From Streptacidiphilus carbonis (GTDB lineage: Bacteria; Actinomycetota; Actinomycetes; Streptomycetales; Streptomycetaceae): 64,000 bases of DNA. The notes beneath the pieces are model-generated. The model had not been told where the DNA came from and did no database searches. It saw only the letters and a list, made by a program, of their open reading frames with translations. Location of the stretch: the NCBI RefSeq assembly GCF_000787775.1, contig NZ_BBPM01000043.1, forward strand, positions 1-64,000. The letters run 5' to 3'. Of the stretch, positions 1 through 64,000 are shown piece by piece. A program made the translations under genes and the position numbers. Numbering within the stretch: position 1 is the stretch's first letter; each line of letters starts with the position of its first letter.

Positions 1-309
1 ACCCGTTCCTGATATTGATCGTTGGAGCTGCGGGAACCTGGTTCGCCCTGGTCAGGTGGTGGTGGTAGCCATGCCGTCGAAAGCCCCGCCCTAGCTCTGT
101 CCCGGGGCCGTGCGAGGATGGCCAAGGATGCACAACGACGACAACCACCGACCGCTCCCCCGCAGGTCAGGGGAATGATCGGCAAACCGGCCGCAGGTCA
201 GAGAACCGATGCATCACTTCCTCGACTTCTGAGTCGGGGCGTCGCGGGAACCGCTGCAGTCCGGGGTGTGTCTCTCATCAGGCAGGGTCGGAGGAGGAGC
301 GCACGCGCG
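1..309. other. Left edge, no supported gene
   Basis: No convincing reading frame covers this stretch. A plus-strand frame from position 2 stays open for about 30 codons to a TAG and could be the 3' end of a gene lying outside the window, but nothing in it is recognisable. The stretch carries two copies of the direct repeat CGCAGGTCAG (161-170 and 192-201) and ends with the purine-rich GGAGGAGGAG at 290-299, a ribosome-binding site for the next gene. Composition is less GC-rich than the rest of the window. Confidence 0.5.
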
Positions 310-819
310 ATGCGATGGTCAAAGCGGTCCGTTCCGCAATCTGCTGCGGGAGCATGGCTGCTGGCGATGCTATCGCTTGACCTGCAAGAGGCTGCTGATC
401 ACCAGATGCGTCTTCGCGATTCGCCGTTAGCGGATCTTGCGGTAGTGCGCCTGGTCTTCGAGTCGTTGGTGATGCGTGCCTTCAACGATGCTCCACCATC
501 CGACGTGCATGCGTTCGTCACGCGTCTCCTCCGCTTGCCGGGTGATCATGGTTTGGAGCAGATTCAGGTGACGGCGGTGATTCGTGCTGCGCTCGGCGAG
601 CGGACCGTGAAGTATCGCGGGTTTGACGCAAGTACGATCACGGCCATCTGGACAACCGTCGCCTATCAACTGATATCGGACTTGCGAGTGAAGCGAGCCG
701 AACTTGGGAAGATGATTTGCCAAGCCGAAGTGGATGCAGAGAAAGCGTTCGACCTCGTGCTGACGCCTCGCCAGCCTGACCCGAACCAGCTCCAGCGGCC
801 CGTAGGCGGCCCCGCGTAG
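310..819 (+). CDS. Hypothetical protein, possibly frameshifted
   Basis: A 169-residue protein with no family I can name with certainty. ATG 310 was chosen because GGAGGAGGAG lies 10 bases upstream. The body, from about residue 20 (LDLQEAADH) to the end, is a helical soluble protein with leucine-rich segments (LADLAVVRLVFES, VHAFVTRLLRL, VIRAALGER), no membrane segment and no signal peptide. The frame starting at ATG 315 reads SEEERTRDAMVKAV and MAAGDAIA before a TGA near 376, and this looks more like protein than the first 20 residues of the annotated frame. The gene may therefore have suffered a one-base change near 370-378. Base composition and the flanking repeats suggest it belongs to an integrated element. 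Confidence 0.45.
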   Translation: MRWSKRSVPQSAAGAWLLAMLSLDLQEAADHQMRLRDSPLADLAVVRLVFESLVMRAFNDAPPSDVHAFVTRLLRLPGDHGLEQIQVTAVIRAALGERTVKYRGFDASTITAIWTTVAYQLISDLRVKRAELGKMICQAEVDAEKAFDLVLTPRQPDPNQLQRPVGGPA

Positions 820-911
820 CCCGAGGGGAACGACAGGGCCAGCAGTGCTGCGGCGCAGGTCAGCGGATCGTCAGGTCAGCCGTGATCCGGTAGCGGACTC
901 TTCCAAACTAG

Positions 912-1112
912 CTACGGTGACGATTGATTGAGGGCGTGCCGAACTCGCAGAAGGATCCCCAGGGCAACTCCATCAGCCAGCAGGCTAGCTACGAGGGTCG
1001 GCACCATGGGGTGGCTCCACAGGACCGCCACCGTGACGCCAGCGGCAACCAAGACGGGCCACCCGACAAAAGTCAGGATGTTCCACCAGAGGAACCTGCA
1101 ACCTCTGCCCAT
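912..1112 (-). CDS. Small membrane protein
   Basis: A 66-residue protein with two hydrophobic segments (roughly residues 8-30, with FLWWNILTFVGWPVLVAAG, and 36-54), so a likely two-pass inner-membrane protein of unknown role. The shorter ATG at 1112 is preferred because GGGGCGAGGG precedes it at normal spacing; the longer in-frame ATG at 1169 has no ribosome-binding site. It is the last candidate gene before the attachment-like site and is convergent with the preceding ORF. No family recognised. Confidence 0.4.
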   Translation of the reverse strand: MGRGCRFLWWNILTFVGWPVLVAAGVTVAVLWSHPMVPTLVASLLADGVALGILLRVRHALNQSSP

Positions 1113-1452
1113 GTCCCTCGCCCCGAGTAGTCCCCGCCGGACCCCGGCCGCATGCTCGAGGCGCGCCACATTAGCGAGTGTCTAACTGAGTGACAACGGC
1201 CGCGCACAACGACGGACGGGCACGGACGTTCACGGACCAGCGTCGCAGGTCAGAAGCAGTGATTCCCATGATTGGGATGGGGTCGGAATTGATGCGGGAC
1301 GAAGAGGCCAGAAGGCTCTGCGAACCAGGTGCATTGTTGGGGACCAGCCGGGGACCAAACGCTGTGCGCGCGGGTGCACAACACCAACGGGAATGAACGA
1401 GTCATAGTGTGCTGCGTGTGCCCTGACCTGGCAGATTACTAAGTCCTACGGT
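1113..1452. other. Non-coding stretch before the attachment-like site
   Basis: No supported gene. It contains the fourth CGCAGGTCAG copy (1244-1253). An open frame at 1190-1396 has no ribosome-binding site and no recognisable protein features. The last 60 bases (TTACTAAGTCC, then the doubled TACGGTCTACGG just before 1460) lead into the tRNA 3' half and do not resemble a tRNA 5' half. Confidence 0.4.
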
Positions 1453-1494
1453 CTACGGATCAAGAGGTTGCAGGTTCGAATCCTGCTGAGCGCA
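1453..1494 (+). other. tRNA-Arg 3' half, putative attachment site
   Basis: The sequence from the anticodon-loop-like CTACGGA (1453-1459) runs through a perfect T arm (stem GCAGG 1470-1474, loop TTCGAAT 1475-1481, stem CCTGC 1482-1486) to an acceptor 3' strand TGAGCGC with discriminator A at 1494. It matches the second half of an actinomycete tRNA-Arg(ACG)-type gene. The first half (acceptor 5' strand, D arm, pairing anticodon 5' strand) is absent upstream, so this is not a working tRNA gene. Duplicated tRNA 3' ends are the usual scar left at one edge of integrases that target tRNA genes (pSAM2/AICE type), so this is most simply the distal att site of an element extending left of the window. 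Confidence 0.65.
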
Positions 1495-1505
1495 CATCAA
1501 ATAGG

Positions 1506-1544
1506 CCCCTGGCCCCGGAGCTTGACTCCGAGCCAGGGGTTTTC
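1506..1544 (+). terminator. Rho-independent terminator after tRNA remnant
   Basis: The inverted repeat CCCCTGGCCCCGGAG (1506-1520) and CTCCGAGCCAGGGG (1526-1539), with one bulged base and a TTGA-type loop, is followed by TTTTC. It lies 11 bases after the tRNA 3' half, as expected for the native terminator of a tRNA gene carried along with the attachment segment. Confidence 0.75.
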
Positions 1545-2252
1545 TGTTGCCCGTCTGCTGTTCGACGCCTGGTTGCCGACGTCCAGGGCTACTACGCAAG
1601 GGCGAAGGGAAGCGGCTACCACCCCCTGGCGCCGATCCGGCTCATGGACACCAGGTCGACCACGGGCGGACGCCCGGTGGCGAAGGTGCCCGGCCTCGGT
1701 ACGACGACCTTTCAGATCGCGGGCGCCCACGGGGTTCCGGCCCAGAACGCGGCCGCTGCGGTTCTCAATCTCACAGAGACGAACGCCAGGGCGCAGGGCT
1801 GTGCCACGGCCCACCCGGACGGCACCGCGCGTCCGCCGGTGTCGAACCTCAATCACGCTCCGGGGAGGCGCACCCGCGTTCTGGACACCCGGACCGGTCT
1901 CCCCGCGCGCATCAACCCGGTGCCCAAGGGGCCCGTACGCCGCGGCGGCGTGGTGTACCTGGACCTGCCGCATTTCGTCGGCCGGACTGCCGACGTCCAG
2001 GCGTTGGTGATGAACCTGACCATGGTCGACCCGGGCGCCCCCGGCGGGCTCCGGGCGAGTGCACCGACCACAGCCCCGCACGGGCGACCTCGGCCGCGAA
2101 CTGTGTACGCCCTGTCGGCCCTCCTGCGTGTACATATCAACAAGGCACCCGCAATCCGCCGACCGCGGCCGGACCCGGCAGACGATGCACGGGCCGGGCG
2201 TCCGATCCACGTCAGAACGGCAGGTGGCGACGGGTGTGAGCCGCGGCTGTGA
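1545..2252 (+). pseudogene. Remnant of DTR-repeat secreted protein
   Basis: The frame ending at 2252 is open back to the terminator and reads LVADVQGYYARAKGSG, then PLAPIRLMDTRS, then blocks resembling the repeat of many secreted Streptomyces proteins (DTR motif, PAGVPA-like turn, AVVLNLTETN, PDGTARPPVSNLN). There is no start codon or signal peptide before the first block and the last third (after about 2060) is low-complexity Arg/Pro-rich sequence, so only an internal or C-terminal fragment survives. Position directly after the att-like site suggests truncation linked to integration. The only in-frame ATG (1644) lies inside the repeat block and has no ribosome-binding site. Confidence 0.5.
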
Positions 2253-2291
2253 CGGGCAAAGGAATTCATAGGGGCCACAGACGGGAGGCGC

Positions 2292-2630
2292 GTGATGCTG
2301 TCCGTGCATGACCGGCAGGCACTGGCGCGCATCGAGGCGGATCTTGCTGCGGAGCAGCCGGATCTGGCGCGGATGCTGGCGCGATTCGACCAATGGGCAC
2401 CACCGCGCCGACGAGGCCTGGCCCGGCACCGGTTCCTGGTGTGGATGGCGGTCGTCGGCGCGATCGCCTTGGCGCTCGCGTTCGCACTGCACAGCGCCGC
2501 CGTGCTGGTGCTCGGGATCCTGCTGCTGGCGGTGTCCGTGTTCGACGCGGCGGTCCTGTGGGTGCTCGCACAGGTGCGGCGACACGTCCGAAGGCCCGCG
2601 GCCCGGTCGGCCCATCCCACGCGACGCTGA
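2292..2630 (+). CDS. DUF3040-like membrane protein
   Basis: A 112-residue protein with the actinobacterial DUF3040 layout: a short acidic/basic N-terminus with an LxxIExDLAAExPxLAR-like helix, a basic patch (PPRRRGLARHR), then two adjacent membrane segments (about residues 48-66 and 68-92) and an Arg-rich tail. GTG 2292 and ATG 2295 are adjacent; GGGAGG at 2283-2288 fits ATG 2295 best. The function of the family is unknown. It stands alone upstream of the next plus-strand gene. Confidence 0.6.
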   Translation: MMLSVHDRQALARIEADLAAEQPDLARMLARFDQWAPPRRRGLARHRFLVWMAVVGAIALALAFALHSAAVLVLGILLLAVSVFDAAVLWVLAQVRRHVRRPAARSAHPTRR

Positions 2631-2777
2631 CGGCGACTGGGACGCTGACGGCGATTGGACCGAGCCGGGCGCGCCGTTCTCCAGGCGGGGCGGCTTCGAG
2701 CGGTCGTCGGTGCGCTTCGCGAGAGTCACCCACTTTCCGATGCCTGGCTTCCCGAGTGACGGGAGGACCGGCTGGGC

Positions 2778-3518
2778 ATGATCCATAGGGTGATCGCAGT
2801 GAGACGGCCGGAGCGGCTCCGTGCGGGCGGTGTGGCGGTGGAGCGGGTCTGGTACGCCGCCTACGGGTCCAACATGCTCGGGGAGCGGCTGGACCACTAC
2901 CTCGGCGGCGGGCGGCCGCCGGGCGGGAGGCGGACGTATCCGGGGTGCCGGGACGGGAGTCCGCCGGCGCGGAAAACCGCGGTGGTGCTGCCGGGGCGGC
3001 TGTACTTCGCGCTGGAGTCGATGGCCTGGGGCGGGGGCATGGGCTTCTACGACCCCTTGGACGATGGGGAGACGCCGGCGGCGGCCCACCTGCTGACGGC
3101 CTCGCAGTTCGCTGATGTCGCTGCTCAGGAGATGTACCGGGAGCCGGGGGAGGACCTCGATCTGAGCGGCGTGCTCAGCGATGGGCGGGCGAGCCTGGGG
3201 GACGGGCGGTATCAGACGCTCGTCTGCCCCGGTGTCCTGGACGGCTGGCCGGTGCTTACGTTCACTGCTCCCTGGCGCAGCTCGGAGACGGTGTGGAACA
3301 GCCCGTCCGCGGCCTACCTGCGGTGTCTGGCGCTGGGGCTGCGGGAGGCGCACGGCTGGTCGCCCGGGGAGATCGCCGGCTACCTGGCCGGTCGCCCCGG
3401 CGCCGCCGGCGCTTGGGCCGCCGCCGACGTCGCCGCCCTCCTGCTGGGCGGCGACGGGGCTGCGGACGCTACTTCGCGGCGGGGAGCCAGACCAGGTTGG
3501 TCCAGTCGCCGTCGATGA
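2778..3518 (+). CDS. GGCT-like fold protein
   Basis: The region from about residue 26 begins VWYAAYGSNM, the signature of gamma-glutamylcyclotransferase-like folds, in which this loop binds the substrate. Streptomyces proteins of this type are often mislabelled histone deacetylase. Downstream features are TYPGCRD, EMYREPGEDLDL and LVCPGVLDGWPVLTFTAPW, all typical of that group. No signal peptide or membrane segment is seen. The start is uncertain: ATG 2778 has a GGGAGGACC-type site rather far upstream, while GTG codons at 2832-2838 would begin closer to the conserved domain. The last 50 bases overlap the 3' end of the convergent secreted gene, so the low-complexity C-terminus (SRRGARPGWSSRRR) may be a recent extension. 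Confidence 0.55.
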   Translation: MIHRVIAVRRPERLRAGGVAVERVWYAAYGSNMLGERLDHYLGGGRPPGGRRTYPGCRDGSPPARKTAVVLPGRLYFALESMAWGGGMGFYDPLDDGETPAAAHLLTASQFADVAAQEMYREPGEDLDLSGVLSDGRASLGDGRYQTLVCPGVLDGWPVLTFTAPWRSSETVWNSPSAAYLRCLALGLREAHGWSPGEIAGYLAGRPGAAGAWAAADVAALLLGGDGAADATSRRGARPGWSSRRR

Positions 3519-4500
3519 GCAGACCCGGAGGGAGCTCGCGGACCATGCCGGGGACGTTGGGGTCCATCGCGCCGAGGAAGCTGTAGTAGCCGCCGTTGGC
3601 GCCGGCCGGGTCGTCGGTCTCGATCATGGCGATCTGCTTGCCGTCCGGCGAGTAGACCGGGCCGCCGAACCGGGTGAGGCCGTCGGTGCCCTTGACCGGG
3701 GCGGCCAGCTGCTGGCTGTGCTGTCCGTCGAGCGAGGCCAGGTAGGGGGCGCCGCCGGCGACGTAGAGCAGGTCCTTGCCGTCCGGCGACCAGCGGAGCG
3801 AGGAGCTCGGGTCGGGTGTCACCGGCTGGTCGTAGTGCACCTTCAACTCAGTGACGGTCCGGCCCTTCCGCAGCCGGACGGTGCCGTCGACGATGGCGGC
3901 GATGGTGCTGCCGTCGGGCGAGTAGGTGGGCAGGCCGAGCGCTGTCCCCGGGATTCCGAGCTTGAACGGCGCGAGCCCCCTGCCGTCGGTGCCGATGATC
4001 CAGAGTTTGGTGCTGGAGGCGACGCCCTGGTCGTTGACGCTGTAGGTCCCGAAGACCAGGTGTCGGCCGTCCGGGGTGAACCCTGCCGCGCCGAGGAACT
4101 GGACGGCGCCGGGCAGCGCATGGACGAGCCGGTTGTGGGTGCCGTGGCGGTCCATGATCCGCAGGGTCACGCCGGTGCGGTTCCCATCGGAGACAAGGGT
4201 GCCCGGGGTGAAGTAGGCGATCAGGCCGCCGTCCGGCGAGGCCGAGGGATAGCAGCCCTGGCCGGGCGGGGTGAGTGCGGTCTGCTTGCCGGTGGTCGGG
4301 TCGGTGAGGGTGACGGCCTCAGTGAGGTGGCCGTAGGTCGAGCCGGTGCAGCTGAGCAGCGGGCCGTTGGCCGGAGCGGGCGCGGGCCTGGCGGCGGTGG
4401 CGGCGGTGGCAGCCGTGGCGGCGGAGCTCTGGGGCACGCCCCAGAGCCCCAGCAGGGCCGCGGACGTGGCAATCAGGGCAAGCGGATGACGTAGGCGCAT
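3469..4500 (-). CDS. Secreted TolB/PD40-like propeller protein
   Basis: A 343-residue exported protein. ATG 4500 follows AGGGGGG and begins a signal peptide (MRLRH, hydrophobic LALIATSAALLGLWG, Ala-rich cleavage region). The mature part carries repeated PD40/WD40-like blades marked SPDG: YPSASPDGG, FTPDGRH, YSPDGST, RWSPDGK, YSPDGKQ, as in TolB C-terminal domains, so it is expected to be an extracytoplasmic beta-propeller. No catalytic residues are apparent and the ligand is unknown. It is convergent with, and overlaps by 50 bases, the upstream GGCT-like gene. A lipoprotein with the same architecture lies at 31687-32766. Confidence 0.7.
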   Translation of the reverse strand: MRLRHPLALIATSAALLGLWGVPQSSAATAATAATAARPAPAPANGPLLSCTGSTYGHLTEAVTLTDPTTGKQTALTPPGQGCYPSASPDGGLIAYFTPGTLVSDGNRTGVTLRIMDRHGTHNRLVHALPGAVQFLGAAGFTPDGRHLVFGTYSVNDQGVASSTKLWIIGTDGRGLAPFKLGIPGTALGLPTYSPDGSTIAAIVDGTVRLRKGRTVTELKVHYDQPVTPDPSSSLRWSPDGKDLLYVAGGAPYLASLDGQHSQQLAAPVKGTDGLTRFGGPVYSPDGKQIAMIETDDPAGANGGYYSFLGAMDPNVPGMVRELPPGLLIDGDWTNLVWLPAAK

Positions 4501-4821
4501 GACGGTTGACCCCCCTGTCGTGCGGCCGCCCCCTGCGGCCGTGCACGAATGAACTGCGCGCAAACGTAGCCCGGCGGCCTCCGCCGCATCAACGGGCCCG
4601 CAAGCGTAGTTCTGGCACGTCGGCACGGCTGTGCACGCGTGCTGACAGCGTTGTCCGGTGCGCGCTTCGGCGACGCCTCACGGCGGATTGACAGGTGGGG
4701 CCGGGTCTGCGGGCGGAGCCCCGGCTCCGGCAGGTAGGAGGGAATTAAACGGTGGCGTGTACAGTTACTTGCTGGAGACAAGCAATAATGTGGCGACGAG
4801 CATGATCAGGGAGGGTCCGCC
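4501..4821. other. Divergent control region
   Basis: No gene is supported between the secreted propeller gene and the MarR gene. The right end is AT-richer (TTACTTGC around 4766-4772, AGCAATAATG at 4781-4790) and holds the candidate MarR operator described separately, followed by GGGAGGGTCC as ribosome-binding site of the MarR gene. Confidence 0.5.
4769..4785. promoter_or_regulatory. Candidate MarR operator
   Basis: TTGCT (4769-4773) and AGCAA (4781-4785) form a perfect inverted repeat with a 7-base spacer, and the flanks extend it imperfectly (TTAC on one side, TAA on the other). It lies about 36 bases upstream of the MarR start, in AT-rich DNA, the usual place for autoregulation of a MarR/efflux operon. 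The assignment is inferred from position and symmetry only. Confidence 0.5.
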
Positions 4822-5376
4822 ATGGAGCCCGAAGCAGCCGTGCCGGTGGCGGCGCCACCGCGTGGCGCGGCCACCGCGGAGGAGGCCGCGTTGAGGCTGG
4901 GGGACGAGGTCAGCCGGTTCAGCCGGCTGATCCATGCCTGGAAGCTCCGGGCCCGGGAGGAGAACGGCGGCGGGGACCGCCTGCTGCTCGCCCGCCTGGT
5001 GACCTACGGCCCGCGCCGGGCCACCGACCTGGCGGCCGAGACGCTGCTGGACCTGTCCACGGTCAGCCGGCAGGTCCGCTCCCTGGTCGATCGGGGCCTG
5101 GTCGAACGCACTCCCGACCCCGAGGACCGCCGAGGCACGCTGCTGTCGGCCTCCGAGGCCGGCGTACTCGCCTTCCAGCACTTCCGGGACCAGCGCAACC
5201 AGCGGCTGGCCCGGCTTCTCGAGGCCTGGACGGCCGAGGACCGCTACGAGCTGGTCCGGCTGTTCGGACGCCTCAACGACGACTTCGCAGAGCACCACCA
5301 CGAAATCTTCGGCGGAACGCTCGGGGCCACCGCCCCGACGGCGGCCGCCGCAGCAGGGCAAGGAGAGCACCAGTGA
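4822..5376 (+). CDS. MarR-family regulator of efflux gene
   Basis: A 184-residue protein. After an Ala/Pro-rich leader, residues about 20-150 form a MarR winged helix: RLGDEVSRFSRLIHAWK, then the recognition region RRATDLAAETLLDLSTVSRQ and the wing LVERTPDPEDRRG. MarR proteins dimerise on a palindrome and are released by small lipophilic ligands. The start ATG follows GGGAGGG. The stop overlaps the GTG of the MFS transporter by four bases (GTGA), so the two genes are translationally coupled and the regulator most likely represses the pair through the inverted repeat at 4769-4785. The inducer cannot be deduced. Confidence 0.85.
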   Translation: MEPEAAVPVAAPPRGAATAEEAALRLGDEVSRFSRLIHAWKLRAREENGGGDRLLLARLVTYGPRRATDLAAETLLDLSTVSRQVRSLVDRGLVERTPDPEDRRGTLLSASEAGVLAFQHFRDQRNQRLARLLEAWTAEDRYELVRLFGRLNDDFAEHHHEIFGGTLGATAPTAAAAAGQGEHQ

Positions 5377-7109
5377 GCAGCAGCAACACCAGCGGGGGGA
5401 CGGCGGCCGTCGCGTCGCCGGCGCCCATACCCGCGCCCGGCGGGCTGAGTCACCGCCAGATCATGACCATCCTCAGCGGTCTGATGATCGGTATGTTCCT
5501 GGCCGCCCTCGACCAGACCATCGTCAGCACCGCGATCAGGACCATCGCCGACGACCTGCACGGTCTCAGCCAGCAGGCCTGGACGACCACGGCCTACCTG
5601 ATCACCTCGACCATCGCCACGCCGCTCTACGGCAAGCTCTCCGACATGCACGGCCGCAAGCCGTACTTCCTGGCCGCGATCAGCATCTTCGTGACCGGCT
5701 CGATCGCCTGTACCTTCGCCACCTCGATGATCGAGCTGGCCGCGTTCCGCGCCTTCCAGGGCCTGGGCGCCGGCGGTCTGATGTCGCTGGCGCTGGCCAT
5801 CATCGGCGACATCGTGCCGCCGCGTGAGCGGGCCAAGTACCAGGGCTACATCCTCGCGGTGTTCGCCACCTCCAGCGTGCTCGGCCCGCTGGTCGGCGGC
5901 TTCCTGGCCGGTCAGAGCACCATCCTCGGCATCGCCGGCTGGCGCTGGGTGTTCCTGGTGAACGTGCCGATCGGCATGGTCGCGCTGTTCGTCGTCGCCA
6001 AGGTGCTCAACGTCCCGCACACCCGTCGCAACCACCGGATCGACTGGTGGGGTGCGGTCACCATCGCCCTGGGCGTGGTCCCGCTGCTGCTCGTCGCCGA
6101 GCAGGGACAGAGCTGGGGCTGGCTCTCCGGCCGCTCGCTGGCCTGCTACCTGGTCGGCGTGGGCGGAGTCGTGGCCTGGATCCTGGTCGAGCGCCGGATG
6201 GGCGACGCGGCGCTGATCCCGATGCGGCTGTTCAGCAACAAGGTGTTCAGCCTGACCAGCCTGCTGTCGGTGCTGGTCGGCATGGGGATGTTCGGCGGGA
6301 TGCTGATGATCCCGCAGTACCTGCAGATCGTGAAGGGTGCCTCGCCGACCAAGTCCGGTCTGCTGATGCTGCCGCTGATGCTGGGCATGATGGCCGCCTC
6401 GATCGCCACCGGTCAGCTCACCGCGCGTACCGGCCGCTACAAGATCTTCCCGGTGTTCGGCACCGCGCTGCTGACCGTCGCGATGCTGCTGTTCCACTTC
6501 GAGGTGCAGTGGAACAGCCCGCTGCTGGAGACCATGGGCTTCATGCTCCTCTTCGGCATCGGCCTGGGCCTCACCATGCAGACGCTGACTCTCTCCGTGC
6601 AGAACGCCGTCCCGGCGAAGGACATGGGTGTGGCCACCGCCTCGTCCACCTTCTTCCGCCAGCTCGGCGCCACCGCCGGTACCGCGATCTTCCTGTCGGT
6701 GCTGTTCAGCACCGTCGGCGACAAGATCAACCACGCCTTCACGGCGGCGGCGAGGACCCCGCAGTTCCAGCAGGCGCTGAACAACCCGGCGGTCGCGGGC
6801 AAGCCCGGGAACCAGCCGGTGGTGCAGCTGATCCAGCACCCGGGTTCGGGCGGCGGCTCCTCGGTGCTGAGCGACTCCTCGTTCATCCAGAAGCTGGACG
6901 ACGTCTTCGCGGCCCCGTTCAAGCAGGGCTTCGCCGACTCGATGCACCTGGTGTTCCTGCTCGGCGCAGGTGTGACGGCGCTGGCCTTCGTGCTGGTGCT
7001 GTTCATCAAGGAGGTGCCGCTGCGCAGCGTCTCCGGCATCCAGGCGCAGGCCCAGGCCGCGGCCGCGGCGATGGAGAAGGCCGCTGCGAAGGAAGCCGAC
7101 GCTTCCTAG
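5373..7109 (+). CDS. DHA2-type MFS drug exporter
   Basis: A 578-residue protein of the EmrB/QacA type (DHA2, 14 membrane segments), expected to export drugs in exchange for protons. Visible signatures are LDQTIVSTAIRTIADDL in the first segment (motif D1-like), GKLSDMHGRKP (motif A after segment 2), RAFQGLGAGGL (motif B) and the motif C-like SSVLGPLVGGFLAG after segment 4. A long extracellular loop between the last segments contains a Gly/Ser stretch (HPGSGGGSS), and the C-terminus is Ala-rich and cytoplasmic. The GTG start overlaps the MarR stop; AAGGAGAG precedes it. A hairpin terminator follows at 7132-7155. Confidence 0.88.
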   Translation: MSSSNTSGGTAAVASPAPIPAPGGLSHRQIMTILSGLMIGMFLAALDQTIVSTAIRTIADDLHGLSQQAWTTTAYLITSTIATPLYGKLSDMHGRKPYFLAAISIFVTGSIACTFATSMIELAAFRAFQGLGAGGLMSLALAIIGDIVPPRERAKYQGYILAVFATSSVLGPLVGGFLAGQSTILGIAGWRWVFLVNVPIGMVALFVVAKVLNVPHTRRNHRIDWWGAVTIALGVVPLLLVAEQGQSWGWLSGRSLACYLVGVGGVVAWILVERRMGDAALIPMRLFSNKVFSLTSLLSVLVGMGMFGGMLMIPQYLQIVKGASPTKSGLLMLPLMLGMMAASIATGQLTARTGRYKIFPVFGTALLTVAMLLFHFEVQWNSPLLETMGFMLLFGIGLGLTMQTLTLSVQNAVPAKDMGVATASSTFFRQLGATAGTAIFLSVLFSTVGDKINHAFTAAARTPQFQQALNNPAVAGKPGNQPVVQLIQHPGSGGGSSVLSDSSFIQKLDDVFAAPFKQGFADSMHLVFLLGAGVTALAFVLVLFIKEVPLRSVSGIQAQAQAAAAAMEKAAAKEADAS

Positions 7110-7131
7110 TACTGCGACGTGCGACCTGCGG

Positions 7132-7155
7132 CGGCCCCACCGGGAGGTGGGGCCG
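7132..7155 (+). terminator. Hairpin terminator after MFS gene
   Basis: CGGCCCCACC (7132-7141) pairs perfectly with GGTGGGGCCG (7146-7155) across a four-base loop, 22 bases after the MFS stop codon. There is no T tract beyond TTCG, which is common for terminators in this group of bacteria. Confidence 0.65.
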
Positions 7156-7269
7156 TTCGCATGTTCGGGGTCAAACCTGGGAGGGTATGGCCGCGCCAGT
7201 CCCCCGTCACACCCCCTGTCTCAACCCCCGTCCCAGTCGCTGGCGCCGGACAGTACGGAGAAGAACACC

Positions 7270-7710
7270 ATGAAGGGTTTCCGCAGTTTCCTGCTGCGCG
7301 GGAACGTCGTCGACCTCGCGGTCGGCATCGTGATCGGCGCGGCCTTCACGGCCGTGGTGAACGGGTTCGTGAACGCGTTCCTCAACCCGATCATCGGGGT
7401 CATCACCAAGAAGTCGGGCAACTTCACCGGCGCCTACTTCAAGGTCAACGGTGTCCAGTTCCCCTACGGCGCACTGATCAGCGCCGCGATCAGCTTCCTG
7501 CTCATAGCCTTCGTCGTCTACTACTTCGTGGTCATGCCGGTGAACCGGATGCACCAGCGCTTCTTCCCGGCGAAGGAGCCCGACGTCAAGACCAAGGAGT
7601 GCCCGGAGTGCCTGAGCACGGTCCCGGCCGCGGCCACCCGCTGCTCCTTCTGCACCATCCCGCTGACGGTGCAGGCCCAGCTGCCGAAGCAGGCGTACCC
7701 GCAGCAGTAA
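7270..7710 (+). CDS. mscL: Large-conductance mechanosensitive channel MscL
   Basis: A 146-residue channel that opens under membrane tension to release solutes on osmotic downshock. The N-terminus MKGFRSFLLRGNVVDLAVG and the first segment IVIGAAFTAVVNGFV are classic MscL, followed by the periplasmic loop and the second segment ISAAISFLLIAFVVYYFVV. ATG 7270 was chosen because GGAGAAG precedes it and it aligns with the family start. The C-terminus carries a CPEC...CSFC pair (residues about 115-133), resembling a zinc ribbon; E. coli MscL ends instead in a helical bundle. Gene stands alone; convergent with the uridine-kinase-like gene. Confidence 0.93.
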   Translation: MKGFRSFLLRGNVVDLAVGIVIGAAFTAVVNGFVNAFLNPIIGVITKKSGNFTGAYFKVNGVQFPYGALISAAISFLLIAFVVYYFVVMPVNRMHQRFFPAKEPDVKTKECPECLSTVPAAATRCSFCTIPLTVQAQLPKQAYPQQ

Positions 7711-7774
7711 CAGCCGAGCAGTAGGAACCGAGCAGTGGCACCCGGAGCAGCGGCGACTCGGTGCTGACGCCCGC

Positions 7775-8407
7775 TCAGCCGACGACCAGCGCCGGACGGC
7801 GCGGGTCGTCGGCCCGCACCACCAGGTCGGCCGCGTCGGTCGGACGGGTCTCCGCCTCGTAGCGGGCGAACGCGGGCAGGGTCCACTGCTCGTCCGGCGG
7901 CGTCCGCCGCTGCAGCGCGGCGGGGCTGAGCCGCAGATGGACCGCAAGGTCCAGCGGAAGCCAGCGGCCGAGCAGCAGCGGACCGTCCAGCAGCAGGACG
8001 CCGCCGGGCGGCAGCGGTACGGGCTGCGCGCGGACGGCCCGGTCCGCCCGCGCGTCCCACAGCGCGGGCAGGACCAGTCCGCTGCCGCCCGGCTCCAGCG
8101 GGTCGAAGACCTCGCGGAACAGCGCGTTGGCGTCCAGCCAGCCGTCGAAGTAGGCGTCGGCGTCCTGGTGGCCGTACTCGAGGCGGAGCGACGCCGGGCG
8201 CAGGTAGTCCGCCGCGCTGACCCGCACCACCGGCCGGCCGAGAAGGCGCAGCAGTTCGGCGACGGACTCCGCGAGCCCCCCTGGCCCGGCGGCCGGAGCG
8301 CCGTCCACCGCCACCCGCAGCCGGCCGCCCTCGGGGAGCGGCAGGGCGTGCACCCGCTCCGCGAGAGCGTCCGCGAGGGCTTCCGGTGTCAGCGGACGGA
8401 CCTGCAC
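7775..8407 (-). CDS. Uridine-kinase-like protein, degenerate P-loop
   Basis: A 210-residue protein related to Streptomyces proteins annotated as uridine kinase. The fold is suggested by a beta-strand/P-loop start (RLRVAVDGAPAAGPGG), then VSAADYLRP, the phosphate-site region EYGHQDADAYFDGWLD, and DGPLLLGRW. The loop lacks the Lys-Ser/Thr of Walker A (GxxxxGK[ST]), so normal ATP-dependent phosphorylation is doubtful. GTG 8407 is used with AGAGG seven bases upstream. It is convergent with mscL and runs in the same direction as the KDG kinase further upstream, 135 bases away. Confidence 0.6.
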   Translation of the reverse strand: MQVRPLTPEALADALAERVHALPLPEGGRLRVAVDGAPAAGPGGLAESVAELLRLLGRPVVRVSAADYLRPASLRLEYGHQDADAYFDGWLDANALFREVFDPLEPGGSGLVLPALWDARADRAVRAQPVPLPPGGVLLLDGPLLLGRWLPLDLAVHLRLSPAALQRRTPPDEQWTLPAFARYEAETRPTDAADLVVRADDPRRPALVVG

Positions 8408-8542
8408 GTCGGGCCTCTTCTGTCGGTCGGCGGTCAGTTGTCGGAGGTGGGGGAGGCGGGGGAGGTCGAAGCCGTGATCAGGTGCAACGTGGGTGCGGGG
8501 CGCGGTAATTCCCGGGCGGCGGCGGGCGCTGCCGCCCTCCGC

Positions 8543-9511
8543 CTACCGAAGCGTCGTCCCCGCCTCGGCGTCCAGCAGGCAGAGCTCGTCGCGGGTCGGC
8601 TGGCCGGACCAGTCGCTGGGGACGGTGACGGCGAAAGCGCCGGTGAGGCAGCCGAGACGGAGCCGGTCGTCGAGGGGCGCGCCGTCGAGCAGCGCGGAGA
8701 GATAGCCGGCGACGAAGGCGTCGCCCGCGCCGACCGGGTCGAGTGCGCGAACCGGGACGGCGGAGCGGTGCAGGGCGGGGCGGCCGTCGGCCGGGTGGAC
8801 CGAGGCGCCGCGGGCGCCGCGCTTGACGATGAGGTCGGGACCCCGCCCGGGACCGCCGAGGCGGGCCACCGCTGACGGTTCGTCGGTCGCGTCGGCGAGC
8901 AGCAGGAGCTCCTCCTCGCTGCCGAAGAGGTGGGAGACGTGCGGCAGCAGCGGCGTCAGCCGCTCCCGGAGCTCCGCCGCCCCGCCCAGCGCGGTCCGGT
9001 GGTTGACGTCCAGGGAGACCGGGATGCCTGCCGCGGCTGCGAGCTTCACCGCGTGGGCGACGGCCTCGGCCGCGCTCGGGGAGAGCAGCGGGGTGATGCC
9101 GGTGATGTGCAGGACATCGGCGTCGGTGATCGCCCCGGCGGCCGCGGCCGCGTCGATGTCGGCCGGGCCGAGCCGGGAGCCGGCCGAGGCGGTGCGGTAG
9201 TACTGGACCCGGGTGACGTCGGGGGTGCGCTGCTCCTTGATCAGCAGCCCGGTGGGGGCGTGTGGATCGACCAGCGCGCCGCTGACGTCGACCTGTTCGG
9301 CGCGCAGCCGCTCCAGCACCAGGGCGCCGAACTCGTCCGCGCCGACGCGGCCGATCCAGGCCGCCGGGTGGCCCAGCCGGCGGACGCCGATGGCGACATT
9401 GGACTCGGCGCCCGCGATGGAGAGGTCCAGGTGGGGGGCGTGCCGCAGCGGGCCGGGGCGGGGGGAGCAGAGCATGGCCATGCTCTCGCCCAGAGTGACC
9501 AGACCGGGCAT
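8543..9511 (-). CDS. kdgK: 2-keto-3-deoxygluconate kinase, PfkB family
   Basis: A 322-residue ribokinase/PfkB-family kinase. The N-terminal GESMAML and the glycine-rich SIAGAESNVAIGVRRLG are the substrate side of KDG kinases; the C-terminal GAGDAFVAGYLSALLDG is the PfkB signature with the catalytic Asp and anion hole. Expected reaction: KDG plus ATP to KDPG, in the cytoplasm. The ATG overlaps the KDPG aldolase stop by one base (TGATG), so the two are one operon and its product feeds the aldolase encoded just upstream. The substrate is inferred from this pairing; a generic fructokinase is less likely. Confidence 0.8.
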   Translation of the reverse strand: MPGLVTLGESMAMLCSPRPGPLRHAPHLDLSIAGAESNVAIGVRRLGHPAAWIGRVGADEFGALVLERLRAEQVDVSGALVDPHAPTGLLIKEQRTPDVTRVQYYRTASAGSRLGPADIDAAAAAGAITDADVLHITGITPLLSPSAAEAVAHAVKLAAAAGIPVSLDVNHRTALGGAAELRERLTPLLPHVSHLFGSEEELLLLADATDEPSAVARLGGPGRGPDLIVKRGARGASVHPADGRPALHRSAVPVRALDPVGAGDAFVAGYLSALLDGAPLDDRLRLGCLTGAFAVTVPSDWSGQPTRDELCLLDAEAGTTLR

Positions 9512-10308
9512 CAGGCACCCGCCGCCGGAGACGCCGGAGACGCGGGAGTCGCTGACACCGCCGGAGTCGCCGAGGTCGCCGGCGCCCCCGAGGTCGCGGC
9601 GACATAGGCGCGGGCGCGGTCGGCCAGGGCGACGAGAGCGGCCGGGGTCGGCTCGTCCGCGGCCTCGCGGAGCAGCGGGGAGCCGACGCCGACGGCGACG
9701 GCGCCCGCGGCGAAGTAGTCGGGGACGTCGTCCAGGGCTATGCCGCCGATGGCGATGAAGGGGACGTCGGGGAGCGGCGCGCGCAGGTCGCGCAGATAGC
9801 GGGGGCCGCCGACCGCGTAGGCGGGGAAGAGCTTCACGGCGGTGGCGCCGAGCTGTACCGCTGCCATCGCCTCGCTGGGGGTGAGCGCGCCGCAGATGAC
9901 CGGAACGCCCTGGTCGACGCCCTCGCCGAGGACCTCTTCGGCGACGCCGGGGGTGACCAGGTAGCGGGCTCCCGCGTCGATGGCGGCCTTGGCCTGGTCC
10001 CGGGTCAGCACCGTTCCGGCGCCGAGGAGGGTGCCGGGCGGGAGGGTGCGGTCGGCGGCGGCGCGGCGCAACGCGGGCAGCCCGGCGGCGCTGGAGAGGG
10101 TCAGCTCGATCAGCTTGACGCCGTTGGCGGCGAGCACGGCGGTGGCGGCCGTGAGGGCGTCGGCGTTGCCGCCGCGCAGGACGGCGACGAGTCGGTGCCG
10201 GTGCAGCAGGTCGAGGACAGGGGCGGCGGGGAGGCCGAGGGGCTCGGGGGCGGCCGGGAGGGTGGGAGCGGCAGGAGGCACGGGCGGCTCAGCGGCGGTG
10301 GACGTCAT
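9511..10308 (-). CDS. eda: KDPG/KHG aldolase
   Basis: A 265-residue class I aldolase cleaving KDPG to pyruvate and glyceraldehyde 3-phosphate. Catalytic features are visible: VAVLRGG (Arg), LIELTLSS (Glu, proton transfer), and the Schiff-base Lys in ATAVKLFPA; IAIGGI binds phosphate. Residues 1-35 are a Pro/Ala-rich extension and the last 25 residues are another Ala/Thr/Pro stretch; bacterial Eda is usually about 210 residues. ATG 10308 was chosen over the long upstream frame because it begins just after the operator-like site at 10318-10333. It is the first gene of the eda-kdgK operon and is divergent from the GntR gene. Confidence 0.85.
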   Translation of the reverse strand: MTSTAAEPPVPPAAPTLPAAPEPLGLPAAPVLDLLHRHRLVAVLRGGNADALTAATAVLAANGVKLIELTLSSAAGLPALRRAAADRTLPPGTLLGAGTVLTRDQAKAAIDAGARYLVTPGVAEEVLGEGVDQGVPVICGALTPSEAMAAVQLGATAVKLFPAYAVGGPRYLRDLRAPLPDVPFIAIGGIALDDVPDYFAAGAVAVGVGSPLLREAADEPTPAALVALADRARAYVAATSGAPATSATPAVSATPASPASPAAGA

Positions 10309-10317
10309 GGCGCGAAC

Positions 10318-10333
10318 GATAATCGATCGGATC
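10318..10333. promoter_or_regulatory. Candidate GntR operator, copy 1
   Basis: GATAATCGATCGGATC lies ten bases before the eda start and is closely matched by GATTATCGATTGGATC at 11121-11136, just after the GntR gene and before the dehydratase operon. Both have the dyad ATCGAT at their centre. Two near-identical 16-mers flanking a FadR-type regulator and facing the two catabolic operons are good candidates for its binding sites. Confidence 0.6.
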
Positions 10334-10361
10334 GGGGCCGGATAGCCCCTGTCCCGATAGA

Positions 10362-10373
10362 GTCGGATCCGAC
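10362..10373. promoter_or_regulatory. Perfect 12-bp palindrome
   Basis: GTCGGATCCGAC is a perfect palindrome in the divergent region between eda and the GntR gene. It shares the GGATC element with the two 16-base operator candidates and may be a further regulator site or a short stem in the leader. Confidence 0.4.
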
Positions 10374-10462
10374 AGTCCACTGCCCAGTACCGAGTCCAGT
10401 GCCCAGTGCCCAGTGCTGACTGCCGACAGCACCCGCACCGACCCCCAGCGAGGAGCACCGCC

Positions 10463-11122
10463 ATGGTTGCCGAGCCCGCCCTCGGCGGACGGTTGTCCGA
10501 CCAGGTGTACGACCTCGTCCGCACCGCCATCGCCGCCGGCGAGCTGGAGCCCGGCTCCCGGCTGGTCGAACTGGAGCTGGCGCGCCGGTACGGCGTCAGC
10601 CAGGCGCCGGTGCGCGACGCGCTGCGGCGGCTGGCGGCGGACGGGCTGGTGCTGCAGTTCCCGCGTCGGGGCAGCTATGTCGCCGACATCTCCGAGGAGG
10701 ACGCCCGCCAGGCCTACCGGGTGCGGGCGGTGCTGGAGCAGTTCGCCGCCACCGAGGTGTGCCGGCTGGCCCCGGCCGGGCTGGCCGAGCTGCTGCTCGC
10801 CGATGTGGCCGGGATGCGTGCGGCGGCCGGCCGCGACGACGTCGCCGGTGTGGTCGACAGTGATGTGTCGTTCCACCGGCATGTCTGGGAGGCGGCCGGG
10901 AACGGCCTGCTCGCGCGGATGTGGACGGTGACCGAGGCCGGCCTGCGCAGTTTCACCGCGGTGTCCAACAAGGTCTACTTCGGCCGCCTGGAGGAGATCG
11001 CCGAGAACCACACCCCGCTGGTCGCGGCGTTGCAGGGCGGCGTCCCCGACGTGGCAGGCATCCTCTTCCGGGAGCATGTGCTGGAGATCTGGCAGCGGAT
11101 CGGCACTCCGATCGGCGACTGA
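10463..11122 (+). CDS. GntR-family (FadR subfamily) regulator
   Basis: A 219-residue regulator. Residues about 10-75 are the GntR winged helix (LSDQVYDLVRTAIAAGELEPGSRLVE, LARRYGVSQAPVRDALRRLAADG, RRGSYVADIS), followed by an all-helical FCD ligand domain with the metal-binding pattern D...H (VDSDVSFHRHVWEA) and late His residues (ENHTPL, REHVLEI). FCD regulators often sense sugar acids or other carboxylates through a bound metal. ATG 10463 follows CGAGGAG. It lies between two divergent catabolic operons and two near-identical 16-base sites, so it probably represses both until glucarate, KDG or a related acid binds. Confidence 0.85.
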   Translation: MVAEPALGGRLSDQVYDLVRTAIAAGELEPGSRLVELELARRYGVSQAPVRDALRRLAADGLVLQFPRRGSYVADISEEDARQAYRVRAVLEQFAATEVCRLAPAGLAELLLADVAGMRAAAGRDDVAGVVDSDVSFHRHVWEAAGNGLLARMWTVTEAGLRSFTAVSNKVYFGRLEEIAENHTPLVAALQGGVPDVAGILFREHVLEIWQRIGTPIGD

Positions 11123-11136
11123 TTATCGATTGGATC
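11121..11136. promoter_or_regulatory. Candidate GntR operator, copy 2
   Basis: GATTATCGATTGGATC overlaps the GntR stop codon and matches the copy at 10318-10333 in 14 of 16 positions. It precedes the kdgD-gudD operon by about 115 bases, consistent with control of that operon by the same protein. Confidence 0.6.
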
Positions 11137-11189
11137 GCCCCCTGGAAGCCCATCTCCGGCGGGGGCGGTGTTTCCATGCCCTCCTATCG

Positions 11190-11217
11190 TTCAGTAAACT
11201 GAATCCAGTTCATGAAC
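11190..11217. promoter_or_regulatory. Two palindromes upstream of kdgD
   Basis: TTCAGT-AA-ACTGAA (11190-11203) is a perfect inverted repeat, and GTTCATGAAC (11208-11217) is a perfect 10-base palindrome directly after it. They lie 33-60 bases upstream of the kdgD start. They differ from the ATCGAT-type sites, so a second regulator is possible. Confidence 0.45.
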
Positions 11218-11249
11218 ATGAACAGACTGATGCCCTGCTGAGGAGCCCC

Positions 11250-12230
11250 ATGGACCTCCACGCCGTACTCACCCCGCCGCTGTCCTTCCCGCTGACGCCC
11301 TTCACCGAGGACGACGCCCTCGCCCTCGACGTGCTCGCCGTCCATGTCGAGCAGCAGGTGGCCGCCGGTACCACCGCGGTGTTCATCGCCTGCGGCACCG
11401 GGGAGTTCACCGCCCTCAGTCGCGAGGAGTACCGCGAGGTGGTCGCCCTCGCCGTGAAGACCGTGGCGGGCCGGGTGCCTGTGTTCGCCGGGGCCGGCGG
11501 CGGACCGGCCGTCGCCCGCGAGTACCTGGCCGACGCCGCCGACTGCGGCGCCGACGGGGTGCTGCTGCTGCCGCCGTACCTGGTCAGCTCCAGCCCGGAG
11601 GGCGTCCTCGGCCACATCCGCTACGTCGTCGGCGACAGCCCGCTGCCGGTGATCGTCTACCAGCGCGCCAACGCCCGGCTGAGCCCGGCCACCGCGCTCG
11701 CGCTGCTGGACCTGGAGCAGGTGGTCGGCCTGAAGGACGGCCTCGGCGACGTCGAGCAGATGCAGCGGATCGTCGCCACCGTGCGCACCAGCGGGCACAG
11801 GCGCGCCCGCTCCTTCTACTTCCTCAACGGGCTGCCGACCGCCGAGCTCTCCGCCCGCGCCTACCGGGCCATCGGGATCGGCAGCTACTCCTCGGCCGTC
11901 CACTCCTTCGCCCCCGACCTGGCCCACGGCTTCGCCCGGGCGCTGGAGTCCGGTGACGACGCGCTGGTCGACGCCCTGCTGGCGGCCTTCCTGCTGCCGC
12001 TGGCCGATCTGCGCGACCAGGTCCCCGGCTACGCCGTCTCCCTGGTCAAGGCCGCCGCGGTGCGAGAGGGTCTGGCTGTCGGACGGGTCCGTCCACCACT
12101 GGTCGAGGCGGCGGAGGAGCATGTGGACGAACTGGTCCGGCTGATCGCCGCCGGACGGGCCGTCCTGGCCGCCGCAGCCACCACCGCCGCGGTCACCACC
12201 TCGTCCAGCGCTGCCGAGGAGTCCAAGTGA
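11250..12230 (+). CDS. kdgD: 5-dehydro-4-deoxyglucarate dehydratase
   Basis: A 326-residue DHDPS/NAL-superfamily TIM barrel. Expected reaction: 5-dehydro-4-deoxy-D-glucarate to 2,5-dioxopentanoate, CO2 and water (EC 4.2.1.41). Seen: the phosphate-like loop CGTGEF, the catalytic Tyr in VIVYQRAN and the Schiff-base Lys in VGLKDGLGD, plus SYSSAVHSFAP, characteristic of this subfamily. ATG 11250 follows GAGGAG. The stop overlaps the start of gudD (GTGA), which encodes the enzyme that makes its substrate. The last 25 residues are an Ala/Thr-rich tail not needed for the barrel. No dioxopentanoate dehydrogenase is found in the window. Confidence 0.85.
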   Translation: MDLHAVLTPPLSFPLTPFTEDDALALDVLAVHVEQQVAAGTTAVFIACGTGEFTALSREEYREVVALAVKTVAGRVPVFAGAGGGPAVAREYLADAADCGADGVLLLPPYLVSSSPEGVLGHIRYVVGDSPLPVIVYQRANARLSPATALALLDLEQVVGLKDGLGDVEQMQRIVATVRTSGHRRARSFYFLNGLPTAELSARAYRAIGIGSYSSAVHSFAPDLAHGFARALESGDDALVDALLAAFLLPLADLRDQVPGYAVSLVKAAAVREGLAVGRVRPPLVEAAEEHVDELVRLIAAGRAVLAAAATTAAVTTSSSAAEESK

Positions 12231-13489
12231 AGATCCGTCAGGTCACCGTCACCCCGGTCGCGTTCCACGACCCGGCCCTGCTCAACGCCGTCGGCGTGCA
12301 CGAGCCCTACGCCCTGCGCAGCATCATCCAACTGCACTGCGAGGACGGCGTGGTCGGCCTCGGCGAGTCCTACGGCGACGACGCCTTCCTCGCGCTGCTG
12401 GAGGCCGCAGCCGAGGCGGTCACCGGGCTGGACGTGTTCCACCTCGGGCTGATCGAGCAGGCCGTCAGCCGCGCCGTGGGCAGCGGCGCCTTCGCCGACA
12501 GCCACGGCCTCACCGGCGGCTCCTCCAGCTCCAAGACCGTGCTCTCGGTCTTCTCCGCCTTCGAGGTCGCCTGCCTCGACGCTCAGGGCAAATCGGTCGG
12601 CCGGCCGGTCGCCGACCTGCTCGGCGGCGCGGTCCGGGACCGGGTGCCCTTCTCCGCCTACCTGTTCTACAAGTGGGCGGCCCACCCGGGCGGCGAGGAG
12701 GACGAGTGGGGCGCGGCGCTCGACCCGGACGGGATCGTCCGCCAGGCGCGCCGCATGATCGACCGCTACGGCTTCGGCGCCGTCAAGCTCAAGGGCGGGG
12801 TGTTCCCCCCTGAGGAGGAAATCGAAGCGATCCGCGCGCTGCGCGCCGCCTTCCCCGACCTCCCGCTCCGGCTGGACCCCAACGCCGCCTGGACCGTCCC
12901 CACCTCGCTCAAGGTCGCCGCCGAGCTGGAAGGTGTGCTGGAGTACCTGGAGGATCCGACCGCCGGCATCGAGGGCATGGCCGAGGTCGCCCGGCAGGCG
13001 CCGATGCCGCTCGCCACCAACATGTGCGTGGTCGCCCCCGAGCACCTCGCCCCCGGGCTGAAGCAGCAGGCCATCGGGGTGCTGCTGTCCGACCACCACT
13101 ACTGGGGCGGGCTGCGCCACTCCCAGCAGGTCTCGGCGCTGTGCGCCACCTTCGGCGTGGGCCTGTCCATGCACTCCAACAGCCATCTGGGCATCAGCCT
13201 GGCCGCCATGGTCCAGCTCGCGGCGGCGACCCAGCACCTCAGCTACGCCTGCGACACCCACTGGCCGTGGAAGCGCGAGGACGAGGACGTGATCGTGCCG
13301 GGCGCGCTGGCGTTCAGCGGGGGAGCGGTGGCGCTGCCCACCGGACCCGGCCTCGGGGTCGAGCTGGACCAGGACGCCCTGGCCCGGCAGCACCGGCTGT
13401 ACCTCGACTGCGGGCAGCGACGCCGCGACGACACCGCGTACATGCAGCGGTTGCACCCGGGTTACCAACCGCACACGCCGGGTTGGTGA
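12227..13489 (+). CDS. gudD: Glucarate dehydratase, enolase superfamily
   Basis: A 420-residue enzyme dehydrating D-glucarate (and usually L-idarate) to 5-dehydro-4-deoxyglucarate. Enolase-superfamily residues are visible in order: the KxK base motif in AVKLKGG, metal ligands in RLDPNAAW, YLEDPT and ATNMCVV, and the His base in SMHSNSHLGISLA. The N-terminal capping domain contains HEPYALRSIIQL and GLGESYGDD, typical of GlucD. GTG 12227 overlaps the kdgD stop, so the two are coupled. A matching glucarate importer is not adjacent. Confidence 0.9.
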   Translation: MKIRQVTVTPVAFHDPALLNAVGVHEPYALRSIIQLHCEDGVVGLGESYGDDAFLALLEAAAEAVTGLDVFHLGLIEQAVSRAVGSGAFADSHGLTGGSSSSKTVLSVFSAFEVACLDAQGKSVGRPVADLLGGAVRDRVPFSAYLFYKWAAHPGGEEDEWGAALDPDGIVRQARRMIDRYGFGAVKLKGGVFPPEEEIEAIRALRAAFPDLPLRLDPNAAWTVPTSLKVAAELEGVLEYLEDPTAGIEGMAEVARQAPMPLATNMCVVAPEHLAPGLKQQAIGVLLSDHHYWGGLRHSQQVSALCATFGVGLSMHSNSHLGISLAAMVQLAAATQHLSYACDTHWPWKREDEDVIVPGALAFSGGAVALPTGPGLGVELDQDALARQHRLYLDCGQRRRDDTAYMQRLHPGYQPHTPGW

Positions 13490-13594
13490 GGCGGGAGCCA
13501 CCCGTGATTGTGAAGGGGTTTTGGCGTGATCGGTACAGGACTGCGACAGACACGCGGGACCACTGCCCACCCTGATTGGCTAGAGTCACCTGCC

Positions 13595-13786
13595 ATGGCC
13601 GACTACCAGAACCCCCCCGTCGAGGACCCGTCCGCGAGCACGCAGATGTTCCGGGCCTTCGTCGACGACCCCCAGCCCAAGCCCGCCACCGCTGCCAGCG
13701 AGAGCAGCCGCACGGGTGTCATCGCGGTCGGCGTGATCGTCGTGCTGGCGATCATCGCCGGCGTGGTCTTCCTCGCAGCCAAGTAA
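13595..13786 (+). CDS. Small single-pass membrane protein
   Basis: A 63-residue protein: an acidic/polar N-terminus of about 40 residues (MADYQNPPVEDPS) followed by one membrane segment (GVIAVGVIVVLAIIAGVVFLA) and a single Lys at the end, giving an N-in or tail-anchored topology. Short proteins of this shape are common in streptomycetes but their role is unknown. A large hairpin terminator follows at 13829-13872. Confidence 0.55.
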   Translation: MADYQNPPVEDPSASTQMFRAFVDDPQPKPATAASESSRTGVIAVGVIVVLAIIAGVVFLAAK

Positions 13787-13828
13787 CCGCACCGCCGCCA
13801 GTCGCTCCACAGCCTGCTCCGCACCGCC

Positions 13829-13872
13829 CGCCGACCGGCGCCGCCCACCCCGCAGGGGCACGCCGGTCGGCG
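13829..13872 (+). terminator. Hairpin terminator
   Basis: CGCCGACCGGCG (13829-13840) and CGCCGGTCGGCG (13861-13872) are perfect reverse complements separated by 20 bases, 43 bases after the small membrane gene, and are likely to form a strong stem. No T tract follows. Confidence 0.55.
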
Positions 13873-13953
13873 GTGTGCTGTGCTGGGCCCTGCACGTGCG
13901 CTGACCGTGCAGCACGCGAACAGGGTGTACAGGGTGCAGGGGAGACAACCGAC

Positions 13954-14823
13954 GTGACCGAGTCGTCATCGAGTTCATCAGACCACCGCGACGACATCCG
14001 GGCCCGAAGCCTCGGCCTCAGGGCCGCCGCCAACGCCCGAGACCTCGGCGGCTACCGCACCGCGGACGGCCGCACCGTCCGCACCGGGGTCGCGCTGCGC
14101 AGCGACGCGCTGCACCGGCTCGCCGACGGGGACCTGGACGTGCTGACCGCGCTCGGGGTGCGCCAGGTGGTGGACCTGCGCGGGCTCAACGAGGTCCAGG
14201 AGAACGGCAGCGACCGGCTGCCGGAGGCCGTCCCGGCCGGCGCGGACGCTCCGGTGCGGCTGGTGCACCTGCCGGTGTACTCGGCCGAGCACGACATCTA
14301 CATCGCGCTGCGGGACGTGCTCGCGGGCCAGGACGCCGCCGCCCAGCACGCGCTGCTCGGCGACGGCGGCGCCGAGCGGATCATGACCGAGATGTACGGC
14401 TGGTTCGTCACCGACCCCGCGATCCGCGGGATGTTCGCCCGCACGGTCCGGCTGCTGGCGGACCCCGACGGCGTCCCGCTGCTCTTTCACTGCACGGCGG
14501 GCAAGGACCGCACCGGGTGGGTCGCGGCGATCGTGCTGACCGCGCTGGGGGTGGACCGCGAGACCGTCTACGAGGACTACCTGCTGACCAATGTGCGCTC
14601 GGCCGCACTGATCGAGCGGATCATGGAGGTGTTCGACGCCAGGGGCGTGATGTCGGACCCGACCCTGATGCTCCCGGTCATCCGCGCGGAGGCCGGCTAC
14701 CTCGACGCCGCGTTCGCCGCTGTCGCGGCGGGGTGGCCCGACTTCGACGCGTTCCTCGCCGAGGGGCTCGGTCTGGACGCCGCGACGCTGGCCGCCCTGC
14801 GGAAGAACCTGCTGGACGGCTGA
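13954..14823 (+). CDS. Tyrosine/serine phosphatase, DSP-like
   Basis: A 289-residue phosphatase of the IphP/MptpB-like group. The catalytic P-loop HCTAGKDRTG (Cys about residue 180, CX5R) is intact. The N-terminal NARDLGGYRT and the RSDAL segment are the other conserved marks of this family, which acts on phosphotyrosine, phosphoserine or phosphoinositides. There is no signal peptide, so it is cytoplasmic as read. GTG 13954 was chosen because GGGGAGA lies eight bases upstream and the upstream frame is low-complexity. It faces the SigF-type gene across a perfect inverted repeat. Confidence 0.8.
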   Translation: MTESSSSSSDHRDDIRARSLGLRAAANARDLGGYRTADGRTVRTGVALRSDALHRLADGDLDVLTALGVRQVVDLRGLNEVQENGSDRLPEAVPAGADAPVRLVHLPVYSAEHDIYIALRDVLAGQDAAAQHALLGDGGAERIMTEMYGWFVTDPAIRGMFARTVRLLADPDGVPLLFHCTAGKDRTGWVAAIVLTALGVDRETVYEDYLLTNVRSAALIERIMEVFDARGVMSDPTLMLPVIRAEAGYLDAAFAAVAAGWPDFDAFLAEGLGLDAATLAALRKNLLDG

Positions 14824-14870
14824 AGCGGGCTGAAGCGGTTCTGCAGCGTTGCAGGGTGCGGACCGTAGCG

Positions 14871-14968
14871 GGCTTGTCGCGCAGTTCCCCGCGCCCCTGG
14901 GGGGTGCAACTGACCCACTGTGGTTCAGTTGCAGTCCCATAGGGGCGCGGGGAACTGCGCGACAAGCC
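14871..14968. repeat. Convergent-gene palindrome, copy 1
   Basis: The 28-base arm 14871-14898 is the exact reverse complement of 14941-14968; both contain GCGCAGTTCCCCGCGCCCCT or its complement. Inside lies a second perfect stem (TGCAACTGA and TCAGTTGCA). It sits between the convergent phosphatase and sigma genes. Four degraded copies of the same element lie at 29086, 33951, 43996 and 46719, each again between convergent genes. A bidirectional terminator is the simplest role. Confidence 0.85.
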
Positions 14969-14997
14969 ATGCACACGCCGCACGTTTCGCAGTACCT

Positions 14998-15882
14998 TCA
15001 GCCCTCGGAGATCAAGCCCTCGCGCAACTGCGCCAGCGTCCGGGTCAGCAACCGCGACACATGCATCTGCGAGATGCCGATCTCCTCGCCGATCTGCGAC
15101 TGCGTCATGTTCCCGAAGAACCGCAGCATGATGATGCGACGCTCGCGGGCCGGCAGCCGTGCCAACAGCGGCTTGAGCGACTCGCGGTACTCGACGCCCT
15201 CCATCGCGGTGTCCTCGTAGCCGAGGCGTTCCGCCAGCGGGCCGTCGCCGTCCTCGTCGGTCGGGGTGGTGTCCAGGGAGCTCGCGGTGTACGCGTTGCC
15301 CACGGCGAGGCCCTCGACCACGTCCTCCTCGCTGACGCCCAGGCAGGCGGCCAGTTCGGCGACGGTGGGCGAGCGGTCCAGCTTCTGGGCCAGCTCGTCG
15401 CCGGCCCGGGTGAGCGAGAGCCGCAGCTCCTGGAGCCGGCGCGGAACCCGCACCGACCAGCTGGTGTCGCGGAAGAACCGCTTGATCTCGCCGATGATGG
15501 TCGGCATCGCGAAGGTCGGGAACTCGACACCGCGCTCGTTGTCGAACCGGTCGATGGCCTTGATCAGGCCGATCGTGCCGACCTGGATGATGTCCTCCAT
15601 CGGCTCGTTGCGGCTGCGGAAGCGGGCCGCGGCGTAGCGGACGAGCGGGAGGTTCAGCTCGATCAGGGTGTCCCGGACGTAGGGGTGGTCCGAGTGCTCG
15701 GGGGTCAGCGTGGCGAAGCGCTGGAACAGGCTGCGGGAGAGGGAGCGGGTGTCGAGCCCGGCCTCCGCCTCGATCACGGCCTCGGTGACTTCGACGTCCG
15801 TGCTCTCGACCTCTGCCGCCCGGGGGGCGGGGAGGACTGCTGCGTGGGAGTGAACCTCAGGGCTGCCCAGTTCAACGGACAC
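14998..15882 (-). CDS. SigB/SigF-family sigma factor
   Basis: A 294-residue sigma-70 group 3 factor of the SigB/F/G family, which in streptomycetes directs stress and development genes. Region 2 holds [28 protein letters not shown], with the core-binding and -10 reading helices; region 3 includes VPRRLQELR; region 4 ends in the HTH MTQSQIGEEIGISQMHVSR. The GTG start has GAGGGGG four bases upstream. The long acidic N-terminus (residues 1-45) is typical of the group. A paralog lies 200 bases upstream with the same start arrangement. No anti-sigma gene is adjacent. Confidence 0.88.
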   Translation of the reverse strand: MSVELGSPEVHSHAAVLPAPRAAEVESTDVEVTEAVIEAEAGLDTRSLSRSLFQRFATLTPEHSDHPYVRDTLIELNLPLVRYAAARFRSRNEPMEDIIQVGTIGLIKAIDRFDNERGVEFPTFAMPTIIGEIKRFFRDTSWSVRVPRRLQELRLSLTRAGDELAQKLDRSPTVAELAACLGVSEEDVVEGLAVGNAYTASSLDTTPTDEDGDGPLAERLGYEDTAMEGVEYRESLKPLLARLPARERRIIMLRFFGNMTQSQIGEEIGISQMHVSRLLTRTLAQLREGLISEG

Positions 15883-15955
15883 GCTACCCCCTCATGGTGA
15901 CAAAACCGCCGCTGCCCGAGTCGACAAGGCGACGACTCGATGTACCTCCACTGGG

Positions 15956-15981
15956 ATACCGGCTCAGCATCCATCGCAAAC
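15956..15981 (-). promoter_or_regulatory. Candidate SigB-type promoter
   Basis: Read on the minus strand, GTTT (15981-15978) and CGGTAT (15961-15956) are separated by 16 bases, close to the GNNT-N14-16-GGGTAY pattern of SigB-family promoters. It lies about 75 bases upstream of the SigF-type gene, so autoregulation is possible. Only one consensus position is off. Confidence 0.4.
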
Positions 15982-16090
15982 CCCAACACGACCAGACGTC
16001 ACGCGACGGTAACGCGCTGCAATGCGGGCTATGGAACAGAATGTGACGGAATGTCACCAGGTTGCGGACGGCCCGCGGCGGGCTCCGGAA

Positions 16091-16924
16091 TCAGGTCTCC
16101 CAGGCGTTGCTGCTGCGTAGCCGGGCGAAGATCCGTGCCAGCAACCGGGATACGTGCATCTGCGACATCCCGAGCTCGGTACTGATCTGCGACTGCGTCA
16201 GATTGCCGAAAAAACGCAACATCACAATCTGTCGCTCCCGGTCCGGCAGCTGGACCAGCAGATGCCGGACCATGTCCCTGTGCTCCACATGGGTGAGGGC
16301 GGAGTCCTCGTAGCCCAGCCGGTCGAGCAGCGCCAGGCCGCCGTCATGCTCCTGGGTGGCCTCCAGCGAGGTGGCGTTGTAGGCGCGGCCGGCGTCCAGG
16401 CAGGCCCGGACGTCCTCCTCGGGGATCCGCAGGCTGGCGGCGATCTCCGGGATCTTCGGCATCCGGCCATGGGCGACCGTCAGGTCCTCCATGGCGGCGC
16501 TGACCTGGACCCACAGCTCCTGGAGCCGCCGCGGGACGTGCATGGTGCGGACGTTGTCGCGGAAGTACCGCTTGATCTCGCCGAGGATCGTCGGCAGTGC
16601 GTACGTGGGGAACTGAACGCCCCGGGTCGGGTCGAACCGGTCGATGGCGTTGATCAGCCCGATGGTGCCGACCTGCACCACGTCCTCCATGGGCTCGCTG
16701 CGTCCCCGGAAGCGGGCCGCGGCGTATCGCACCAGCGGCAGGTTGACCTCGATCAGCGCGGCCCTGACATGGTCGTACTCCGCAGTTCCGGGGGTGAGCT
16801 CGGCCATCCGTTCGAAGAGCACGCGGGTGAGGGTGCGGACGTCCACGCGGCTGGAGTCGACCGGCGCGGGCGCCGCCGGCGCATCACCCTCGTCCTTTGC
16901 GCTCCCCTGTGTCTGCACCGACAC
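16091..16924 (-). CDS. Second SigB/SigF-family sigma factor
   Basis: A 277-residue paralog of the neighbouring sigma factor. Region 2 ([20 protein letters not shown]), region 3 ([11 protein letters not shown]) and region 4 ([19 protein letters not shown]) are all intact. GTG 16924 was chosen because GAGGGGTGGC precedes it exactly as in the paralog; ATGs at 16945 and 16975 lack such a site. The two genes are in the same direction but separated by 208 bases containing a promoter-like element, so they are probably transcribed separately after an old duplication. Confidence 0.85.
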
Positions 16925-17080
16925 GCCACCCCTCGCGAGCTCCATGGAGGCGCAACGCGTGCCCCAGTCCACCATCTGGCAAACCGGTCATAGCATCACA
17001 AGAGGGATGCTATTCGGGCAAGCACCACATATGGGTGTGTTGATCTCGGGGCGGCATCCGGGGTCGCCGTCCAGGCGGCC

Positions 17081-17374
17081 TCAGACCTCGATGTCGGCGA
17101 TCACCCAGGTCGCGAACTCGCGCCAGAGGGCGACGCCGGCCTGGTGCGCGGGGTGGGTGAGATAGGCCTGCAGTGCCTCGGCGTCGTCCACCAGGCTGTT
17201 GATCGCATAGTCGTACGCAATGTCTCGAACCGTCAGGTTCCAACCGCACTGCCATTCGCGCAGCTCGTCGATCTGCTCGCCGAGCCCCTCGAACGCCTCG
17301 ACGCCCGCGAGCACCCGCGGCTCGTCCTTGGCGACGCCGTCATCGAGCTTGAAAAGGACCAGGTGGCGGATCAT
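17081..17374 (-). CDS. Dabb-family (stress A/B barrel) protein
   Basis: A 97-residue dimeric alpha/beta-barrel (Dabb) protein. MIRHLVLFKLDD at the start, the central WNLTVRDIAYDYAINSLVDDAEALQAY and HPAHQAGVALWREF are family marks. Members are stress-induced or act in polyketide aromatisation; with no biosynthetic genes near, a general stress or unknown role fits better. It runs in the same direction as the small membrane gene downstream. Confidence 0.8.
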   Translation of the reverse strand: MIRHLVLFKLDDGVAKDEPRVLAGVEAFEGLGEQIDELREWQCGWNLTVRDIAYDYAINSLVDDAEALQAYLTHPAHQAGVALWREFATWVIADIEV

Positions 17375-17413
17375 GTGATGACTCCTCGGGAGGTGGTGTT
17401 CGACCGCCCGAGG

Positions 17414-17578
17414 TTACTTGACCAGGCTGGACATGAACGTCCCCACCGACTTGGCCGCACTGGAGATGCCGGTGAAGCCGACCTGGACCAGGTCAGCCGC
17501 CCGCACCGGTGACGTGATGATCGTATAGAGCACAAAGATGACCAGCAGATACATCGCGATCTTCTTCGCCTGCCCCAT
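17414..17578 (-). CDS. Small single-pass membrane protein
   Basis: A 54-residue protein: short basic N-terminus (MGQAKK), one membrane segment (IAMYLLVIFVLYTIITSP) and a polar C-terminal half (ADLVQVGFTGISSAAKS). ATG 17578 fits the family start and follows GGGAGGCGGG at a somewhat long spacing; ATG 17605 is possible. Conserved tiny proteins of this shape occur widely in streptomycetes without known function. Transcribed toward the Dabb gene. Confidence 0.6.
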   Translation of the reverse strand: MGQAKKIAMYLLVIFVLYTIITSPVRAADLVQVGFTGISSAAKSVGTFMSSLVK

Positions 17579-18024
17579 GACCCCGCCCGCCTCCCAGCGC
17601 CCCACTCCTATGGCCGAAGCTTAGTGCTACCGCCTTCGCCCGTGTTCGCCATTCCCGGGCCGGTCCCACCCGCCCCTTCGGCACCTCTGTCAGGACTGCT
17701 CGTTGTAAGGGCGCGGTGAACCCGAAGGGACCAAGGTCCGTCCGGAAGGGGCCGCTCGCCACGTGCGCCGGGGCCCTCCGTGCAGGAGAGTAGAAGGTGT
17801 ACCGAGCGGGTCTGGCAGGAACCTCCCGGTACACGGACCGGAGTCCCCGCTGTGGGACCGGCCGACGCGGCACTCCCCCCGACCGCGACGGCCGGTTGTG
17901 GGACTCCGCCGGGGGAGCGGCCTGTCCCCCCATGGCCGCTCCCCCCTCCATCCGAGCACGAGCCCCCTCCCCGGGTACCGATGGTCACCACCCGGGCGCA
18001 GGGGGCTGCGGCATGCCTGGGGCG
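17579..18024. other. Long non-coding stretch
   Basis: Open frames occur on both strands (for example 17608-17991 minus and 17780-18280 plus) but they are Gly/Arg/Pro-rich, lack ribosome-binding sites and resemble chance frames of GC-rich DNA. No RNA gene or convincing repeat was recognised. The DNA between the lactonase stop and the small membrane gene probably holds the lactonase terminator and the promoter of the small gene. Confidence 0.4.
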
Positions 18025-19098
18025 TCAGAGCGCCAGGGTGCAGACCACCGAGGGGATGGCGGCTGACGGGGCGGCCTGGTCGAGGGCGCCGTCGTCCAGG
18101 ATCCGCAGGGCCGCGACCGTGCCGCTGTGCTGGTTGGCCACCAGCAGGTGTCCGGCGACCAGGTCGAGCCCGCGGGGCCAGGCACCGCCGCTGGGGGTCT
18201 CCGCGATCGGCTGGAGGGCGTCGCCGGAGACCCGGAAGGCGGCGACCGTCTCCGCGCCCCGGTTGGCCACCCAGACGTAGCGGCCGCAGGGGGAGGCGAC
18301 GATGCCGGCCGGCTGGTTGGGCACGTCCGCGGCCGTGGTGGCGGGGACGGTGGAGACCTCGGTGAAGGTGCAGGCGGCGGGGTCGTAGCGCAGGCCGGTG
18401 ACGGAGGAGGAGAGCTCGTCCGCCATCCAGGCCAGCTCGCCGCCGGGGGCGAAGGCGAGGTGGCGCGGCCCCGACCCGGCCCGGAGGCGGTTGGCGGCGA
18501 CCTGCTCCAGTGTTCCTGACGCGGTGTCGAGCCGGTAGCCGAAGACCGTGTCGGCCCCCAGGTCCACCGCGAGCACGAAGCGGCCGGCGGGGTCGGTGAT
18601 CACCTGGTGCGCATGGCTGCCCTCCTGCCGACCGGCGACCGGGCCACTGCCCTTGTGCACCGCCACGTCGGTGAGCTCCACCGGGAAGCCGTCCGCGTCC
18701 AGCCGGTGCACGCCCACGGTGCCGGGGACGCCGTCGCTGCCGTAGTTGGCGGTCAGCAGCCAGCGGCCGCCGGGGTGGACGCTCAGGTGGCAGGGGTTGG
18801 CCCCGCCGCTGGACAGCGGGGAGCCCACCGGGGTCAGCGTGCCGTCGGCCCGCTGGGCGAAGGCGCTGACGGTGCCGGTCTCGGACTCGTTGGTGCTGTA
18901 GACGACCTCACCCGAGGGGTGGGCGGCCAGAAAGGAGGCGCCGCTGACGGGGATCGCCGGCAGCGCGGCGTCGACCGCCACCCCGCCCGTCTCCGGATCG
19001 AGCCGCAGCGCGGCGAGGCCGACACCCTCACCGCCGGTGTCCGGGGTGTAGGAGCCGGTGTGGACGAGAACGCCGGTGGGGGCGGGGAGCGCAGTCAT
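18025..19098 (-). CDS. Lactonase-family 7-bladed propeller
   Basis: A 357-residue protein of the lactonase family (6-phosphogluconolactonase Pgl-like, PF10282). Family segments in order: VHTGSYTPD, GASFLAAHPSGEVVYSTNE, GGANPCHLSVHPGGRWLLTANYG, GSHAHQVITDPAGRFVLAVDLGAD, GSGPRHLAFAPGG and VWVANRGAETVAAFRV, each a propeller blade. No signal peptide, so cytoplasmic. The proposed substrate, 6-phosphogluconolactone, is family knowledge only; many members have other or unknown lactones. Isolated gene. Confidence 0.78.
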   Translation of the reverse strand: MTALPAPTGVLVHTGSYTPDTGGEGVGLAALRLDPETGGVAVDAALPAIPVSGASFLAAHPSGEVVYSTNESETGTVSAFAQRADGTLTPVGSPLSSGGANPCHLSVHPGGRWLLTANYGSDGVPGTVGVHRLDADGFPVELTDVAVHKGSGPVAGRQEGSHAHQVITDPAGRFVLAVDLGADTVFGYRLDTASGTLEQVAANRLRAGSGPRHLAFAPGGELAWMADELSSSVTGLRYDPAACTFTEVSTVPATTAADVPNQPAGIVASPCGRYVWVANRGAETVAAFRVSGDALQPIAETPSGGAWPRGLDLVAGHLLVANQHSGTVAALRILDDGALDQAAPSAAIPSVVCTLAL

Positions 19099-19180
19099 GG
19101 CATCAGTGTCCTCGAACCGGCGCGATCGGCGCCCGTAGGGGGTGGCCGAACCGCCGCCGCGATTCGGCCACCCTCTCCCG

Positions 19181-20035
19181 TCAGAGGTTCTGGTGGCTGA
19201 CGAGGTGGTGCTGGGCGTTGTACTCGTCCAGGGACTTCTCCTGGAGGTTGCCCGGGACGACGAACGCGTAGGCGGGGGCTTTGGATCCCGGCAGCAGGGC
19301 GACCCGGGTGGTCAGGGTGGAGCCGTCGCTCAGCGTCATGGTCGCGCTGACGACGGACTTCGCGGGTTGCCCGGTGAAGACCCGGGCGCTGCCGGCGTTG
19401 TCCAGCCCCCTGTCGCCGTACATGCCGGTTGAACCCGGGTGCCATCCGGACGGGTTGGCCTCGCATTCAAACAGCTGGGCGATAGTCCGGCCGTCCGTGG
19501 AAGCCCCGACGGTGAAGGCGGAGTAGCCCTTCGCCTGCGCCTTCCCCGCCGTGGGGGCGCCGGCACCGCTGGTACCGACCGCACCGCTGGCACCGCTGGT
19601 GCTGATGGCGCCGGTCGCGTCCCCGGACTTGTTCCGGGCCGCACCGCTGCTGCTCGGACCGTCCGAGAGCGCGGGTTCGGCAGGGAAGCCCGGCAGGTCG
19701 CTGCAGCCGCTCGGCGCGACCGGGTAGTAGACCGCGAGCACCCACCAGGTCCGGCCGCCGGCGGCGCCCTTGCCCAGGACGACGGTCTGCGGCGCCGGGA
19801 CCGACGAGGCGGTGGCCCGGCCGGTGCCGGCGGCGGCCTGCACGACCTGCGGTCCCGGGAGGGTCAGCGGTACCGCGACGGCGGCGGCCACCGCGCAGGC
19901 GGCGGTCGCGGCCAGTCCGGCGCGTCGGCGGGTCCGTCGGGCCCGTCCGGCCCGCAGGATGTCGACGACGGGCGCGGGGCGGGGCGTCCGACGGTTGGCG
20001 GAGTCAGCGAGCGCCGAGCGGAGAGGATCGGTCAT
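19181..20035 (-). CDS. Membrane-anchored partner of ECF sigma
   Basis: A 284-residue protein, not matched to a named family. ATG 20035 overlaps the upstream ECF sigma stop (TGATG), so the two are translationally coupled. The first 50 residues are cytoplasmic and Arg-rich (RAGRARRTRRR), then one membrane segment (AGLAATAACAVAAAVAVPLTL), then an extracytoplasmic domain with a central Gly/Ser/Ala linker and a C-terminal beta-rich part (VLLPGSKAPAYAFVVPGN). Coupling and topology suggest an anti-sigma or signal-sensing role, but no zinc anti-sigma motif is visible. Confidence 0.6.
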   Translation of the reverse strand: MTDPLRSALADSANRRTPRPAPVVDILRAGRARRTRRRAGLAATAACAVAAAVAVPLTLPGPQVVQAAAGTGRATASSVPAPQTVVLGKGAAGGRTWWVLAVYYPVAPSGCSDLPGFPAEPALSDGPSSSGAARNKSGDATGAISTSGASGAVGTSGAGAPTAGKAQAKGYSAFTVGASTDGRTIAQLFECEANPSGWHPGSTGMYGDRGLDNAGSARVFTGQPAKSVVSATMTLSDGSTLTTRVALLPGSKAPAYAFVVPGNLQEKSLDEYNAQHHLVSHQNL

Positions 20036-20607
20036 CACAGGGCTCCAAGGAGGTCGTCGGCCTGTCCGGCGAGGTTGGGGTCGGTACGCAGCCGGGCCAG
20101 CGCGCGGGACGCCTGGCTCTTCACGGTCCCGGTGCTGCAACCGAGTTCATGGGCGACCTGCTCGACGCTGAGGTCCTCCCAGTAGCGCAGCACCACTACG
20201 GCCCGCTGCCGCTCGGGCAGCGCCGCGAGCGCCGCGACCAGCACGTCGGGCTCCTGGTCGGCGTCCGCAGGTGCGGAGGTGTCCGGCAGGAACGGGGTGA
20301 GCAGCTGGACGACCCGCCGTCGGCGGACCCGGCTGCGGTTGTTGTTGACCAGCGCCTGGCGCATATAGCCGGCCACGGTGTCGTCCCTGATCCGGCGCCA
20401 CTGCGGGTAGGCCTTCGCCAGCGTGGTCTGCACCAGGTCCTCGGCCTCGTGGAAGTCGCCGGTGAGCAGATACGCCGTCCGTACCAGCGCACTCCACCGG
20501 GCCGCCACGAACGCGCTGAACCGGGCGTCGTCCTCCCCCCGGTCCGCCCGGGCTCCGGAACGGTCCTCCGTACGGTCTCGGGCGGCTCTGACGGCTGTCT
20601 GTTGCAC
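20035..20607 (-). CDS. SigE-type ECF sigma factor
   Basis: A 190-residue ECF sigma factor. Region 2 contains LVRTAYLLTGDFHEAEDLVQTTLAKAY and region 4 LPERQRAVVVLRYWEDLSVEQVA with the HTH LGCSTGTVKSQASRAL, both diagnostic of the actinobacterial SigE-like group. GTG 20607 was chosen because GGGAG precedes it closely and the upstream extension is Arg-rich noise. It is followed by a coupled single-pass membrane protein, and is divergent from the secreted GH5 gene. Confidence 0.82.
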   Translation of the reverse strand: MQQTAVRAARDRTEDRSGARADRGEDDARFSAFVAARWSALVRTAYLLTGDFHEAEDLVQTTLAKAYPQWRRIRDDTVAGYMRQALVNNNRSRVRRRRVVQLLTPFLPDTSAPADADQEPDVLVAALAALPERQRAVVVLRYWEDLSVEQVAHELGCSTGTVKSQASRALARLRTDPNLAGQADDLLGAL

Positions 20608-20806
20608 GTTGCTCCCAGCGGGCGAAGGTGAGTGAGGCGAACGGAGATCCGCACCGAACCTCCACCCACCAGTACTCCGCACCCGCCGAACAGGTTGCAC
20701 GCCCCCGCCTCAGCGGGCGGTACGCCTTGTCGTACCAGGGTTCACCCCTGCCCCGGGAGCACCCTTCTGACCAGCAGTAACGTGCTCGCGGGCGGAGTCG
20801 GAAGCT

Positions 20807-22882
20807 GTGAGTCCCGTTCTCTTCCGCCTTCGCGGGTTCGGTGCGACTGTCGCGTCCATGGCATCCAATTCACCCTCCTCGCCCCCGTCCGCCGCATCCC
20901 CGCCCACCCCGTTACGGCGCAGCCGCAGCCGCAGCCGCAGCCGTCGCCGCGCCGCGGCTGCGGCGACCGCGCTGGCCCTCGCCGCCGCTTTGCTGGCCGG
21001 TGCGCAGGTCGGTGGGGCCACCCGCAGCTCCGCCGCCGGTGCCGCCACCCCGCTCTGGTTCGACACCGCCACCGCCGACCAGGTCGTCGTCGCCACCGAC
21101 GCCAGTGGCGCCCCGGTACTGCGCGACGGCTACGGGCGCGAGGTGGTGCTGCGCGGATTCAACGTCTCCGGTGAGACCAAGCTCGCCGAGAACGGCTACC
21201 TCCCCTTCGCCTCCCGCGCCGACGCCGACATCGCGGCGACCGCGATGCGCCGGCTCACCGGCGCCGACCTGATCCGGCTGGCGGTGTCCTGGGCCGGTGC
21301 CGAACCCACCCCGGCCGGGGTGGACACCGCCTACCTGGCGTCCCTCGCCGACCAGATCCGGGCCTTCACCTCGCGCGGCATCCGGGTCCTGATCGACTAT
21401 CACCAGGACCTCTACTCCCGGGCGCTGTTCAACCAGGGCAGCTGGTACACCGGCGACGGCGCCCCGGCCTGGGTGGTCGCGGCCGGCGGCTACCCGACCG
21501 AGTCCTGCGGGGTCTGCGTCTCCTGGGGCCAGAACTACCTCACCAACGCCGCGGTCACCGACGCGCTCCACGACTTCTGGCACAACCGGACGCTGACCAC
21601 TTCGGCCGGATCGGTGGGCGTGCAGACCGCCTTCCTCGACCAGGCCCAGGCGTCCATGACCTACCTGCGCACGCACCTCGCCGCGAGCGACTTCGCCCGG
21701 ATCGTCGGGGTCGACCCGTTCAACGAGCCCTCGGCCGGCAGCTACGACTCCGGCCAGACCAGCACCACCTGGGAACGCGACCTGCTCTGGCCCTTCTACC
21801 AGCGCTTCCGCGCCGCGATGGACACGGCGGGCTGGCAGTCCAAGACCGCCTGGGCCGAACCCCTGGCCTTCTGGAACGTCAACGTCAACGTCGGCGGCAC
21901 CTCGCAGCCCGGCGGCTTCCCGCTGGTGTCCTCGCTGGGCAGCGGCTATGTCTTCAACACGCACTACTACGACGCCAAGGCGCTCAGCGGCATCCTGATG
22001 CTCGGCAAGGCCGCCGACGGCCAGTACAGTTCCACCTTCGCCGGATTCCGGCAGCGGGCCGCGGCGCTCGGCAGCCCTCTGGCGGTCACCGAGTTCGGCT
22101 ACCCGCTCACCGGCTACACCTCGGACAAGGGGCCGAGCGTGGAGAAGGCGACCTACCAGGCGCTGGACTCCACCGCGACCGGCGCCGCCTGGTGGGGCGC
22201 GGCCGCGAACGGGGCGACCACCGGCACCGTGCTCTCCGGCACCCAGTGGCAGTGGGACGTCTACAGCGGACGGCACCACGAGCTGATGAACGACAACCCG
22301 AGCAAGGTGGAGACCACCGGCGACGGCTGGAACGGCGAGGACTACTCGATCGTGCAGCAGAGCATTAGCGGCGGGGTCGCCCTCCGGGTGGACCAGCGGC
22401 TGGTCGACCGGGTCTACCCGCGCGCCGTCTCCGGCGACGCCCTCGCCTTCACCTATGAGGACCTCTCCCGCGACAGCGGCACCACCATGCGCTGGAACAC
22501 CGTCCCCGGCACCATGCCGAACGTCGCCGCGCTGCTCGCCACCGGCGGCCCCTATGCGGTGCTGACCTGGCGCTCCGGCAGCACCGGTGCCCCCACCGAA
22601 CTCCATCTGCCGGCCGCCTTCGACCCCGCCACCACCACGGTCGTCTCCGACCTGGCCACCCTCCGCGGCCTCCCGGCCTACACCGCGACCGGCCAGGTCG
22701 CCGACCACCCGGTCGCGGTCGCCCCTGACGAGTCCGGCGACGGCACCTACCGCCTCCTCCTCTCCACCCCGACCCAGCCCGGCACCCTCCACTACGCCCT
22801 GATAGCCGCGGCGGCCCCCGACTCCGTGCCCCAGCGCACAGCCGCCGCCCAGGAGTTGGCCTCCTGGGCGGGCACCGGCTGA
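20807..22882 (+). CDS. Secreted GH5 glycosidase, EGCase-like
   Basis: A 691-residue exported enzyme (674 if ATG 20858 is used). A long Arg-rich n-region (SRSRSRSRRR) and an Ala-rich hydrophobic core form the signal peptide. The catalytic barrel has family 5 marks: VVLRGFNVSGETKL near the start, VLIDYHQDLYSR, the acid/base Glu in VDPFNEPSAG and the nucleophile Glu in AVTEFGYPL. This set is close to endoglycosylceramidases. The last 180 residues are a beta-rich domain. The GTG at 20807 has GGAAGCT before it; ATG 20858 lacks a site. Substrate is a glycolipid or glycan by family inference. Confidence 0.78.
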   Translation: MSPVLFRLRGFGATVASMASNSPSSPPSAASPPTPLRRSRSRSRSRRRAAAAATALALAAALLAGAQVGGATRSSAAGAATPLWFDTATADQVVVATDASGAPVLRDGYGREVVLRGFNVSGETKLAENGYLPFASRADADIAATAMRRLTGADLIRLAVSWAGAEPTPAGVDTAYLASLADQIRAFTSRGIRVLIDYHQDLYSRALFNQGSWYTGDGAPAWVVAAGGYPTESCGVCVSWGQNYLTNAAVTDALHDFWHNRTLTTSAGSVGVQTAFLDQAQASMTYLRTHLAASDFARIVGVDPFNEPSAGSYDSGQTSTTWERDLLWPFYQRFRAAMDTAGWQSKTAWAEPLAFWNVNVNVGGTSQPGGFPLVSSLGSGYVFNTHYYDAKALSGILMLGKAADGQYSSTFAGFRQRAAALGSPLAVTEFGYPLTGYTSDKGPSVEKATYQALDSTATGAAWWGAAANGATTGTVLSGTQWQWDVYSGRHHELMNDNPSKVETTGDGWNGEDYSIVQQSISGGVALRVDQRLVDRVYPRAVSGDALAFTYEDLSRDSGTTMRWNTVPGTMPNVAALLATGGPYAVLTWRSGSTGAPTELHLPAAFDPATTTVVSDLATLRGLPAYTATGQVADHPVAVAPDESGDGTYRLLLSTPTQPGTLHYALIAAAAPDSVPQRTAAAQELASWAGTG

Positions 22883-22892
22883 GCTCAGCGGC

Positions 22893-22980
22893 CGAAGTAT
22901 CCGTCCAGGTCGCCGACCTAGGCGTTGGCGCCGACGGCCCCCTTGCCGACGCCGGTGCCCGACCTGGTGTCGAACATGGG
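22893..22980 (-). pseudogene. Fragment of a DTR-repeat domain
   Basis: On the minus strand this reads PMFDTRSGTGVGKGAVGANA, an in-frame TAG, then VGDLDGYFGR and a stop. DTRSGTG and a C-terminal DLDGYF are marks of the repeat seen in the remnant at 1545-2252 and in many secreted actinomycete proteins. Only about 29 codons remain, with an internal stop, so it is a dead fragment between the GH5 and DUF1963 genes. Confidence 0.45.
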
Positions 22981-23004
22981 TCTGGCGGCCACGCGCTGTC
23001 CGTG

Positions 23005-23910
23005 TCAGTGGCAGTCGGAGTCGATGGCTGTCGGCATGTCAGGGCAGTCGGTGCAGGCGAAGATGAAGAAGCTGCCGTTGTCGCCAAAGGTCAGGTCAAG
23101 CGGGTGCCGGTTGGCCTGGGCTGCAGGTGTTCCGGTCGCAGAGGGGGCCTCCGGGCCGCCGGTGTAGCCGGCGGTGGCCCACTCCTCCCGGGGTATCCAG
23201 TGGCGGTCGCCCTCGTCTCCCATGAGGCACAGCAGGTGCTGCATGCGGCTGCCACAGCCGGAGCAGTCGGGCCACTGCGGGTCCTGGGTCCAGAAGGGGT
23301 AGCCGCCGACCTTGCAGCCGAACACCTGGAGCACCTCCCACATGCTGCGGCCGTCGTCCACCTCCTCCTCGAAGTAGGGAGCGTCGTGCTCCTCGAAGAG
23401 GGCGAGCAGTTCCTCGGGCGCGTCCTTGTAGGGGTAGTCGACGACCTGCTCGGGGGAGACGGTGCACGGGATCGGTACGTGCAGGCCGTACGCCAGCGGC
23501 TGCGGTGCGGGCGCGGCGGAAAGGGTCTCGCCGATCGCGGCCGAGTCGCGCCACAGCAGTACCGGTTCGTGCAGCGAGTGTGCCTCGTCGTACGGGCACC
23601 AGAGCAGTTGAAGCACGTCGGCACCGGCAGGGTGCGGGAGCTGGGGGACATCACTGGTCAACAACTGCACGACGGGGACCAGCGGCACCGGATCGGTGAA
23701 GTCCGACTCCCAGGAGCGCTCGTGCACCGGATACGGGCACATGGGCCAAGGCTCGTCAGCGGGCCACAGCAACATCCCGCCGAGCGAGCTCTGAGAGGCC
23801 GTCGGCTCACCTCTCCGCGGATGCAGCCGGATCGCGGGCAGTGCGAGTGGAGCGAGCGCCGGGTACTCCTGCTCGACGTCGACGGGACGCGGCGCGGTAG
23901 TGCGGGACAT
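23005..23910 (-). CDS. DUF1963 (YwqG-like) protein
   Basis: A 301-residue cytoplasmic protein resembling the DUF1963/YwqG family: an early FGGMLLWP-like turn (SSLGGMLLWPADEPWPMC), PLVPVVQLLTSDVPQLPHPAGADVLQLLWCPYD, and a C-terminal GDNGSFFIFACTDCPD, the family's closing strand. ATG 23910 was chosen because AGGAG is seven bases upstream. Cysteines occur in pairs late in the protein (CSGCGSRM, CTDCPD), possibly for metal. Family function is unknown. Confidence 0.75.
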   Translation of the reverse strand: MSRTTAPRPVDVEQEYPALAPLALPAIRLHPRRGEPTASQSSLGGMLLWPADEPWPMCPYPVHERSWESDFTDPVPLVPVVQLLTSDVPQLPHPAGADVLQLLWCPYDEAHSLHEPVLLWRDSAAIGETLSAAPAPQPLAYGLHVPIPCTVSPEQVVDYPYKDAPEELLALFEEHDAPYFEEEVDDGRSMWEVLQVFGCKVGGYPFWTQDPQWPDCSGCGSRMQHLLCLMGDEGDRHWIPREEWATAGYTGGPEAPSATGTPAAQANRHPLDLTFGDNGSFFIFACTDCPDMPTAIDSDCH

Positions 23911-24042
23911 GGGCGGGGCTCCTGACAATGGTGCTCGACCGATGACCGGATGCTAACGCCCGCCGCTGACAGGCCGTCTGCCGTGTGTTCTGCTGCCGCA
24001 CCAGCACACGGTCCCCCTGGCACAGGCAGGCAGGCGCAGGGG

Positions 24043-24191
24043 GAGCCAGTGCGGGTCCTGCCAGGTGTGGAAGCTCGGGGCGCGGCGGGTGACGTGCTTC
24101 AGGGTCTCCGTACTGACGCCGTCGAGTCCGTATGAGTCGTGAAGCCACCTTCGAATCGTTCGGCGGCGCTGCCGCCGGCGATGCACCGAGG
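24043..24191 (-). pseudogene. Frameshifted CbrC-like (UPF0167) remnant
   Basis: Two minus-strand frames together rebuild a piece of the CbrC/UPF0167 family: PRCIAGGSAAERFEGGFT in one frame up to about 24140, then HDSYGLDGVSTETLKHVTRR and APSFHTWQDPHWL in the next. The family motif continues across the shift, which points to a one-base change, and neither the N-terminal cysteine region nor the C-terminus after HWL is recognisable. The fragment lies just beyond the tRNA-Ser 3' end and terminator. Recognition is from memory of the family. Confidence 0.5.
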
Positions 24192-24222
24192 ATTCCTTGG
24201 GAACTCGATTGAGACTGGAACG

Positions 24223-24258
24223 CGTGAGGCCCCGACCGTCGCCGGTCGGGGCCTCACG
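24223..24258 (-). terminator. tRNA-Ser terminator
   Basis: CGTGAGGCCCCGACCG (24223-24238) and CGGTCGGGGCCTCACG (24243-24258) are perfect 16-base reverse complements with a four-base loop, 17 bases beyond the 3' end of tRNA-Ser. A strong hairpin for ending the tRNA transcript on the minus strand. Confidence 0.85.
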
Positions 24259-24274
24259 TCTGTCCTGCTCAGAG

Positions 24275-24361
24275 CGGTAGCGGTGGGATTCGAACCCACG
24301 GTGAAGTTGCCCCCACACACGCTTTCGAGGCGTGCTCCTTTGGCCGCTCGGACACGCTACC
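24275..24361 (-). tRNA. tRNA-Ser (CGA)
   Basis: An 87-base class II tRNA on the minus strand. The acceptor stem is GGTAGCG (5' end at 24361) paired with CGCTACC, discriminator G at 24275 as expected for serine. The anticodon arm is ACGCC-TCGAAAG-... with anticodon CGA inside the loop (stem CACGC/GCGTG). A long variable arm rich in G and C follows, and the T arm reads GTGGG-TTCGAAT-CCCAC. CCA is not encoded. It decodes UCG, a frequent codon in this DNA. Confidence 0.95.
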
Positions 24362-24394
24362 GTGGGACAGCCTACCGGACGTGGGGCAGTGCTC

Positions 24395-24928
24395 CTAAAC
24401 GGATTCAGCCGGGGGCGCCGAGGCGCGGTGGGTGTCGAAGAAGGCGGTCAGGGCGGTGGCGCAGTCCGTGGCGAGGACGCCGGGGACCACCTCGGGGCGG
24501 TGGTTGAGGCGGCGGTCGCGGATCACGTCCCAGAGCGAGCCGGCCGCGCCGGCCTTGTCGTCCCAGGCGCCGTAGACCACGCGGTCCAGCCGGGAGAGGA
24601 CCAGCGCGCCCGCGCACATGGTGCAGGGTTCCAGGGTGACCACCAGCGTGCAGCCCGTCAGCCGCCACTCCCCGACCGAGCGGGCGGCCTCGCGGACGGC
24701 GAGGATCTCGGCGTGGGCAGTCGGATCGCCGACGGCCTCGCGTTCGTTGTGGCCGCGGCCGACGACGGTGCCGTCGCGGTCCAGCACGATCGCGCCGACC
24801 GGGACGTCGCCGCTGGGCAGGGCGAGATCCGCCTCGGCCAGGGCAAGCCGCATGGCGGGCGCCCAGGGGTCGCGGAGCGGGTCGGGCCGGGGGCCGGTGC
24901 GGGCGAAGGCGTGCTGCATGGTGCTCAT
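24395..24928 (-). CDS. tadA: tRNA adenosine-34 deaminase TadA
   Basis: A 177-residue zinc deaminase that converts A34 of tRNA-Arg(ACG) to inosine. The zinc site is complete: the His and catalytic Glu in PTAHAEILAVREAA and the two Cys in TLEPCTMCAGAL. The N-terminal RLALAEADLALPSGDVPVGAIV is typical. ATG 24928 may be slightly early since the first 15 residues are Arg/Pro-rich. The gene runs in the same direction as tRNA-Ser downstream and the TadA-associated gene 43 bases upstream, suggesting one operon. Confidence 0.93.
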   Translation of the reverse strand: MSTMQHAFARTGPRPDPLRDPWAPAMRLALAEADLALPSGDVPVGAIVLDRDGTVVGRGHNEREAVGDPTAHAEILAVREAARSVGEWRLTGCTLVVTLEPCTMCAGALVLSRLDRVVYGAWDDKAGAAGSLWDVIRDRRLNHRPEVVPGVLATDCATALTAFFDTHRASAPPAESV

Positions 24929-24971
24929 TCTCCCGTACCGGTGGCCCGGCGACCGGCCCCGTCCCGCTGCG

Positions 24972-25526
24972 CTACCGCACCGCCTCCAGGACGTCCCCCA
25001 CGCCCAGGGCGTCGGCGATCTCGGTGAGGGCGTCGCCGGGCACGGAGCCCTCGACGCTCATGTCCATCAGTTCCTTGGCGCCGACGCCGAACTCGATCAG
25101 CAGCCCGGCGTCGCCCAGCGGGCCCGTCGGTACGCCGTCGGGATCGACAGCCGCGTCCTCGTCGTCGTCCTCGTCCTCGTCCTCTGCCGCGGAGGCTTCC
25201 TCGTCCAGGTCGACCACGAGGGCGTCCAGATCGGCGTCGGAGTCACGCCCCAACAGTTCGTCGGTGAGAACGATCTCGCCGTAGGCGCTGCGCGAGGCGG
25301 CTGCCGCGTCGGAGACGAAGATGCGCGGGTCCTCTTCACCGTCCACCCGGACGACAGCGAACCAGGCGTCCTCCTGTTCGATGAAGACCAGCACGGTCTC
25401 CTCGTCCTCCGCGGCCTCGCGCGCCAGGTCAGCCAGGTCAGCGAGGGTTTCGACGTCGTCAAGCTCGGTCTCGCTCACGTCCCACCCGTCCTCGGTGCGA
25501 GCGAGCAATGCAGCGAAGTACGCCAC
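24972..25526 (-). CDS. tRNA adenosine deaminase-associated protein
   Basis: A 184-residue acidic protein of the actinobacterial family found beside tadA. Marks are MAYFAALLARTEDGWD at the start and the domain VLVFIEQEDAWFAVVRVDGEEDPRIFVSD. A central acidic tract of Glu/Asp (about residues 120-135) and the C-terminal EFGVGAKELMDMSVEGSVPGDAL complete it. Its exact role is unknown; gene position next to tadA, in the same direction, is the reason for the name. Confidence 0.82.
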   Translation of the reverse strand: MAYFAALLARTEDGWDVSETELDDVETLADLADLAREAAEDEETVLVFIEQEDAWFAVVRVDGEEDPRIFVSDAAAASRSAYGEIVLTDELLGRDSDADLDALVVDLDEEASAAEDEDEDDDEDAAVDPDGVPTGPLGDAGLLIEFGVGAKELMDMSVEGSVPGDALTEIADALGVGDVLEAVR

Positions 25527-25734
25527 CAGCGACTCTCCCAGGTCTTGGCCACAGGGACCGGACCCGCTGCTCCGCGTGTCCGGACTCCAGGGGTCCGTGC
25601 GAACGCCCCATCGGCATCGTGACAGAAAGCGGGCCGCTCCGGGGAGTGTTCTGCTGTGCGTCTTCGCTGGTCGTGTCGCGCACGGGGGGTGGCACTTCGG
25701 TGAGTTGCGGTAACAGCACGGAGCGGATGGGGTG

Positions 25735-26004
25735 TCAGATCCTGAAGGTGCGCATTCTTACGGCCTGTCGCATCCGCTCGGTCTTGGTGCGTCGCGGGTG
25801 CACCCGGGCCTGGAGTTCGCGGGCCTCGGTGAGCTCGCGCAGGAAGGCCGCCCGGCGGCGGCGGCGTTCCGCGGGCGTCTCCGGGTCGAGCTGCTCCTCC
25901 GGGCTGGATCGTGCCTCCGGACTGGACCGTGTCGCGGGGCTCGACCGTGTCGCGGGGCTGGAGCGCTGCTCGGGTCCGACGCTGTCTGCGGGCTGGTCGG
26001 CCAT
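25735..26004 (-). CDS. Small basic protein with SSPATR repeats
   Basis: An 89-residue protein. The first half is a short repeat tract (SSPATRSSPATRSSPEARSSPEE), the second half is strongly basic and helical (AERRRRRAAFLRELTEARE, RRTKTERMRQAVRMRTFR), suggesting nucleic-acid binding. The start MADQPADS at 26004 is preferred over ATG 26067. The basic C-terminal part looks conserved among streptomycetes near upp. Divergent from upp across 148 bases. No function known. Confidence 0.6.
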   Translation of the reverse strand: MADQPADSVGPEQRSSPATRSSPATRSSPEARSSPEEQLDPETPAERRRRRAAFLRELTEARELQARVHPRRTKTERMRQAVRMRTFRI

Positions 26005-26152
26005 GCCTGCCCCTCCGATCCGGGTGGTTTCGTCCCCCTCACCTTCCCACTGGAGCCGGAGGGACACATGTTCAGCGGGGGCATGACAGAAATGCTGCTC
26101 GGGCCGGGCACGGGAGCTCGTCCGGGGGTCCTGGCTCGGTTAATGTCACCTC

Positions 26153-26791
26153 ATGCGGATTCATGTCCTGGACCACCCCCTGGTGGCGCACAAGCTCACC
26201 ACGCTGCGCGACGAGCGCACCGACTCGCCCACCTTCCGCCGCCTCGCGGACGAGCTGGTGACCCTGCTCGCCTACGAGGCGACCCGGGACGTGCGCACCG
26301 AGCCGGTGGAGGTCACCACGCCGGTCGCGGTCACCACCGGTACCCGGCTGAGCTACCCCCGGCCGCTGGTGGTGCCGATCCTGCGGGCCGGCCTGGGCAT
26401 GCTGGACGGGATGACCCGGCTGCTGCCCACCGCCGAGGTCGGCTTCCTGGGCATGGTGCGCAACGAGCAGACGCTGGAGGCCTCCACCTACGCGACCCGG
26501 ATGCCGGACGACCTCTCCGGTCGCCAGGTGTACCTGCTGGACCCGATGCTGGCCACCGGCGGGACCCTGGTCGCGGCGATCCGGCTGATGATCGAGCGCG
26601 GCGCCGACGACATCACCGCGATCTGCCTGCTGGCGGCCCCGGAGGGGGTGGCCGTGCTGGAGAAGGAACTGGTCGGCCTGCCGGTCACCATCGTGACGGC
26701 GGCGGTGGACGACCACCTCAACGAGCAGGGCTACATCGTCCCCGGCCTGGGCGACGCGGGCGACCGGCTCTACGGGACCGTGGGGGACTAG
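26153..26791 (+). CDS. upp: Uracil phosphoribosyltransferase
   Basis: A 212-residue enzyme of pyrimidine salvage making UMP from uracil and PRPP. The PRPP-binding loop [13 protein letters not shown], the early [14 protein letters not shown] and the C-terminal uracil site [16 protein letters not shown] are all present at the normal length. ATG 26153 starts [15 protein letters not shown], the standard family start. Followed by a hairpin terminator. Confidence 0.95.
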
Positions 26792-26854
26792 GAACCAAGG
26801 ACCAGGGGCTGGAGCTAGGGGCCCGGGGGCTCGGGGACCGGCTGAGAACCGGCT

Positions 26855-26881
26855 GCGCGCACGCCCTGGAGGCGTGCGCGC
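26855..26881 (+). terminator. Hairpin terminator, convergent pair
   Basis: GCGCGCACGCC (26855-26865) pairs perfectly with GGCGTGCGCGC (26871-26881) across a five-base loop. It lies between upp and the convergent LytR_C gene and can serve both directions. Confidence 0.7.
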
Positions 26882-26890
26882 GGCGCGGTG

Positions 26891-27622
26891 TCAGCAGTGC
26901 GCGGCGGTGGCGGACGGGCTGGGTCTGCTGGCCAGGGCGACCGCCTGGGCCGCCTGAGCCGGGGTGGCCAGCGCGGAGAAGCCGTTGCCGAGGACCAGGT
27001 CCACGGTGGTGTCGTTGCGCGTGTCGGTGACCGGGTGCGCGCCGCTGACCTCGGTCCCCAGCACGGTCATCATCGCGGCGCCGGCCTTGCCGCCGGTGAT
27101 CTGGGCGCTGCCGGCGACCTTGTTCTGCAGCGGGGCCGGGGCGTTGCCGATCTTCCCGATGGTGAAGCCGCGCTTCTTCAGCGCCGCCGCGGTCTGCCCG
27201 GCGAGCCCGACCCGGTCGGTCGCGTTGTAGACGTTGACCGTGACCGCGGCGGGCTTGGGGACGGCGCCCGGGACCAGCGCGGCGAAGGCGGCCACCGGGG
27301 CCGCAGCGGACGGTGAGCCGGGCGCGGCGGTCTGGTGGCCGGAGCCGGAAGGTGCGGGCGAGGCCGCGCCGGAGGCCTTGTCGGCCGATCCGGCCACCGT
27401 GGAGGTCCGGGTGCAGCCCGCCGCGCCCGCCTTCTTGTGGCCGCCGCCGAAGACGTCCACCAGTTGGAAGGCGCCGAAGCCCAGCACGGCCAGCACCACC
27501 ACCCCGGTGACGCTCTGCATGATGCGTCGGCGCCGGGTGTTGGGCCGGGCCAGCCGGGGATAGGTCGTACCGGTGACCCGGTACTGCTTTCCCTTGAGGC
27601 CAGGGGGAGTCAGCATGCTCAC
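26891..27622 (-). CDS. LytR C-terminal domain membrane protein
   Basis: A 243-residue protein with a cytoplasmic basic N-terminus (ARPNTRRRR), one membrane segment (about residues 35-57, MQSVTGVVVLAVLGFGAFQLV), a Ser/Ala/Pro-rich linker and an extracellular LytR_C domain (TVNVYNATDRVGLAGQTAAALKKRGF ... VDLVLGNGF). Stand-alone LytR_C proteins are thought to assist wall polymer ligation by LCP enzymes, but the domain has no assigned catalysis. A Cys near residue 70 and one at the very end may form a disulfide. Confidence 0.8.
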   Translation of the reverse strand: MSMLTPPGLKGKQYRVTGTTYPRLARPNTRRRRIMQSVTGVVVLAVLGFGAFQLVDVFGGGHKKAGAAGCTRTSTVAGSADKASGAASPAPSGSGHQTAAPGSPSAAAPVAAFAALVPGAVPKPAAVTVNVYNATDRVGLAGQTAAALKKRGFTIGKIGNAPAPLQNKVAGSAQITGGKAGAAMMTVLGTEVSGAHPVTDTRNDTTVDLVLGNGFSALATPAQAAQAVALASRPSPSATAAHC

Positions 27623-27777
27623 CGCGGGTGCCCCCTTGTGCTCCGGGCTCGTCTGGACTGGTGGTCGGGCAGCTTGTGGGGCTGCTGTTCCCAGACTAGT
27701 GCGGTCGCTCGACTCTGCGTACTAAAGGATCATCATCTGGCGTAGCAGGGCACCCGAAAGGGTGCAACGGCACCCGA

Positions 27778-28074
27778 TCAGTCCATCTCCAGCACGCGTG
27801 CGTGCAGGACCTGACGCTGTTGCAGGGCGGCGCGCACGGCGCGGTGCAGGCCGTCCTCCAGGTAGAGGTCGCCCTGCCACTTCACGACATGGGCGAAGAG
27901 ATCGCCGTAGAAGGTGGAGTCCTCGGCGAGCAGGGTCTCCAGGTCGAGCTGCCCCTTGGTGGTGACGAGTTGGTCCAGGCGTACCGGACGCGGGGCCACG
28001 TCCGCCCACTGACGGGTGCTGACCCGGCCGTGATCCGGGTAGGGCCGCCCGTTGCCGATGCGCTTGAAGATCAC
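27778..28074 (-). CDS. Conserved ParB-like small protein
   Basis: A 98-residue protein, highly conserved in streptomycetes as I recall (MIFKRIGNGRPYPDHGR start) and sometimes annotated as a VapB-type antitoxin. The layout LDLETLLAEDSTFYGDLFAH then WQGDLYLEDGLHRAVRAA resembles the ParB/sulfiredoxin-like nuclease fold, in which DGLHR is the phosphate-binding turn. No partner toxin gene is adjacent, so a toxin-antitoxin role is not supported here. Convergent with no gene; LytR_C gene follows downstream in the same direction. Confidence 0.65.
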   Translation of the reverse strand: MIFKRIGNGRPYPDHGRVSTRQWADVAPRPVRLDQLVTTKGQLDLETLLAEDSTFYGDLFAHVVKWQGDLYLEDGLHRAVRAALQQRQVLHARVLEMD

Positions 28075-28405
28075 ACGGAGAGCCTACCTGGCCACCGGGG
28101 TGCGATGCAGCAGGGATGCTGGGCCGTTATCCGGGGCCCAGCCCCCACCTGGGGCTTTGCTGCGGATTTGGGAAGGTTCCTTGACTGGAGTCACCCCTGC
28201 GAGTGTTCTGCGCCCCGGCGCACGCCGCCGCGCCCCACTCGGCCCGCGGCCGGAGGAGCTGGTGACGGCAACGCCTGGATCTCTTTTCGCGCCCCTGGAG
28301 TTCGAACACCGACGGGTTGTGACAATCTGTCAGCCCCGCAGTCGGTGGCCGAGGCGGCCGCGGGGGTCGGGGTGCCGCTCGGTGTGACGGAGAGGATCAG
28401 GGACC
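28075..28405. other. Control region upstream of small GTPase gene
   Basis: No gene supported. It contains TTGACT at 28181-28186 with a poor -10 match (TGTTCT) 17 bases later, and a perfect inverted repeat TGACA-ATC-TGTCA at 28320-28332, 74 bases before the GTPase start. These may be the promoter and an operator of the GTPase gene. Confidence 0.4.
28320..28332. promoter_or_regulatory. Inverted repeat upstream of GTPase gene
   Basis: TGACA (28320-28324) and TGTCA (28328-28332) are perfect reverse complements around ATC, inside the leader of the small GTPase gene. Size and position fit a repressor site; no candidate regulator is adjacent. Confidence 0.35.
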
Positions 28406-29050
28406 ATGTCCGGGCTCTTTGAGAACCGCAGCAGGGACCGGGGCCCGAAGGGGTCGCCCGACGCCTCGTCCCAGGTGCCGCTGGCCGCGAAGATCGTGGT
28501 CAGCGGCGGCCTTGGGGTCGGCAAGACGACCTTTGTCGGTGCGATCTCCGAGATCGAGCCGCTGGACACCGAGGCGGCGATCACCGAGGTCTCGGTGGGG
28601 GTCGACTCGCTGGACGGGGTCGAGGGGAAGACCACGACCACGGTCGCCCTGGACTTCGGCCGGATCACCCTGGACGCCTCACTGGTGCTCTACCTCTTCG
28701 GCACCCCGGGGCAGGACCGGTTCTCCTTCCTCTGGGACGACCTGGTCGGCGGTGCGCTGGGCACCGTGGTGCTGGTCGACACCCGCAGGATCGAGGAGTC
28801 CTTCCCCGCGGTGGACTACTTCGAGGAGCGGGCGGCGCCGTTCGTGCTGGCCGTGAACCGCTTTGACGGCGCGGAGGCCTTCGAGCTGGAGGAGGTTCGG
28901 GAGGCGCTGGGGCTGGGGCCGGATGTGCCGGTGGTGCACTGCGATGCCAGGGACCGCGCTTCCGTTCGGGACGTGCTGGTGGCGCTGATGGACCGGGTGA
29001 TCAGCCGGCGCATCGCCGCGCAGCGGAAAGAAGGGGCGTTGGCGCGGTAG
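28406..29050 (+). CDS. CvnD/MglA-like small GTPase
   Basis: A 214-residue Ras-like GTPase of the MglA/CvnD group that in streptomycetes normally forms the fourth gene of conservons (CvnA-D). The P-loop GGLGVGKTTF, TTTTVALDFGRI (switch I), FGTPGQDRFSFLW (switch II) and the base-specificity loop VNRFDGA (NKxD variant) are intact. N-terminus is Arg/Asp-rich and soluble. No histidine-kinase-like CvnA, Roadblock CvnB or CvnC gene is adjacent, so it is an orphan. Followed by convergent-gene palindrome copy 2. Confidence 0.8.
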   Translation: MSGLFENRSRDRGPKGSPDASSQVPLAAKIVVSGGLGVGKTTFVGAISEIEPLDTEAAITEVSVGVDSLDGVEGKTTTTVALDFGRITLDASLVLYLFGTPGQDRFSFLWDDLVGGALGTVVLVDTRRIEESFPAVDYFEERAAPFVLAVNRFDGAEAFELEEVREALGLGPDVPVVHCDARDRASVRDVLVALMDRVISRRIAAQRKEGALAR

Positions 29051-29085
29051 GGCGGGGGCTCGGCTTTCGGCTGCTGACCGTAGGC

Positions 29086-29174
29086 GGCTTGTCGCGCAGT
29101 TCGCCACGCCCGTGCGCAGGTGCTACGCACCCAGCGCGGTTCCGTAGCAGCCCCCAGGGGCGCGGGGGCCGTGC
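29086..29174. repeat. Convergent-gene palindrome, copy 2
   Basis: A degraded copy of the element at 14871: GGCTTGTCGCGCAGTTCG on the left, AGGGGCGCGGGGGCCGTG on the right, with TGCTACGCACCCA and GGTTCCGTAGCAG forming the inner stem. Sits between the convergent GTPase gene and corA. Confidence 0.65.
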
Positions 29175-29226
29175 TTGTTCAGACTGCGTGCGCGACTGGC
29201 CCGGCAGGTGCCGCGGCCGAGTTCCG

Positions 29227-30201
29227 TCAGATCCAGTCGCGCTTCTTGAAGCCCAGGTACAGGGCGACCGAGAGGACGATCATCACGGCGGTGGAGGCCC
29301 AGAAGCCTGCCTCGGTGCCGAAGCCCGGGTAGGGGACGTTCTGGCCGTAGAAGCCGGTCACCGCGGTCGGGACGGCGATGATCGAGGCCCAGCTGGTGAC
29401 CTTCTTCATGATCATGTTCATCCGGTTGCCCTGGACCGTGAGATTGGTCTCCATCACCGAGCTGACCAGGTCGCGCAGCGACTCGGTCCACTCGGTGGCC
29501 CGCAGCACATGGTCGTACACGTCGTGGTAGTACGGCAGCATCGCGTCGCTGACGGTGTGCAGGTCGCGGCGGAGCAGCGTGTTGACCACCTCGCGCATCG
29601 GCAGCACCACCCGGCGCAGTCGCACCAGGTTCTTACGGAGTTCGTAGGAACGCCGCTGGACGGCCTGCACCTCGGCCCGGCCGTCCTCGAAGAGCAGCTC
29701 CTCCAGCTCCTCGATCCGCTCGTCGAGCTCCTGCACCGCGTTGAAGTGGCCGTCGACCAGGTAGTCGAGCAGCCCGTGCAGCAGGTAGCCGACGCCCTCC
29801 TTGGCCAGGTCGGGGGAGTCGTCCCAGCGGGCCACCACCCGGTCCATGTCGAAGTGCCCGGTCTTCCGCACGGTGATCAGCGCGTTGGGTGTGACGAAGA
29901 CGGCGATCTCGCTGGTCTGCAGCGTCCCGTCGTCGGGGTCGGTGCGGACCGCGTAGGCGCTCATGAAGAGGTGGCTGCGGTAGCGGTCCAGCTTGGGCCG
30001 CTGATGGTCGTGCCGGGCGTCCTCGACGGCCAGCTCGTGCAGCCCGAACTCCTCGGCGATGAGGTCGAAGTCGGCCGGCTCGGGATCGCACAGATCCAGC
30101 CACACGGTGCAGTCCGGCTCGCAGACATAGTCGGATATGTCCTGTGCCGGGAAGTTCTCCAGGGCCAGGGTGCCATTGCGGTACAGCCGGGTTCGAGCCA
30201 T
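29227..30201 (-). CDS. corA: CorA-type Mg/Co transporter, GQN variant
   Basis: A 324-residue CorA-family channel. The N-terminal domain has WLDLCDPEPADFDLIAEEFG and the conserved HELAVEDA loop; the long stalk helix includes NAVQELDERIEELEELLFED. Two membrane segments follow (SWASIIAVPTAVTGFYGQN and WASTAVMIVLSVALYLGF). The usual GMN selectivity motif is GQN here (FYGQNVP). MARTRL at 30201 is the chosen start, though its ribosome-binding site is weak. Ends with KKRDWI, as in CorA. Expected to import magnesium, possibly with changed selectivity; no regulatory partner adjacent. Confidence 0.85.
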   Translation of the reverse strand: MARTRLYRNGTLALENFPAQDISDYVCEPDCTVWLDLCDPEPADFDLIAEEFGLHELAVEDARHDHQRPKLDRYRSHLFMSAYAVRTDPDDGTLQTSEIAVFVTPNALITVRKTGHFDMDRVVARWDDSPDLAKEGVGYLLHGLLDYLVDGHFNAVQELDERIEELEELLFEDGRAEVQAVQRRSYELRKNLVRLRRVVLPMREVVNTLLRRDLHTVSDAMLPYYHDVYDHVLRATEWTESLRDLVSSVMETNLTVQGNRMNMIMKKVTSWASIIAVPTAVTGFYGQNVPYPGFGTEAGFWASTAVMIVLSVALYLGFKKRDWI

Positions 30202-30305
30202 CCCGACAGGATAGGGGGCGGGGTTGTGGCTCCTGTCGGACCCGCCCCGCTGGGATAGGCTCGACAGTCCGGAACACCTCCAGGAGACCAGCGGGGACGA
30301 TCGCC

Positions 30306-30532
30306 ATGAGCGTTGAGGACGAAGGCTCCGAGGGGGTGGACGGCGGGCCGGCACGGGGGTCTGGGTTCGCGCCGGGAACTATGTGATTGGCTTCCATGTG
30401 TTCGCCGGCTTCGCGATGCTGCTGTTCTGCCTCGGTAACCGGAGCCACTGGGAAGCATCCGGGCAGCGCCGGACACGCGCCCCCCACCACGCCCCCACCT
30501 TGTCCCCCACCTGCGCCGGAGGCCCTCCATGA
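30306..30532 (+). pseudogene. Frameshifted small membrane ORF
   Basis: ATG 30306 follows GGGGACGATC and opens MSVEDEGSEGVDGG, but this frame stops at 30386. A second frame, without a start codon, reads VWVRAGNYVIGFHVFAGFAM and LLFCLGNRS from about 30359 and runs to TGA 30530-30532, overlapping the next gene start (ATGA). The second frame contains a clear membrane segment and looks like the continuation of the first, so a one- or two-base change probably split one small membrane-protein gene. Programmed frameshifting cannot be excluded. Confidence 0.4.
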
Positions 30533-30954
30533 CGATCCAGTGGCATTTCCAGGACGGCCCCTCGGTCGGCGTGCTGGCGGTCTCCGGCTACCTCGGCGCC
30601 GAGTCGGTGCCACGCTTCGCCGGGGCGGTCGGCTGGGCCCTGGCGCGCGGCACCGGACCCCTGATCGTCGACCTGAAGGCATTGCTCGGGTGGTCCCCGC
30701 AGGGCCAGGCGGCGCTGCGGGACGCGGTGCAGCGGCTCGCCGTGCAGCAGCGGACCGTGGAGCTGGCGGCGCTGCCGCAGGGGGACGGCAGCGCGCTGAT
30801 ACCCGAGCTGCAGGGTCTGCCGGTGCACCCGGACCTGGAGGCGGCACTGGCCGCGCACCCCGCCACCGCGTCCGAGCGGGCGCGCTCGGAGGCCGAGCAC
30901 CAGGGCGGCCACCAGAACTGGCGCAGCGCGGGCTGGCTGGAGCAGCCGGCCTGA
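30529..30954 (+). CDS. STAS-like (anti-sigma antagonist) protein
   Basis: A 141-residue protein with STAS/SpoIIAA-like layout: a beta-rich start (VGVLAVSGYLGAESVPRF), LIVDLKALLGWSPQGQAALRDAV, a helix and a strand, then a polar tail of about 40 residues. The usual phosphorylated Ser position is not clear in the loop (LLGWSPQG offers one Ser). Such proteins release sigma factors from anti-sigma partners. Its start overlaps the end of the frameshifted small ORF, suggesting an original two-gene operon. Confidence 0.6.
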   Translation: MTIQWHFQDGPSVGVLAVSGYLGAESVPRFAGAVGWALARGTGPLIVDLKALLGWSPQGQAALRDAVQRLAVQQRTVELAALPQGDGSALIPELQGLPVHPDLEAALAAHPATASERARSEAEHQGGHQNWRSAGWLEQPA

Positions 30955-31055
30955 CCTGACCCGACCGGATCGGATCGTCCTGCCCGGATCGACCTGCCCG
31001 GACCGGTCGAACCGTGTCCTGTTCCCCGGGGGCGCCGGACTGATAGGCATGGCCT

Positions 31056-31667
31056 GTGCGCTTCGAAGCCGTCCCCATGCCGCCGTCCGTCCAGGCCAGG
31101 CCCCGCGATCCGCGCGGCTACCCGGTTCCCGCGATCACCCCCTGGGAGGACGGGCAGCCGCAGTTCGCGCTCACCGACTACCAGCGGTCCGGCGACTGCG
31201 CCAACGGTCGGCTGTGCTCGGTCTGCAACACGCTGATGCCCAGAGGCCCGGTGTGGCGGGTGGTCGGCGCCGGAGAGAGTGCGGCGATCGCCGAGGCGCT
31301 GGCGGCCGGACGCCCGTACCGCAATCTCGCGCCGACCATGGAGGGACCCGGGCACCGGGCCTGCATGCTCTACGCCTCGATGGTCTGCCCCTATCTGGCC
31401 CGGCCCAACGCCCGGCGCGGGATCTCGTCCCAGCAGTCGGCCGGAGGCCGGCCGGACGAGCTGACGGCGCACGTGGTGCGCGGGGCGGCCCGGGGCGGCA
31501 CCGGCGCGGTGGTCGGCTTCGCCGACTACGAGTACGCCGTCACCGGCGCCCAGGTGCTGTTCCGCTTCCTGGACCTGGTGGAGTTCCTGCCGCACGAGAA
31601 CGCCGAGTCCCACCTGCCGGAGCTGCAGGCGGAACTCGACGCCAGGCGATCGGGTGATGCCGGGTGA
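31056..31667 (+). CDS. Hypothetical protein with CxxC motif
   Basis: A 203-residue protein without recognised family. It has a Cys cluster (SGDCANGRLCSVCNTLM) and another near residue 107-113 (HRACMLYASMVCPY), suggestive of metal binding, then an acidic C-terminal helix (LPELQAELDARR). No signal peptide or membrane segment is seen. The start is ATG 31056 or a nearby GTG, and no strong ribosome-binding site is visible. It faces the lipoprotein gene convergently with a 19-base gap. Confidence 0.55.
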   Translation: MRFEAVPMPPSVQARPRDPRGYPVPAITPWEDGQPQFALTDYQRSGDCANGRLCSVCNTLMPRGPVWRVVGAGESAAIAEALAAGRPYRNLAPTMEGPGHRACMLYASMVCPYLARPNARRGISSQQSAGGRPDELTAHVVRGAARGGTGAVVGFADYEYAVTGAQVLFRFLDLVEFLPHENAESHLPELQAELDARRSGDAG

Positions 31668-31686
31668 CGGGTATTCACGGATCCGG

Positions 31687-32766
31687 TCAGCCGCGGTAGG
31701 CGGGCAGGCCCGCGGCCGAGGAGACCAGGGTCGGGGCGGCGGAGCCGTCGGCCGGGAGGGTGGCGATGCCGGCCGGGGTGCGGGCGGCGATGGTTCGGCC
31801 GTCCGGGGACCAGGTCGGCTCGGTGTAGTCGGTGGTGGCGTTCGGGGTGATGTCCCTGGCGACCCGGTTGCCTTGCACCGACTCCTCGAACAGGTGGTCG
31901 TGGCCGTTGACCGAGCGGACGAAGACGGCGGTGCCGCCGTCGGCGGAGATCGCGGGCTCAGACCCGATGGTGAGCTTCGCGGCCGCGGTGCGGATGTTGT
32001 CGTCGCGGATGTAGACGTCCCCGGTGCCTCCGTTGGCGTACAGCACCGTGCCGGCCCTTCCGCCGGTGGTCGGCCAGGTGTTGCCGGTCTGCGGGAGCGG
32101 GTTGCCGCCGGGACCGAAGTCGTCGGTCAACGGGATGGTGAGCAGCTCCGGTGCTCCACCGGCGGGGGCCACCTGCTTCAGCACGGTCTTCCCGCCCTGG
32201 GACGCCGCGAAGAGGATCTCGTCGACCCCGGGGCTGCCGACGCTGCTGTCCGGCGCAGCGACCCGCCAGACCGGGTGCGACCAGTTCTCGCCGGAGGGTG
32301 CGCGGGCGACCATGACCCGCCCGCTGCCGTCGGCGTTGGCGGTGTCCAGGTTGCCGGCTCCGTCGATGAACGCGGCCCTGCTGCCGTCCGGGGACCAGGC
32401 GAGGTCGCGGACCACGGTGCCGAAGTCGACCACGGTGCCGTTCATCACCACCTTGGTGGTGCCGTTGCTGATGGTCAGCCGGTTGCCGGCGGTGCCGTTG
32501 CGGACAGGGACGGCGGGGGCGCCGCCCGGGGCCGCGCCCGAGGAGGACCCGGTCGACGCGGACGGCGAGGGGGCCGATGGTGAGGGCGCGGACGACGGCG
32601 AGGAGGCGGACGGAGGGGATGACGGTGCGCCCGACGCCGGGGCCGAGGAGGAGCCGGCGCCGGCGGCGACCGAGGCCCGGGTGGTGGAGGCGCATCCGGT
32701 CAGGAGCAGGGCACCGCCGGTGATCGCGGCCGTGAGTCCGACAGCAGCCGTGCGAAAGGTGTTCAT
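31687..32766 (-). CDS. TolB/PD40-like lipoprotein
   Basis: A 359-residue lipoprotein. MNTFRTAAVGLTAAITGGALLLTGC is the signal peptide with lipobox LTGC; an extended Ser/Ala/Pro linker follows (about residues 28-75). The C-terminal part has propeller blades with SPDG motifs (LAWSPDGSRA, PTWSPDGRT) as in TolB-like domains, and a related secreted protein is at 3469-4500. ATG 32766 was preferred over the upstream frame. Divergent from an ECF sigma with a 172-base control region. Ligand unknown. Confidence 0.75.
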   Translation of the reverse strand: MNTFRTAAVGLTAAITGGALLLTGCASTTRASVAAGAGSSSAPASGAPSSPPSASSPSSAPSPSAPSPSASTGSSSGAAPGGAPAVPVRNGTAGNRLTISNGTTKVVMNGTVVDFGTVVRDLAWSPDGSRAAFIDGAGNLDTANADGSGRVMVARAPSGENWSHPVWRVAAPDSSVGSPGVDEILFAASQGGKTVLKQVAPAGGAPELLTIPLTDDFGPGGNPLPQTGNTWPTTGGRAGTVLYANGGTGDVYIRDDNIRTAAAKLTIGSEPAISADGGTAVFVRSVNGHDHLFEESVQGNRVARDITPNATTDYTEPTWSPDGRTIAARTPAGIATLPADGSAAPTLVSSAAGLPAYRG

Positions 32767-32938
32767 CCGATCCCCCAAGGATGTCCGTGTCGTGGGCACA
32801 GGCAAAGAGTGGCCTTTGAACGTCCGGCATTCGTGTGGCACGCGTCACAGACCCGCAACAATGCTTACCGGCCCTTGTCAGTGCACGGGTATACGTTCGT
32901 CGGACCGAGGCGTCGCAGCGAGGCAGAGGAGTGGTCCC

Positions 32939-33919
32939 ATGGCGGAGCCAACGACGACGGAGGAGCCGCTCGAGCTCCAGCTCGAACGCTTCCGCCGGGA
33001 GTTGACCGGCTACTGCTACCGCATGCTCGGCTCGCTCTTCGAGGCCGAGGACGCGGTGCAGGAGACGATGGTCCGGGCCTGGCGCGCGCATGAGCGCTTC
33101 GAGGGCCGCTCCTCGCTGCGCTCCTGGCTGTACCGGATCGCCACCAACGTCTGCCTGGACTCGCTGAAGGGGCGCAACAACCGGGCCAGGCCGATGGATC
33201 TGGGCGGACCGGTCACGGTGGCGACCGCCTCGGAGGCGGTCCTGCCCGAGGTGACCTGGATCGGCCCGGTACCGGACGGACGGGTGGTGGCCGAGGCGGC
33301 GGACCCGGCGGAGGTGGCCGCCCAGCGGGAGTCCGTCCGGCTGGCGTTCATCGCGGCGCTGCAGCGGCTCGCGCCCAAGCAGCGGGCGGTGCTGATCCTG
33401 CGTGAGGTGCTCGGCTGGCATGCGAACGAGGTCGCCGAGCTGCTGGGCTCCAGCACGGCGTCGGTGAACAGCGCACTGCAGCGGGCCAGGTCGACGCTGG
33501 CGGCCTGCGAGCCCGCCGCCACCGACCCGGTGCTGCCGATGGACGACGAGCAGCAGGCGCTGCTGGCCCGCTACGTCCGGGCCTTCGAGAGCTACGACAT
33601 GGAAGCGCTGGTGCTGCTGCTGCACGAGGAGGCCGTGCTGTCGATGCCCCCGTTCGCGATGTGGCTGCGGGGCGCGGAGGAGATCCGCGGGTGGATGCTG
33701 GGCCCCGGCCACGGGTGCCGCGGGTCGCGGCTCATACCGGTGCCGGCCAACGGCGCCCCGGCGTTCGGCCAGTACCGGCCGAGCCCGGACGGCGGGTTCG
33801 CGCCGTGGGCGCTGCAGGTACTGGAGATCTCGCAGGGGCGGATCGTCGGGCTGAACAGCTTCCTGGACACCGACGCGCTGTTCCCGCTGTTCGGGCTGCC
33901 CCCGCGGTTGGAGCCGTAA
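32939..33919 (+). CDS. ECF sigma factor with C-terminal NTF2-like domain
   Basis: A 326-residue ECF sigma of the type with a fused C-terminal SnoaL/NTF2-like domain (TIGR02960-like). Region 2: GYCYRMLGSLFEAEDAVQ, SLRSWLYRIATNVCLDSLKGR; region 4: LAPKQRAVLILREVLGWHANEVAELLGSSTASVNSALQRARS. Residues about 205-326 form the second domain (DDEQQALLARYVRAFESYDMEALVLLLHEEAV...). Such fusions replace a classical anti-sigma factor by a C-terminal control domain. ATG 32939 has GAGGAG upstream. Divergent from the lipoprotein gene. Confidence 0.82.
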   Translation: MAEPTTTEEPLELQLERFRRELTGYCYRMLGSLFEAEDAVQETMVRAWRAHERFEGRSSLRSWLYRIATNVCLDSLKGRNNRARPMDLGGPVTVATASEAVLPEVTWIGPVPDGRVVAEAADPAEVAAQRESVRLAFIAALQRLAPKQRAVLILREVLGWHANEVAELLGSSTASVNSALQRARSTLAACEPAATDPVLPMDDEQQALLARYVRAFESYDMEALVLLLHEEAVLSMPPFAMWLRGAEEIRGWMLGPGHGCRGSRLIPVPANGAPAFGQYRPSPDGGFAPWALQVLEISQGRIVGLNSFLDTDALFPLFGLPPRLEP

Positions 33920-33950
33920 CGCTGTGGATCGTCGACTGCGGACCGTAGCG

Positions 33951-34046
33951 GGTTGGCCGCGCAGTTCCCCGCGCCCCCCGGGGGCTGCAACTGACCCATG
34001 GTGGGCAAGTTGCAGCTACCCAGGGGCGCGGGGTGCGCGACTAACC
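33951..34046. repeat. Convergent-gene palindrome, copy 3
   Basis: GGTTGGCCGCGCAGTTCCCC on the left and GGGGCGCGGGGTGCGCG with CTAACC on the right, with TGCAACTGACCCA and AAGTTGCAG inside. Close to copy 1, with the flanking words GCGGACCGTAGCGGG also present. Between the convergent ECF sigma and STAS genes. Confidence 0.75.
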
Positions 34047-34057
34047 ACGCAGGTGGG

Positions 34058-34258
34058 TCAGCAGTCGGCCAGAGGGAGCTCCTCGGTGAGGCCGGCCAGG
34101 TCGATGAGCTCGCGCAGCCTCGCGCCCGCCCCGACCAGGCGCAGCTCGCCGCCCCCGCGGCGCGCCGTGAGCTGCAGCCGCGCCAGCGCGCCGAGGTCGC
34201 CGAGGTCGGGGTCGGTGAGGTCACTGACATCGCACAGCAGCCATCGCGGAGTGTCCAT
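34058..34258 (-). CDS. Short STAS-domain protein
   Basis: A 66-residue STAS-like protein: MDTPRWLLCDVSDLTDPDLG, LARLQLTARRGGGELRLVGAG, LRELIDLAGLTEEL. It covers the second half of a normal STAS domain (about 100 residues), so either it is a short variant or the N-terminal strands lie in a different start. ATG 34258 is immediately followed by the STAS body. It runs in the same direction as the flotillin gene 62 bases upstream. The phospho-acceptor Ser and the first strand are missing. Confidence 0.55.
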   Translation of the reverse strand: MDTPRWLLCDVSDLTDPDLGDLGALARLQLTARRGGGELRLVGAGARLRELIDLAGLTEELPLADC

Positions 34259-34320
34259 ACCTGGACAGACCCTCGGACCGCCCCTGCCTCATCGGTGCGG
34301 CGAGCCCGGGGCGCGGCGGG

Positions 34321-35481
34321 TCAGTCCAGCTCGACGCGGCCGGTCAGCGGGCGCGGGCCGTTGCCGTCCCGGTTCTCCCGCTCCTCCTTCTCGGCGCGGT
34401 TGGAGGAGCCGAGGTTCTGCCGGACCGAGTCCAGGATGGTCAGCCCCTGGCCGACCAGTCCGGCGGCGATCTCGCCCAGGCCGTCGGCGCCGTTGAGGAC
34501 GTTGACATTGGCGCCCTGGAGGCCGCCTGCGGCCTCCTTGACGATCTGCGGCAGCTGGTCGATCAGCATCCGGTCCAGCGCCACCCGGTCGTGCGAGGCG
34601 GCGGCCTCGGCCTGGATCTTCATCCGGTTGGCCTCGGCCAGGGCGAGCACCCGGATCCGTTCGGCCTCGGCCTCGGCCGGCTTCACGATCTCGGCGACCA
34701 GCTGCTGCTGGCGCAGTTCGGCCGCCCGCTGGGCCAGCTCGGTCTGTGCGGCGAGCACCTCCTGCTGGGCGTGCGCCTGGGCCAGCGGACCCGCCTGCGC
34801 GGCCTGGGCCTGGGCCCGGTCCACCTCGGCCGAGTACTGGGCCCGGACCACCGCGGTCTGCCGGGCGTACTCGGCCTGGTTCCGCTCGGCCGCCTGCTGC
34901 GCCTCGACCGACTGCTGGGTCGCCTGGGCCTGGGCGATCTGGGCCTGCCGCTGGATGGCGGCCTTGTGCGGGGCGGCCATGGCGGCGATGTAGCCGGTCT
35001 GGCCGTCGTCGATCGACTGGATCTGCAGCGAGTCGACGGTCAGCCCGATCGTGCCCATCTCGGTCTTGGAGGTCTCCAGCACCTCGGAGGCCAGCTTCTG
35101 ACGCTCCGTCACGATCTCCTCGACCGTCATCGAGCCGATGATGGAGCGCAGGTGGCCGGCGAAGATCCGCCCGGTCAGGATCGACATCTGGTCCTGGTCG
35201 GAGAGGAAGCGCTGGCCGGCGTTGACGATGCTCTCCTTGTCGTTGCCGACCTTGAAAGCGATCACCGCCCGCACCGTCAGCGCGATGCCCTGGCGGGTCA
35301 CGCAGGTCTCGGCGACCTCCGCCTCGCACATCGCCAGGGTCAGGAAGCGGGTCTTCCGGAACACCGGGAGCACGAACGCCCCGTGCCCTGTGACCACGCG
35401 GAACGGCGCGTCCCCCATGCCGCGCCTGCCACCGGAGATCAGCATCGCCTCGTCGGGGGCGGGAACCCTGTAACCGAACAT
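34321..35481 (-). CDS. SPFH-domain (flotillin-like) protein
   Basis: A 386-residue flotillin-like protein. MFGYRVPAPDEAMLISGG starts the SPFH domain, followed by AVIAFKVGNDKESIVNAGQRFL, and a long heptad-rich coiled coil with Ala/Gln-rich helices (ARQTAVVRAQYSAEVDRAQ, AQAHAQQEVLAAQTELAQRA). ATG 35481 was chosen with GAGGAG before it. No strong membrane helix is seen; flotillins associate peripherally through hairpin or lipid. Adjacent gene encodes an NfeD-like protein, the usual partner. Role: membrane microdomain scaffold. Confidence 0.8.
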   Translation of the reverse strand: MFGYRVPAPDEAMLISGGRRGMGDAPFRVVTGHGAFVLPVFRKTRFLTLAMCEAEVAETCVTRQGIALTVRAVIAFKVGNDKESIVNAGQRFLSDQDQMSILTGRIFAGHLRSIIGSMTVEEIVTERQKLASEVLETSKTEMGTIGLTVDSLQIQSIDDGQTGYIAAMAAPHKAAIQRQAQIAQAQATQQSVEAQQAAERNQAEYARQTAVVRAQYSAEVDRAQAQAAQAGPLAQAHAQQEVLAAQTELAQRAAELRQQQLVAEIVKPAEAEAERIRVLALAEANRMKIQAEAAASHDRVALDRMLIDQLPQIVKEAAGGLQGANVNVLNGADGLGEIAAGLVGQGLTILDSVRQNLGSSNRAEKEERENRDGNGPRPLTGRVELD

Positions 35482-35494
35482 CCTTCGCGTCTCC

Positions 35495-35746
35495 TCAACC
35501 GGCGTCGCCGGCGTCGCCGGCCAACGCGTCCAACGGATCTGTCCATGCGATGACATCTACCTGGCGGGAGCCGCGGGACTCGATCACCAGGACCGGAGCC
35601 CCCTTCGGCAGGGGCTCCTCCGACCAGGCCAGAAGGGCTTCCGTGCCTCCTCTGACCCGCACCAGGACCTCACCCGGCCCGGCCGCGCCGCGGGTGCCGA
35701 CGAGCAGCACCCCGATGCAGCCGACCACGGCCTCGTCCGGTGCCAT
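35495..35746 (-). CDS. NfeD-like OB-fold protein
   Basis: An 83-residue protein equal to the C-terminal OB fold of NfeD: GCIGVLLVGTRGAAGPGEVLVRVRGG, KGAPVLVIESRGSRQVDVIAW. The start MAPDEAVVG at 35746 has AGGGGGC eight bases upstream. No membrane region, unlike longer NfeD proteins. NfeD proteins act with flotillins; here the pair is 14 bases apart in one operon (NfeD first). The last residues DALAGDAGDAG are a short repeat encoded by GGCGTCGCC units. Confidence 0.72.
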   Translation of the reverse strand: MAPDEAVVGCIGVLLVGTRGAAGPGEVLVRVRGGTEALLAWSEEPLPKGAPVLVIESRGSRQVDVIAWTDPLDALAGDAGDAG

Positions 35747-36073
35747 CCGAAGCTGCCCCCTATGTCGATCCTGTGTCTGATTCCTGACCCTAGCGCTACA
35801 TCCGATCAGCGGCCCATCCTCCGTACGGCCGTTGTGCGACCCACATTCCCAGCCCCGTTCTCCCCGTTGTGGAAGGCGCGCACACCGGCCGCGATGCGGA
35901 GTCGCGCTTTGACGAAGCGAATGCAAAAAATCAAGCAAGCCACGGAGTTTATGAGCATTGCAGCGAAAATATGCCGCATGAGCCTTGTGGCTGGCTGCGC
36001 GGCGGCCCTACTGTCGGCTCACCCTCACCGCGTCCGCCGCACCGTTCACTCGCGCGCGAGAAATGAGCATCCG
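35747..36073. other. Intergenic control region with AT-rich block
   Basis: Divergent region between the NfeD operon and the glucanase gene. A block at about 35905-35975 is AT-rich (GCAAAAAATCAAGC, AGCGAAAATATGCC) in contrast to the surroundings, a likely promoter area for the glucanase. No RNA gene is recognised. In-frame codons upstream of 36074 contain further ATGs (around 35951), but they read no signal peptide. Confidence 0.45.
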
Positions 36074-38146
36074 ATGTCACGGAGCACAACCAGGGCTGCC
36101 AGGGCTGGATCCGGGCGAGCCGTCAGACCACCGTTCAGGGCCGCTTCGGCGGTGGCAGCGGTGACCGCTGTCGTGGTGGGACTCGGTGTCGCCCCCGGCG
36201 GCACCGCCTTTGCGAGTTCAGCACCTCCGGCGCCCACGCCCGTCACCCGGGCGGCGCTGGACCCGTCGCTGGTGGCCGGGACCGGCGCCACGGTGGGCTT
36301 CGCCGAGCAGGAGGCCGAGAAGGCCGTCACCGACGGCACGGTGATCGGCCCGGGTACGGCCGCCTACACCCTGGCCGCGGAGGCGTCGGGCCGCTCGGCG
36401 GTGAGCCTGAAGCCGGGCCAGTACGTCGAGTTCACCCTGCCCGCGGCGGCCGATGCGATCAATGTGCGCTACAGCATCCCGGACGCGCCGAACGGCGGCG
36501 GGATCACGGCTCCGCTGGACGTCACGGTGAACGGCAAGGGCCGCGGCACCATGACGCTCACCTCGCAGTACGCCTGGCTCTACAACCAGTACCCGTTCTC
36601 CAACGACCCCAACGCGGGCCTGCTGCATCCGGACTGGTGGATCACCGAGTGCTCCTGCGTGCCCGACCAGACCACGCCGGCCCCGGTGATCACCACCCCG
36701 TTCCGGCCCAACCACTTCTACGACGAGCAGCGGCTGCTGCTGGGCCGCACCTACGAGGCCGGTGACAAGGTCCGGCTCGCCGTGCCGGCCGGCAGCGACG
36801 CCTCGGCCACCGTCATCGACCTGATGGACTCCCAGCTGGTCGCGCCGCCCAGGATCGACCTGGTCGCCGCCGATGTGCTGGCCTTCGGCGCCGACCCGAC
36901 CGGGCGGCGGGACTCCGCCGACGCGATCGACAGGGCCATCGCCTTCGCCGAGCGGACCCACCTCAAGGTGTACATCCCGCCGGGCACGTACCAGGTGAAC
37001 CGGCACATCATCGTCGACGACGTCACCATCGAGGGCGCCGGCAGCTGGTACACCGTCATCAAGGGCCACCAGGTGACGCTGGGCAGCCCGGCTCCGGACG
37101 GCTCGGTCCACACCGGCGTCGGCTTCTACGGGAAGGACGCCTCGGTCGGCGGCTCCACCAACGTCCACCTGTCCGGTTTCGCCATCGAGGGCGACGTCCG
37201 CGAGCGGATCGACACCGACCAGGTGAACGGCATCGGCGGCGCGATGAGCGACTCGACCATCGACGGCCTCTACATCCAGCACACCAAGGTGGGGATGTGG
37301 TTCGACGGTCCGATGAGCAACCTGAGGATCACAGACAATGTGATCGTCGACCAGATCGCCGACGGCATCAACTTCCACACCGGGGTCACCGACTCGGTGG
37401 TGTCGGACAACTTCGTCCGCAACACCGGTGACGACGCCTTGGCCATGTGGTCCGAGAAGGGCGAGGACGCCAACGACACCTTCGACCACAACACCGTGCA
37501 GACCCCGGTGCTCGCCAACGGCATCGCGGTCTACGGCGGCACCGACAACACCGTCTCCGACAACCTGATCGCCGACCCGATCCGGGAGGGCAGCGGCATC
37601 CAGGTCGGCTCCCGCTTCGGCTCCCAGGCGTTCACCGGGCACCTGTGGATCACCGGGAACACCACGGTCAGGGCCGGTACCTACGAGCTGAACTGGAACA
37701 TCGGCCTGGGGGCGATCTGGTTCTACGCGCTGGAGCGGAACATCAGCGCGGACATCGAGGTGACCGGGGACAACTTCCTGGACAACACCTATGACGCGAT
37801 CATGCTGGTGACCGACTTCCCGGTGAAGGACCAGTACTCGATCACCAACGTCCACTTCAAGGACATCAAGGTCGACGGCACCGGAACCGATGTGGTCAGC
37901 GCCCGCACGGCCGGATCCGCGACCTTCCAGAACGTGGTCGCCCGCAACGTCGGCGCGGTCGGCGTCAACAACTGCGGGTCGTTCCACTTCACCGCCGCAG
38001 GGTCGGAGTTCTCGCTGACCGACCTCGGCGGCAACACCGGAGGCGGCACCACGGGGCCCTGGCTCGCGCCCTGGGAGCTGCCGAACACCATCACCTGCGA
38101 CGACCGCCCGGCAGTGGTGGCGCCGCCGGCGCCGTCGCCCTGGTGA
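36074..38146 (+). CDS. Secreted GH87-like alpha-1,3-glucanase
   Basis: A 690-residue exported protein. MSRSTTRAARAGSGRAVR plus an Ala/Val-rich core form the signal peptide. Residues about 55-240 are a CBM35-like beta-sandwich (SLKPGQYVEFTLPAAADAIN ... RLLLGRTYEAGDKVRLAVPA). The rest is a right-handed parallel beta-helix with N-rich rungs: VYIPPGTYQVN, VSDNFVRNTGDDALAMW, GTYELNWNIGLGAIWFY and RNVGAVGVNNCGSFHF, very like mycodextranases (GH87). Asp pairs in NTGDDA are probable catalytic residues. Likely degrades fungal alpha-1,3-glucan; pectate-lyase-type fold is the alternative. Confidence 0.78.
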   Translation: MSRSTTRAARAGSGRAVRPPFRAASAVAAVTAVVVGLGVAPGGTAFASSAPPAPTPVTRAALDPSLVAGTGATVGFAEQEAEKAVTDGTVIGPGTAAYTLAAEASGRSAVSLKPGQYVEFTLPAAADAINVRYSIPDAPNGGGITAPLDVTVNGKGRGTMTLTSQYAWLYNQYPFSNDPNAGLLHPDWWITECSCVPDQTTPAPVITTPFRPNHFYDEQRLLLGRTYEAGDKVRLAVPAGSDASATVIDLMDSQLVAPPRIDLVAADVLAFGADPTGRRDSADAIDRAIAFAERTHLKVYIPPGTYQVNRHIIVDDVTIEGAGSWYTVIKGHQVTLGSPAPDGSVHTGVGFYGKDASVGGSTNVHLSGFAIEGDVRERIDTDQVNGIGGAMSDSTIDGLYIQHTKVGMWFDGPMSNLRITDNVIVDQIADGINFHTGVTDSVVSDNFVRNTGDDALAMWSEKGEDANDTFDHNTVQTPVLANGIAVYGGTDNTVSDNLIADPIREGSGIQVGSRFGSQAFTGHLWITGNTTVRAGTYELNWNIGLGAIWFYALERNISADIEVTGDNFLDNTYDAIMLVTDFPVKDQYSITNVHFKDIKVDGTGTDVVSARTAGSATFQNVVARNVGAVGVNNCGSFHFTAAGSEFSLTDLGGNTGGGTTGPWLAPWELPNTITCDDRPAVVAPPAPSPW

Positions 38147-38221
38147 ACCGGGGGAGGCCCGGCAGTACCTGACCTTCCGGCAGTACCTGACGTTCCGACA
38201 GCCGCGCCCGCGTCGCCGGTC

Positions 38222-38968
38222 CTACTCGGCGGCGCGGCGCAGCCGTGCCTCCAGGCCGTCCAGAATGCACTCCAGGCCGTCGGAGAAGCTGTCGACCCGG
38301 TTGCTGTCGACGTCGAAGCCCTCGCTCTGGGCGGCGTAGAGCCGGCTGAGCCGCGGGAACGCCTGGACCGCCTGCAGCGCCGCGGGCCAGAACGCGTCCA
38401 CCCACTCCTGCTGGCTCTGGCCGCTGCGGGCCAGCACGGTGAGCCAGGCGGCCTCGGTACTGGCCAGGCCGACGACATAGGAGCTGACGGTGTTCATCCC
38501 CCGCTCCGCCTCCGCGAGCGAGAAGCCCGCAGTCTCCAGGGCGCCGATCATCTGCTCGGACAGCCGCAGCAGGTTGGGTCCCAGCGATGACATGCCCACC
38601 TGGCCCAGCACCGAGGCGATCCAGGGATGGCGCAGGAACGCCTGGCGCAGGCTCTGGGCGACGGTGGTCACCTCCGTGCGCCAGTCCGACGCCTCGGCCG
38701 GGTCCTGCGTGGCGATCTCGCCGTAGACCTCGTCGACGACCAGCTCGATCAGCTCGTCCTTGTTGGCCACGTGCGAGTACATCGAGGTGGCGCCGGCGTT
38801 CAGCCGGGTGCCGAGCTTGCGCATGCTCAGGGCGTCGATGCCCTCCGCGTCCAGCAGCTCCATCGCGGCCGCGACGATCTGCTCCCGGCTCAGGGCCGGC
38901 TGCTCCCGGCGCGGCCGCTGCGGCCGGGTCCACACCGAGCCGCCGGCCTGCTGCTGTTCGGCTGCCAT
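38222..38968 (-). CDS. TetR-family repressor
   Basis: A 248-residue TetR-family regulator. The HTH is at residues about 28-72: REQIVAAAMELLDAEGIDAL, SMRKLGTRLNAGATSMYSHVANKDEL. The larger C-terminal domain is the TetR_C type (VTTVAQSLRQAFLRHPWIAS). Starts at 38968 with a weak leader; divergent from an MFS exporter, with a perfect 9-base inverted repeat over the MFS promoter. It very likely represses that exporter and responds to its substrate. Confidence 0.85.
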   Translation of the reverse strand: MAAEQQQAGGSVWTRPQRPRREQPALSREQIVAAAMELLDAEGIDALSMRKLGTRLNAGATSMYSHVANKDELIELVVDEVYGEIATQDPAEASDWRTEVTTVAQSLRQAFLRHPWIASVLGQVGMSSLGPNLLRLSEQMIGALETAGFSLAEAERGMNTVSSYVVGLASTEAAWLTVLARSGQSQQEWVDAFWPAALQAVQAFPRLSRLYAAQSEGFDVDSNRVDSFSDGLECILDGLEARLRRAAE

Positions 38969-39022
38969 GAGGTCTCCTCTTTCGTCGCGTAGCCCCGTTG
39001 CCATGCGAACAGCGTACGCCCT

Positions 39023-39051
39023 TGCGCACACTGTGCGGAGCGCCGTACAGT
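39023..39051 (+). promoter_or_regulatory. MFS promoter, TTGCGC/TACAGT
   Basis: TTGCGC (39023-39028) and TACAGT (39046-39051) are separated by exactly 17 bases, about 49 bases upstream of the MFS start codon. The TetR-type inverted repeat covers both boxes. Consensus-like sigma-A promoter, read from sequence. Confidence 0.6.
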
Positions 39052-39055
39052 GTGC
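39026..39055. promoter_or_regulatory. TetR operator
   Basis: GCACACTGT (39026-39034) and ACAGTGTGC (39047-39055) are perfect reverse complements with a 12-base spacer. The element overlaps the -35 and -10 boxes of the MFS promoter, so binding would block RNA polymerase. Further GTGTGC words occur just downstream (39052-39075). The adjacent divergent TetR gene is the obvious ligand. Confidence 0.7.
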
Positions 39056-39099
39056 GGTGTGCCGAACGGTGTGCGGCCCGAAACCCGGAGGGGAAAGTC

Positions 39100-40680
39100 A
39101 TGGAACTGACTGGCAAGGAAGGGCGCAATCCGCGCCGCTGGATCATCCTGATCGTGCTCTGCCTCAGCGCGCTGGTCCTGGTGATCGACAACATGGTGCT
39201 GACGGTGTCGGTGCCGACCATCTCCAACACGCTGCACGCCGGCGCCCAGGACATCCAGTGGGTGATCGACTCCTACATCCTGGTCTTCGCCGGGATGCTG
39301 CTCACCGCGGGAAGCCTCGCCGACCGCTTCGGCCGACGAAGGGTGCTGATCATCGGCCTGGCCCTGTTCGGGGGAGCCTCGCTGCTCGCGGCCTTCGCGG
39401 CCAGTCCGGCCGAACTGATCGCGGGCCGGGTGCTGATGGGCTTCGGCGGCTCGCTGGTGATGCCCAGCACGCTCTCCATCCTGATGACCGTCTTCGACGA
39501 GGACGAGCTGCGCAAGGCCTTCGCGATCTGGGGCGGCGCCTCGATGATCGGTCTGATCGGCGGCCCGGTGCTGGGCGGCGTGCTGGTGGCGCACTTCTGG
39601 TGGGGCGTCATCTTCCTGCTGAACGTGCCGGTGGCGGCGCTGGCGATCTTCGCGGCCGTGGTGCTGATGCCGGAGTCCAAGGGACCCTGGCGCAAGGCCG
39701 ACCCGATCGGGATGGTGCTGTCCATGGTCGGCATGACCGCACTGGTGTGGACGATCATCGAGGCGGCCCGCAGCGGTCTGACCCATCCGACGATCATCGC
39801 CGGGACGGCGCTCTCGGTGCTCGGTCTGGCCGGCTTCGTGGTCTGGGAGAACCGGGTCGACGAGCCGATGGCCCCGCTGGTGCTGTTCCGCAACCGGGTG
39901 TTCAGCGCCTCCAGCTTCTCGCTGGTGCTGGTGACCTTCGCCAACGGCGGCCTGATGCTGGTGCTCACCCAGTACCTGCAGTTCGCCCTGGGCTACTCGG
40001 CGACGCGCACCGGGATCGCCTTCGCACCGCTGGCCGTCGCCGCCCTGGTCTTCAACGGCCTCGGCGCCACCCTGGGCAGCAAGCTCGGCAACCGCACCAT
40101 CACCGTGGCCGGGCTGCTGGTCCTGGCCGGCGGCTTCGGAGTGCTGACCACGCTGTCGGTGCACGCCGGCTTCGGGATGGTGGCCCTGGCCCTGGCGCTG
40201 ATCGGCACCGGGGCGGGGCTGGCGATGCCGGCCGCCACCGCCGCGCTGATGGGCGTCATACCCGCTGAGCACGCCGGGGTCGGCTCGGCCCTCAACGACA
40301 CGGTCCAGCAGAGCGGTGCGGCGCTGGGGGTGGCGGTCCTGGGCACCGTCCTCTCCTCCACCTTCACCAGCCACATGCCGGCGGCGCTCCCCGCTGCGGC
40401 CCGCCACTCGGTCTCCGCGGCGCTCCAGTTGGCCGCGAGCACCGGGGACACCGCCCTGGCCGCCACCGCCCGCTCGGCCTTCACCCAGGCGATGTCCGCC
40501 AGCTTCCTGGTCGGCGCCGTCGGCGTCCTGATCGCGGCGGCTCTGGCCCTGGTGCTGATGCGCAACGGCAACGACGCGGCCACGGAGGACGCCGCCGCCG
40601 GGGCCACCGCCGAGGACACCGCTGGGGAGACCGCTGAGGCACAGGAGCCCGCGGCGACGCCGGAGCGCGCCGCCGCCTGA
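39100..40680 (+). CDS. DHA2-type MFS multidrug exporter
   Basis: A 526-residue 14-segment MFS exporter. IDNMVLTVSVPTISNTLHA in segment 1 (D1-like), GSLADRFGRRRVL (motif A), GRVLMGFGGSLVMPST (motif B) and the motif C-like MIGLIGGPVLGGVL. The last 35 residues are an Ala/Thr/Glu-rich cytoplasmic tail (TAEDTAGETAEAQEP). ATG 39100 follows GGAGGGGAAAGTC. The divergent TetR gene and operator suggest substrate-induced expression. A bidirectional terminator follows. A similar exporter with a MarR regulator is at 5373. Confidence 0.88.
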   Translation: MELTGKEGRNPRRWIILIVLCLSALVLVIDNMVLTVSVPTISNTLHAGAQDIQWVIDSYILVFAGMLLTAGSLADRFGRRRVLIIGLALFGGASLLAAFAASPAELIAGRVLMGFGGSLVMPSTLSILMTVFDEDELRKAFAIWGGASMIGLIGGPVLGGVLVAHFWWGVIFLLNVPVAALAIFAAVVLMPESKGPWRKADPIGMVLSMVGMTALVWTIIEAARSGLTHPTIIAGTALSVLGLAGFVVWENRVDEPMAPLVLFRNRVFSASSFSLVLVTFANGGLMLVLTQYLQFALGYSATRTGIAFAPLAVAALVFNGLGATLGSKLGNRTITVAGLLVLAGGFGVLTTLSVHAGFGMVALALALIGTGAGLAMPAATAALMGVIPAEHAGVGSALNDTVQQSGAALGVAVLGTVLSSTFTSHMPAALPAAARHSVSAALQLAASTGDTALAATARSAFTQAMSASFLVGAVGVLIAAALALVLMRNGNDAATEDAAAGATAEDTAGETAEAQEPAATPERAAA

Positions 40681-40713
40681 ACCGACCCCAGCCCGCACAC
40701 ACCGTCCGACGAC

Positions 40714-40737
40714 GAAGCCCCCCGACCGGGGGGCTTC
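40714..40737. terminator. Terminator between convergent genes
   Basis: GAAGCCCCCC and GGGGGGCTTC (40714-40723 and 40728-40737) form a perfect ten-base stem with loop GACC, 34 bases after the MFS stop and 19 bases before the end of the convergent gene. It works in both directions. Confidence 0.75.
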
Positions 40738-40755
40738 GCGTCGTTCCCGGACGGT

Positions 40756-41574
40756 TCAGGGGGCTCGGAAGTAGCTGGGGAACGCCGGGGCGAGGAGCGG
40801 CCTGCGCCCCCAGGCGAGGATCCCGCCCCGGGCCATCGCGCCCCAGGGCGAGCACCGCCCCAGCGCGATCAGCAGGAAGGTCACCGGCTCGGTGACGATG
40901 GTGCAGTCGGCGCGCTGCGCGGCGCCCCCGCTGACGGTGAGGCCGCCGTCGGCGAAGGCCGCGGTGTAGCGGGGGCCGCCGCCCCGCAGCCGCAGCTCGT
41001 AGACGGCGCTCAACCGGCCGACCGCCTTGCGGTCGAGCACCCGAGGCATCGCGGTGGTCAGGAACGGCAGGCACAGCTCCACCCGCTGACGGTCGATCAT
41101 GTGCGGTCGGCGCAGCGCCCGGGCCAGGTCCCAGCCGTGCCCGAGCATATGGGTGAGCAGATAGGACCCCAGGGTGTCCAGGTCCATCGGCCCCATCGGC
41201 GCCAGTACCCGCAGGGCGGCGCTCTGCCCCGCGGCCGCGGCGACGAAGGACTCCGCCTGCTCGACCACGGCCGCGGCCAGCACCGCGGGGTCGCGTTCGG
41301 TGAACGCGGCCAGCGAGTCGGCATTGGCGGCGGCCAGACCGTCCGGGGTGCCGTCCCCGTAAGGACGCTCGGCACCTGCGGCCAGCTCCGCCATCAGCTG
41401 GTTGGCCAGCGCGAGGTGCGCCGCGGCCTCACCGAGGTTCCAGGTGGAGCGCGGCACCCTGGCCTCCGGGTCGGCGCCGGCGCTCAGCAGGGCCGCTATG
41501 TCCGCGGCGGTCCCGGTGATCGCCCGGTACAACTGCTCGGGCGCGGACGGGGCGGCGGGCGCGGGGGTGGTCAT
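40756..41574 (-). CDS. Maleylpyruvate isomerase-family mycothiol enzyme
   Basis: A 272-residue protein of the maleylpyruvate isomerase/mycothiol-dependent family. N-terminal DinB-like helices (PRSTWNLGEAAAHLALANQLM, with His as metal ligand), HMLGHGWDLARALRR (second His), and a C-terminal SCP2-like lipid-binding domain (GGPRYTAAFADGGLTVSGGAAQRADCTI). Members use mycothiol for isomerisation or conjugation, or are only substrate-binding. Substrate unknown. No operon partner; convergent with the MFS gene. Confidence 0.7.
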   Translation of the reverse strand: MTTPAPAAPSAPEQLYRAITGTAADIAALLSAGADPEARVPRSTWNLGEAAAHLALANQLMAELAAGAERPYGDGTPDGLAAANADSLAAFTERDPAVLAAAVVEQAESFVAAAAGQSAALRVLAPMGPMDLDTLGSYLLTHMLGHGWDLARALRRPHMIDRQRVELCLPFLTTAMPRVLDRKAVGRLSAVYELRLRGGGPRYTAAFADGGLTVSGGAAQRADCTIVTEPVTFLLIALGRCSPWGAMARGGILAWGRRPLLAPAFPSYFRAP

Positions 41575-41646
41575 GACGGAAGAGCCTGGACCAGGGGCGG
41601 CGCACTGTCCAGGGTGCGACGCGGACGCGGTCCTCCGCTGCGGGCC

Positions 41647-41712
41647 TACGCGACGGCCCTACGTGTCGGCCTTGCGTGACGGCCTTGGCGTGACGGCCCT
41701 CCGCGACGGTCC
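41647..41712. repeat. Five ~13-bp tandem repeats
   Basis: Five imperfect units (TACGCGACGGCCC, TACGTGTCGGCCT, TGCGTGACGGCCT, a 14-base TGGCGTGACGGCCC, TCCGCGACGGTCC) run head to tail from 41647 to 41712. They lie in the non-coding stretch between the isomerase gene and the sortase-substrate gene, 120 bases before the latter's start. They may be protein-binding sites or a slippage-prone minisatellite. Confidence 0.55.
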
Positions 41713-41831
41713 CGAGGACTTTGCCATCTCTTTACAACCTGTCGCCGGGCTGTGTCGTCTCTCCTCCCGTTCAGCAACGCAGCCCGGTGCCGTCGCCACG
41801 GCGGCCCGGGCCGACGAGAGAGAGACCCTTC

Positions 41832-42254
41832 ATGCGTACAGCTCGTACCGGTCGTACCGGCGTCCTCGCCGCCGCGCTCTTCGCCTGTGCCGCGGTGCTG
41901 GTCGGCGCCGGTTCCGCGAACGCCGCCGGATCGGCTTCGGCCAGCGCCTCGCCGACCCCGGCCACGGCCGCCCGGAGCGCCTCCGCCGTCCCGACCGTGA
42001 GCGCGTCCGGCTCACCCCGCGCCGCGACCGGTGGCACCGGCGCGTCCGCGACCGCCGCCCCGGTCGCCCGCCCGACCCGGGACGGCCAGGTCCGGGTCGT
42101 GCCCAGCGGCGCCCCGGACACCGGTGTGGCGCCGGCCGCCTCCCAGGGCGGCGGTGACACCGGCCTGATGACCGGCGCCGCGGCGGCCGGAGCGGTGCTG
42201 GTCGGCGGTGCGGGCGTGGTGCTGCTGCGTCGCCGGACCCGGGCCCAGGGCTGA
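41832..42254 (+). CDS. Secreted protein, candidate sortase substrate
   Basis: A 140-residue protein. MRTARTGRTGVLAAALFACAAV is a signal peptide. The middle is low-complexity Ser/Ala/Pro/Thr (exposed linker). Near the C-terminus are GAPDTG and GGGDTG, then a hydrophobic span (AAAAGAVLVGGAGVVLL) and RRRTRAQG, the layout of a wall-sorted protein, although a plain LPXTG is absent. The next gene, two bases on, encodes a class F sortase, so this is its likely substrate. Start MRTARTG chosen over earlier ATG by signal-peptide logic. Confidence 0.6.
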   Translation: MRTARTGRTGVLAAALFACAAVLVGAGSANAAGSASASASPTPATAARSASAVPTVSASGSPRAATGGTGASATAAPVARPTRDGQVRVVPSGAPDTGVAPAASQGGGDTGLMTGAAAAGAVLVGGAGVVLLRRRTRAQG

Positions 42255-42256
42255 TC

Positions 42257-42925
42257 TTGCCGACCGAGCACACCAGAACACAGTCGGCAGCGGCAGCGGC
42301 AGTGCTGGCTGCGGCGCTGCTGCTCTCCGGCTGCGGCAGCGGAGCAGCGGCGGTCGGGTCTGCCGGCGCCGGCAGCACGGCCGTGGCCGGATCCGCGTCG
42401 ACAGCAGCGGACCCGCCGGCGCCGTCCGCTCCGGCGTCCGCCTCGAAGGCCCCGAAGGCGCTGTCCGAGTCGGTACCGGTGGAACTGCAGATCCCAGCCA
42501 TCGGGGTGGATACCCCGGTGATGAAGCTGGGGCTGGCCGCGGACGGGAGCGTGCAGACACCGCCGATCGAGGCGCACTCCCCGGCCGGCTGGTACCAGGG
42601 TTCGCCGACTCCGGGCCAGGTCGGTCCCTCGGTGGTCCTGGCTCATGTGACGGTCGGTCAGTACGGCGACGGTGTCTTTCTGCACCTGTCCAAGCTGAAG
42701 CCGGGCGATCGCGTGGTCGCCCGGCTGAAGGACGGCGTGGACGCGGACTTCACGGTCTACAAGGTGCAGACGGTCGCCAAGGCCGAATTCCCGACCGCCG
42801 CCGTCTACGGGAACGTCGACCGCCCGGAACTGCGTCTGATCACCTGCGGCGGTCCACGGGACAGCACCGGCCACGGCTACCTCGACAACGTGGTCGTCTA
42901 CGCCGCACTGACCTCCGGGCAGTAG
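42257..42925 (+). CDS. Class F sortase-like lipoprotein
   Basis: A 222-residue protein with N-terminal lipobox LLLSGC and an Ala/Ser-rich spacer, then a class F sortase domain: LQIPAIGVDTPVMKLG, the His in VVLAHVTVG, and the catalytic Cys in LRLITCGGP followed by GYLDNVVVYA. The Arg of the sortase triad is not clearly placed (Arg in GGPRD is a candidate). TTG start at 42257, with weak AGGG site; two bases after the substrate gene, so co-transcribed. Anchored to the membrane by lipid rather than by a helix, unusual for sortases. Confidence 0.78.
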   Translation: MPTEHTRTQSAAAAAVLAAALLLSGCGSGAAAVGSAGAGSTAVAGSASTAADPPAPSAPASASKAPKALSESVPVELQIPAIGVDTPVMKLGLAADGSVQTPPIEAHSPAGWYQGSPTPGQVGPSVVLAHVTVGQYGDGVFLHLSKLKPGDRVVARLKDGVDADFTVYKVQTVAKAEFPTAAVYGNVDRPELRLITCGGPRDSTGHGYLDNVVVYAALTSGQ

Positions 42926-42959
42926 CCGACACCCAGCACATCCCGACCCATGGAGAGCG

Positions 42960-43460
42960 TTGAGCCGGTCACAGGACACCGCAGCGTCCGAGCTGTTCGC
43001 TGCCCTCTACCCGGCCCTCGCCGGGTGGTGCCGTCGTCTGACCGACGACGACGGCACCGCCCACGAGATCGCCGCGGAGGCGTTCACCCGGTTGTGGGCG
43101 CGCTGGACCAAGGTGGAGGAGCCGCGCGGCTTCCTCTATGTCACCGCGGCCAACCTGGTCCGCGACCACTGGCGCAGGCTGGAGCGGGAACGCAGGGCGC
43201 TGCGCCGGGTGGCCGCGGAGGCCGCGGTGGCCGCGGCGCGCGGCGCGGACGAGTCGGGCGATCCCTCGGTCCGGCTGCTGGTCCAGTCGCTGCCGCTGCG
43301 GCTGCGAACCCCGGTGCTGCTGTACTACTACGCTGATCTGCCGGTCCGGGAGGTGGCTGTGCTGACGGGGCGCAAGGAAGGGACAGTCAAGGCCGATCTC
43401 CACGCGGCCCGGGAACTACTGCGCAGCAAGCTGGGGGGACACCTTGATCACACCCATTGA
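42960..43460 (+). CDS. ECF sigma factor
   Basis: A 166-residue ECF sigma: SELFAALYPALAGWCRRLT and AHEIAAEAFTRLWARW (region 2), LPLRLRTPVLLYYYADLPVREVAVLTGRKEGTVKADLHAARE (region 4). TTG 42960 with GGAG five bases upstream. It follows the sortase gene by 34 bases and overlaps the next gene by 17 bases, which encodes a single-pass membrane protein probably serving as anti-sigma or sensor. It may control the sortase locus. Confidence 0.78.
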   Translation: MSRSQDTAASELFAALYPALAGWCRRLTDDDGTAHEIAAEAFTRLWARWTKVEEPRGFLYVTAANLVRDHWRRLERERRALRRVAAEAAVAAARGADESGDPSVRLLVQSLPLRLRTPVLLYYYADLPVREVAVLTGRKEGTVKADLHAARELLRSKLGGHLDHTH

Positions 43461-43962
43461 GGAGCCGGACGAGGAGCGGGACGACCGGCTGGCGTCGCTG
43501 CTCGGCCCCGGCCCGGTGGTGCTGCTGCCGCCGCCCGGGTCCTTCGAGCAGATCCGCCGCAGCGCCTCGCGGCGCAGGTGGCGGCGGACGGCGGGCGGCG
43601 GGGGACTGGTGCTGGCCGTGGCCGCCGCGGTGATCGCCCCGCTGCTGATGTCCGGGACCCCGGACGAGCCGGTGCGGGTGGTCCCGGCAGCGCCGGCGAC
43701 CGTCCGGTCGTCCACGGTGGCGCATCCGTCGCCGACGGCGACCCCGGCCCGGCCCGAGCCGTCCGGCTCGGCCTCCGTCTCCGCCTCGCCGACGCCTTCG
43801 GTGTCGCCGCGGACGACGCCGACCCGTGGCGAGGCCGGCGCCTCCGCGGCCACCGGGGGGACCAGGGCGGGCACCGCCGCCGCCGCAACCCGGCGCCCGA
43901 GCAGTGGATCGGCGTCCCCGCGGGCCACGGCGGCGTCGGCGTCGCCGTCGGCAGCGAGATAG
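43444..43962 (+). CDS. Membrane protein, candidate anti-sigma partner
   Basis: A 172-residue protein, start TTG 43444 (GGGGGGAC before it), overlapping the sigma gene. Cytoplasmic acidic/basic N-terminus (EEPDEERDDRLASLLGPG, RRSASRRRWRR), one membrane segment (GGGGLVLAVAAAVIAPLLM) and a Thr/Ser/Pro-rich outer tail (TPTRGEAGASAATGGT). Position downstream of an ECF sigma suggests an anti-sigma or regulator; no known anti-sigma domain is recognised. Followed by palindrome copy 4. Confidence 0.55.
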   Translation: MITPIEEPDEERDDRLASLLGPGPVVLLPPPGSFEQIRRSASRRRWRRTAGGGGLVLAVAAAVIAPLLMSGTPDEPVRVVPAAPATVRSSTVAHPSPTATPARPEPSGSASVSASPTPSVSPRTTPTRGEAGASAATGGTRAGTAAAATRRPSSGSASPRATAASASPSAAR

Positions 43963-43995
43963 GGGTTTCTGACGGGCCTTCGGTGCGGGCGTAGT

Positions 43996-44096
43996 GGGCC
44001 GGTCGCGCTGTTCCCCGCGCCCCTGGACCCTGCGACCGGCCCACGGTGCGTCAGTTGCAGCCCCAGCGGAGGCGCGGGGAACTGCGCGACCAGCCC
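43996..44096. repeat. Convergent-gene palindrome, copy 4
   Basis: Left GGGCCGGTCGCGCTGTTCCC and right GGCGCGGGGAACTGCGCG with CCAGCCC, inner TGCGACCGGCCCA and TCAGTTGCAG. It lies between the convergent membrane gene and the MerR gene. Confidence 0.7.
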
Positions 44097-44110
44097 GGTG
44101 CGGCCCGCAG

Positions 44111-45058
44111 TCAGACGCTGAGCTCGGCGTCGAGTGCGACGCGCAGCCACTCGTGGGAGGCGCCCATGTTCGGTTCGGCCGGACCGGTCGGCGGGACGAC
44201 GAGCTCGCCGGCGAGTTGCCAGTAGCGGTCGACCAGCGGGTCGGCGGTGACGGTCAGGGTGCCGGCGAGCCGCAGGCGGAAGGCGGGGCTGTCCGGTAGC
44301 CGGGACGCCTCGGCGTGGGCGGCCACGAAGCAGTCGAGCGCCTCGCCCCGCCCCGGGGTCCGCCCGGCCCGCAGCTCCTGCCCGGCCAGCGCATAGGCGT
44401 CGCCGAGGCCCTGGTAGAGCACGGCCGGGTCGAGCTTCTCCTCGGCGCAGCGGAACTCGGGTCGGCAGAAGTCGCTGTCGAACCGGGCGCCCGAGGTCAG
44501 CGCGTGCAGTCGGGCGAAGGTCAGCACCTGATCGGGCGTCGGATCGGCCGGCGGCTGCGGTACCGCCGCCTCGATGATCGCACCGCGCAGCCGGGCCGGG
44601 AGCCGGGGCGGCAGCAGAAAGCGCCAGAAGCGGGCCAGCGGCGCCGTGCTCGGCGGCGTGGCCACCGCGCCGATCAGCCGCAGCCGGTCCGCGCGCTCCT
44701 CGGCGGTGCAGTCCCGCAGCAGCTGCAGCGCGGCCTCGCGCCAGCGCAGCGCGGTCAGTTGCGAGCCGAGCTCGCGCAGCCGCCCGGCGATGGCGTCCTC
44801 CAGCGCGCCGTCCAGCCCCTCCTGCCCGTCCTCCTGGGCCAGGATCCGGCCCACCTCGGGCACCGGCAGGTCGAGACCCCGGAGCGAGCGGATCAGCCGG
44901 AGCCGGTCGAGCGCCTCGGGCCCGTACCGGCGGTGGCCCCCGGAGCTGCGTCCGGCCTCGGGCAGCAGCCCGCGGTCGGAGTAGAAGCGGACGGTCTTGA
45001 CGGTGACGCCCGCGTGCTCGGCGAGCTCCCCGATGCTCCACAGGTCGTCGGACTGCAC
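44111..45058 (-). CDS. MerR-family activator
   Basis: A 315-residue MerR-family regulator. The HTH is WSIGELAEHAGVTVKTVRFYSDRGLLPEAGRSSGGHRRY (residues 7-45), followed by the dimer helix (LRSLRGLDLPVPEVGRIL). The long C-terminal part (residues about 110-315) is larger than in metal-type MerR proteins and probably binds an organic ligand. It faces a promoter with a 19-base spacer and near-palindrome (45064-45085), typical of MerR distortion activation, driving the double hydrolase. Autoregulation is likely. Confidence 0.82.
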   Translation of the reverse strand: MQSDDLWSIGELAEHAGVTVKTVRFYSDRGLLPEAGRSSGGHRRYGPEALDRLRLIRSLRGLDLPVPEVGRILAQEDGQEGLDGALEDAIAGRLRELGSQLTALRWREAALQLLRDCTAEERADRLRLIGAVATPPSTAPLARFWRFLLPPRLPARLRGAIIEAAVPQPPADPTPDQVLTFARLHALTSGARFDSDFCRPEFRCAEEKLDPAVLYQGLGDAYALAGQELRAGRTPGRGEALDCFVAAHAEASRLPDSPAFRLRLAGTLTVTADPLVDRYWQLAGELVVPPTGPAEPNMGASHEWLRVALDAELSV

Positions 45059-45061
45059 AGC

Positions 45062-45092
45062 TTGAACCTCCCTCAGGGGGAGTTCCTACGGT
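45062..45092 (+). promoter_or_regulatory. MerR-type promoter with 19-bp spacer
   Basis: TTGAAC (45062-45067) and TACGGT (45087-45092) are separated by 19 bases, the hallmark spacing of MerR-controlled promoters, where the activator twists DNA to bring the boxes together. The spacer contains the near-palindrome GAACCTCCC-TCA-GGGGGAGTTC (45064-45085; one mismatch). It drives the fused hydrolase gene 42 bases downstream. Confidence 0.75.
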
Positions 45093-45133
45093 ACCGGGGA
45101 GCCCGGCGCCCCGGGCAGGTTGAGGAGGAACTC

Positions 45134-46696
45134 ATGACGGCGTTCGTGCTGGTCGCAGGCGGTCACATCGGCGGCTGGGTGTGGCGGGAGGTGGTCGACC
45201 GGCTGCAGGGGTCGGGAGCCCGGGTGTACCCGGCCACGCTCACCGGGCTGGGGGACCGCCGGCACCTGGCCGGCCCCGGAACCGACCTGGACACCCACAT
45301 CGAGGACCTGGTGCAGCTGATCGACCAGGTGGACGAGCCGGAACTGGTGATCGTCGGCCATGACACCGGCATCCACCCGGTGCTGGGCGCCGCCGACCGG
45401 CGTCCTGAGCGGATCGCCAGGATCGTCCATCTGGACGCGGGCCTGCCCCAGGACGGCGAGTCGGTGCTGGACCTGGTGCCGGACCCGGAGGTCCGCGAAC
45501 GGCTGCTGCGCCGGGTCGGGGAGAGCGGGGACGGTTGGCGGGTTCCGGCGCCGACCCTGGAGGAGTGGCCGCTTTGGGGCAGCACGGCCGGGGTCCCCGA
45601 GGAGGCGCTGGCCCGGCTCACCCGGCTGGCAGCGCCGCAGCCGCTGGCCACGCTCACCCAGCCGCTGCGGCTGACCGGCGCCGCGGCGAAACTGCCGACC
45701 AGCGGCATCCTCTGCACCGCCAACGGGACCAGCATCGCGCTGGTGGAAATGCTGTTGGGGTACGGCGAGCCGCGGTTCCAGGTGCTCGCCGACCCCCGGG
45801 TGGGCTTCTTCGAGCTCGACACCGGCCACTGGCCGATGCTGTCCTGCCCGGACGAGCTGGCCGAGGTGCTGCTCCGGGCCGCGGCGGGGGAGGGCCACCG
45901 GGTGACCGCGGCGGGCGCGGAGGTCCCGGCCCGCTTCCTGCTGGACGGGCCCGAGCGGCCCAGTGAGCGGATCGGGCCGGTCGACCTCTACCTGCCGGAC
46001 CTCTCCGACCTGTCCGACCGCTCTGGGCTCTCCGACCTCTCCGACCTCTCCGACCTGGACGGTCCCCGGCCCGCGGTGGTGTTCGTCCACGGCGGCCCGG
46101 TGCCACCGGAGAAGCGGCCGACACCGCGGGACAGCCGGACCTTCGTGGGCTACGCGAGTCAGGCGGCGGCGCTGGGCCTGGTCGGCGTCACGCTGGACCA
46201 CCGGCTGCACGGTCTCGGCGACTACGGGCGCGCCGCGGAGGACGTCGCCGCGGCGGTCGAACTGGTGCGGGCCGACCCCCGGGTCGACGCCGACCGGATC
46301 GCGCTGTGGTTCTTCTCCGGCGGCGGGCTGCTCTGCGCCGACTGGCTGGCGGCGCCACCGCGGTGGCTGCGCTGCGTGGCGGCGACGTATCCGATCCTGG
46401 CGCCGCTGCCGAACTGGGGAATGGCCGAATCCAGGTTCCGCCCCGCGGACGCGGTGCGGGGGGCAGGCGGACTGCCCATGGTGCTGACCCGGGTGGAGTT
46501 GGAGCAGCCGGAGATCGCGGCGACGGTCACCGAATTCCTCGCCGCGGCGGAGGCCTGCGGCGCGGACGTCGAACTGATCGACGTGGCCGGAGCCCACCAC
46601 GGCTTCGAGACCATCGACCACACGGAGGCGACCCGCGGGGCCGTCCGCACGGCGCTGCGGGGAGTGCTGCGGCACCTGCGGGCGGGGAGTCTCTGA
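45134..46696 (+). CDS. Fused double alpha/beta-hydrolase
   Basis: A 520-residue cytoplasmic protein with two hydrolase domains. Domain 1 (about 1-260) resembles hydroxynitrile lyase/esterase proteins: VLVAGGHIGGWVWREV, THIEDLVQLIDQ, but the nucleophile elbow is GHDTG, Asp instead of Ser, with the His kept in LDTGHWPML. Domain 2 (about 312-520) resembles peptidase/dienelactone-type hydrolases: FVHGGPVPP, nucleophile Ser in WFFSGGG, His in AHHGFE. The joint is a LSDLSD repeat at about 289-309. ATG 45134 follows GAGGAGGAAC. Controlled by the MerR promoter just upstream. Confidence 0.78.
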   Translation: MTAFVLVAGGHIGGWVWREVVDRLQGSGARVYPATLTGLGDRRHLAGPGTDLDTHIEDLVQLIDQVDEPELVIVGHDTGIHPVLGAADRRPERIARIVHLDAGLPQDGESVLDLVPDPEVRERLLRRVGESGDGWRVPAPTLEEWPLWGSTAGVPEEALARLTRLAAPQPLATLTQPLRLTGAAAKLPTSGILCTANGTSIALVEMLLGYGEPRFQVLADPRVGFFELDTGHWPMLSCPDELAEVLLRAAAGEGHRVTAAGAEVPARFLLDGPERPSERIGPVDLYLPDLSDLSDRSGLSDLSDLSDLDGPRPAVVFVHGGPVPPEKRPTPRDSRTFVGYASQAAALGLVGVTLDHRLHGLGDYGRAAEDVAAAVELVRADPRVDADRIALWFFSGGGLLCADWLAAPPRWLRCVAATYPILAPLPNWGMAESRFRPADAVRGAGGLPMVLTRVELEQPEIAATVTEFLAAAEACGADVELIDVAGAHHGFETIDHTEATRGAVRTALRGVLRHLRAGSL

Positions 46697-46718
46697 CCGT
46701 TCCCTGCTGCGGCCGCAG

Positions 46719-46819
46719 CCGGCTCGGCGCGCAGTTCCCCGCGCCCCTGGGTGGCTGCGACTGGCCCACCGTGGTTCCGTTGCAGCCTCCAGAGGCGCGG
46801 GGACCGGGCGGTCAACCGG
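46719..46819. repeat. Convergent-gene palindrome, copy 5
   Basis: Left CCGGCTCGGCGCGCAGTTCC and GCGCCCCTGG; right GAGGCGCGGGGACCGGG and GTCAACCGG, with inner TGCGACTGGCCCA and CCGTTGCAG. Between the convergent double hydrolase and the single-pass membrane gene. Confidence 0.7.
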
Positions 46820-46891
46820 ATGCGGTCCGCACTCAGGAACCCCGGTCGGCTTGCCACGCGCTCTGCCACGGGCCCACGCCCGCGTCCGGGC

Positions 46892-47602
46892 TCATGCCCC
46901 CTGGTCCAGCACGCCGGTGAGGGTGCCGGTGGCCGGGTCCGACCAGGTGTGGGTGACAGTGCCGTCGGGGTTGCGGGTCAGAGTCTGCTCAGCGGTGCCG
47001 GTCGGGCAGCCGGCCGGGGCGCCGGGCAGCGGGCGGCTGCTGAAGCTGAGCTGGTGGGCGGTGGCGCTCAGCAGCGTCCAGGCGGTCGGGCAGAGCGGGT
47101 GAGCTCCGGACGTGCCGGTGTCCGACCGCAGCTCGGTGGTGGAGTCGGCGCCGATCCGGCCGGGGCGCACGGTGACAGCGTCCTCGCCGGAGCGGGACCC
47201 GTCGGAGGCGGCCAGGGTGCCCGACCAGGTGCCGAGGAAGCCGGCCGGGACCGCGTCGGCAGCGCCGCCGGTGCCGGCCGGTCCGGCGGTGGTCGGCGCT
47301 GGCGCCGGCGGTCCGGGCGGGACCAGCCGGGCCGGTGCGGACGGGACCACCGCCGGGGTCGGGCCCGGTGCGCCGCCGACGATCCCCACCCGCTGACCCC
47401 TGGTGATCAGCATGGCGACCCCGATCGTCATCACCGTGAACACGGTCGCGATGATGACGATGGCGCCGTCCCGCAGTCGGGACCGGGCCGTCGGGGCCGT
47501 CGGGGGCGCCGGCCCGACCGGCGCTCCCCGGGCCCCCGTTGCCGCCGCCCCGTCCGGGGTCCAGGACCGTTCGATTCCGCCACTCGGAGTCTGCTTCGCC
47601 AT
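46892..47602 (-). CDS. Single-pass membrane protein with extracellular domain
   Basis: A 236-residue protein. ATG 47602 begins MAKQTPSGGIERSWTPDG, cytoplasmic; one membrane helix (AIVIIATVFTVMTIGVAMLI) at about 45-64; then a Pro/Ala-rich spacer and an extracellular beta-rich domain (FLGTWSGTLAASDGSRSGED, TRNPDGTVTHTWSDP) with two Cys (CPTAWTLL, CPTGTAEQ) able to form a disulfide. Family unknown to me. It lies 86 bases downstream of the HTH-MurA gene in the same direction. Confidence 0.6.
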   Translation of the reverse strand: MAKQTPSGGIERSWTPDGAAATGARGAPVGPAPPTAPTARSRLRDGAIVIIATVFTVMTIGVAMLITRGQRVGIVGGAPGPTPAVVPSAPARLVPPGPPAPAPTTAGPAGTGGAADAVPAGFLGTWSGTLAASDGSRSGEDAVTVRPGRIGADSTTELRSDTGTSGAHPLCPTAWTLLSATAHQLSFSSRPLPGAPAGCPTGTAEQTLTRNPDGTVTHTWSDPATGTLTGVLDQGA

Positions 47603-47688
47603 CACCTGCCGACCTCCCCGACCGTCCCCGCCGTGGGTTCCAGCGTCCCGCCGCAAGCGGCGTACGGCCAGAGCCGGGTGACGGTGGA

Positions 47689-49218
47689 TCAGATGTCGCG
47701 GAAGACCTCGATCTGGGCGCCCACCGAGTTGAGGCGTGCGGCCAGGTCCTCGTAGCCGCGGTTGATGACGTAGACGTTGCGCAGCACCGAGGTGCCCTCG
47801 GCGGCCAGCATCGCCAGCAGCAGCACCATGGCCGGGCGCAGCGCCGGCGGGCACATCATCTCGGCGGCGCGCCAGCGGGTCGGTCCCTCGACCAGGACCC
47901 GGTGCGGGTCCATCAGCTGGACGTGGGCGCCGACCCGGTTGAGCTCGGTCAGGTAGACCGAGCGGTTCTCGTACACCCAGTCGTGGACCAGGGTCGAGCC
48001 GTGGGCGCAGGCGGCGATCGCGGCGAAGAAGGGCAGGTTGTCGATGTTGATGCCGGGGAACGGCATCGGGTGGATCTTGTCGACCGGCGCGGACAGCTTG
48101 GAGGGGTGCACGGTGAGGTCGGTCAGCCGGGTGCGGCCGTTGTCGGCCGGGTACTCCGGGCTGCGGTCGCAGTCCAGGCCCATCTCGTCCAGCACGGCGA
48201 GCTCGATCTCGACGAACTCGATCGGGACCCGGCGGATGGTCAGCTCGGAGTTGGTCACCACGGCGGCGGTGAGCAGGCTCATCGCCTCCACCGGGTCCTC
48301 GGAGGGGGCGTAGTCGACGTCGGCGTCGATGACGGCCCGGCCGTGCACGATCAGGGTGGTGGTGCCGATGCCCTCGACGTGGACGCCCAGCCGCTCCAGG
48401 AAGAAGCAGACGTCCTGGACCATGTAGTTGGCGCTGGCGTTGCGGATCACCGTGGTGCCGGGGTGGCGTGCGGCGGCGAGCAGGACGTTCTCGGTCACCG
48501 TGTCGCCGCGCTCGGTCAGTACGATCGCGCGCTGCGGCTCCACGTCGCGTTCGACGGTGGCCCGGTAGCTGCCGGTGGTGGCGCTGACGTGCAACCCGAA
48601 ATGGCGCAGCGCCGAGAGGTGCGGCTGGACGGTGCGGGTGCCCAGGTCGCAGCCGCCGGCGTAGGGGATCTCGAAGCGGTCGGCGCGGTGCAGCAGCGGG
48701 CCGAGGAACATCAGGATGCTGCGGGTGCGCCGGGCCGCGTCCTCGTCCATGGCGGAGAGGTCGAGGGTGGCCGGCGGGGTGATCTCCAGGTCGGTGCCGT
48801 CGTTGATCCAGCGGTGCTTCACGCCGATGCTGGTGAGGACCTCCAGCAGCCGGTAGACCTCCTCGATCCGGGCCGCGCGGCGCAGCGTGGTCTTCCCGGT
48901 GGTGAGCAGGGAGGCGCAGAGCAGGGCCACGCAGGCGTTCTTGCTGGTGCGCACGTCGATGGCGCCGGAGAGCTGGCGGCCGCCGACGACCCGCAGGTTC
49001 ATCGGTCCGGCGACGCCCAGCGAGACGATCTCGCTGTCCAGCGCCTCGCCGATCCGTGCGACCAGGTCCAGGCCGATGTTCTGGCCGCCGGACTCGATAC
49101 GGGCCACGGCGCTCTGGGTGGTGCCGAGGGCGACGGCGAGCTGGGTCTGCGTCCAGCCCTTGTGGGTACGGGCGGCACGGACGAGCTTGCCGATACGGGA
49201 GAGGTAGTCGTCGGTCAC
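47689..49218 (-). CDS. HTH fused to MurA-like enolpyruvyl transferase
   Basis: A 509-residue fusion. Residues 6-58 are an XRE-type HTH (LSRIGKLVRAARTHKGWTQ, QLAVALGTTQSAVARIESG); residues about 72-509 are a UDP-GlcNAc 1-carboxyvinyltransferase fold. Active-site Lys 93 in TSKNACVAL and the Cys at 190 (AGGCDLGTRTVQPH), matching MurA Cys115, are both present, so catalysis and fosfomycin sensitivity are possible. GTG 49218 (VTDDYLSRIG) is preferred; ATG 49254 is possible. Such fusions suggest the enzyme also acts as a DNA-binding regulator of wall synthesis. Confidence 0.8.
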   Translation of the reverse strand: MTDDYLSRIGKLVRAARTHKGWTQTQLAVALGTTQSAVARIESGGQNIGLDLVARIGEALDSEIVSLGVAGPMNLRVVGGRQLSGAIDVRTSKNACVALLCASLLTTGKTTLRRAARIEEVYRLLEVLTSIGVKHRWINDGTDLEITPPATLDLSAMDEDAARRTRSILMFLGPLLHRADRFEIPYAGGCDLGTRTVQPHLSALRHFGLHVSATTGSYRATVERDVEPQRAIVLTERGDTVTENVLLAAARHPGTTVIRNASANYMVQDVCFFLERLGVHVEGIGTTTLIVHGRAVIDADVDYAPSEDPVEAMSLLTAAVVTNSELTIRRVPIEFVEIELAVLDEMGLDCDRSPEYPADNGRTRLTDLTVHPSKLSAPVDKIHPMPFPGINIDNLPFFAAIAACAHGSTLVHDWVYENRSVYLTELNRVGAHVQLMDPHRVLVEGPTRWRAAEMMCPPALRPAMVLLLAMLAAEGTSVLRNVYVINRGYEDLAARLNSVGAQIEVFRDI

Positions 49219-49242
49219 TGCCCGAACGTATCTCACTGATGC

Positions 49243-49255
49243 GATGCAGTGCATC
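49243..49255. promoter_or_regulatory. Palindrome upstream of HTH-MurA gene
   Basis: GATGC-AGT-GCATC is a perfect inverted repeat, 25 bases upstream of the GTG start, with a further GATGC at 49238-49242 next to it. As the gene encodes its own HTH domain, this is a natural candidate site for autoregulation. Confidence 0.45.
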
Positions 49256-49446
49256 TCTGCTGGTCGTGCCGGGGGCCGACCGGGTGAATCCGGCCGGACT
49301 CCGGCCCCCGACCGCACCGACCCGGCCTGACCTGCCACACACCGTCGGACCTGGTGCTGCGGCGGAGGGTCGGGAGACCCGGCGGGGACGCGGGGTGATC
49401 GCGTGGGCGTGGGGAAGATACAGCACGGCCGCGATGCTGTCTCGGC

Positions 49447-49475
49447 GACGCCCCGACGCCCCGACGCCCCGACGC
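49447..49475. repeat. Tandem GACGCCCC repeat
   Basis: Three whole copies of the 8-base unit GACGCCCC (49447-49470) plus a partial fourth (GACGC to 49475) run in tandem. It is in non-coding DNA of the divergent region and is probably a replication-slippage product. Confidence 0.5.
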
Positions 49476-49613
49476 GTCCGCGATCGGGTCGACCGTGGTC
49501 CGGGACCGGACCTCAGCGCTGGGAGGAGGCCCCCGCGCCTGACCCCCGGACCCGGCAAGCCCGATCGGGCCTCCGGCTCCGGCGGTGCAGGCATAGCGTT
49601 CACATCCGTTCCA

Positions 49614-49718
49614 TTGCAACACTCGGATGGGCTGGCGTTGCTTGCGCGCCAACACTGTTGCAACGAAATTGCCGACTTGGCCTGCGATGATAGTGATTTG
49701 ACGCAACAAGGCTGTTGC
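49614..49718. promoter_or_regulatory. Inverted-repeat array before DUF4097 gene
   Basis: TTGCAAC (49614-49620), CAACA-C-TGTTG (49650-49660) overlapping the palindrome GTTGCAAC (49657-49664), and GCAACA-AGGC-TGTTGC (49703-49718). The repeated half-site is CAAC/GTTG. These lie 80-190 bases upstream of the DUF4097 gene in an unusually AT-rich patch, a likely regulator-binding and promoter zone; no cognate regulator is adjacent. Confidence 0.5.
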
Positions 49719-49799
49719 CATATGCACGAAGGCAACGTAGCTTTTCCGTTGTAAGAAACACAGAGCGGCGGCAAGCCGCACGAGTCGACGGAGAACACC

Positions 49800-50462
49800 A
49801 TGCAGACGTTCGCCACCACCGCCCCCATCACCGCCGTCCTGGACATCCCCGCCGGCCGCATCGAGCTCCTCGCCACCGACCAGGCCACCACCACCGTGGA
49901 GGTCCTCCCCGCCAACCCCGACAGGACCCGCGATCTCAAGGCGGCCCAGCGCACGACCGTCGACTACACCGACGGGGTCCTGCGGATCACCGGCCCGGAC
50001 ACGAACCACAACCTGGGCTCCACCGGAGCCCTCCAGGTCACCGTCAACCTGCCCGCCGGCTCGCACCTGCAGGCCACAACGGCTGCCGCCGAGCTGCGCA
50101 CCACCGGCCCGCTGGGCGACGTCGCCTTCGAGGGCGCCTACCGCGAGATCTCCATCGGCCAGGCCGCCGGCCTGCAGCTGACCGCTGTGGACGGCGACGT
50201 CGAGGTCGGTCGCCTCACCGGCTCCGCCCAGATCCGCACCGCCCGCGGCGACATCCGCATCACCGAAGCCGGCAGCGGCACCCTGACCCTGGAGACCCAG
50301 TCCGGCAGCGTCACCGTGGGCGTCGCCCCCGGCGTCTCCGCCTCCCTGGACGCCGCCACCCCCCACGGCCGCATCAGCAACAGCCTCAAGAACGACGGCA
50401 CCACCGGACTCGCCATCCACGCCACCACCAGCAACGGCGACATCACCGCCCACACCCTCTGA
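49800..50462 (+). CDS. DUF4097-type beta-helix protein
   Basis: A 220-residue protein of the DUF4097 (putative adhesin) type, a right-handed beta-helix of short strands: AVLDIPAGRIELLATDQATT, LRITGPDTNHN, LQVTVNLPAGSHLQATT, VDGDVEVGRLTGSAQIRTARGDI, TLETQSGSVTVGVAPG. No signal peptide, so cytoplasmic or surface by other means. ATG 49800 follows GGAGAACACC. Transcribed from an AT-rich region with inverted repeats. Convergent with the DUF1707 gene. Confidence 0.72.
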   Translation: MQTFATTAPITAVLDIPAGRIELLATDQATTTVEVLPANPDRTRDLKAAQRTTVDYTDGVLRITGPDTNHNLGSTGALQVTVNLPAGSHLQATTAAAELRTTGPLGDVAFEGAYREISIGQAAGLQLTAVDGDVEVGRLTGSAQIRTARGDIRITEAGSGTLTLETQSGSVTVGVAPGVSASLDAATPHGRISNSLKNDGTTGLAIHATTSNGDITAHTL

Positions 50463-50501
50463 CGTGGCGGTCCCGGCATCCGCCGGCGGCCTGACGCGTG
50501 G

Positions 50502-51128
50502 TCAGCGCGGCAGCCGCCGGCCGATGGTCCGCCTGGTGTTCCGCACGGTGATGCGCCCGAAGGACTTCTTGCCGACCAGCTCCACCCGCAGCGCGACCGG
50601 CGCATCGGGGTCCGGTGCCCCACGGAACTTGACCTTGCTGAACTCCAGGTTCAGGGCGTCGGCATTGACCACGACACCCGGCCTGGTGATCAGCGTCAGA
50701 TTCCCGCCGTTCATCTCCATGTCGATCCGCAGGGTGTCCTGAGTGATCACCGCCTGGGTGAAGTCGAGCGTCACCTTGCAGAACTGCGTGGCGAGCACCA
50801 GTCTCCGCGGAACCACCCAGCCCCCGACCCGTTCGACCGGACTGAACTTCTGGTCGATCCGGAGCACGTCCTTGACATCCGCCACGGCCGCGCCGGTCGA
50901 GGCCGCCACGGGCGGCAGGTCGGCCGTGAGCGCTGCGAGTTCGCTGAGGGTCCGCGCCTCCAGAGCCGCCTCCAGACGCTCGTCCAGCTCGGCCGCCGTC
51001 AGCCGCCCGTCGCCGGCCCCGACCCGCAGCACCTCCACCACCCGGTCCCGGTCCGCATGAGAGGCCCGCAACTCGGGCGACGGGACGGGGCGGGAGCCCT
51101 TCCCGGTGGGCGAGATCTCTGGTCCCAT
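50502..51128 (-). CDS. DUF1707-domain protein
   Basis: A 208-residue protein. The N-terminal DUF1707 region is SHADRDRVVEVLRVGAGDGRLTAAELDERLEAALEARTLSELAALTADLP, an actinobacterial domain of small predicted DNA-binding or protein-binding proteins (DUF1707/SHOCT-like). The C-terminal half is a beta-rich LiaF-like domain (FSPVERVGGWVVPRRL ... RIDMEMNGGNLTLITRPGVVV). No membrane segment. ATG 51128 chosen at MGPEISPTG. LiaF-type domains negatively control envelope-stress responses, but the function here is unproven. Confidence 0.75.
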   Translation of the reverse strand: MGPEISPTGKGSRPVPSPELRASHADRDRVVEVLRVGAGDGRLTAAELDERLEAALEARTLSELAALTADLPPVAASTGAAVADVKDVLRIDQKFSPVERVGGWVVPRRLVLATQFCKVTLDFTQAVITQDTLRIDMEMNGGNLTLITRPGVVVNADALNLEFSKVKFRGAPDPDAPVALRVELVGKKSFGRITVRNTRRTIGRRLPR

Positions 51129-51443
51129 GCTTCCGTCTTCCGTCCTGCTCCGTCGAGGGCCTTCGCGTGACCGCAGCCGGCAGTGCGTCCAGGCACCAAC
51201 GCTATAGCGCGATTTGGGCCCCGGACCAGGCCCCGACCAGCAGCACGACGACCGGCGGCTCGCCACGGACTGCGGCACCCGGGCCGCCGCGGCACCCAGC
51301 GTGACGCTGCCGCGCTCTCCCACGTGCATGAACACGCGGCGCACACCTACGAAATCCATGGCGGGCGATCAGATACCGAAACAGCATGTACATCATTGAT
51401 TCCGTCTTTGACCGGATGAGTGGGGCGCGGCAGGCTGCCAGTC
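51129..51443. other. Region between DUF1707 and beta-lactamase remnant
   Basis: Divergent region without supported gene. An AT-richer stretch around 51376-51412 (AGCATGTACATCATTGATTC) is the likely promoter of the truncated beta-lactamase gene. No repeat was recognised. Confidence 0.4.
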
Positions 51444-52007
51444 ATGCCTTCCTCGACCTCTCGAACGGCCAAGCTCACAGCGCCTCTCGTGCTGGTATCG
51501 GCTCTCCTGGGCGGATGCGCGGCGAGTCACGGGGCCGTAGCGACCGGCGTGGCATCCACCACCGCGGCGGCGGCAACCGCCCCGGAGCCCTCGCAGACCC
51601 TGGCGGCGCAGACGAAGGCCTTCGCCGCGATCGAGCGCCGTTACCACGCCCGGCTCGGCGTCCATGTGCTGGACACCGCGAACGGACGCACCGTCACCTA
51701 CCGGGCGGACGAGCGATTCGCCTTCGCTTCGACCTACAAGGCCCTCGCCGCCGGGATCCTGCTCAAGCGGGACACGGACGCGCAGCTCGACCACGTCGTC
51801 AGCTACCGCGCCTCGGACCTGGCCCCGTACTCGCCGATCACGTCGAAGCACGTGGGCACCGGGATGAGCGTGCGCGACCTCATCGCGGCGGCGCTGGACT
51901 ACAGCGACAACACCGCCGCGAACCTGCTGCTCACCGCGGGCGCGTCCTCCTACGACGCCCTGATCGCGGACGCCACCAGGGCCGCCCTGGCCGCACTCGG
52001 CCGCTGA
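51444..52007 (+). pseudogene. Class A beta-lactamase with internal deletion
   Basis: A 187-residue frame beginning MPSSTSRTAK with a lipobox (LLGGC). The active-site Ser motif STYK (Ser 96) and SDN (154-156) are present, but right after SDNTAANLLLTAG the frame jumps to SSYDALIADATRAALAALGR, which matches the extreme C-terminal helix of class A enzymes. The omega loop with Glu166 and the KTG motif are missing, about 110 residues. The frame stays open, so a clean in-frame deletion occurred. No hydrolysis is expected; normal length is about 300. Confidence 0.75.
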
Positions 52008-52060
52008 CGGGTGTCCGCAACGAGTGTCCGCAACGGGAGTCCGCAGTCGGCGCACCACGG

Positions 52061-54031
52061 CTACACCTCGATGTGCGAACCCATGATGACCGTGCGGTCG
52101 CGGGGGAGGCCGAAGTACTCGGCGGCGTCGGCGGTGATGTAGGAGGTGGCGATGAACAGCCGCTTGCGCCAGGGCGCCATCGTCGGGGCCTTCCCGCGCC
52201 GCAGCTCGATCGTCGACAGGAAGTAGGACGCCCGGTCGGGCTGCAGCGGTCCTTCGGTCTGGGCCGGATCGAGCATCGCCAGTGCGCCGGGCACGTCCAG
52301 GGTCTCCATGTAGCCGAACCGGGCGGCGACGTGCACGATCCCGTCGTCGGCGTAGCCGAGGTGGTCCACGACGATCCGCTCGTCGGCGGGGACGCGCGGC
52401 ACCGTCTCGGTCTCGATGGAGAGGATGACGATCTGGTCGTGCCGTACATGGTTGTGCTCGACGTTGGCCCGCAGGGCCAGCGGCGTGGTCTGCAGGCCCC
52501 GGTTGAGGAAGACGGCCGTGCCCGGGACCCGCGAGGTCGCGACCTCCCCGCTGCGGAGGCGGTCGACGAACTCGCGCAGCGGGCCCTCGCGCCGCTCCCG
52601 CTCCTGGGTGACCAGTTGACGTCCGCGCTGCCAGGTCGTCATGACCGTGAACGCCGACAGGCCGATCAGCAGCGGCAGCCACGCACCGTGGACGAGCTTG
52701 GTCAGGTTGGCGGCGAAGAACAGCAGATCCACCGTCAGCAGCACTGCGGCCCCGACGCCCACCACCCACTTCGGCGTGCCCCATTTCGCGCGGGCGACGT
52801 AGAAGAACAGCAGGGTGGTGATGGTGATGGTCCCGGTGACGGCCATGCCGAAGGCGAAAGCCAGCGCGGCCGAGCTGCGGAAGGCGAAGACCAGGGTCAG
52901 CACGGAGACCATCAGCAGCCAGTTGATCCACGGGACGTAGATCTGGCCGATGGTGGACTCGGAGGTGTGCGCGATCCGCAGCCGGGGGAGGTAGCCGAGC
53001 TGGGCGGCCTGGTAGGCGACCGAGTACGCGCCCGTGATCACGGCCTGGGAGGCGATGACGGTGGCGGCCGTGGCGAGCACCACCATCGCCACCCGTCCCC
53101 AGCCGGGCACCAGCAGGAAGAACGGGCTGCTGACGTTGGACCGGTCGGCGAGGATCAGCGCCCCCTGGCCGAGGTAGCTCAGGACGCAGGCGGGGAAGAC
53201 CACGAACATCCAGGCCCGGGTGATCGGCCGGCGGCCGAAGTGGCCCATGTCGGCGTAGAGCGCCTCGGCGCCGGTGACCGCGAGCACGACCGCGGCCAGG
53301 GCGAAGAAGGCGGTGCCGAAGTGGCCCACCAGGAAGGTCAGGGCATAAGTCGGGGACAGCGCCCGGAGGATGGACGGGTGGTCGGCGATCCCGGCGATCC
53401 CGCAGGCGCCGATGGCCGTGAACCAGAGGATCATGACCGGCCCGAACACCCGCCCGACCGCCGCGGTCCCCCTGCGCTGAACCAGGAACAGCACCACGAT
53501 GATCAGCGCGGTGACCGGCACCACGGCGCTCCCCAGCGAGGGCTGGACGACCTTCATCCCCTCGACCGCGGACAGCACCGAGATCGCCGGGGTGATCATG
53601 CTGTCGCCGAAGAACAGCGAGGCGCCGAAGATGCCCAGCCCGGCCAGCACGGCGGCGGCCCGTCGGCCCCGTTGCGAGCCCCAGCGCCGCACCAGGGTGA
53701 TCAGCGCCATGATGCCGCCCTCGCCGTCGTTGTCGGCGCGCATCGCCAGCAGGACGTAGGTGATCCAGACGATGAACACCACCGACCAGAACACCAGCGA
53801 CACCACCCCGTACACGTTCTGCGTGGTGACCGGGACGGGGTGCGGGTCCTTCGGGTCGAACACGGTCTGCAGTGTGTAGATCGGACTGGTCCCCAGGTCG
53901 CCGAAGACGACGCCCAGCGCGGCGACGGTCAGCCCGAGGCGCAGGACGCCACGCGGGGTCGAGTGCCCGGCCTGCGGCGGCTCGCCCCCGGGGCCGGTGT
54001 CCGGCACGGTTCCCTGCCGGTCCTCGGCCAT
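52061..54031 (-). CDS. kup: Kup-type potassium uptake protein
   Basis: A 656-residue KUP/HAK/KT-family K+ transporter. GVLRLGLTVAALGVVFGDLGTSPIYTLQ is the family opening; the core contains about 12 membrane segments (for example MALITLVRRWG, GVVSLVFWSVVFIVWITYVLLAMRADNDGEGG, FGTAFFALAAVVLAVTGAEALYADMGHFG), and a cytoplasmic C-terminal domain of about 170 residues ends YFGLPRDRTVIMGSHIEV. ATG 54031 with AGGAG upstream. The family imports K+ under low potassium. No riboswitch of the ydaO type is recognised in the 216 bases upstream. Confidence 0.9.
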   Translation of the reverse strand: MAEDRQGTVPDTGPGGEPPQAGHSTPRGVLRLGLTVAALGVVFGDLGTSPIYTLQTVFDPKDPHPVPVTTQNVYGVVSLVFWSVVFIVWITYVLLAMRADNDGEGGIMALITLVRRWGSQRGRRAAAVLAGLGIFGASLFFGDSMITPAISVLSAVEGMKVVQPSLGSAVVPVTALIIVVLFLVQRRGTAAVGRVFGPVMILWFTAIGACGIAGIADHPSILRALSPTYALTFLVGHFGTAFFALAAVVLAVTGAEALYADMGHFGRRPITRAWMFVVFPACVLSYLGQGALILADRSNVSSPFFLLVPGWGRVAMVVLATAATVIASQAVITGAYSVAYQAAQLGYLPRLRIAHTSESTIGQIYVPWINWLLMVSVLTLVFAFRSSAALAFAFGMAVTGTITITTLLFFYVARAKWGTPKWVVGVGAAVLLTVDLLFFAANLTKLVHGAWLPLLIGLSAFTVMTTWQRGRQLVTQERERREGPLREFVDRLRSGEVATSRVPGTAVFLNRGLQTTPLALRANVEHNHVRHDQIVILSIETETVPRVPADERIVVDHLGYADDGIVHVAARFGYMETLDVPGALAMLDPAQTEGPLQPDRASYFLSTIELRRGKAPTMAPWRKRLFIATSYITADAAEYFGLPRDRTVIMGSHIEV

Positions 54032-54212
54032 GGTGGTCCTCCTCAGCGGCGGCTGACGAACACCAGGTCAGGCGTTCGTCAGGTCGGATGCACTGTGGCG
54101 GACGATACCCACCGCGCGCCCCCGGGCGTCGCCCAGGGCGTCCCGCGCCCCTTCCGTGTCCCGCCGTCACCGGCCCGGTGGTTCAGGCCCCGGTCGGGAG
54201 CTCGCGGCGCCC

Positions 54213-54251
54213 GGCCTGCGATCACGGCATGGGATCACGGCCTGCGATCAC
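54213..54251. repeat. Three 13-bp tandem repeats
   Basis: GGCCTGCGATCAC (54213-54225), GGCATGGGATCAC (54226-54238) and GGCCTGCGATCAC (54239-54251) are head-to-tail. The last unit overlaps the stop codon of the SnoaL-like gene (54248-54250), so the stop lies inside the repeat. Located between that gene and the kup leader. Confidence 0.55.
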
Positions 54252-55279
54252 GTGTTCGCAGGCTGGGGCGCTTCCGCGGCGAGGCCGACCAGGGACTGGT
54301 AGGCGGCGTTGCCGAGGAGGCTCGCGTCGTAGACGGCGGTCAGCCGGCTGATCCGGCCGGCGGCGTCGAGTTCGAGGCAGGTGTGGCCGCGCCGCATCGG
54401 GGTGGCGCCCGGAGCGGCCGACCACTCGTAGCCGCCGCCCTGGGGGCTGCCCTCGGCGTGGACCAGGGCGGCCCCCGGGCCGTAGGGGAGCTGCCCGAGC
54501 GCCCGGGTGTAGTAGCGCTGGGCCTGGGCCGCGCCGCGGATGCGGGTGTGCGCGGCCATGTCCTCATGGACCACGTCGTAGGACATCAGGGCGACGGCCG
54601 CAGCGGCGTCGCCCGCCGCGAACGCGGCCTGCAGCGCCTGGGCGGCCCGGACGACGGCGGGGTCCGCGTTCTGCCGGGGGTCGTCGAAGTCGGTGGGGTA
54701 GTCGGCGGCGACGGTGTTCGGGGAGAGGGAACTGCGGCCGTCCCAGTAGTCGACCCAGCGGACGACCTTGCGGTGGCGGTCGAAGGTGACGGTGGAGAGC
54801 GCCCGCAACTCGTTGCCGAAGAACGAGGGGGTGTCGACGAACTCGACTGCGGCGCTGCGTGCGTCGCCGACGATGCGCAGCGGATAGGAGACCGCGTCCG
54901 CGGGCCGGCTCGGCAGGTAGGGGGTGAAGAAGTCGTTCAGCGTCTGCCAGTCGCGCATGGCGACGCCCAGGGAGGCGTCGATGTAGCAGGTGTTCGCCCT
55001 GGAGAAGTAGGACATGAATCCGGCGGCGTCGTGCCTGCTCTTGGCGGCGAAGCAGCCGCGGAGGATGGCGGCGACCTCGGGGCTGCAGTGCGAGGTGTCC
55101 GTGACCTCGGGCGGGTAGGGCAGTCCCCGGCCCCTGTTGCCCGCCGTTGGGGCCGCACTCGCCGTTCCGGCCGCCAGGACCCCGGCGGTGCCGAGGGCCG
55201 CGGTCGTCCCGGCCATGGCCCCGGCGCGGAGCAGCGCGCGCCTGGTCGTCGTTCCCTGCTGCTGATCAGCGTGGTCCAT
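54248..55279 (-). CDS. Tat-exported SnoaL-like protein
   Basis: A 343-residue exported protein. TTTRRALLRAGAMAG (RR at 14-15) and an Ala-rich stretch form a Tat signal (cleavage near TASAAP). Two NTF2/SnoaL-like units follow: CSPEVAAILRGCFAAKSRHDAAGFMSYF...RVVRWVDYWD and PAVVRAAQALQAAFAAGDAAAAVALMSYDVVHEDM ... VYDASLLG. ATG 55279 follows AAGGA. The fold binds small ligands or acts as isomerase/hydrolase; substrate unknown. Same direction as VOC gene upstream (gap 29 bases). Confidence 0.7.
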   Translation of the reverse strand: MDHADQQQGTTTRRALLRAGAMAGTTAALGTAGVLAAGTASAAPTAGNRGRGLPYPPEVTDTSHCSPEVAAILRGCFAAKSRHDAAGFMSYFSRANTCYIDASLGVAMRDWQTLNDFFTPYLPSRPADAVSYPLRIVGDARSAAVEFVDTPSFFGNELRALSTVTFDRHRKVVRWVDYWDGRSSLSPNTVAADYPTDFDDPRQNADPAVVRAAQALQAAFAAGDAAAAVALMSYDVVHEDMAAHTRIRGAAQAQRYYTRALGQLPYGPGAALVHAEGSPQGGGYEWSAAPGATPMRRGHTCLELDAAGRISRLTAVYDASLLGNAAYQSLVGLAAEAPQPANT

Positions 55280-55308
55280 CGGTGATTCCTTGTCGTCGGC
55301 GCGGCCGG

Positions 55309-55710
55309 TCATGCAGCGGGCCCTGTGGGCCCCGCGGGCTCTGTGGGCTCTGCGGGAAGGGAGGCGATCAGGTCGAACTCGTTGCCCTGCGGGTCGGCGA
55401 AGGTGGTCCAGCGGACCCCCGGCTTCTCGGCCTCGGCGACGGGTACGGCGCCGAGGCCGGTCAGCCGCTTGCTCTCGGCCTCGAACTCGTCGGTCCACAG
55501 GTCGAGGTGGAGGCGGTTCTTGACCGACTTCCGCTCCGGGACCTTCCAGAAGGCGAGCTTCGGGCCCTGGGCCGGGTCGGCGGCGTCGATCGCGGCGCTC
55601 TCGGTGGTCGCGCCCGGATTGACCGGACGGTGGAGGACCTCCGACCAGAACGCGGCGAGGGCGGCGGCGTCGGCGGCGTCGATGCTGAGGCCGATGACAG
55701 AGGTGGTCAT
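55309..55710 (-). CDS. VOC-family (glyoxalase-like) protein
   Basis: A 133-residue vicinal-oxygen-chelate protein with both beta-alpha-beta-beta-beta units: VIGLSIDAADAAALAAFWSEVLHRPV and RLHLDLWTDEFEAESKRLTGLGA, ending RWTTFADPQGNEFDLIASL. Metal ligands His (RLHLDL) and Glu (GNEFDL) are visible. May be glyoxalase-like, fosfomycin-resistance-like or other; no catalytic pairing decides it. Divergent from a MarR gene with a perfect operator; likely co-regulated with the SnoaL-like gene. Confidence 0.78.
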   Translation of the reverse strand: MTTSVIGLSIDAADAAALAAFWSEVLHRPVNPGATTESAAIDAADPAQGPKLAFWKVPERKSVKNRLHLDLWTDEFEAESKRLTGLGAVPVAEAEKPGVRWTTFADPQGNEFDLIASLPAEPTEPAGPTGPAA

Positions 55711-55786
55711 GCTTGCTTCCTCTTCTGCTTGGTATCGGGGTCCGGCAGAGCTGTCCAGGACGGGCGACGGGGTCGCCCGCAGCGCT

Positions 55787-55810
55787 CTTCGGTTAAACCG
55801 TTAACTGAAG
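55787..55810. promoter_or_regulatory. Near-palindrome upstream of VOC gene
   Basis: CTTCGGTTAA (55787-55796) and TTAACTGAAG (55801-55810) are inverted repeats with one mismatch. It lies 77 bases upstream of the VOC start, between the two divergent genes, possibly a second regulator site or the promoter. Confidence 0.4.
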
Positions 55811-55835
55811 CTACCTCTGCATCACTTCACGATGC

Positions 55836-55860
55836 AAGTCATTCGACTGACGAATGACTT
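55836..55860. promoter_or_regulatory. MarR operator
   Basis: AAGTCATTCG (55836-55845) and CGAATGACTT (55851-55860) are perfect ten-base reverse complements with a five-base spacer, 25 bases before the MarR start. Typical MarR operator size and symmetry, in an AT-rich divergent region. Confidence 0.7.
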
Positions 55861-55884
55861 CAACGCTTAAGCTATTCTGGTGTC

Positions 55885-56370
55885 ATGGACGTCCCGCAGG
55901 AGCCCCGTTGGCTCGACCCCGAGGAGAGTCAGGCCTGGACCGCTCTGGCCAGCACCCTGATCAGGCTGCCGTCCGCGCTCGATGCGCAGTTGCGCCGGGA
56001 CGCCGGGATCAGCCACTTCGAGTACCAGGTGCTGGCCAAGCTGTCCCAGGTGCCCGGCCGCACCCTGCGGATGAGCGCGCTGGCGACGCTGACCGAGGGT
56101 TCGCTGCCGCGCCTGTCCCAAGTGGTCGCCCGGCTCGAGCGGCGCGGCTGGGTCCACCGCACCCCCGATCCGGAGGACGGCCGCTACACCCTGGCGGTGC
56201 TGACCGACGAGGGCGGGACCAAGCTGGCCGAAGCCGCACCCGGCCACGTCGCCGAGGTCCGCCGCCTGGTCTTCGACCCGTTGACCAAGGCCCAGTCCCG
56301 CCAACTGCGCGAGATCGGCCGACGCGTCATGCACGCCATCGACCCGGGCGACCGCAGCCTGGACGGCTGA
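55885..56370 (+). CDS. MarR-family regulator
   Basis: A 161-residue MarR protein. LIRLPSALDAQLRRDAGISHFEYQVLAKLSQ is the dimer/HTH start, with MSALATLTEGSLPRLSQVVARLERRGWVHRTPDPEDGRY forming the recognition helix and wing. Start MDVPQEPRW. Divergent from the VOC/SnoaL operon with a ten-base perfect operator between them, so it probably represses both itself and that operon. Ligand unknown. Confidence 0.85.
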   Translation: MDVPQEPRWLDPEESQAWTALASTLIRLPSALDAQLRRDAGISHFEYQVLAKLSQVPGRTLRMSALATLTEGSLPRLSQVVARLERRGWVHRTPDPEDGRYTLAVLTDEGGTKLAEAAPGHVAEVRRLVFDPLTKAQSRQLREIGRRVMHAIDPGDRSLDG

Positions 56371-56409
56371 CCGGCGTCCTGCACGCGCCGGATCCCGGTC
56401 GACCTGGGG

Positions 56410-56429
56410 CATACGGAGAATCCCGTATG
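56410..56429. promoter_or_regulatory. Inverted repeat before methyltransferase
   Basis: CATACGG (56410-56416) and CCGTATG (56423-56429) are perfect inverted repeats with a six-base spacer in the 165-base gap between the MarR and methyltransferase genes. It could be an operator or a leader stem; also a hairpin terminator of the MarR transcript. Confidence 0.35.
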
Positions 56430-56535
56430 GCCCGGGGCGTGCGACGCCTGCTGGACTGGGGGCACCCGGAACGAGGCGATCGGGGAATCGACGCCCGGGA
56501 ATCGGGGATCGAGGATCGGGGAAGAGGTGTTTGCC

Positions 56536-57600
56536 ATGGCCACGGCCGTGGACGAGGACAAGGTGATGGAGTTCCTGGGGCAGGTCGTGACGGACGCCGG
56601 TGCTGCGGTCGCAGGACTGTGCACCTCCCTCGGCGACCGGTTGGGCCTCTATACGGCGATGGCCGGGGCCGGTCCGCTCACCTCCGCGCAACTCGCGGAG
56701 AAGACCGGGCTCGTGGAGCGGTACGTCACGGAGTGGCTGGCCGCCCAGGTGGCGGGCCAGTACGTGCGCTACATCGCCGACGAGGACGCATATCTGCTGC
56801 CGGACGAGAACGCGGCGGTACTGGCCGACCCGACCGCGCCCACGTACGCCGCCGGATTCCTGACCATGATGCAGGCCCTCTACGGGAGCGAGGACGCACT
56901 GATGGAGGCGTTCCGCACGGGTGAGGGCGTGGGCTGGGAGGAGCACAGCGCCGCCTTGTTCGCGGGTACTGCCAAGTTCTTCCGCCCCGGCTACTCCGGT
57001 GCCCTCGTCTCCGAGTGGCTGCCCGCGATGAACGGGACGGTCGGCAAGCTGGAGCGGGGCGCCGAGGTGGCCGACATCGGCTGCGGATACGGCTACTCCA
57101 CCATGCTGATGGCACAGGCCTACCCGGAGTCGCACTTCCACGGATTCGACTTCCACCAGCCCTCGATCGAGGCGGCACGGAAGATCGCCGAGGAGCAGGG
57201 AGTGAGTGATCGAGTACGGTTCGACGTCGCCACCGCCCAGGACTTCCCTGGCGACGGGTACGACCTGATCACCTTCTTCGACTGCCTGCACGACATGGGC
57301 GACCCCGGCAGCGCTCTCACGCACGCACAGCAGAGTCTGGCCGAGGACGGCAGCTGCATGATCGTCGAGCCCAATGTCTCGGCCGACGTGCAGGAGAACA
57401 TCAACCCCATCGGTCGCGCGGTGGTCTCCGCCTCGGTCGCCGTCTGCCTGCCCGCCGCGCTGGCCCAGCACGGGCCGCAGAGCATGGGCAACCACGCCGG
57501 TGAAGCCGCCCTGCGCGACCTCGCGGACGACGCCGGGCTCCACCACTGGAGGCTCGCCGCCGAGAGCCCGGTCAACCGGGTGTACGCAGTGAGCCGGTAG
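56536..57600 (+). CDS. SAM-dependent methyltransferase
   Basis: A 354-residue methyltransferase of the type with an N-terminal winged helix (DRLGLYTAMAGAGPLTSAQLAEKTGLVERYVTEWLAAQVA), as in Rv2258c-like proteins. The SAM-binding motif I is AEVADIGCGYGYSTMLMAQAYP, motif II FDFHQPSIEAARK, then LITFFDCLHDMGDP. Start ATG 56536 with GAAGAGG upstream. The 5' gap contains an inverted repeat. Substrate unknown; a natural-product or small-aromatic target is possible. Confidence 0.8.
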   Translation: MATAVDEDKVMEFLGQVVTDAGAAVAGLCTSLGDRLGLYTAMAGAGPLTSAQLAEKTGLVERYVTEWLAAQVAGQYVRYIADEDAYLLPDENAAVLADPTAPTYAAGFLTMMQALYGSEDALMEAFRTGEGVGWEEHSAALFAGTAKFFRPGYSGALVSEWLPAMNGTVGKLERGAEVADIGCGYGYSTMLMAQAYPESHFHGFDFHQPSIEAARKIAEEQGVSDRVRFDVATAQDFPGDGYDLITFFDCLHDMGDPGSALTHAQQSLAEDGSCMIVEPNVSADVQENINPIGRAVVSASVAVCLPAALAQHGPQSMGNHAGEAALRDLADDAGLHHWRLAAESPVNRVYAVSR

Positions 57601-57736
57601 CCCGCCTCGCCGGGCGGCCGCCGCTGCGGCAGCCGGCCGGCCCGCAGGCGGCCTTACCCGCACGCGGGTCGGCCCGCAGGCGGTTTGGCCTGCAGCCCGA
57701 TTTGACCTGCCCTCCCCGGCGGCGCACGCTCCAGGT

Positions 57737-58471
57737 GTGGCCCCGTCCGAGGGGGCCGGACTGCGGCGCATTCTCGCAGTCATCGACCTCCTGCTTGATG
57801 CCGTCGACGAGGAGACGCTCCTCCCGGTCCTCCTCCCGATGCTGCTCCAGGCAGTCCCGGGAGACACCCTCACCTGGTCGGTGCGCACCCCGACCGGTCG
57901 CCGGCCGATCGCCACCCCGGCCGGCCTCTTCGGCCCCGACGCCGTGCACTCCTTCTACCTGCACGCGGCGTCGGACCCCCTCTTCCGCCACACCGACACG
58001 GGCAGTGGCGTTCCCCTGCGCCGCTCCGACCTGCAGTCCCTCACCGAGTACCACCGGCTCGCCACCTATGCGGAGGTGCTGGGCCCAGTGGGCGCCGAAT
58101 ACCAGCTCGCCATGGCCTTCCCGGCCGGTCACGCCCGTTCCGGGCGGCGCACGGTATGCCTGGCGGTCAACCGCAGCAGCAGCGACTTCGCGGACGCCGA
58201 CGTGGCCTGGGCGTCCTTGCTCCGAGCCAGGCTGACCCATGCCCTGGAGCGCATCGCCCCGCCGTTGCCGATGCCGGCCGGGGTCACGGCCCGCGAGGCG
58301 GCCGTCCTCGACCTGCTCGCCCAGGGTCTGACGGACCAGCAGATCTCCCGCCGTCTTCAGGTGTCGGCGCGCACCGTGGACAAGCACCTGGAGCACGCCT
58401 ACGCGAAACTCCGGGTGCACGGCAGGGTGGACGCGGCGACGACCTGGCTCGCAGCGTCCCGGCGATCCTGA
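57737..58471 (+). CDS. LuxR-type regulator
   Basis: A 244-residue protein. N-terminal two-thirds is an undefined sensor region with LLPVLLPMLLQAVPGD and VHSFYLHAASDPLFRHTDTG. C-terminal LuxR HTH: MPAGVTAREAAVLDLLAQGLTDQQISRRLQVSARTVDKHLEHAYAKL. GTG 57737 is the start. Not followed by a coupled kinase, so an orphan. It faces the ABM gene convergently over 19 bases. Confidence 0.75.
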   Translation: MAPSEGAGLRRILAVIDLLLDAVDEETLLPVLLPMLLQAVPGDTLTWSVRTPTGRRPIATPAGLFGPDAVHSFYLHAASDPLFRHTDTGSGVPLRRSDLQSLTEYHRLATYAEVLGPVGAEYQLAMAFPAGHARSGRRTVCLAVNRSSSDFADADVAWASLLRARLTHALERIAPPLPMPAGVTAREAAVLDLLAQGLTDQQISRRLQVSARTVDKHLEHAYAKLRVHGRVDAATTWLAASRRS

Positions 58472-58490
58472 CCGGGCCGTCGAGACCCGT

Positions 58491-58790
58491 TCAGGGGAGC
58501 TTGACCGCCAGCAGATCCGTCCGGTGGACCTCCGGGGCGGCCGCGAACATCCTCGGGCCGATCTCCTTCAGGACGTCGGCGATCCTTCCGTCGAAGTGCG
58601 CGGCGCGGCCCTCCTCGTCGTCGAAGGTGTCGAAGATCCCGAACACCGTCGGGCCCTCCTTGAAGGCGAACCAGGTGACCGTGCCCTGCTCGGCGCGGGC
58701 CAGGTCGAGGGCATTCACCAGCGCGGCCTCCACCTCGGCGGCGTAGTCGGGCCTGGCCTCGATCCGGACCCGGAATCCCACCTGGGGCAT
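58491..58790 (-). CDS. ABM-domain (quinol monooxygenase-like) protein
   Basis: A 99-residue ABM/quinol monooxygenase-like ferredoxin-fold protein: VGFRVRIEARPDYAAEVEAALVNAL, GTVTWFAFKEGPTVFGIFDTFDDEEGRAAHF. Small dimers of this kind oxidise quinones or act in polyketide tailoring, or bind haem. Isolated; divergent from the GlxA-type regulator. Confidence 0.75.
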   Translation of the reverse strand: MPQVGFRVRIEARPDYAAEVEAALVNALDLARAEQGTVTWFAFKEGPTVFGIFDTFDDEEGRAAHFDGRIADVLKEIGPRMFAAAPEVHRTDLLAVKLP

Positions 58791-58903
58791 GCGCTGCTCC
58801 TACCTCGTCGACCGGGGCCGGCGACCGCCGACCACCACGACGCTAGGGGCCGCGCCCATGGGTGGGGAGTGCCGGATCCGGCGCATTCGATACCGTTTCC
58901 GCC

Positions 58904-59863
58904 ATGCGTGTCGCCGTGCTCGTCCTCGACGGGGTCTTCGACTCCGGTCTCGCCGCCGTCCTCGACATCCTGCGCTGCGCCAACACGCTGCGAACCCGAC
59001 TGCCCCAGCCTCCGCCTGCCTGGCAGGTGAGCACGGTCGGCTTCACCCGCACGGTGCGCACGGGCGCGGGACACCGGGTCACCGCCGCGCCCGTCGCCCA
59101 GGTCGAGGACTGCGACCTGCTGCTCATCCCCGGCGTGGCGGAGCGGCGCCCCGACGAGCTGGTGGCCCACCTGTCGGGCCCTCGCACCGCCCCGGCCCGG
59201 GAGTCGATCGTCCGGGCCCGCTCCCGGCGCACCCCGATCGCCACCGCCTGCGCCGGAAGCTTCCTGCTCGCCGAGGCGGGCGTCCTGGACGGCCTCCGAG
59301 CCACCACCACCTGGTGGCTCGCTCCGCTGTTCCGGTGCCGGTACCCGCTGGTGACGCTCGATCAGCAGCAGATGGTGACCAGTTGCGACGGCATCACGAC
59401 CGCCGGCGCGGCCTTCGGCCACGTAGACCTGGGGCTGACCCTGATCCGCGGACGCAGTCCCGCGCTGAGCGACCTGGTCGCCAACTACCTCGTCATCGAC
59501 GAACGACCCTCCCAGGCCGCGCACACCATGGCGGCCACCCTGGCCGCGTGCGACCCCACCGTCGCCGCGTTCGAGCGCTGGGCCCGTGCCCACCTGCACG
59601 AGCCGTTCAGCGTCAGGGACGCTGCCGCCGCGGTCGGGGTCAGCGAACGCACCCTGCAACGCACCACCCGGGCCGTCCTCGGCATCCCACCCGTCCGCTT
59701 CGTCCAGGACCTCCGCGTGGAACAGGCCACCCACCTCCTGCGCAGCACCGACGCGACGATCGAGGCCATCGCCCGCCGCGTCGGCTACGAGAGCGCCAAC
59801 ACCCTCCGCATCCTGCTCCGCGAACGCACCGGCAAATCCGCCGCCCAGCACCGCCCCAACTGA
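58904..59863 (+). CDS. GlxA-type (DJ-1/AraC) regulator
   Basis: A 319-residue regulator. Residues about 1-185 form a DJ-1/PfpI-like domain (VAVLVLDGVFDSGLAAVLDIL, LLLIPGVAE, TACAGSFLLAEAGVLDG, with the Cys elbow TACAG). C-terminal AraC HTH pair: HEPFSVRDAAAAVGVSERTLQR and ATIEAIARRVGYESANTLRILLRERTGKS. GlxA members respond to small amidated or nitrogenous metabolites. ATG 58904 chosen over 58862. Divergent from ABM gene, suggesting possible control of it. Confidence 0.8.
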   Translation: MRVAVLVLDGVFDSGLAAVLDILRCANTLRTRLPQPPPAWQVSTVGFTRTVRTGAGHRVTAAPVAQVEDCDLLLIPGVAERRPDELVAHLSGPRTAPARESIVRARSRRTPIATACAGSFLLAEAGVLDGLRATTTWWLAPLFRCRYPLVTLDQQQMVTSCDGITTAGAAFGHVDLGLTLIRGRSPALSDLVANYLVIDERPSQAAHTMAATLAACDPTVAAFERWARAHLHEPFSVRDAAAAVGVSERTLQRTTRAVLGIPPVRFVQDLRVEQATHLLRSTDATIEAIARRVGYESANTLRILLRERTGKSAAQHRPN

Positions 59864-59997
59864 CGCCCGGGCATTGTGGACATCCGCTGTCCTACATGCT
59901 GCGTACACTGACGATGGAACGCCCGGCCGGGGGCCGACCCGGTACTGCTCCGATTCGTGACTCGACGCACCCGCACCCCAGCCCGAAGGACTGCCTG

Positions 59998-61194
59998 ATG
60001 GACCGTGACGTACCCGCGCTGCCGCTGTACGGCGACGAGGAAGCGCTGCGTCCGCTGGCGGACCGGCTGCGCCCGCAGACCCTCGGTGAGGTCGTCGGCC
60101 AGGAGCACCTGCTGGCGTCCGAGGGCCCGATCGGGCGCATGGTCGCCCAGCAGCGGCTGGTCTCGATGATCCTGTGGGGTCCGCCCGGGTGCGGGAAGAC
60201 CACGATCGCCCGGCTGCTGGCCGAGCGGACGCACCTGGTCTTCGAGCCGCTGTCGGCGACGTTCTCGGGCGTCGCCGACCTCAGGAAGGTGTTCCAAGCC
60301 GCCGGCCGCAGGCGCGAGATCGGCCAGGGCACGCTGCTGTTCGTCGACGAGGTTCACCGCTTCAACCGCGCCCAGCAGGACAGCTTCCTGCCCTACGTCG
60401 AGGACGGCACCGTGGTCCTGGTCGGGGCGACCACCGAGAACCCCAGCTTCGAACTCAACGGCGCGCTGCTGTCCCGCTGCCAGGTCTACGTCCTGAGGCG
60501 GCTCGACGACGCCGCACTGGAGACGCTGACCGCCCGCGCCGAAGCCGTCACCGGACGCGGACTGCCGCTCACCGCCGACGCCCGCCAGGCACTGCGGGCG
60601 ATGGCGGACGGCGACGGCCGCTACCTGCTCAACATCGTCGAACAACTCCAGGCCCTGCCCGACGACACGGCACCGCTGGACGTCGCCGCGCTCACCCGGC
60701 AGGTCCAGCAGCGCGCGCCGCAGTACGACAAGGCACAGGACAGCCACTACAACCTGATCTCCGCGCTGCACAAGTCGATGCGCGGCTCCGACCCGGACGC
60801 GGCCCTGTACTGGCTCGCCCGGATGCTCGACGGCGGTGAGGATCCGCTCTACGTCGCCCGCCGTCTGGTGCGCTTCGCGACCGAGGACATCGGCATGGCC
60901 GACCCCCAAGCGGTGCAGCAGGCCCTGGCCGCCTGGGACGTCTACCAGCGGCTCGGCTCCCCCGAGGGCGAGCTCGCCGTCGCGCAGGCCGTCGTCTACC
61001 TGGCCACCGCCCCCAAGTCCGTCGCCGTCCACCGCGGCTTCGGCGCCGCCCGTCGGCGTGCCCGGCAGACCGGCTCGCTGATGCCGCCGGCGCACATCCT
61101 CAACGCCCCCACCGGGCTGATGAGGAACCTCGGCTACGGCGAGAGCTACCAGTACGACCCCGACACCGCCGACGGCTTCTCCGGCGCCGACTAA
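59998..61194 (+). CDS. rarA: RarA/MgsA ATPase, C-terminally truncated
   Basis: A 398-residue AAA+ ATPase of the RarA (MgsA/WRNIP1) family that acts at stalled replication forks. Walker A GPPGCGKTT (about 60-68), Walker B LLFVDEVHRF, sensor 1 GATTENPSF and the family tail domain NAPTGLMRNLGYGESYQYDPD are present. The stop TAA at 61192-61194 falls where a Tyr codon is expected; the same frame continues for 41 more codons with the normal RarA end to TGA 61318-61320. So the gene has a nonsense mutation. Streptomycetes often have another rarA near alaS; redundancy here is inferred. Confidence 0.8.
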   Translation: MDRDVPALPLYGDEEALRPLADRLRPQTLGEVVGQEHLLASEGPIGRMVAQQRLVSMILWGPPGCGKTTIARLLAERTHLVFEPLSATFSGVADLRKVFQAAGRRREIGQGTLLFVDEVHRFNRAQQDSFLPYVEDGTVVLVGATTENPSFELNGALLSRCQVYVLRRLDDAALETLTARAEAVTGRGLPLTADARQALRAMADGDGRYLLNIVEQLQALPDDTAPLDVAALTRQVQQRAPQYDKAQDSHYNLISALHKSMRGSDPDAALYWLARMLDGGEDPLYVARRLVRFATEDIGMADPQAVQQALAAWDVYQRLGSPEGELAVAQAVVYLATAPKSVAVHRGFGAARRRARQTGSLMPPAHILNAPTGLMRNLGYGESYQYDPDTADGFSGAD

Positions 61195-61571
61195 TTCCCC
61201 GACGGTATGGACCGCGAGGCGTTCTACCAGCCGACCGGCAACGGCTACGAGGCCCAGGTCAGCGAGCGCCTCGAACGTTGGGCCGCCCTGCGCGAACAGC
61301 GTCGGAGCGACGGCGACTGAGCCCGGCCCGGGCAGTCCGCCACGGCCGCAGGAGTTGGGCGTATGGCAGCCGCGACTGCTACAGGCGCAGGGCTCCGCAG
61401 GGAGCACCGAGGCGGCGGCCGTAGTCGGTGGGGGCAAGCAGGCCGCTGGGCACCGGGAACCCGTCGGACAGGCCCAGCGTCTCCATGACGCCGGCCTGGT
61501 TGTCCGTGCTCACTGCGATCCAGGAGAGGAAGCAGCAGGAGACGGGGACCGGCTCGTCGTCGAACTGCCGC
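61195..61571. other. Lost rarA tail and orphan frame
   Basis: Bases 61195-61320 hold the in-frame remainder of rarA (FPDGMDREAFYQPTG..., ending RRSDGD). Beyond it, a minus-strand frame from about 61590 down to TAG at 61379-61381 reads QFDDEPVPVSCCFLSWIAVS and TDNQAGVMETLGLSD, protein-like but without a start codon; it overlaps the HTH gene end by a few codons. Probably the remnant of a small gene formerly coupled to the HTH gene. Confidence 0.45.
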
Positions 61572-62414
61572 TCACCCGGCTGACTCTGCTTCCTCCAGTG
61601 CCCGACGCGTGGTGGGATCCGCCGGATAGCGCGCGACGAGGTGCAGGTCCGGGTCCTCGGCGGCGATCAGTTTCGCCTGCCGGAAGGTCAGCAGTCCCAG
61701 CTGCGGATGGTCGAAGCGCTTCAGCGCCGGGGTGAAGCCCGCCACGTCGTGGCGCTCCCAGCGCGCGGCGAATCCGGGGTCGACGGTGGAGACATCACCG
61801 ACGATCTCGGCGAAACGCGGATCGCCCGGGTGGCGGTCGGCGGAGGCGCGAAACTGTGCCAGAACCGCCCACGACTCCGACTCCCAGTTCTTCAGTACGG
61901 TGCGGATCGGCTGCCAGCCGAAGTACAGCCAGATCATGTTGCGGCGCTTCACCGGCAGTTCGTCAAGGCCGCCGTACAGGGCAGCCTCGGCCTCGTTGTG
62001 GGCGAGGACATCCCAGTGCCGGTCCAGGAGGCAGGCGGGGTTCGGGGCCAATGCGGCAACCGTGGCCCGAAGGTGGTCGCCCACGGCGGGGCAGCCTTCG
62101 GCCGCCGCGCCTGGACCGGAGTCGCTCTCGCCGGCGAGTTCAAACACGTGACGTCGTTCGGCTCCGGTCAGACGCAGAGTGGTGGCCAGCGCGTCGAGCA
62201 CCTGACTGGAGGCCGCGATCGGGCGTCCCTGCTCAAGCCACGAGTACCAGGACACGCTGACACCGGACAGCAACGCGACCTCCTCGCGCCGCAGCCCGGG
62301 CGTCCTGCGCCGCGGTCCGCCGATCAGGCCGACCTCGCCAGGGGCCAGGCGCTCCCGTCGCGAGCGCAGGAAGGCGCCGAGCGCCGCGCGGCGCTGAACT
62401 TCACGGTCGTCCAT
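61572..62414 (-). CDS. HTH regulator with MmyB-like domain
   Basis: A 280-residue regulator: XRE HTH (LGAFLRSRRERLAPGEVGLI, RRRTPGLRREEVALLSGVSVSWYSWLEQGR) followed by an MmyB-like ligand domain (DHLRATVAALAPNPACLLDRHWDVLAHNEAEAALYG ... WLYFGW). Such actinobacterial regulators often sit beside oxidoreductases or transporters and may bind a fatty acid or other small molecule. Divergent from the MFS gene with a 118-base gap; it likely controls that gene. Confidence 0.82.
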   Translation of the reverse strand: MDDREVQRRAALGAFLRSRRERLAPGEVGLIGGPRRRTPGLRREEVALLSGVSVSWYSWLEQGRPIAASSQVLDALATTLRLTGAERRHVFELAGESDSGPGAAAEGCPAVGDHLRATVAALAPNPACLLDRHWDVLAHNEAEAALYGGLDELPVKRRNMIWLYFGWQPIRTVLKNWESESWAVLAQFRASADRHPGDPRFAEIVGDVSTVDPGFAARWERHDVAGFTPALKRFDHPQLGLLTFRQAKLIAAEDPDLHLVARYPADPTTRRALEEAESAG

Positions 62415-62532
62415 GGTGAACCCAAGCCTATGGCCGCTGGCGCTCGCCGCTCAGCCGGTTACTTCTGCTCACAGGATGATCCGTCAGTGCTTGGCGACCG
62501 AGGCGGGCCCGCGGCGCCTCCACGATGGGATC

Positions 62533-63717
62533 ATGAGTACGGTTACACGACCGGCCGAGCCAGCCGCCCTCCCGGACACCCGGGTCCCGTTCCCGCTCAC
62601 CGCCGCCGCTTTCACCGCCAACTTCGACCGGTTCGCCGTCACCCCGATCCTGGTGACCCTCGCCGTCGCCCTGCACGTCCCGCTGGCCTCGGCAGTGTCC
62701 ATCGCGGGCGGTTATGCCCTCGCCTACGGCCTGTCTCAGCCGGTGTGGGGTGTCCTGTCCGACCGGATCGGGCGGCTGCGCACGATCCGCGCCGGGCTGA
62801 CGGTAGCCGCGCTGGCCGGACTGGCCTCGGCGGTGGCGCCGGACCTGTCCACGCTCGCCACGCTCCGCGTCCTCGCCGGGTTCGCCTTCGGCGCGGTGGT
62901 GCCCTCCTCGCTGAGCTTCGTCGGCGACGCGGTGGCGCCTCGGCGGAGGCAGGCCGCACTCGCCGACCTCATGGCCGCGCTCGGACTCGGCAGCGGACTG
63001 GCTGCCCTGGTTGCCGGGGCGATCGGCAACTGGCTGAGCTGGCGCCTGGTCTTCGCCATGCCGGCGATCGCCGCCTTGGTGGCCGCCGTCGCGCTCCGCG
63101 GCACACCCGAGCCGCTGCGCGCACCGGTCGACGGGCTGGTCACGCAGGTCGCCGCCGTGCTTCGGGCCCGCTTCACGTACGTGGTCGTGATGCTCGGCGC
63201 GGTTGAGGGAGCCATTCTGCTCGGCGGCCTGACCTTCGTGGCCCCGGCCCTGGAACACCGTGGCCTGTCCGGTGCCGCAGCCGGGGCGATCACAGCGGTG
63301 TACGGCGCGGCCACGCTGGCCTTCGCCCGCGCGGTCAAGGCGCTGACACACCGGATCCCGCCGCACGGCCTGGCCGCGATAGGCGGCGGCTTCGTGGCCA
63401 CCGGTTACACCGCGGCAGCCGCGGTGCCAGCGCTGTGGACCTTCGCGCTCTTGGCCGCGTTGCTGGGCGCAGGCTGGGCATTCCTGCACTCGACGCTCCA
63501 GGCGTGGGCGACGTCGGTGGTGCCCGAGGCACGTGGGACGGCGGTCTCGTTCTACGTCGCCGCGCTGTTCGTCGGCAGCGCCCTCGGGGCCGCACTCGGT
63601 GGCGCACCGGCCGAGCACGCGCAGTTCGGGGCGATCTTCGGCCTGGCCGCCGCCGCGACCGTTCCGCTGACCGTCGCAGTCGTGGTCGCCCGGCGCCGCT
63701 TCACCGCCCGTGACTAG
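62533..63717 (+). CDS. 12-segment MFS transporter
   Basis: A 394-residue MFS transporter with 12 predicted membrane segments: AAFTANFDRFAVTPILVTLAV (segment 1), GYALAYGLSQPVWGVLSDRIGRLR (motif A GVLSDRIGR), AALLGAGWAFLHSTLQAWATSV late. ATG 62533 (MSTVTRPAEP) lacks a clear ribosome-binding site. Divergent from the XRE/MmyB-type gene, suggesting regulated export or import of that regulator's ligand. Drug or sugar efflux are both possible. Confidence 0.8.
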   Translation: MSTVTRPAEPAALPDTRVPFPLTAAAFTANFDRFAVTPILVTLAVALHVPLASAVSIAGGYALAYGLSQPVWGVLSDRIGRLRTIRAGLTVAALAGLASAVAPDLSTLATLRVLAGFAFGAVVPSSLSFVGDAVAPRRRQAALADLMAALGLGSGLAALVAGAIGNWLSWRLVFAMPAIAALVAAVALRGTPEPLRAPVDGLVTQVAAVLRARFTYVVVMLGAVEGAILLGGLTFVAPALEHRGLSGAAAGAITAVYGAATLAFARAVKALTHRIPPHGLAAIGGGFVATGYTAAAAVPALWTFALLAALLGAGWAFLHSTLQAWATSVVPEARGTAVSFYVAALFVGSALGAALGGAPAEHAQFGAIFGLAAAATVPLTVAVVVARRRFTARD

Positions 63718-63774
63718 TGCCGGGGGCTGACTCCCCGGTCGCGATACTCCCGGATCCGAAAGGCAAGCACAGAC

Positions 63775-64000
63775 ATGCCGATCAGCACGAAGTCCCCGCT
63801 CACCTGGTACTCGCTCGCCGGACTGCGCCGCCGCCGCAGCGTGAAGTGGACCGAATTCCCGCCGGACGTCCTGCCGATGCGCATCGCCGAGATGGACACT
63901 CCGCTCGCCGAGCCGATCGCCGAGGTGCTGATCCGCGCGGTATCCGACGGCGACACCGGATACGCAACGCCTGGCCGCCTGCCCGACCTCTTCGCCGCCT
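63775..64000 (+). CDS. PatB/MalY-type aminotransferase, N-terminal part
   Basis: The window cuts this gene after about 75 residues. MPISTKSPLTWYSLAGLRRR, VKWTEFPPDVLPMRIAEMDTPLAEP and GDTGYATPGRLPDLFAA are the N-terminal marks of PLP-dependent C-S lyase/aminotransferases of the MalY/PatB type (KW, AEMD and GYATP motifs). ATG 63775 has AAGGCAAGC upstream. Follows the MFS gene by 57 bases in the same direction. The PLP-binding Lys lies outside the window. Confidence 0.75.
   Translation, partial: MPISTKSPLTWYSLAGLRRRRSVKWTEFPPDVLPMRIAEMDTPLAEPIAEVLIRAVSDGDTGYATPGRLPDLFAA

Follow-up and report, generated by a model that had tools for sequence, protein, structure and literature searches.

A dispersed family of long palindromes at gene 3' ends in Streptacidiphilus carbonis and its relatives: candidate recruited transcript 3'-end hairpins

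What is a long and exact palindrome doing between two convergent genes, and why do recognizable relatives of it recur at other junctions of the same window, i.e. the whole stretch of 64,000 nt of Streptacidiphilus carbonis DNA analysed here? We have compared the elements of the window with each other, with the remainder of the genome and with related genomes, and weighed the possible functional explanations.

The palindrome and its relatives in the window

The initial annotation had described an element with exact 28-base arms and a second inner stem, together with degraded copies at 29086, 33951, 43996 and 46719, all five being located between convergent genes. A direct comparison confirmed this description (Table 1). 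The arms 14871-14898 (GGCTTGTCGCGCAGTTCCCCGCGCCCCT) and 14941-14968 are reverse complements with zero mismatches, and the RNA of 14861-14978 was predicted to fold with -100.3 kcal/mol (z -11.9). The 20-mer GCGCAGTTCCCCGCGCCCCT was recovered at 14879, and with 0-3 mismatches at the four other sites: 29094 (3 mismatches), 33959 (1), 44005 (1) and 46729 (0). Among the five copies, right arms with at most two mismatches remain only at 14941 and 44068, and only the copies at 14871 and 33951 have the flank GCGGACCGTAGCGGG without a mismatch. Three of the degraded copies fold with z-scores of -6.3 (33951), -6.6 (43996) and -4.9 (46719). The fold of the 29086 copy does not rise above chance (z +0.2) and this copy is therefore no longer a better-than-chance hairpin. 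The convergent location of all five was supported by both the gene caller and Pfam, the flanking pairs being, in order, tyrosine phosphatase/sigma factor, ATP-binding/CorA, sigma factor/STAS, short genes/MerR and hydrolase/unknown.

Table 1. Coordinates of the palindrome, its relatives in the window and the adjacent genes
Feature	Position	Strand	Remarks
Best-preserved element	14871..14968		Exact 28-nt inverted arms, 42-nt interior
Left core arm GCGCAGTTCCCCGCGCCCCT	14879..14898	+	Family signature
Right core arm	14941..14960	-	Exact reverse complement of left core
Inner stem TGCAACTGA/TCAGTTGCA	14905-14913 / 14925-14933		9 bp; typical interior of own clade
Left outer tip TGCGGACCGTAGCG	14857..14870		Type A
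Right outer tip ATGCACACGCCGCA	14969..14982		Type B on minus strand; no complementarity to left tip
Degraded copy	29086..29167		Only one of the five common to both close relatives at the orthologous junction
Degraded copy	33951..34045		Inner stem intact
Degraded copy	43996..44095		Both arms kept
Degraded copy (46719 site)	46721..46802
Left convergent gene, tyrosine phosphatase (Y_phosphatase3)	13576..14823	+	Pfam
Right convergent gene, sigma-70 family factor	14998..15882	-	Pfam

The arm motif, allowing two mismatches, has 374 matches in the 8.46 Mb draft genome against 5 for a reversed-pattern control, and chance is therefore excluded. None of the five window elements matched an Rfam covariance model (E<=1). 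Elsewhere in the window, 26390-26484 (+) weakly matched the Mycobacterium sRNA Ms_AS-1 (28.1 bits against a gathering score of 37 bits).

The family element is composed of two half-units that face each other, with arms of about 45 nt per half-unit. Each half-unit consists, from the outside inward, of an outer tip, CTTGTC or CTGGTC, the core and, in the clade of S. carbonis, TGCAAC near the centre. The outer tip reads TGCGG followed by either ACCGTAG or CGTGTGC and then NTGG; GTAG is internal in type A tips and absent from type B tips, and unlike tips (A with B) were combined in 30 of 47 typed copies (p=0.08). The facing halves give cores of 70-73 or 79-83 nt, and rarely of 42 nt. The core itself is nearly invariant among 83 palindromic copies. 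Pairing within copies exceeded that of between-copy shuffles, with z-scores of 2.2 for the core, 4.0 for the adjacent 9 nt and 5.4 for the outer 21 nt, where the gain for the core is small because the core arms hardly vary. Arm changes are matched at a copy that is orthologous between the genomes G280 and G446. Arms could also have come to match if one had served as the template for the repair of the other.

Placement relative to gene 3' ends

The placement was analysed over 2.05 Mb of the own genome, a sample in which four contigs were picked because they had matches and the others were not. Genes were called with a purpose-written caller, which Pfam bore out for the majority of the genes that flank the window elements. 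The 73 elements comprised 42 in convergent, 25 in tandem and none in divergent gaps, besides 5 inside called genes and 1 at an edge. Intergenic length predicts a distribution of 10/35/22 (convergent/tandem/divergent; chi-square 124, p about 1e-27), and the convergent class alone holds 42 of the 67 intergenic copies where 10 were expected (p=1e-18). The count by junction class that was proposed in the initial annotation thus left the preference for convergent junctions standing, and its argument against neutral spread was borne out. Contigs that were chosen regardless of matches (C130-C139) contained 25 convergent, 15 tandem and no divergent copies. Two of the in-gene copies reside in a single contig stretch ridden with gaps and C-runs, and the others are sites with 2-3 mismatches. 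Along the chromosome the copies are not over-dispersed (40-kb bins, mean 1.08, variance 1.15).

Although the preference is strong, a convergent location without exception proved too strong a claim for the genome: about 37% of the copies lie between tandem genes, and a strict convergent-only rule was rejected on account of the 25 tandem copies in 2.05 Mb. Twenty-two of these 25 are closer to the upstream stop codon, and all but two of the tandem-gap copies are situated 6-67 nt past it. Since the tandem copies nearly all follow an upstream stop, the rule is the 3' end of a gene. The suggested bidirectional character therefore fits the convergent subset but does not extend to the tandem copies, almost all of which directly follow the upstream stop.

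The rule does not account for the whole pattern, as the convergent enrichment persists against a null of available gene 3' ends (gaps of at least 60 nt; p=4e-6). Of the convergent gaps that measure 60 nt or more, about a quarter hold a family copy (42 against 174). Strong hairpins outside the family display the same but a weaker bias (58/87/14 convergent/tandem/divergent), the convergent share of the family being significantly higher (Fisher p=0.0004). Placement at gene 3' ends, with a convergent excess beyond that of other hairpins, is thus the observed rule, and selection would be a plausible cause of it. The pattern recurs at the loci of five named Streptacidiphilus species (45 convergent, 32 tandem, 1 divergent). 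On PGAP-annotated Streptomyces plasmids the six distinct loci, classified by inspection, were 2 convergent, 4 tandem and 0 divergent. The first 200 kb of genome G292 contain zero copies, so the pattern could not be replicated there.

Distribution, architecture and turnover

Of the 295 genomes sampled from the order, 175 contain the exact 19-mer, and the number of arms per genome ranges from 0 to 988. Its carriers belong to five genera of one family, and it was missing from all 15 genomes that represent two other families. The palindrome family is patchy and, within this sample, confined to one bacterial family. Within Streptacidiphilus, arm counts are 252-293 in the own genome and in G277 and G304, its two close relatives, and 40-240 in seven other genomes. 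Exact arms number 0-1 in a further four genomes (G296, G302, G306 and G299), where three mismatches give 36-43 against 13-26 in the control. In a tree of a single gene, the sigma factor, this copy-empty group branches as the sister of the own clade (moderate support, 80/79), with the seven genomes of intermediate count outside both. In contig C1 of G304 (5.84 Mb) no exact 21-mer arm occurs in 1-749000 and many copies occur beyond, which may reflect chromosome arm versus core.

The orientation of the half-units revealed a clear division between clades. For exact arms and gap lengths of 16-46 and 50-80 nt, arms-inward palindromes number 61, 70 and 77 in the three genomes of the own clade, which have no inside-out ones, whereas the seven-species clade contains no arms-inward palindromes and 59, 35, 11, 25, 4, 12 and 2 inside-out ones (p about 1e-104 when taken as counts, the copies not being independent). 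A few imperfect inside-out copies are present in the own genome. The inside-out copies fold strongly as well (z -13.0 for a copy in G297). Those of Streptacidiphilus clade B (L138 etc.) have a conserved centre with GGCCATCCGCAC, unlike the centre of the own clade.

Other architectures were found outside the own clade. The arms-inward elements of genome G266 number 32, and by visual count 27 of them have an interior with a run of four or more A or T; the single element that was folded has an inner hairpin with UUUUU after it. In Streptomyces copies the arms enclose AAAAGC-hairpin-GCTTTT. Two loci of Streptomyces G293 (L277 and L280) carry the arrays ++++---- and ++++++++--, with plus arms on the left and minus arms on the right; these half-unit arrays look as though nesting or tandem duplication had taken place to either side of the centre.

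A comparison of orthologous junctions showed extensive turnover. The 29094 copy is common to the own genome and both close relatives. The gap at the 33951 junction measures 139 nt here versus 43 and 19 nt in two relatives, and that at the 46719 junction 196 nt versus 23 and 27 nt. At the phosphatase/sigma junction most congeners in which both genes were found have a GC-rich hairpin, with differing sequences: unrelated GC hairpins in G277 and G304 and an inside-out family copy in G297. More generally, the family is absent at most orthologous junctions, where other hairpins or almost no gap is found. A +++- array in Streptomyces G280 corresponds to single +- copies in relatives at 94% and 92% adjacent-gene identity; the outer arms are conserved and the interiors differ. 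The proposal of a recruited, dispersed family is supported by two observations, namely that for most of the window copies the two close relatives have none at the corresponding junction, and that copy number ranges from 0 to hundreds between related genomes. The window also holds a hairpin outside the family (26791-26891) in a convergent gap of 100 nt versus 36 and 14 nt in relatives, so terminator gain is not limited to the family.

Proposed function, spread and alternatives

We consider it probable, at roughly 0.7, that the family represents recruited hairpins at transcript 3' ends, acting as a terminator and/or a 3' barrier, and that it spreads as a non-autonomous repeat with no RAYT transposase. 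Such a role appears the best explanation because of the placement after stop codons, the lack of divergent copies, the replacement by other hairpins and the T-tailed inner hairpins. RNA polymerase that proceeds past the stop codon would transcribe the palindrome, upon which the long GC-rich stem would form in the RNA a few tens of nt after the stop, and end transcription and/or mark and protect the RNA 3' end. Owing to its palindromic sequence, a single copy could serve both genes at a convergent junction, where it would also limit antisense read-through. New copies would replace or supply the hairpin at a gene 3' end and later be degraded or lost.

In the own clade the element does not correspond to a canonical intrinsic terminator (GC hairpin plus U-tract): the 10 nt past the core arm contain on average 0.28 T versus 1.41 by genome composition. 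It does agree with the U-less (I-shaped) terminators of actinobacteria, described in PMC8269248 and PMC12288462 as long GC stems without a U-tract within about 50-70 nt of the stop, in having a stable stem soon after the stop. The latter are defined by structure alone and have unrelated sequences, whereas the family has one conserved, dispersed sequence. In GC-rich actinobacteria most 3' ends have no U-tract, which leaves the mode of transcription termination there unsettled. Whether the actinobacterial polymerase terminates without a U-tract is disputed, with both views cited in PMC12288462, and U-lacking 3' ends were found to be weaker in S. avermitilis (PMC8780764); self-termination by a U-less stem being disputed, termination at the family elements is something we infer. 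The available part of PMC8269248 lists 55 bidirectional 3' end positions in Streptomyces clavuligerus and mentions no repeat family with them.

A possible though doubtful sub-case of the 3'-end role is that of a protector, with Rho or distal sites terminating transcription and exonucleases trimming the mRNA back to the hairpin. The lack of a U-tract in the own clade would suit this, as would the palindromic stem-loops seen as short stable decay intermediates in S. coelicolor (PMC4681348) and the Rho-type ends that are thought to be common in Streptomyces (PMC12207403). However, a need for both transcripts to stop at the element would account more readily for the convergent bias, and other genomes place a T-tailed hairpin within the same arms.

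A pure terminator needs a stem only and not the near-identical sequence observed, which counts against the 3'-end role as a full account. In fact, copying as a repeat is indicated by identity beyond the need of the stem, by the patchy copy number and by the lineage-specific compound forms. The copied unit would be one half-unit, i.e. the outer tip, GGCTTGTC, GCGCAGTTCCCCGCGCCCCT and the inner stem. It is unlikely, however, that the family is just a selfish REPIN- or MITE-like repeat that transposes, is located at 3' ends because insertions into genes and promoters were purged, and terminates transcription incidentally. The near-identical core in 83 copies, the range of 0 to about 990 arms per genome, the lineage-specific compound forms, arrays such as ++++----, and presence/absence at junctions speak for it, but purging should fill gaps by length or by available 3' ends, and the convergent excess goes beyond the latter (p=4e-6). 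A Y1 (RAYT) transposase is absent from the own genome and from 16 of 20 other genomes checked, thus from most copy-rich ones, and the four Y1 loci examined have no flanking arms; a RAYT-driven REPIN was therefore rejected as the general explanation. Inverted arms are present as in a MITE, and no target-site duplication was seen in intergenic flanks that are too diverged to read any. Phage-borne spread was rejected, there being no phage matches, as was plasmid-borne spread, given only 12 Streptomyces plasmid records and no sign of a vehicle.

The likeness to REP, BIME and REPIN elements is nevertheless clear: in both cases a single half-unit underlies hundreds of extragenic palindromes that are dispersed as inverted doublets and arrays. 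Most REP-type repeats, too, are near gene 3' ends, in gaps that are convergent or unidirectional (PMC3733652, PMC3116915). The family differs from them in the missing RAYT and in its arms of about 45 nt. REP units bear an unpaired GTAG or CGTC tag at one end, and the family apparently lacks a terminal unpaired GTAG on both half-units; the reported hosts of GTAG REPs do not include Actinobacteria. In view of the missing RAYT we do not class the family as REPIN, though it appears to behave like REP-type repeats that were recruited as 3'-end hairpins. One may tentatively go further and regard the half-unit as a portable 3'-end signal with its own non-RAYT spreading machinery, used in opposite polarity in two clades and around canonical terminators elsewhere; the elements would then be terminator cassettes that colonise gene 3' ends and replace existing terminators.

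Very improbable is a binding site for a nucleoid, gyrase-like, replication or segregation protein that tolerates 3'-end locations only and for which the hairpin is secondary: the 20-nt core is conserved far beyond the need of pairing and shared by several genera, with a half-unit polarity that differs by clade, but four Streptacidiphilus genomes and 120 of the 295 sampled genomes lack the family, so that it has no general housekeeping role, and the T-tailed hairpins within some copies point to transcription.

In a search limited to open-access papers, no description of the palindrome family turned up. Its hundreds of near-identical copies, with junctions that have or lack one and two polarities in one genus, offer a set of replicates provided by nature. 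Term-seq data that already exist for Streptomyces could be superimposed on the copies as a test of U-less termination, and pairs of junctions with and without a copy reveal the gain and replacement of terminators. If a non-RAYT copying enzyme were found, it would represent a new route for the spread of bacterial intergenic palindromes.

Two further systems invite comparison. Streptomycetes are not known to be naturally competent in the manner that involves DNA uptake sequences. Like the family, the uptake sequences of Neisseria and Haemophilus are repeated motifs that occur as inverted pairs in intergenic stem-loops and terminators (PMC1590033); the family differs in being nearly absent from inside genes. 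The type I-E CRISPR system differs in its spacer arrays, which the family does not have. The arm at 14879-14898 shares the 13-mer AGTTCCCCGCGCC with the E. coli type I-E repeat, an overlap that is probably a coincidence.
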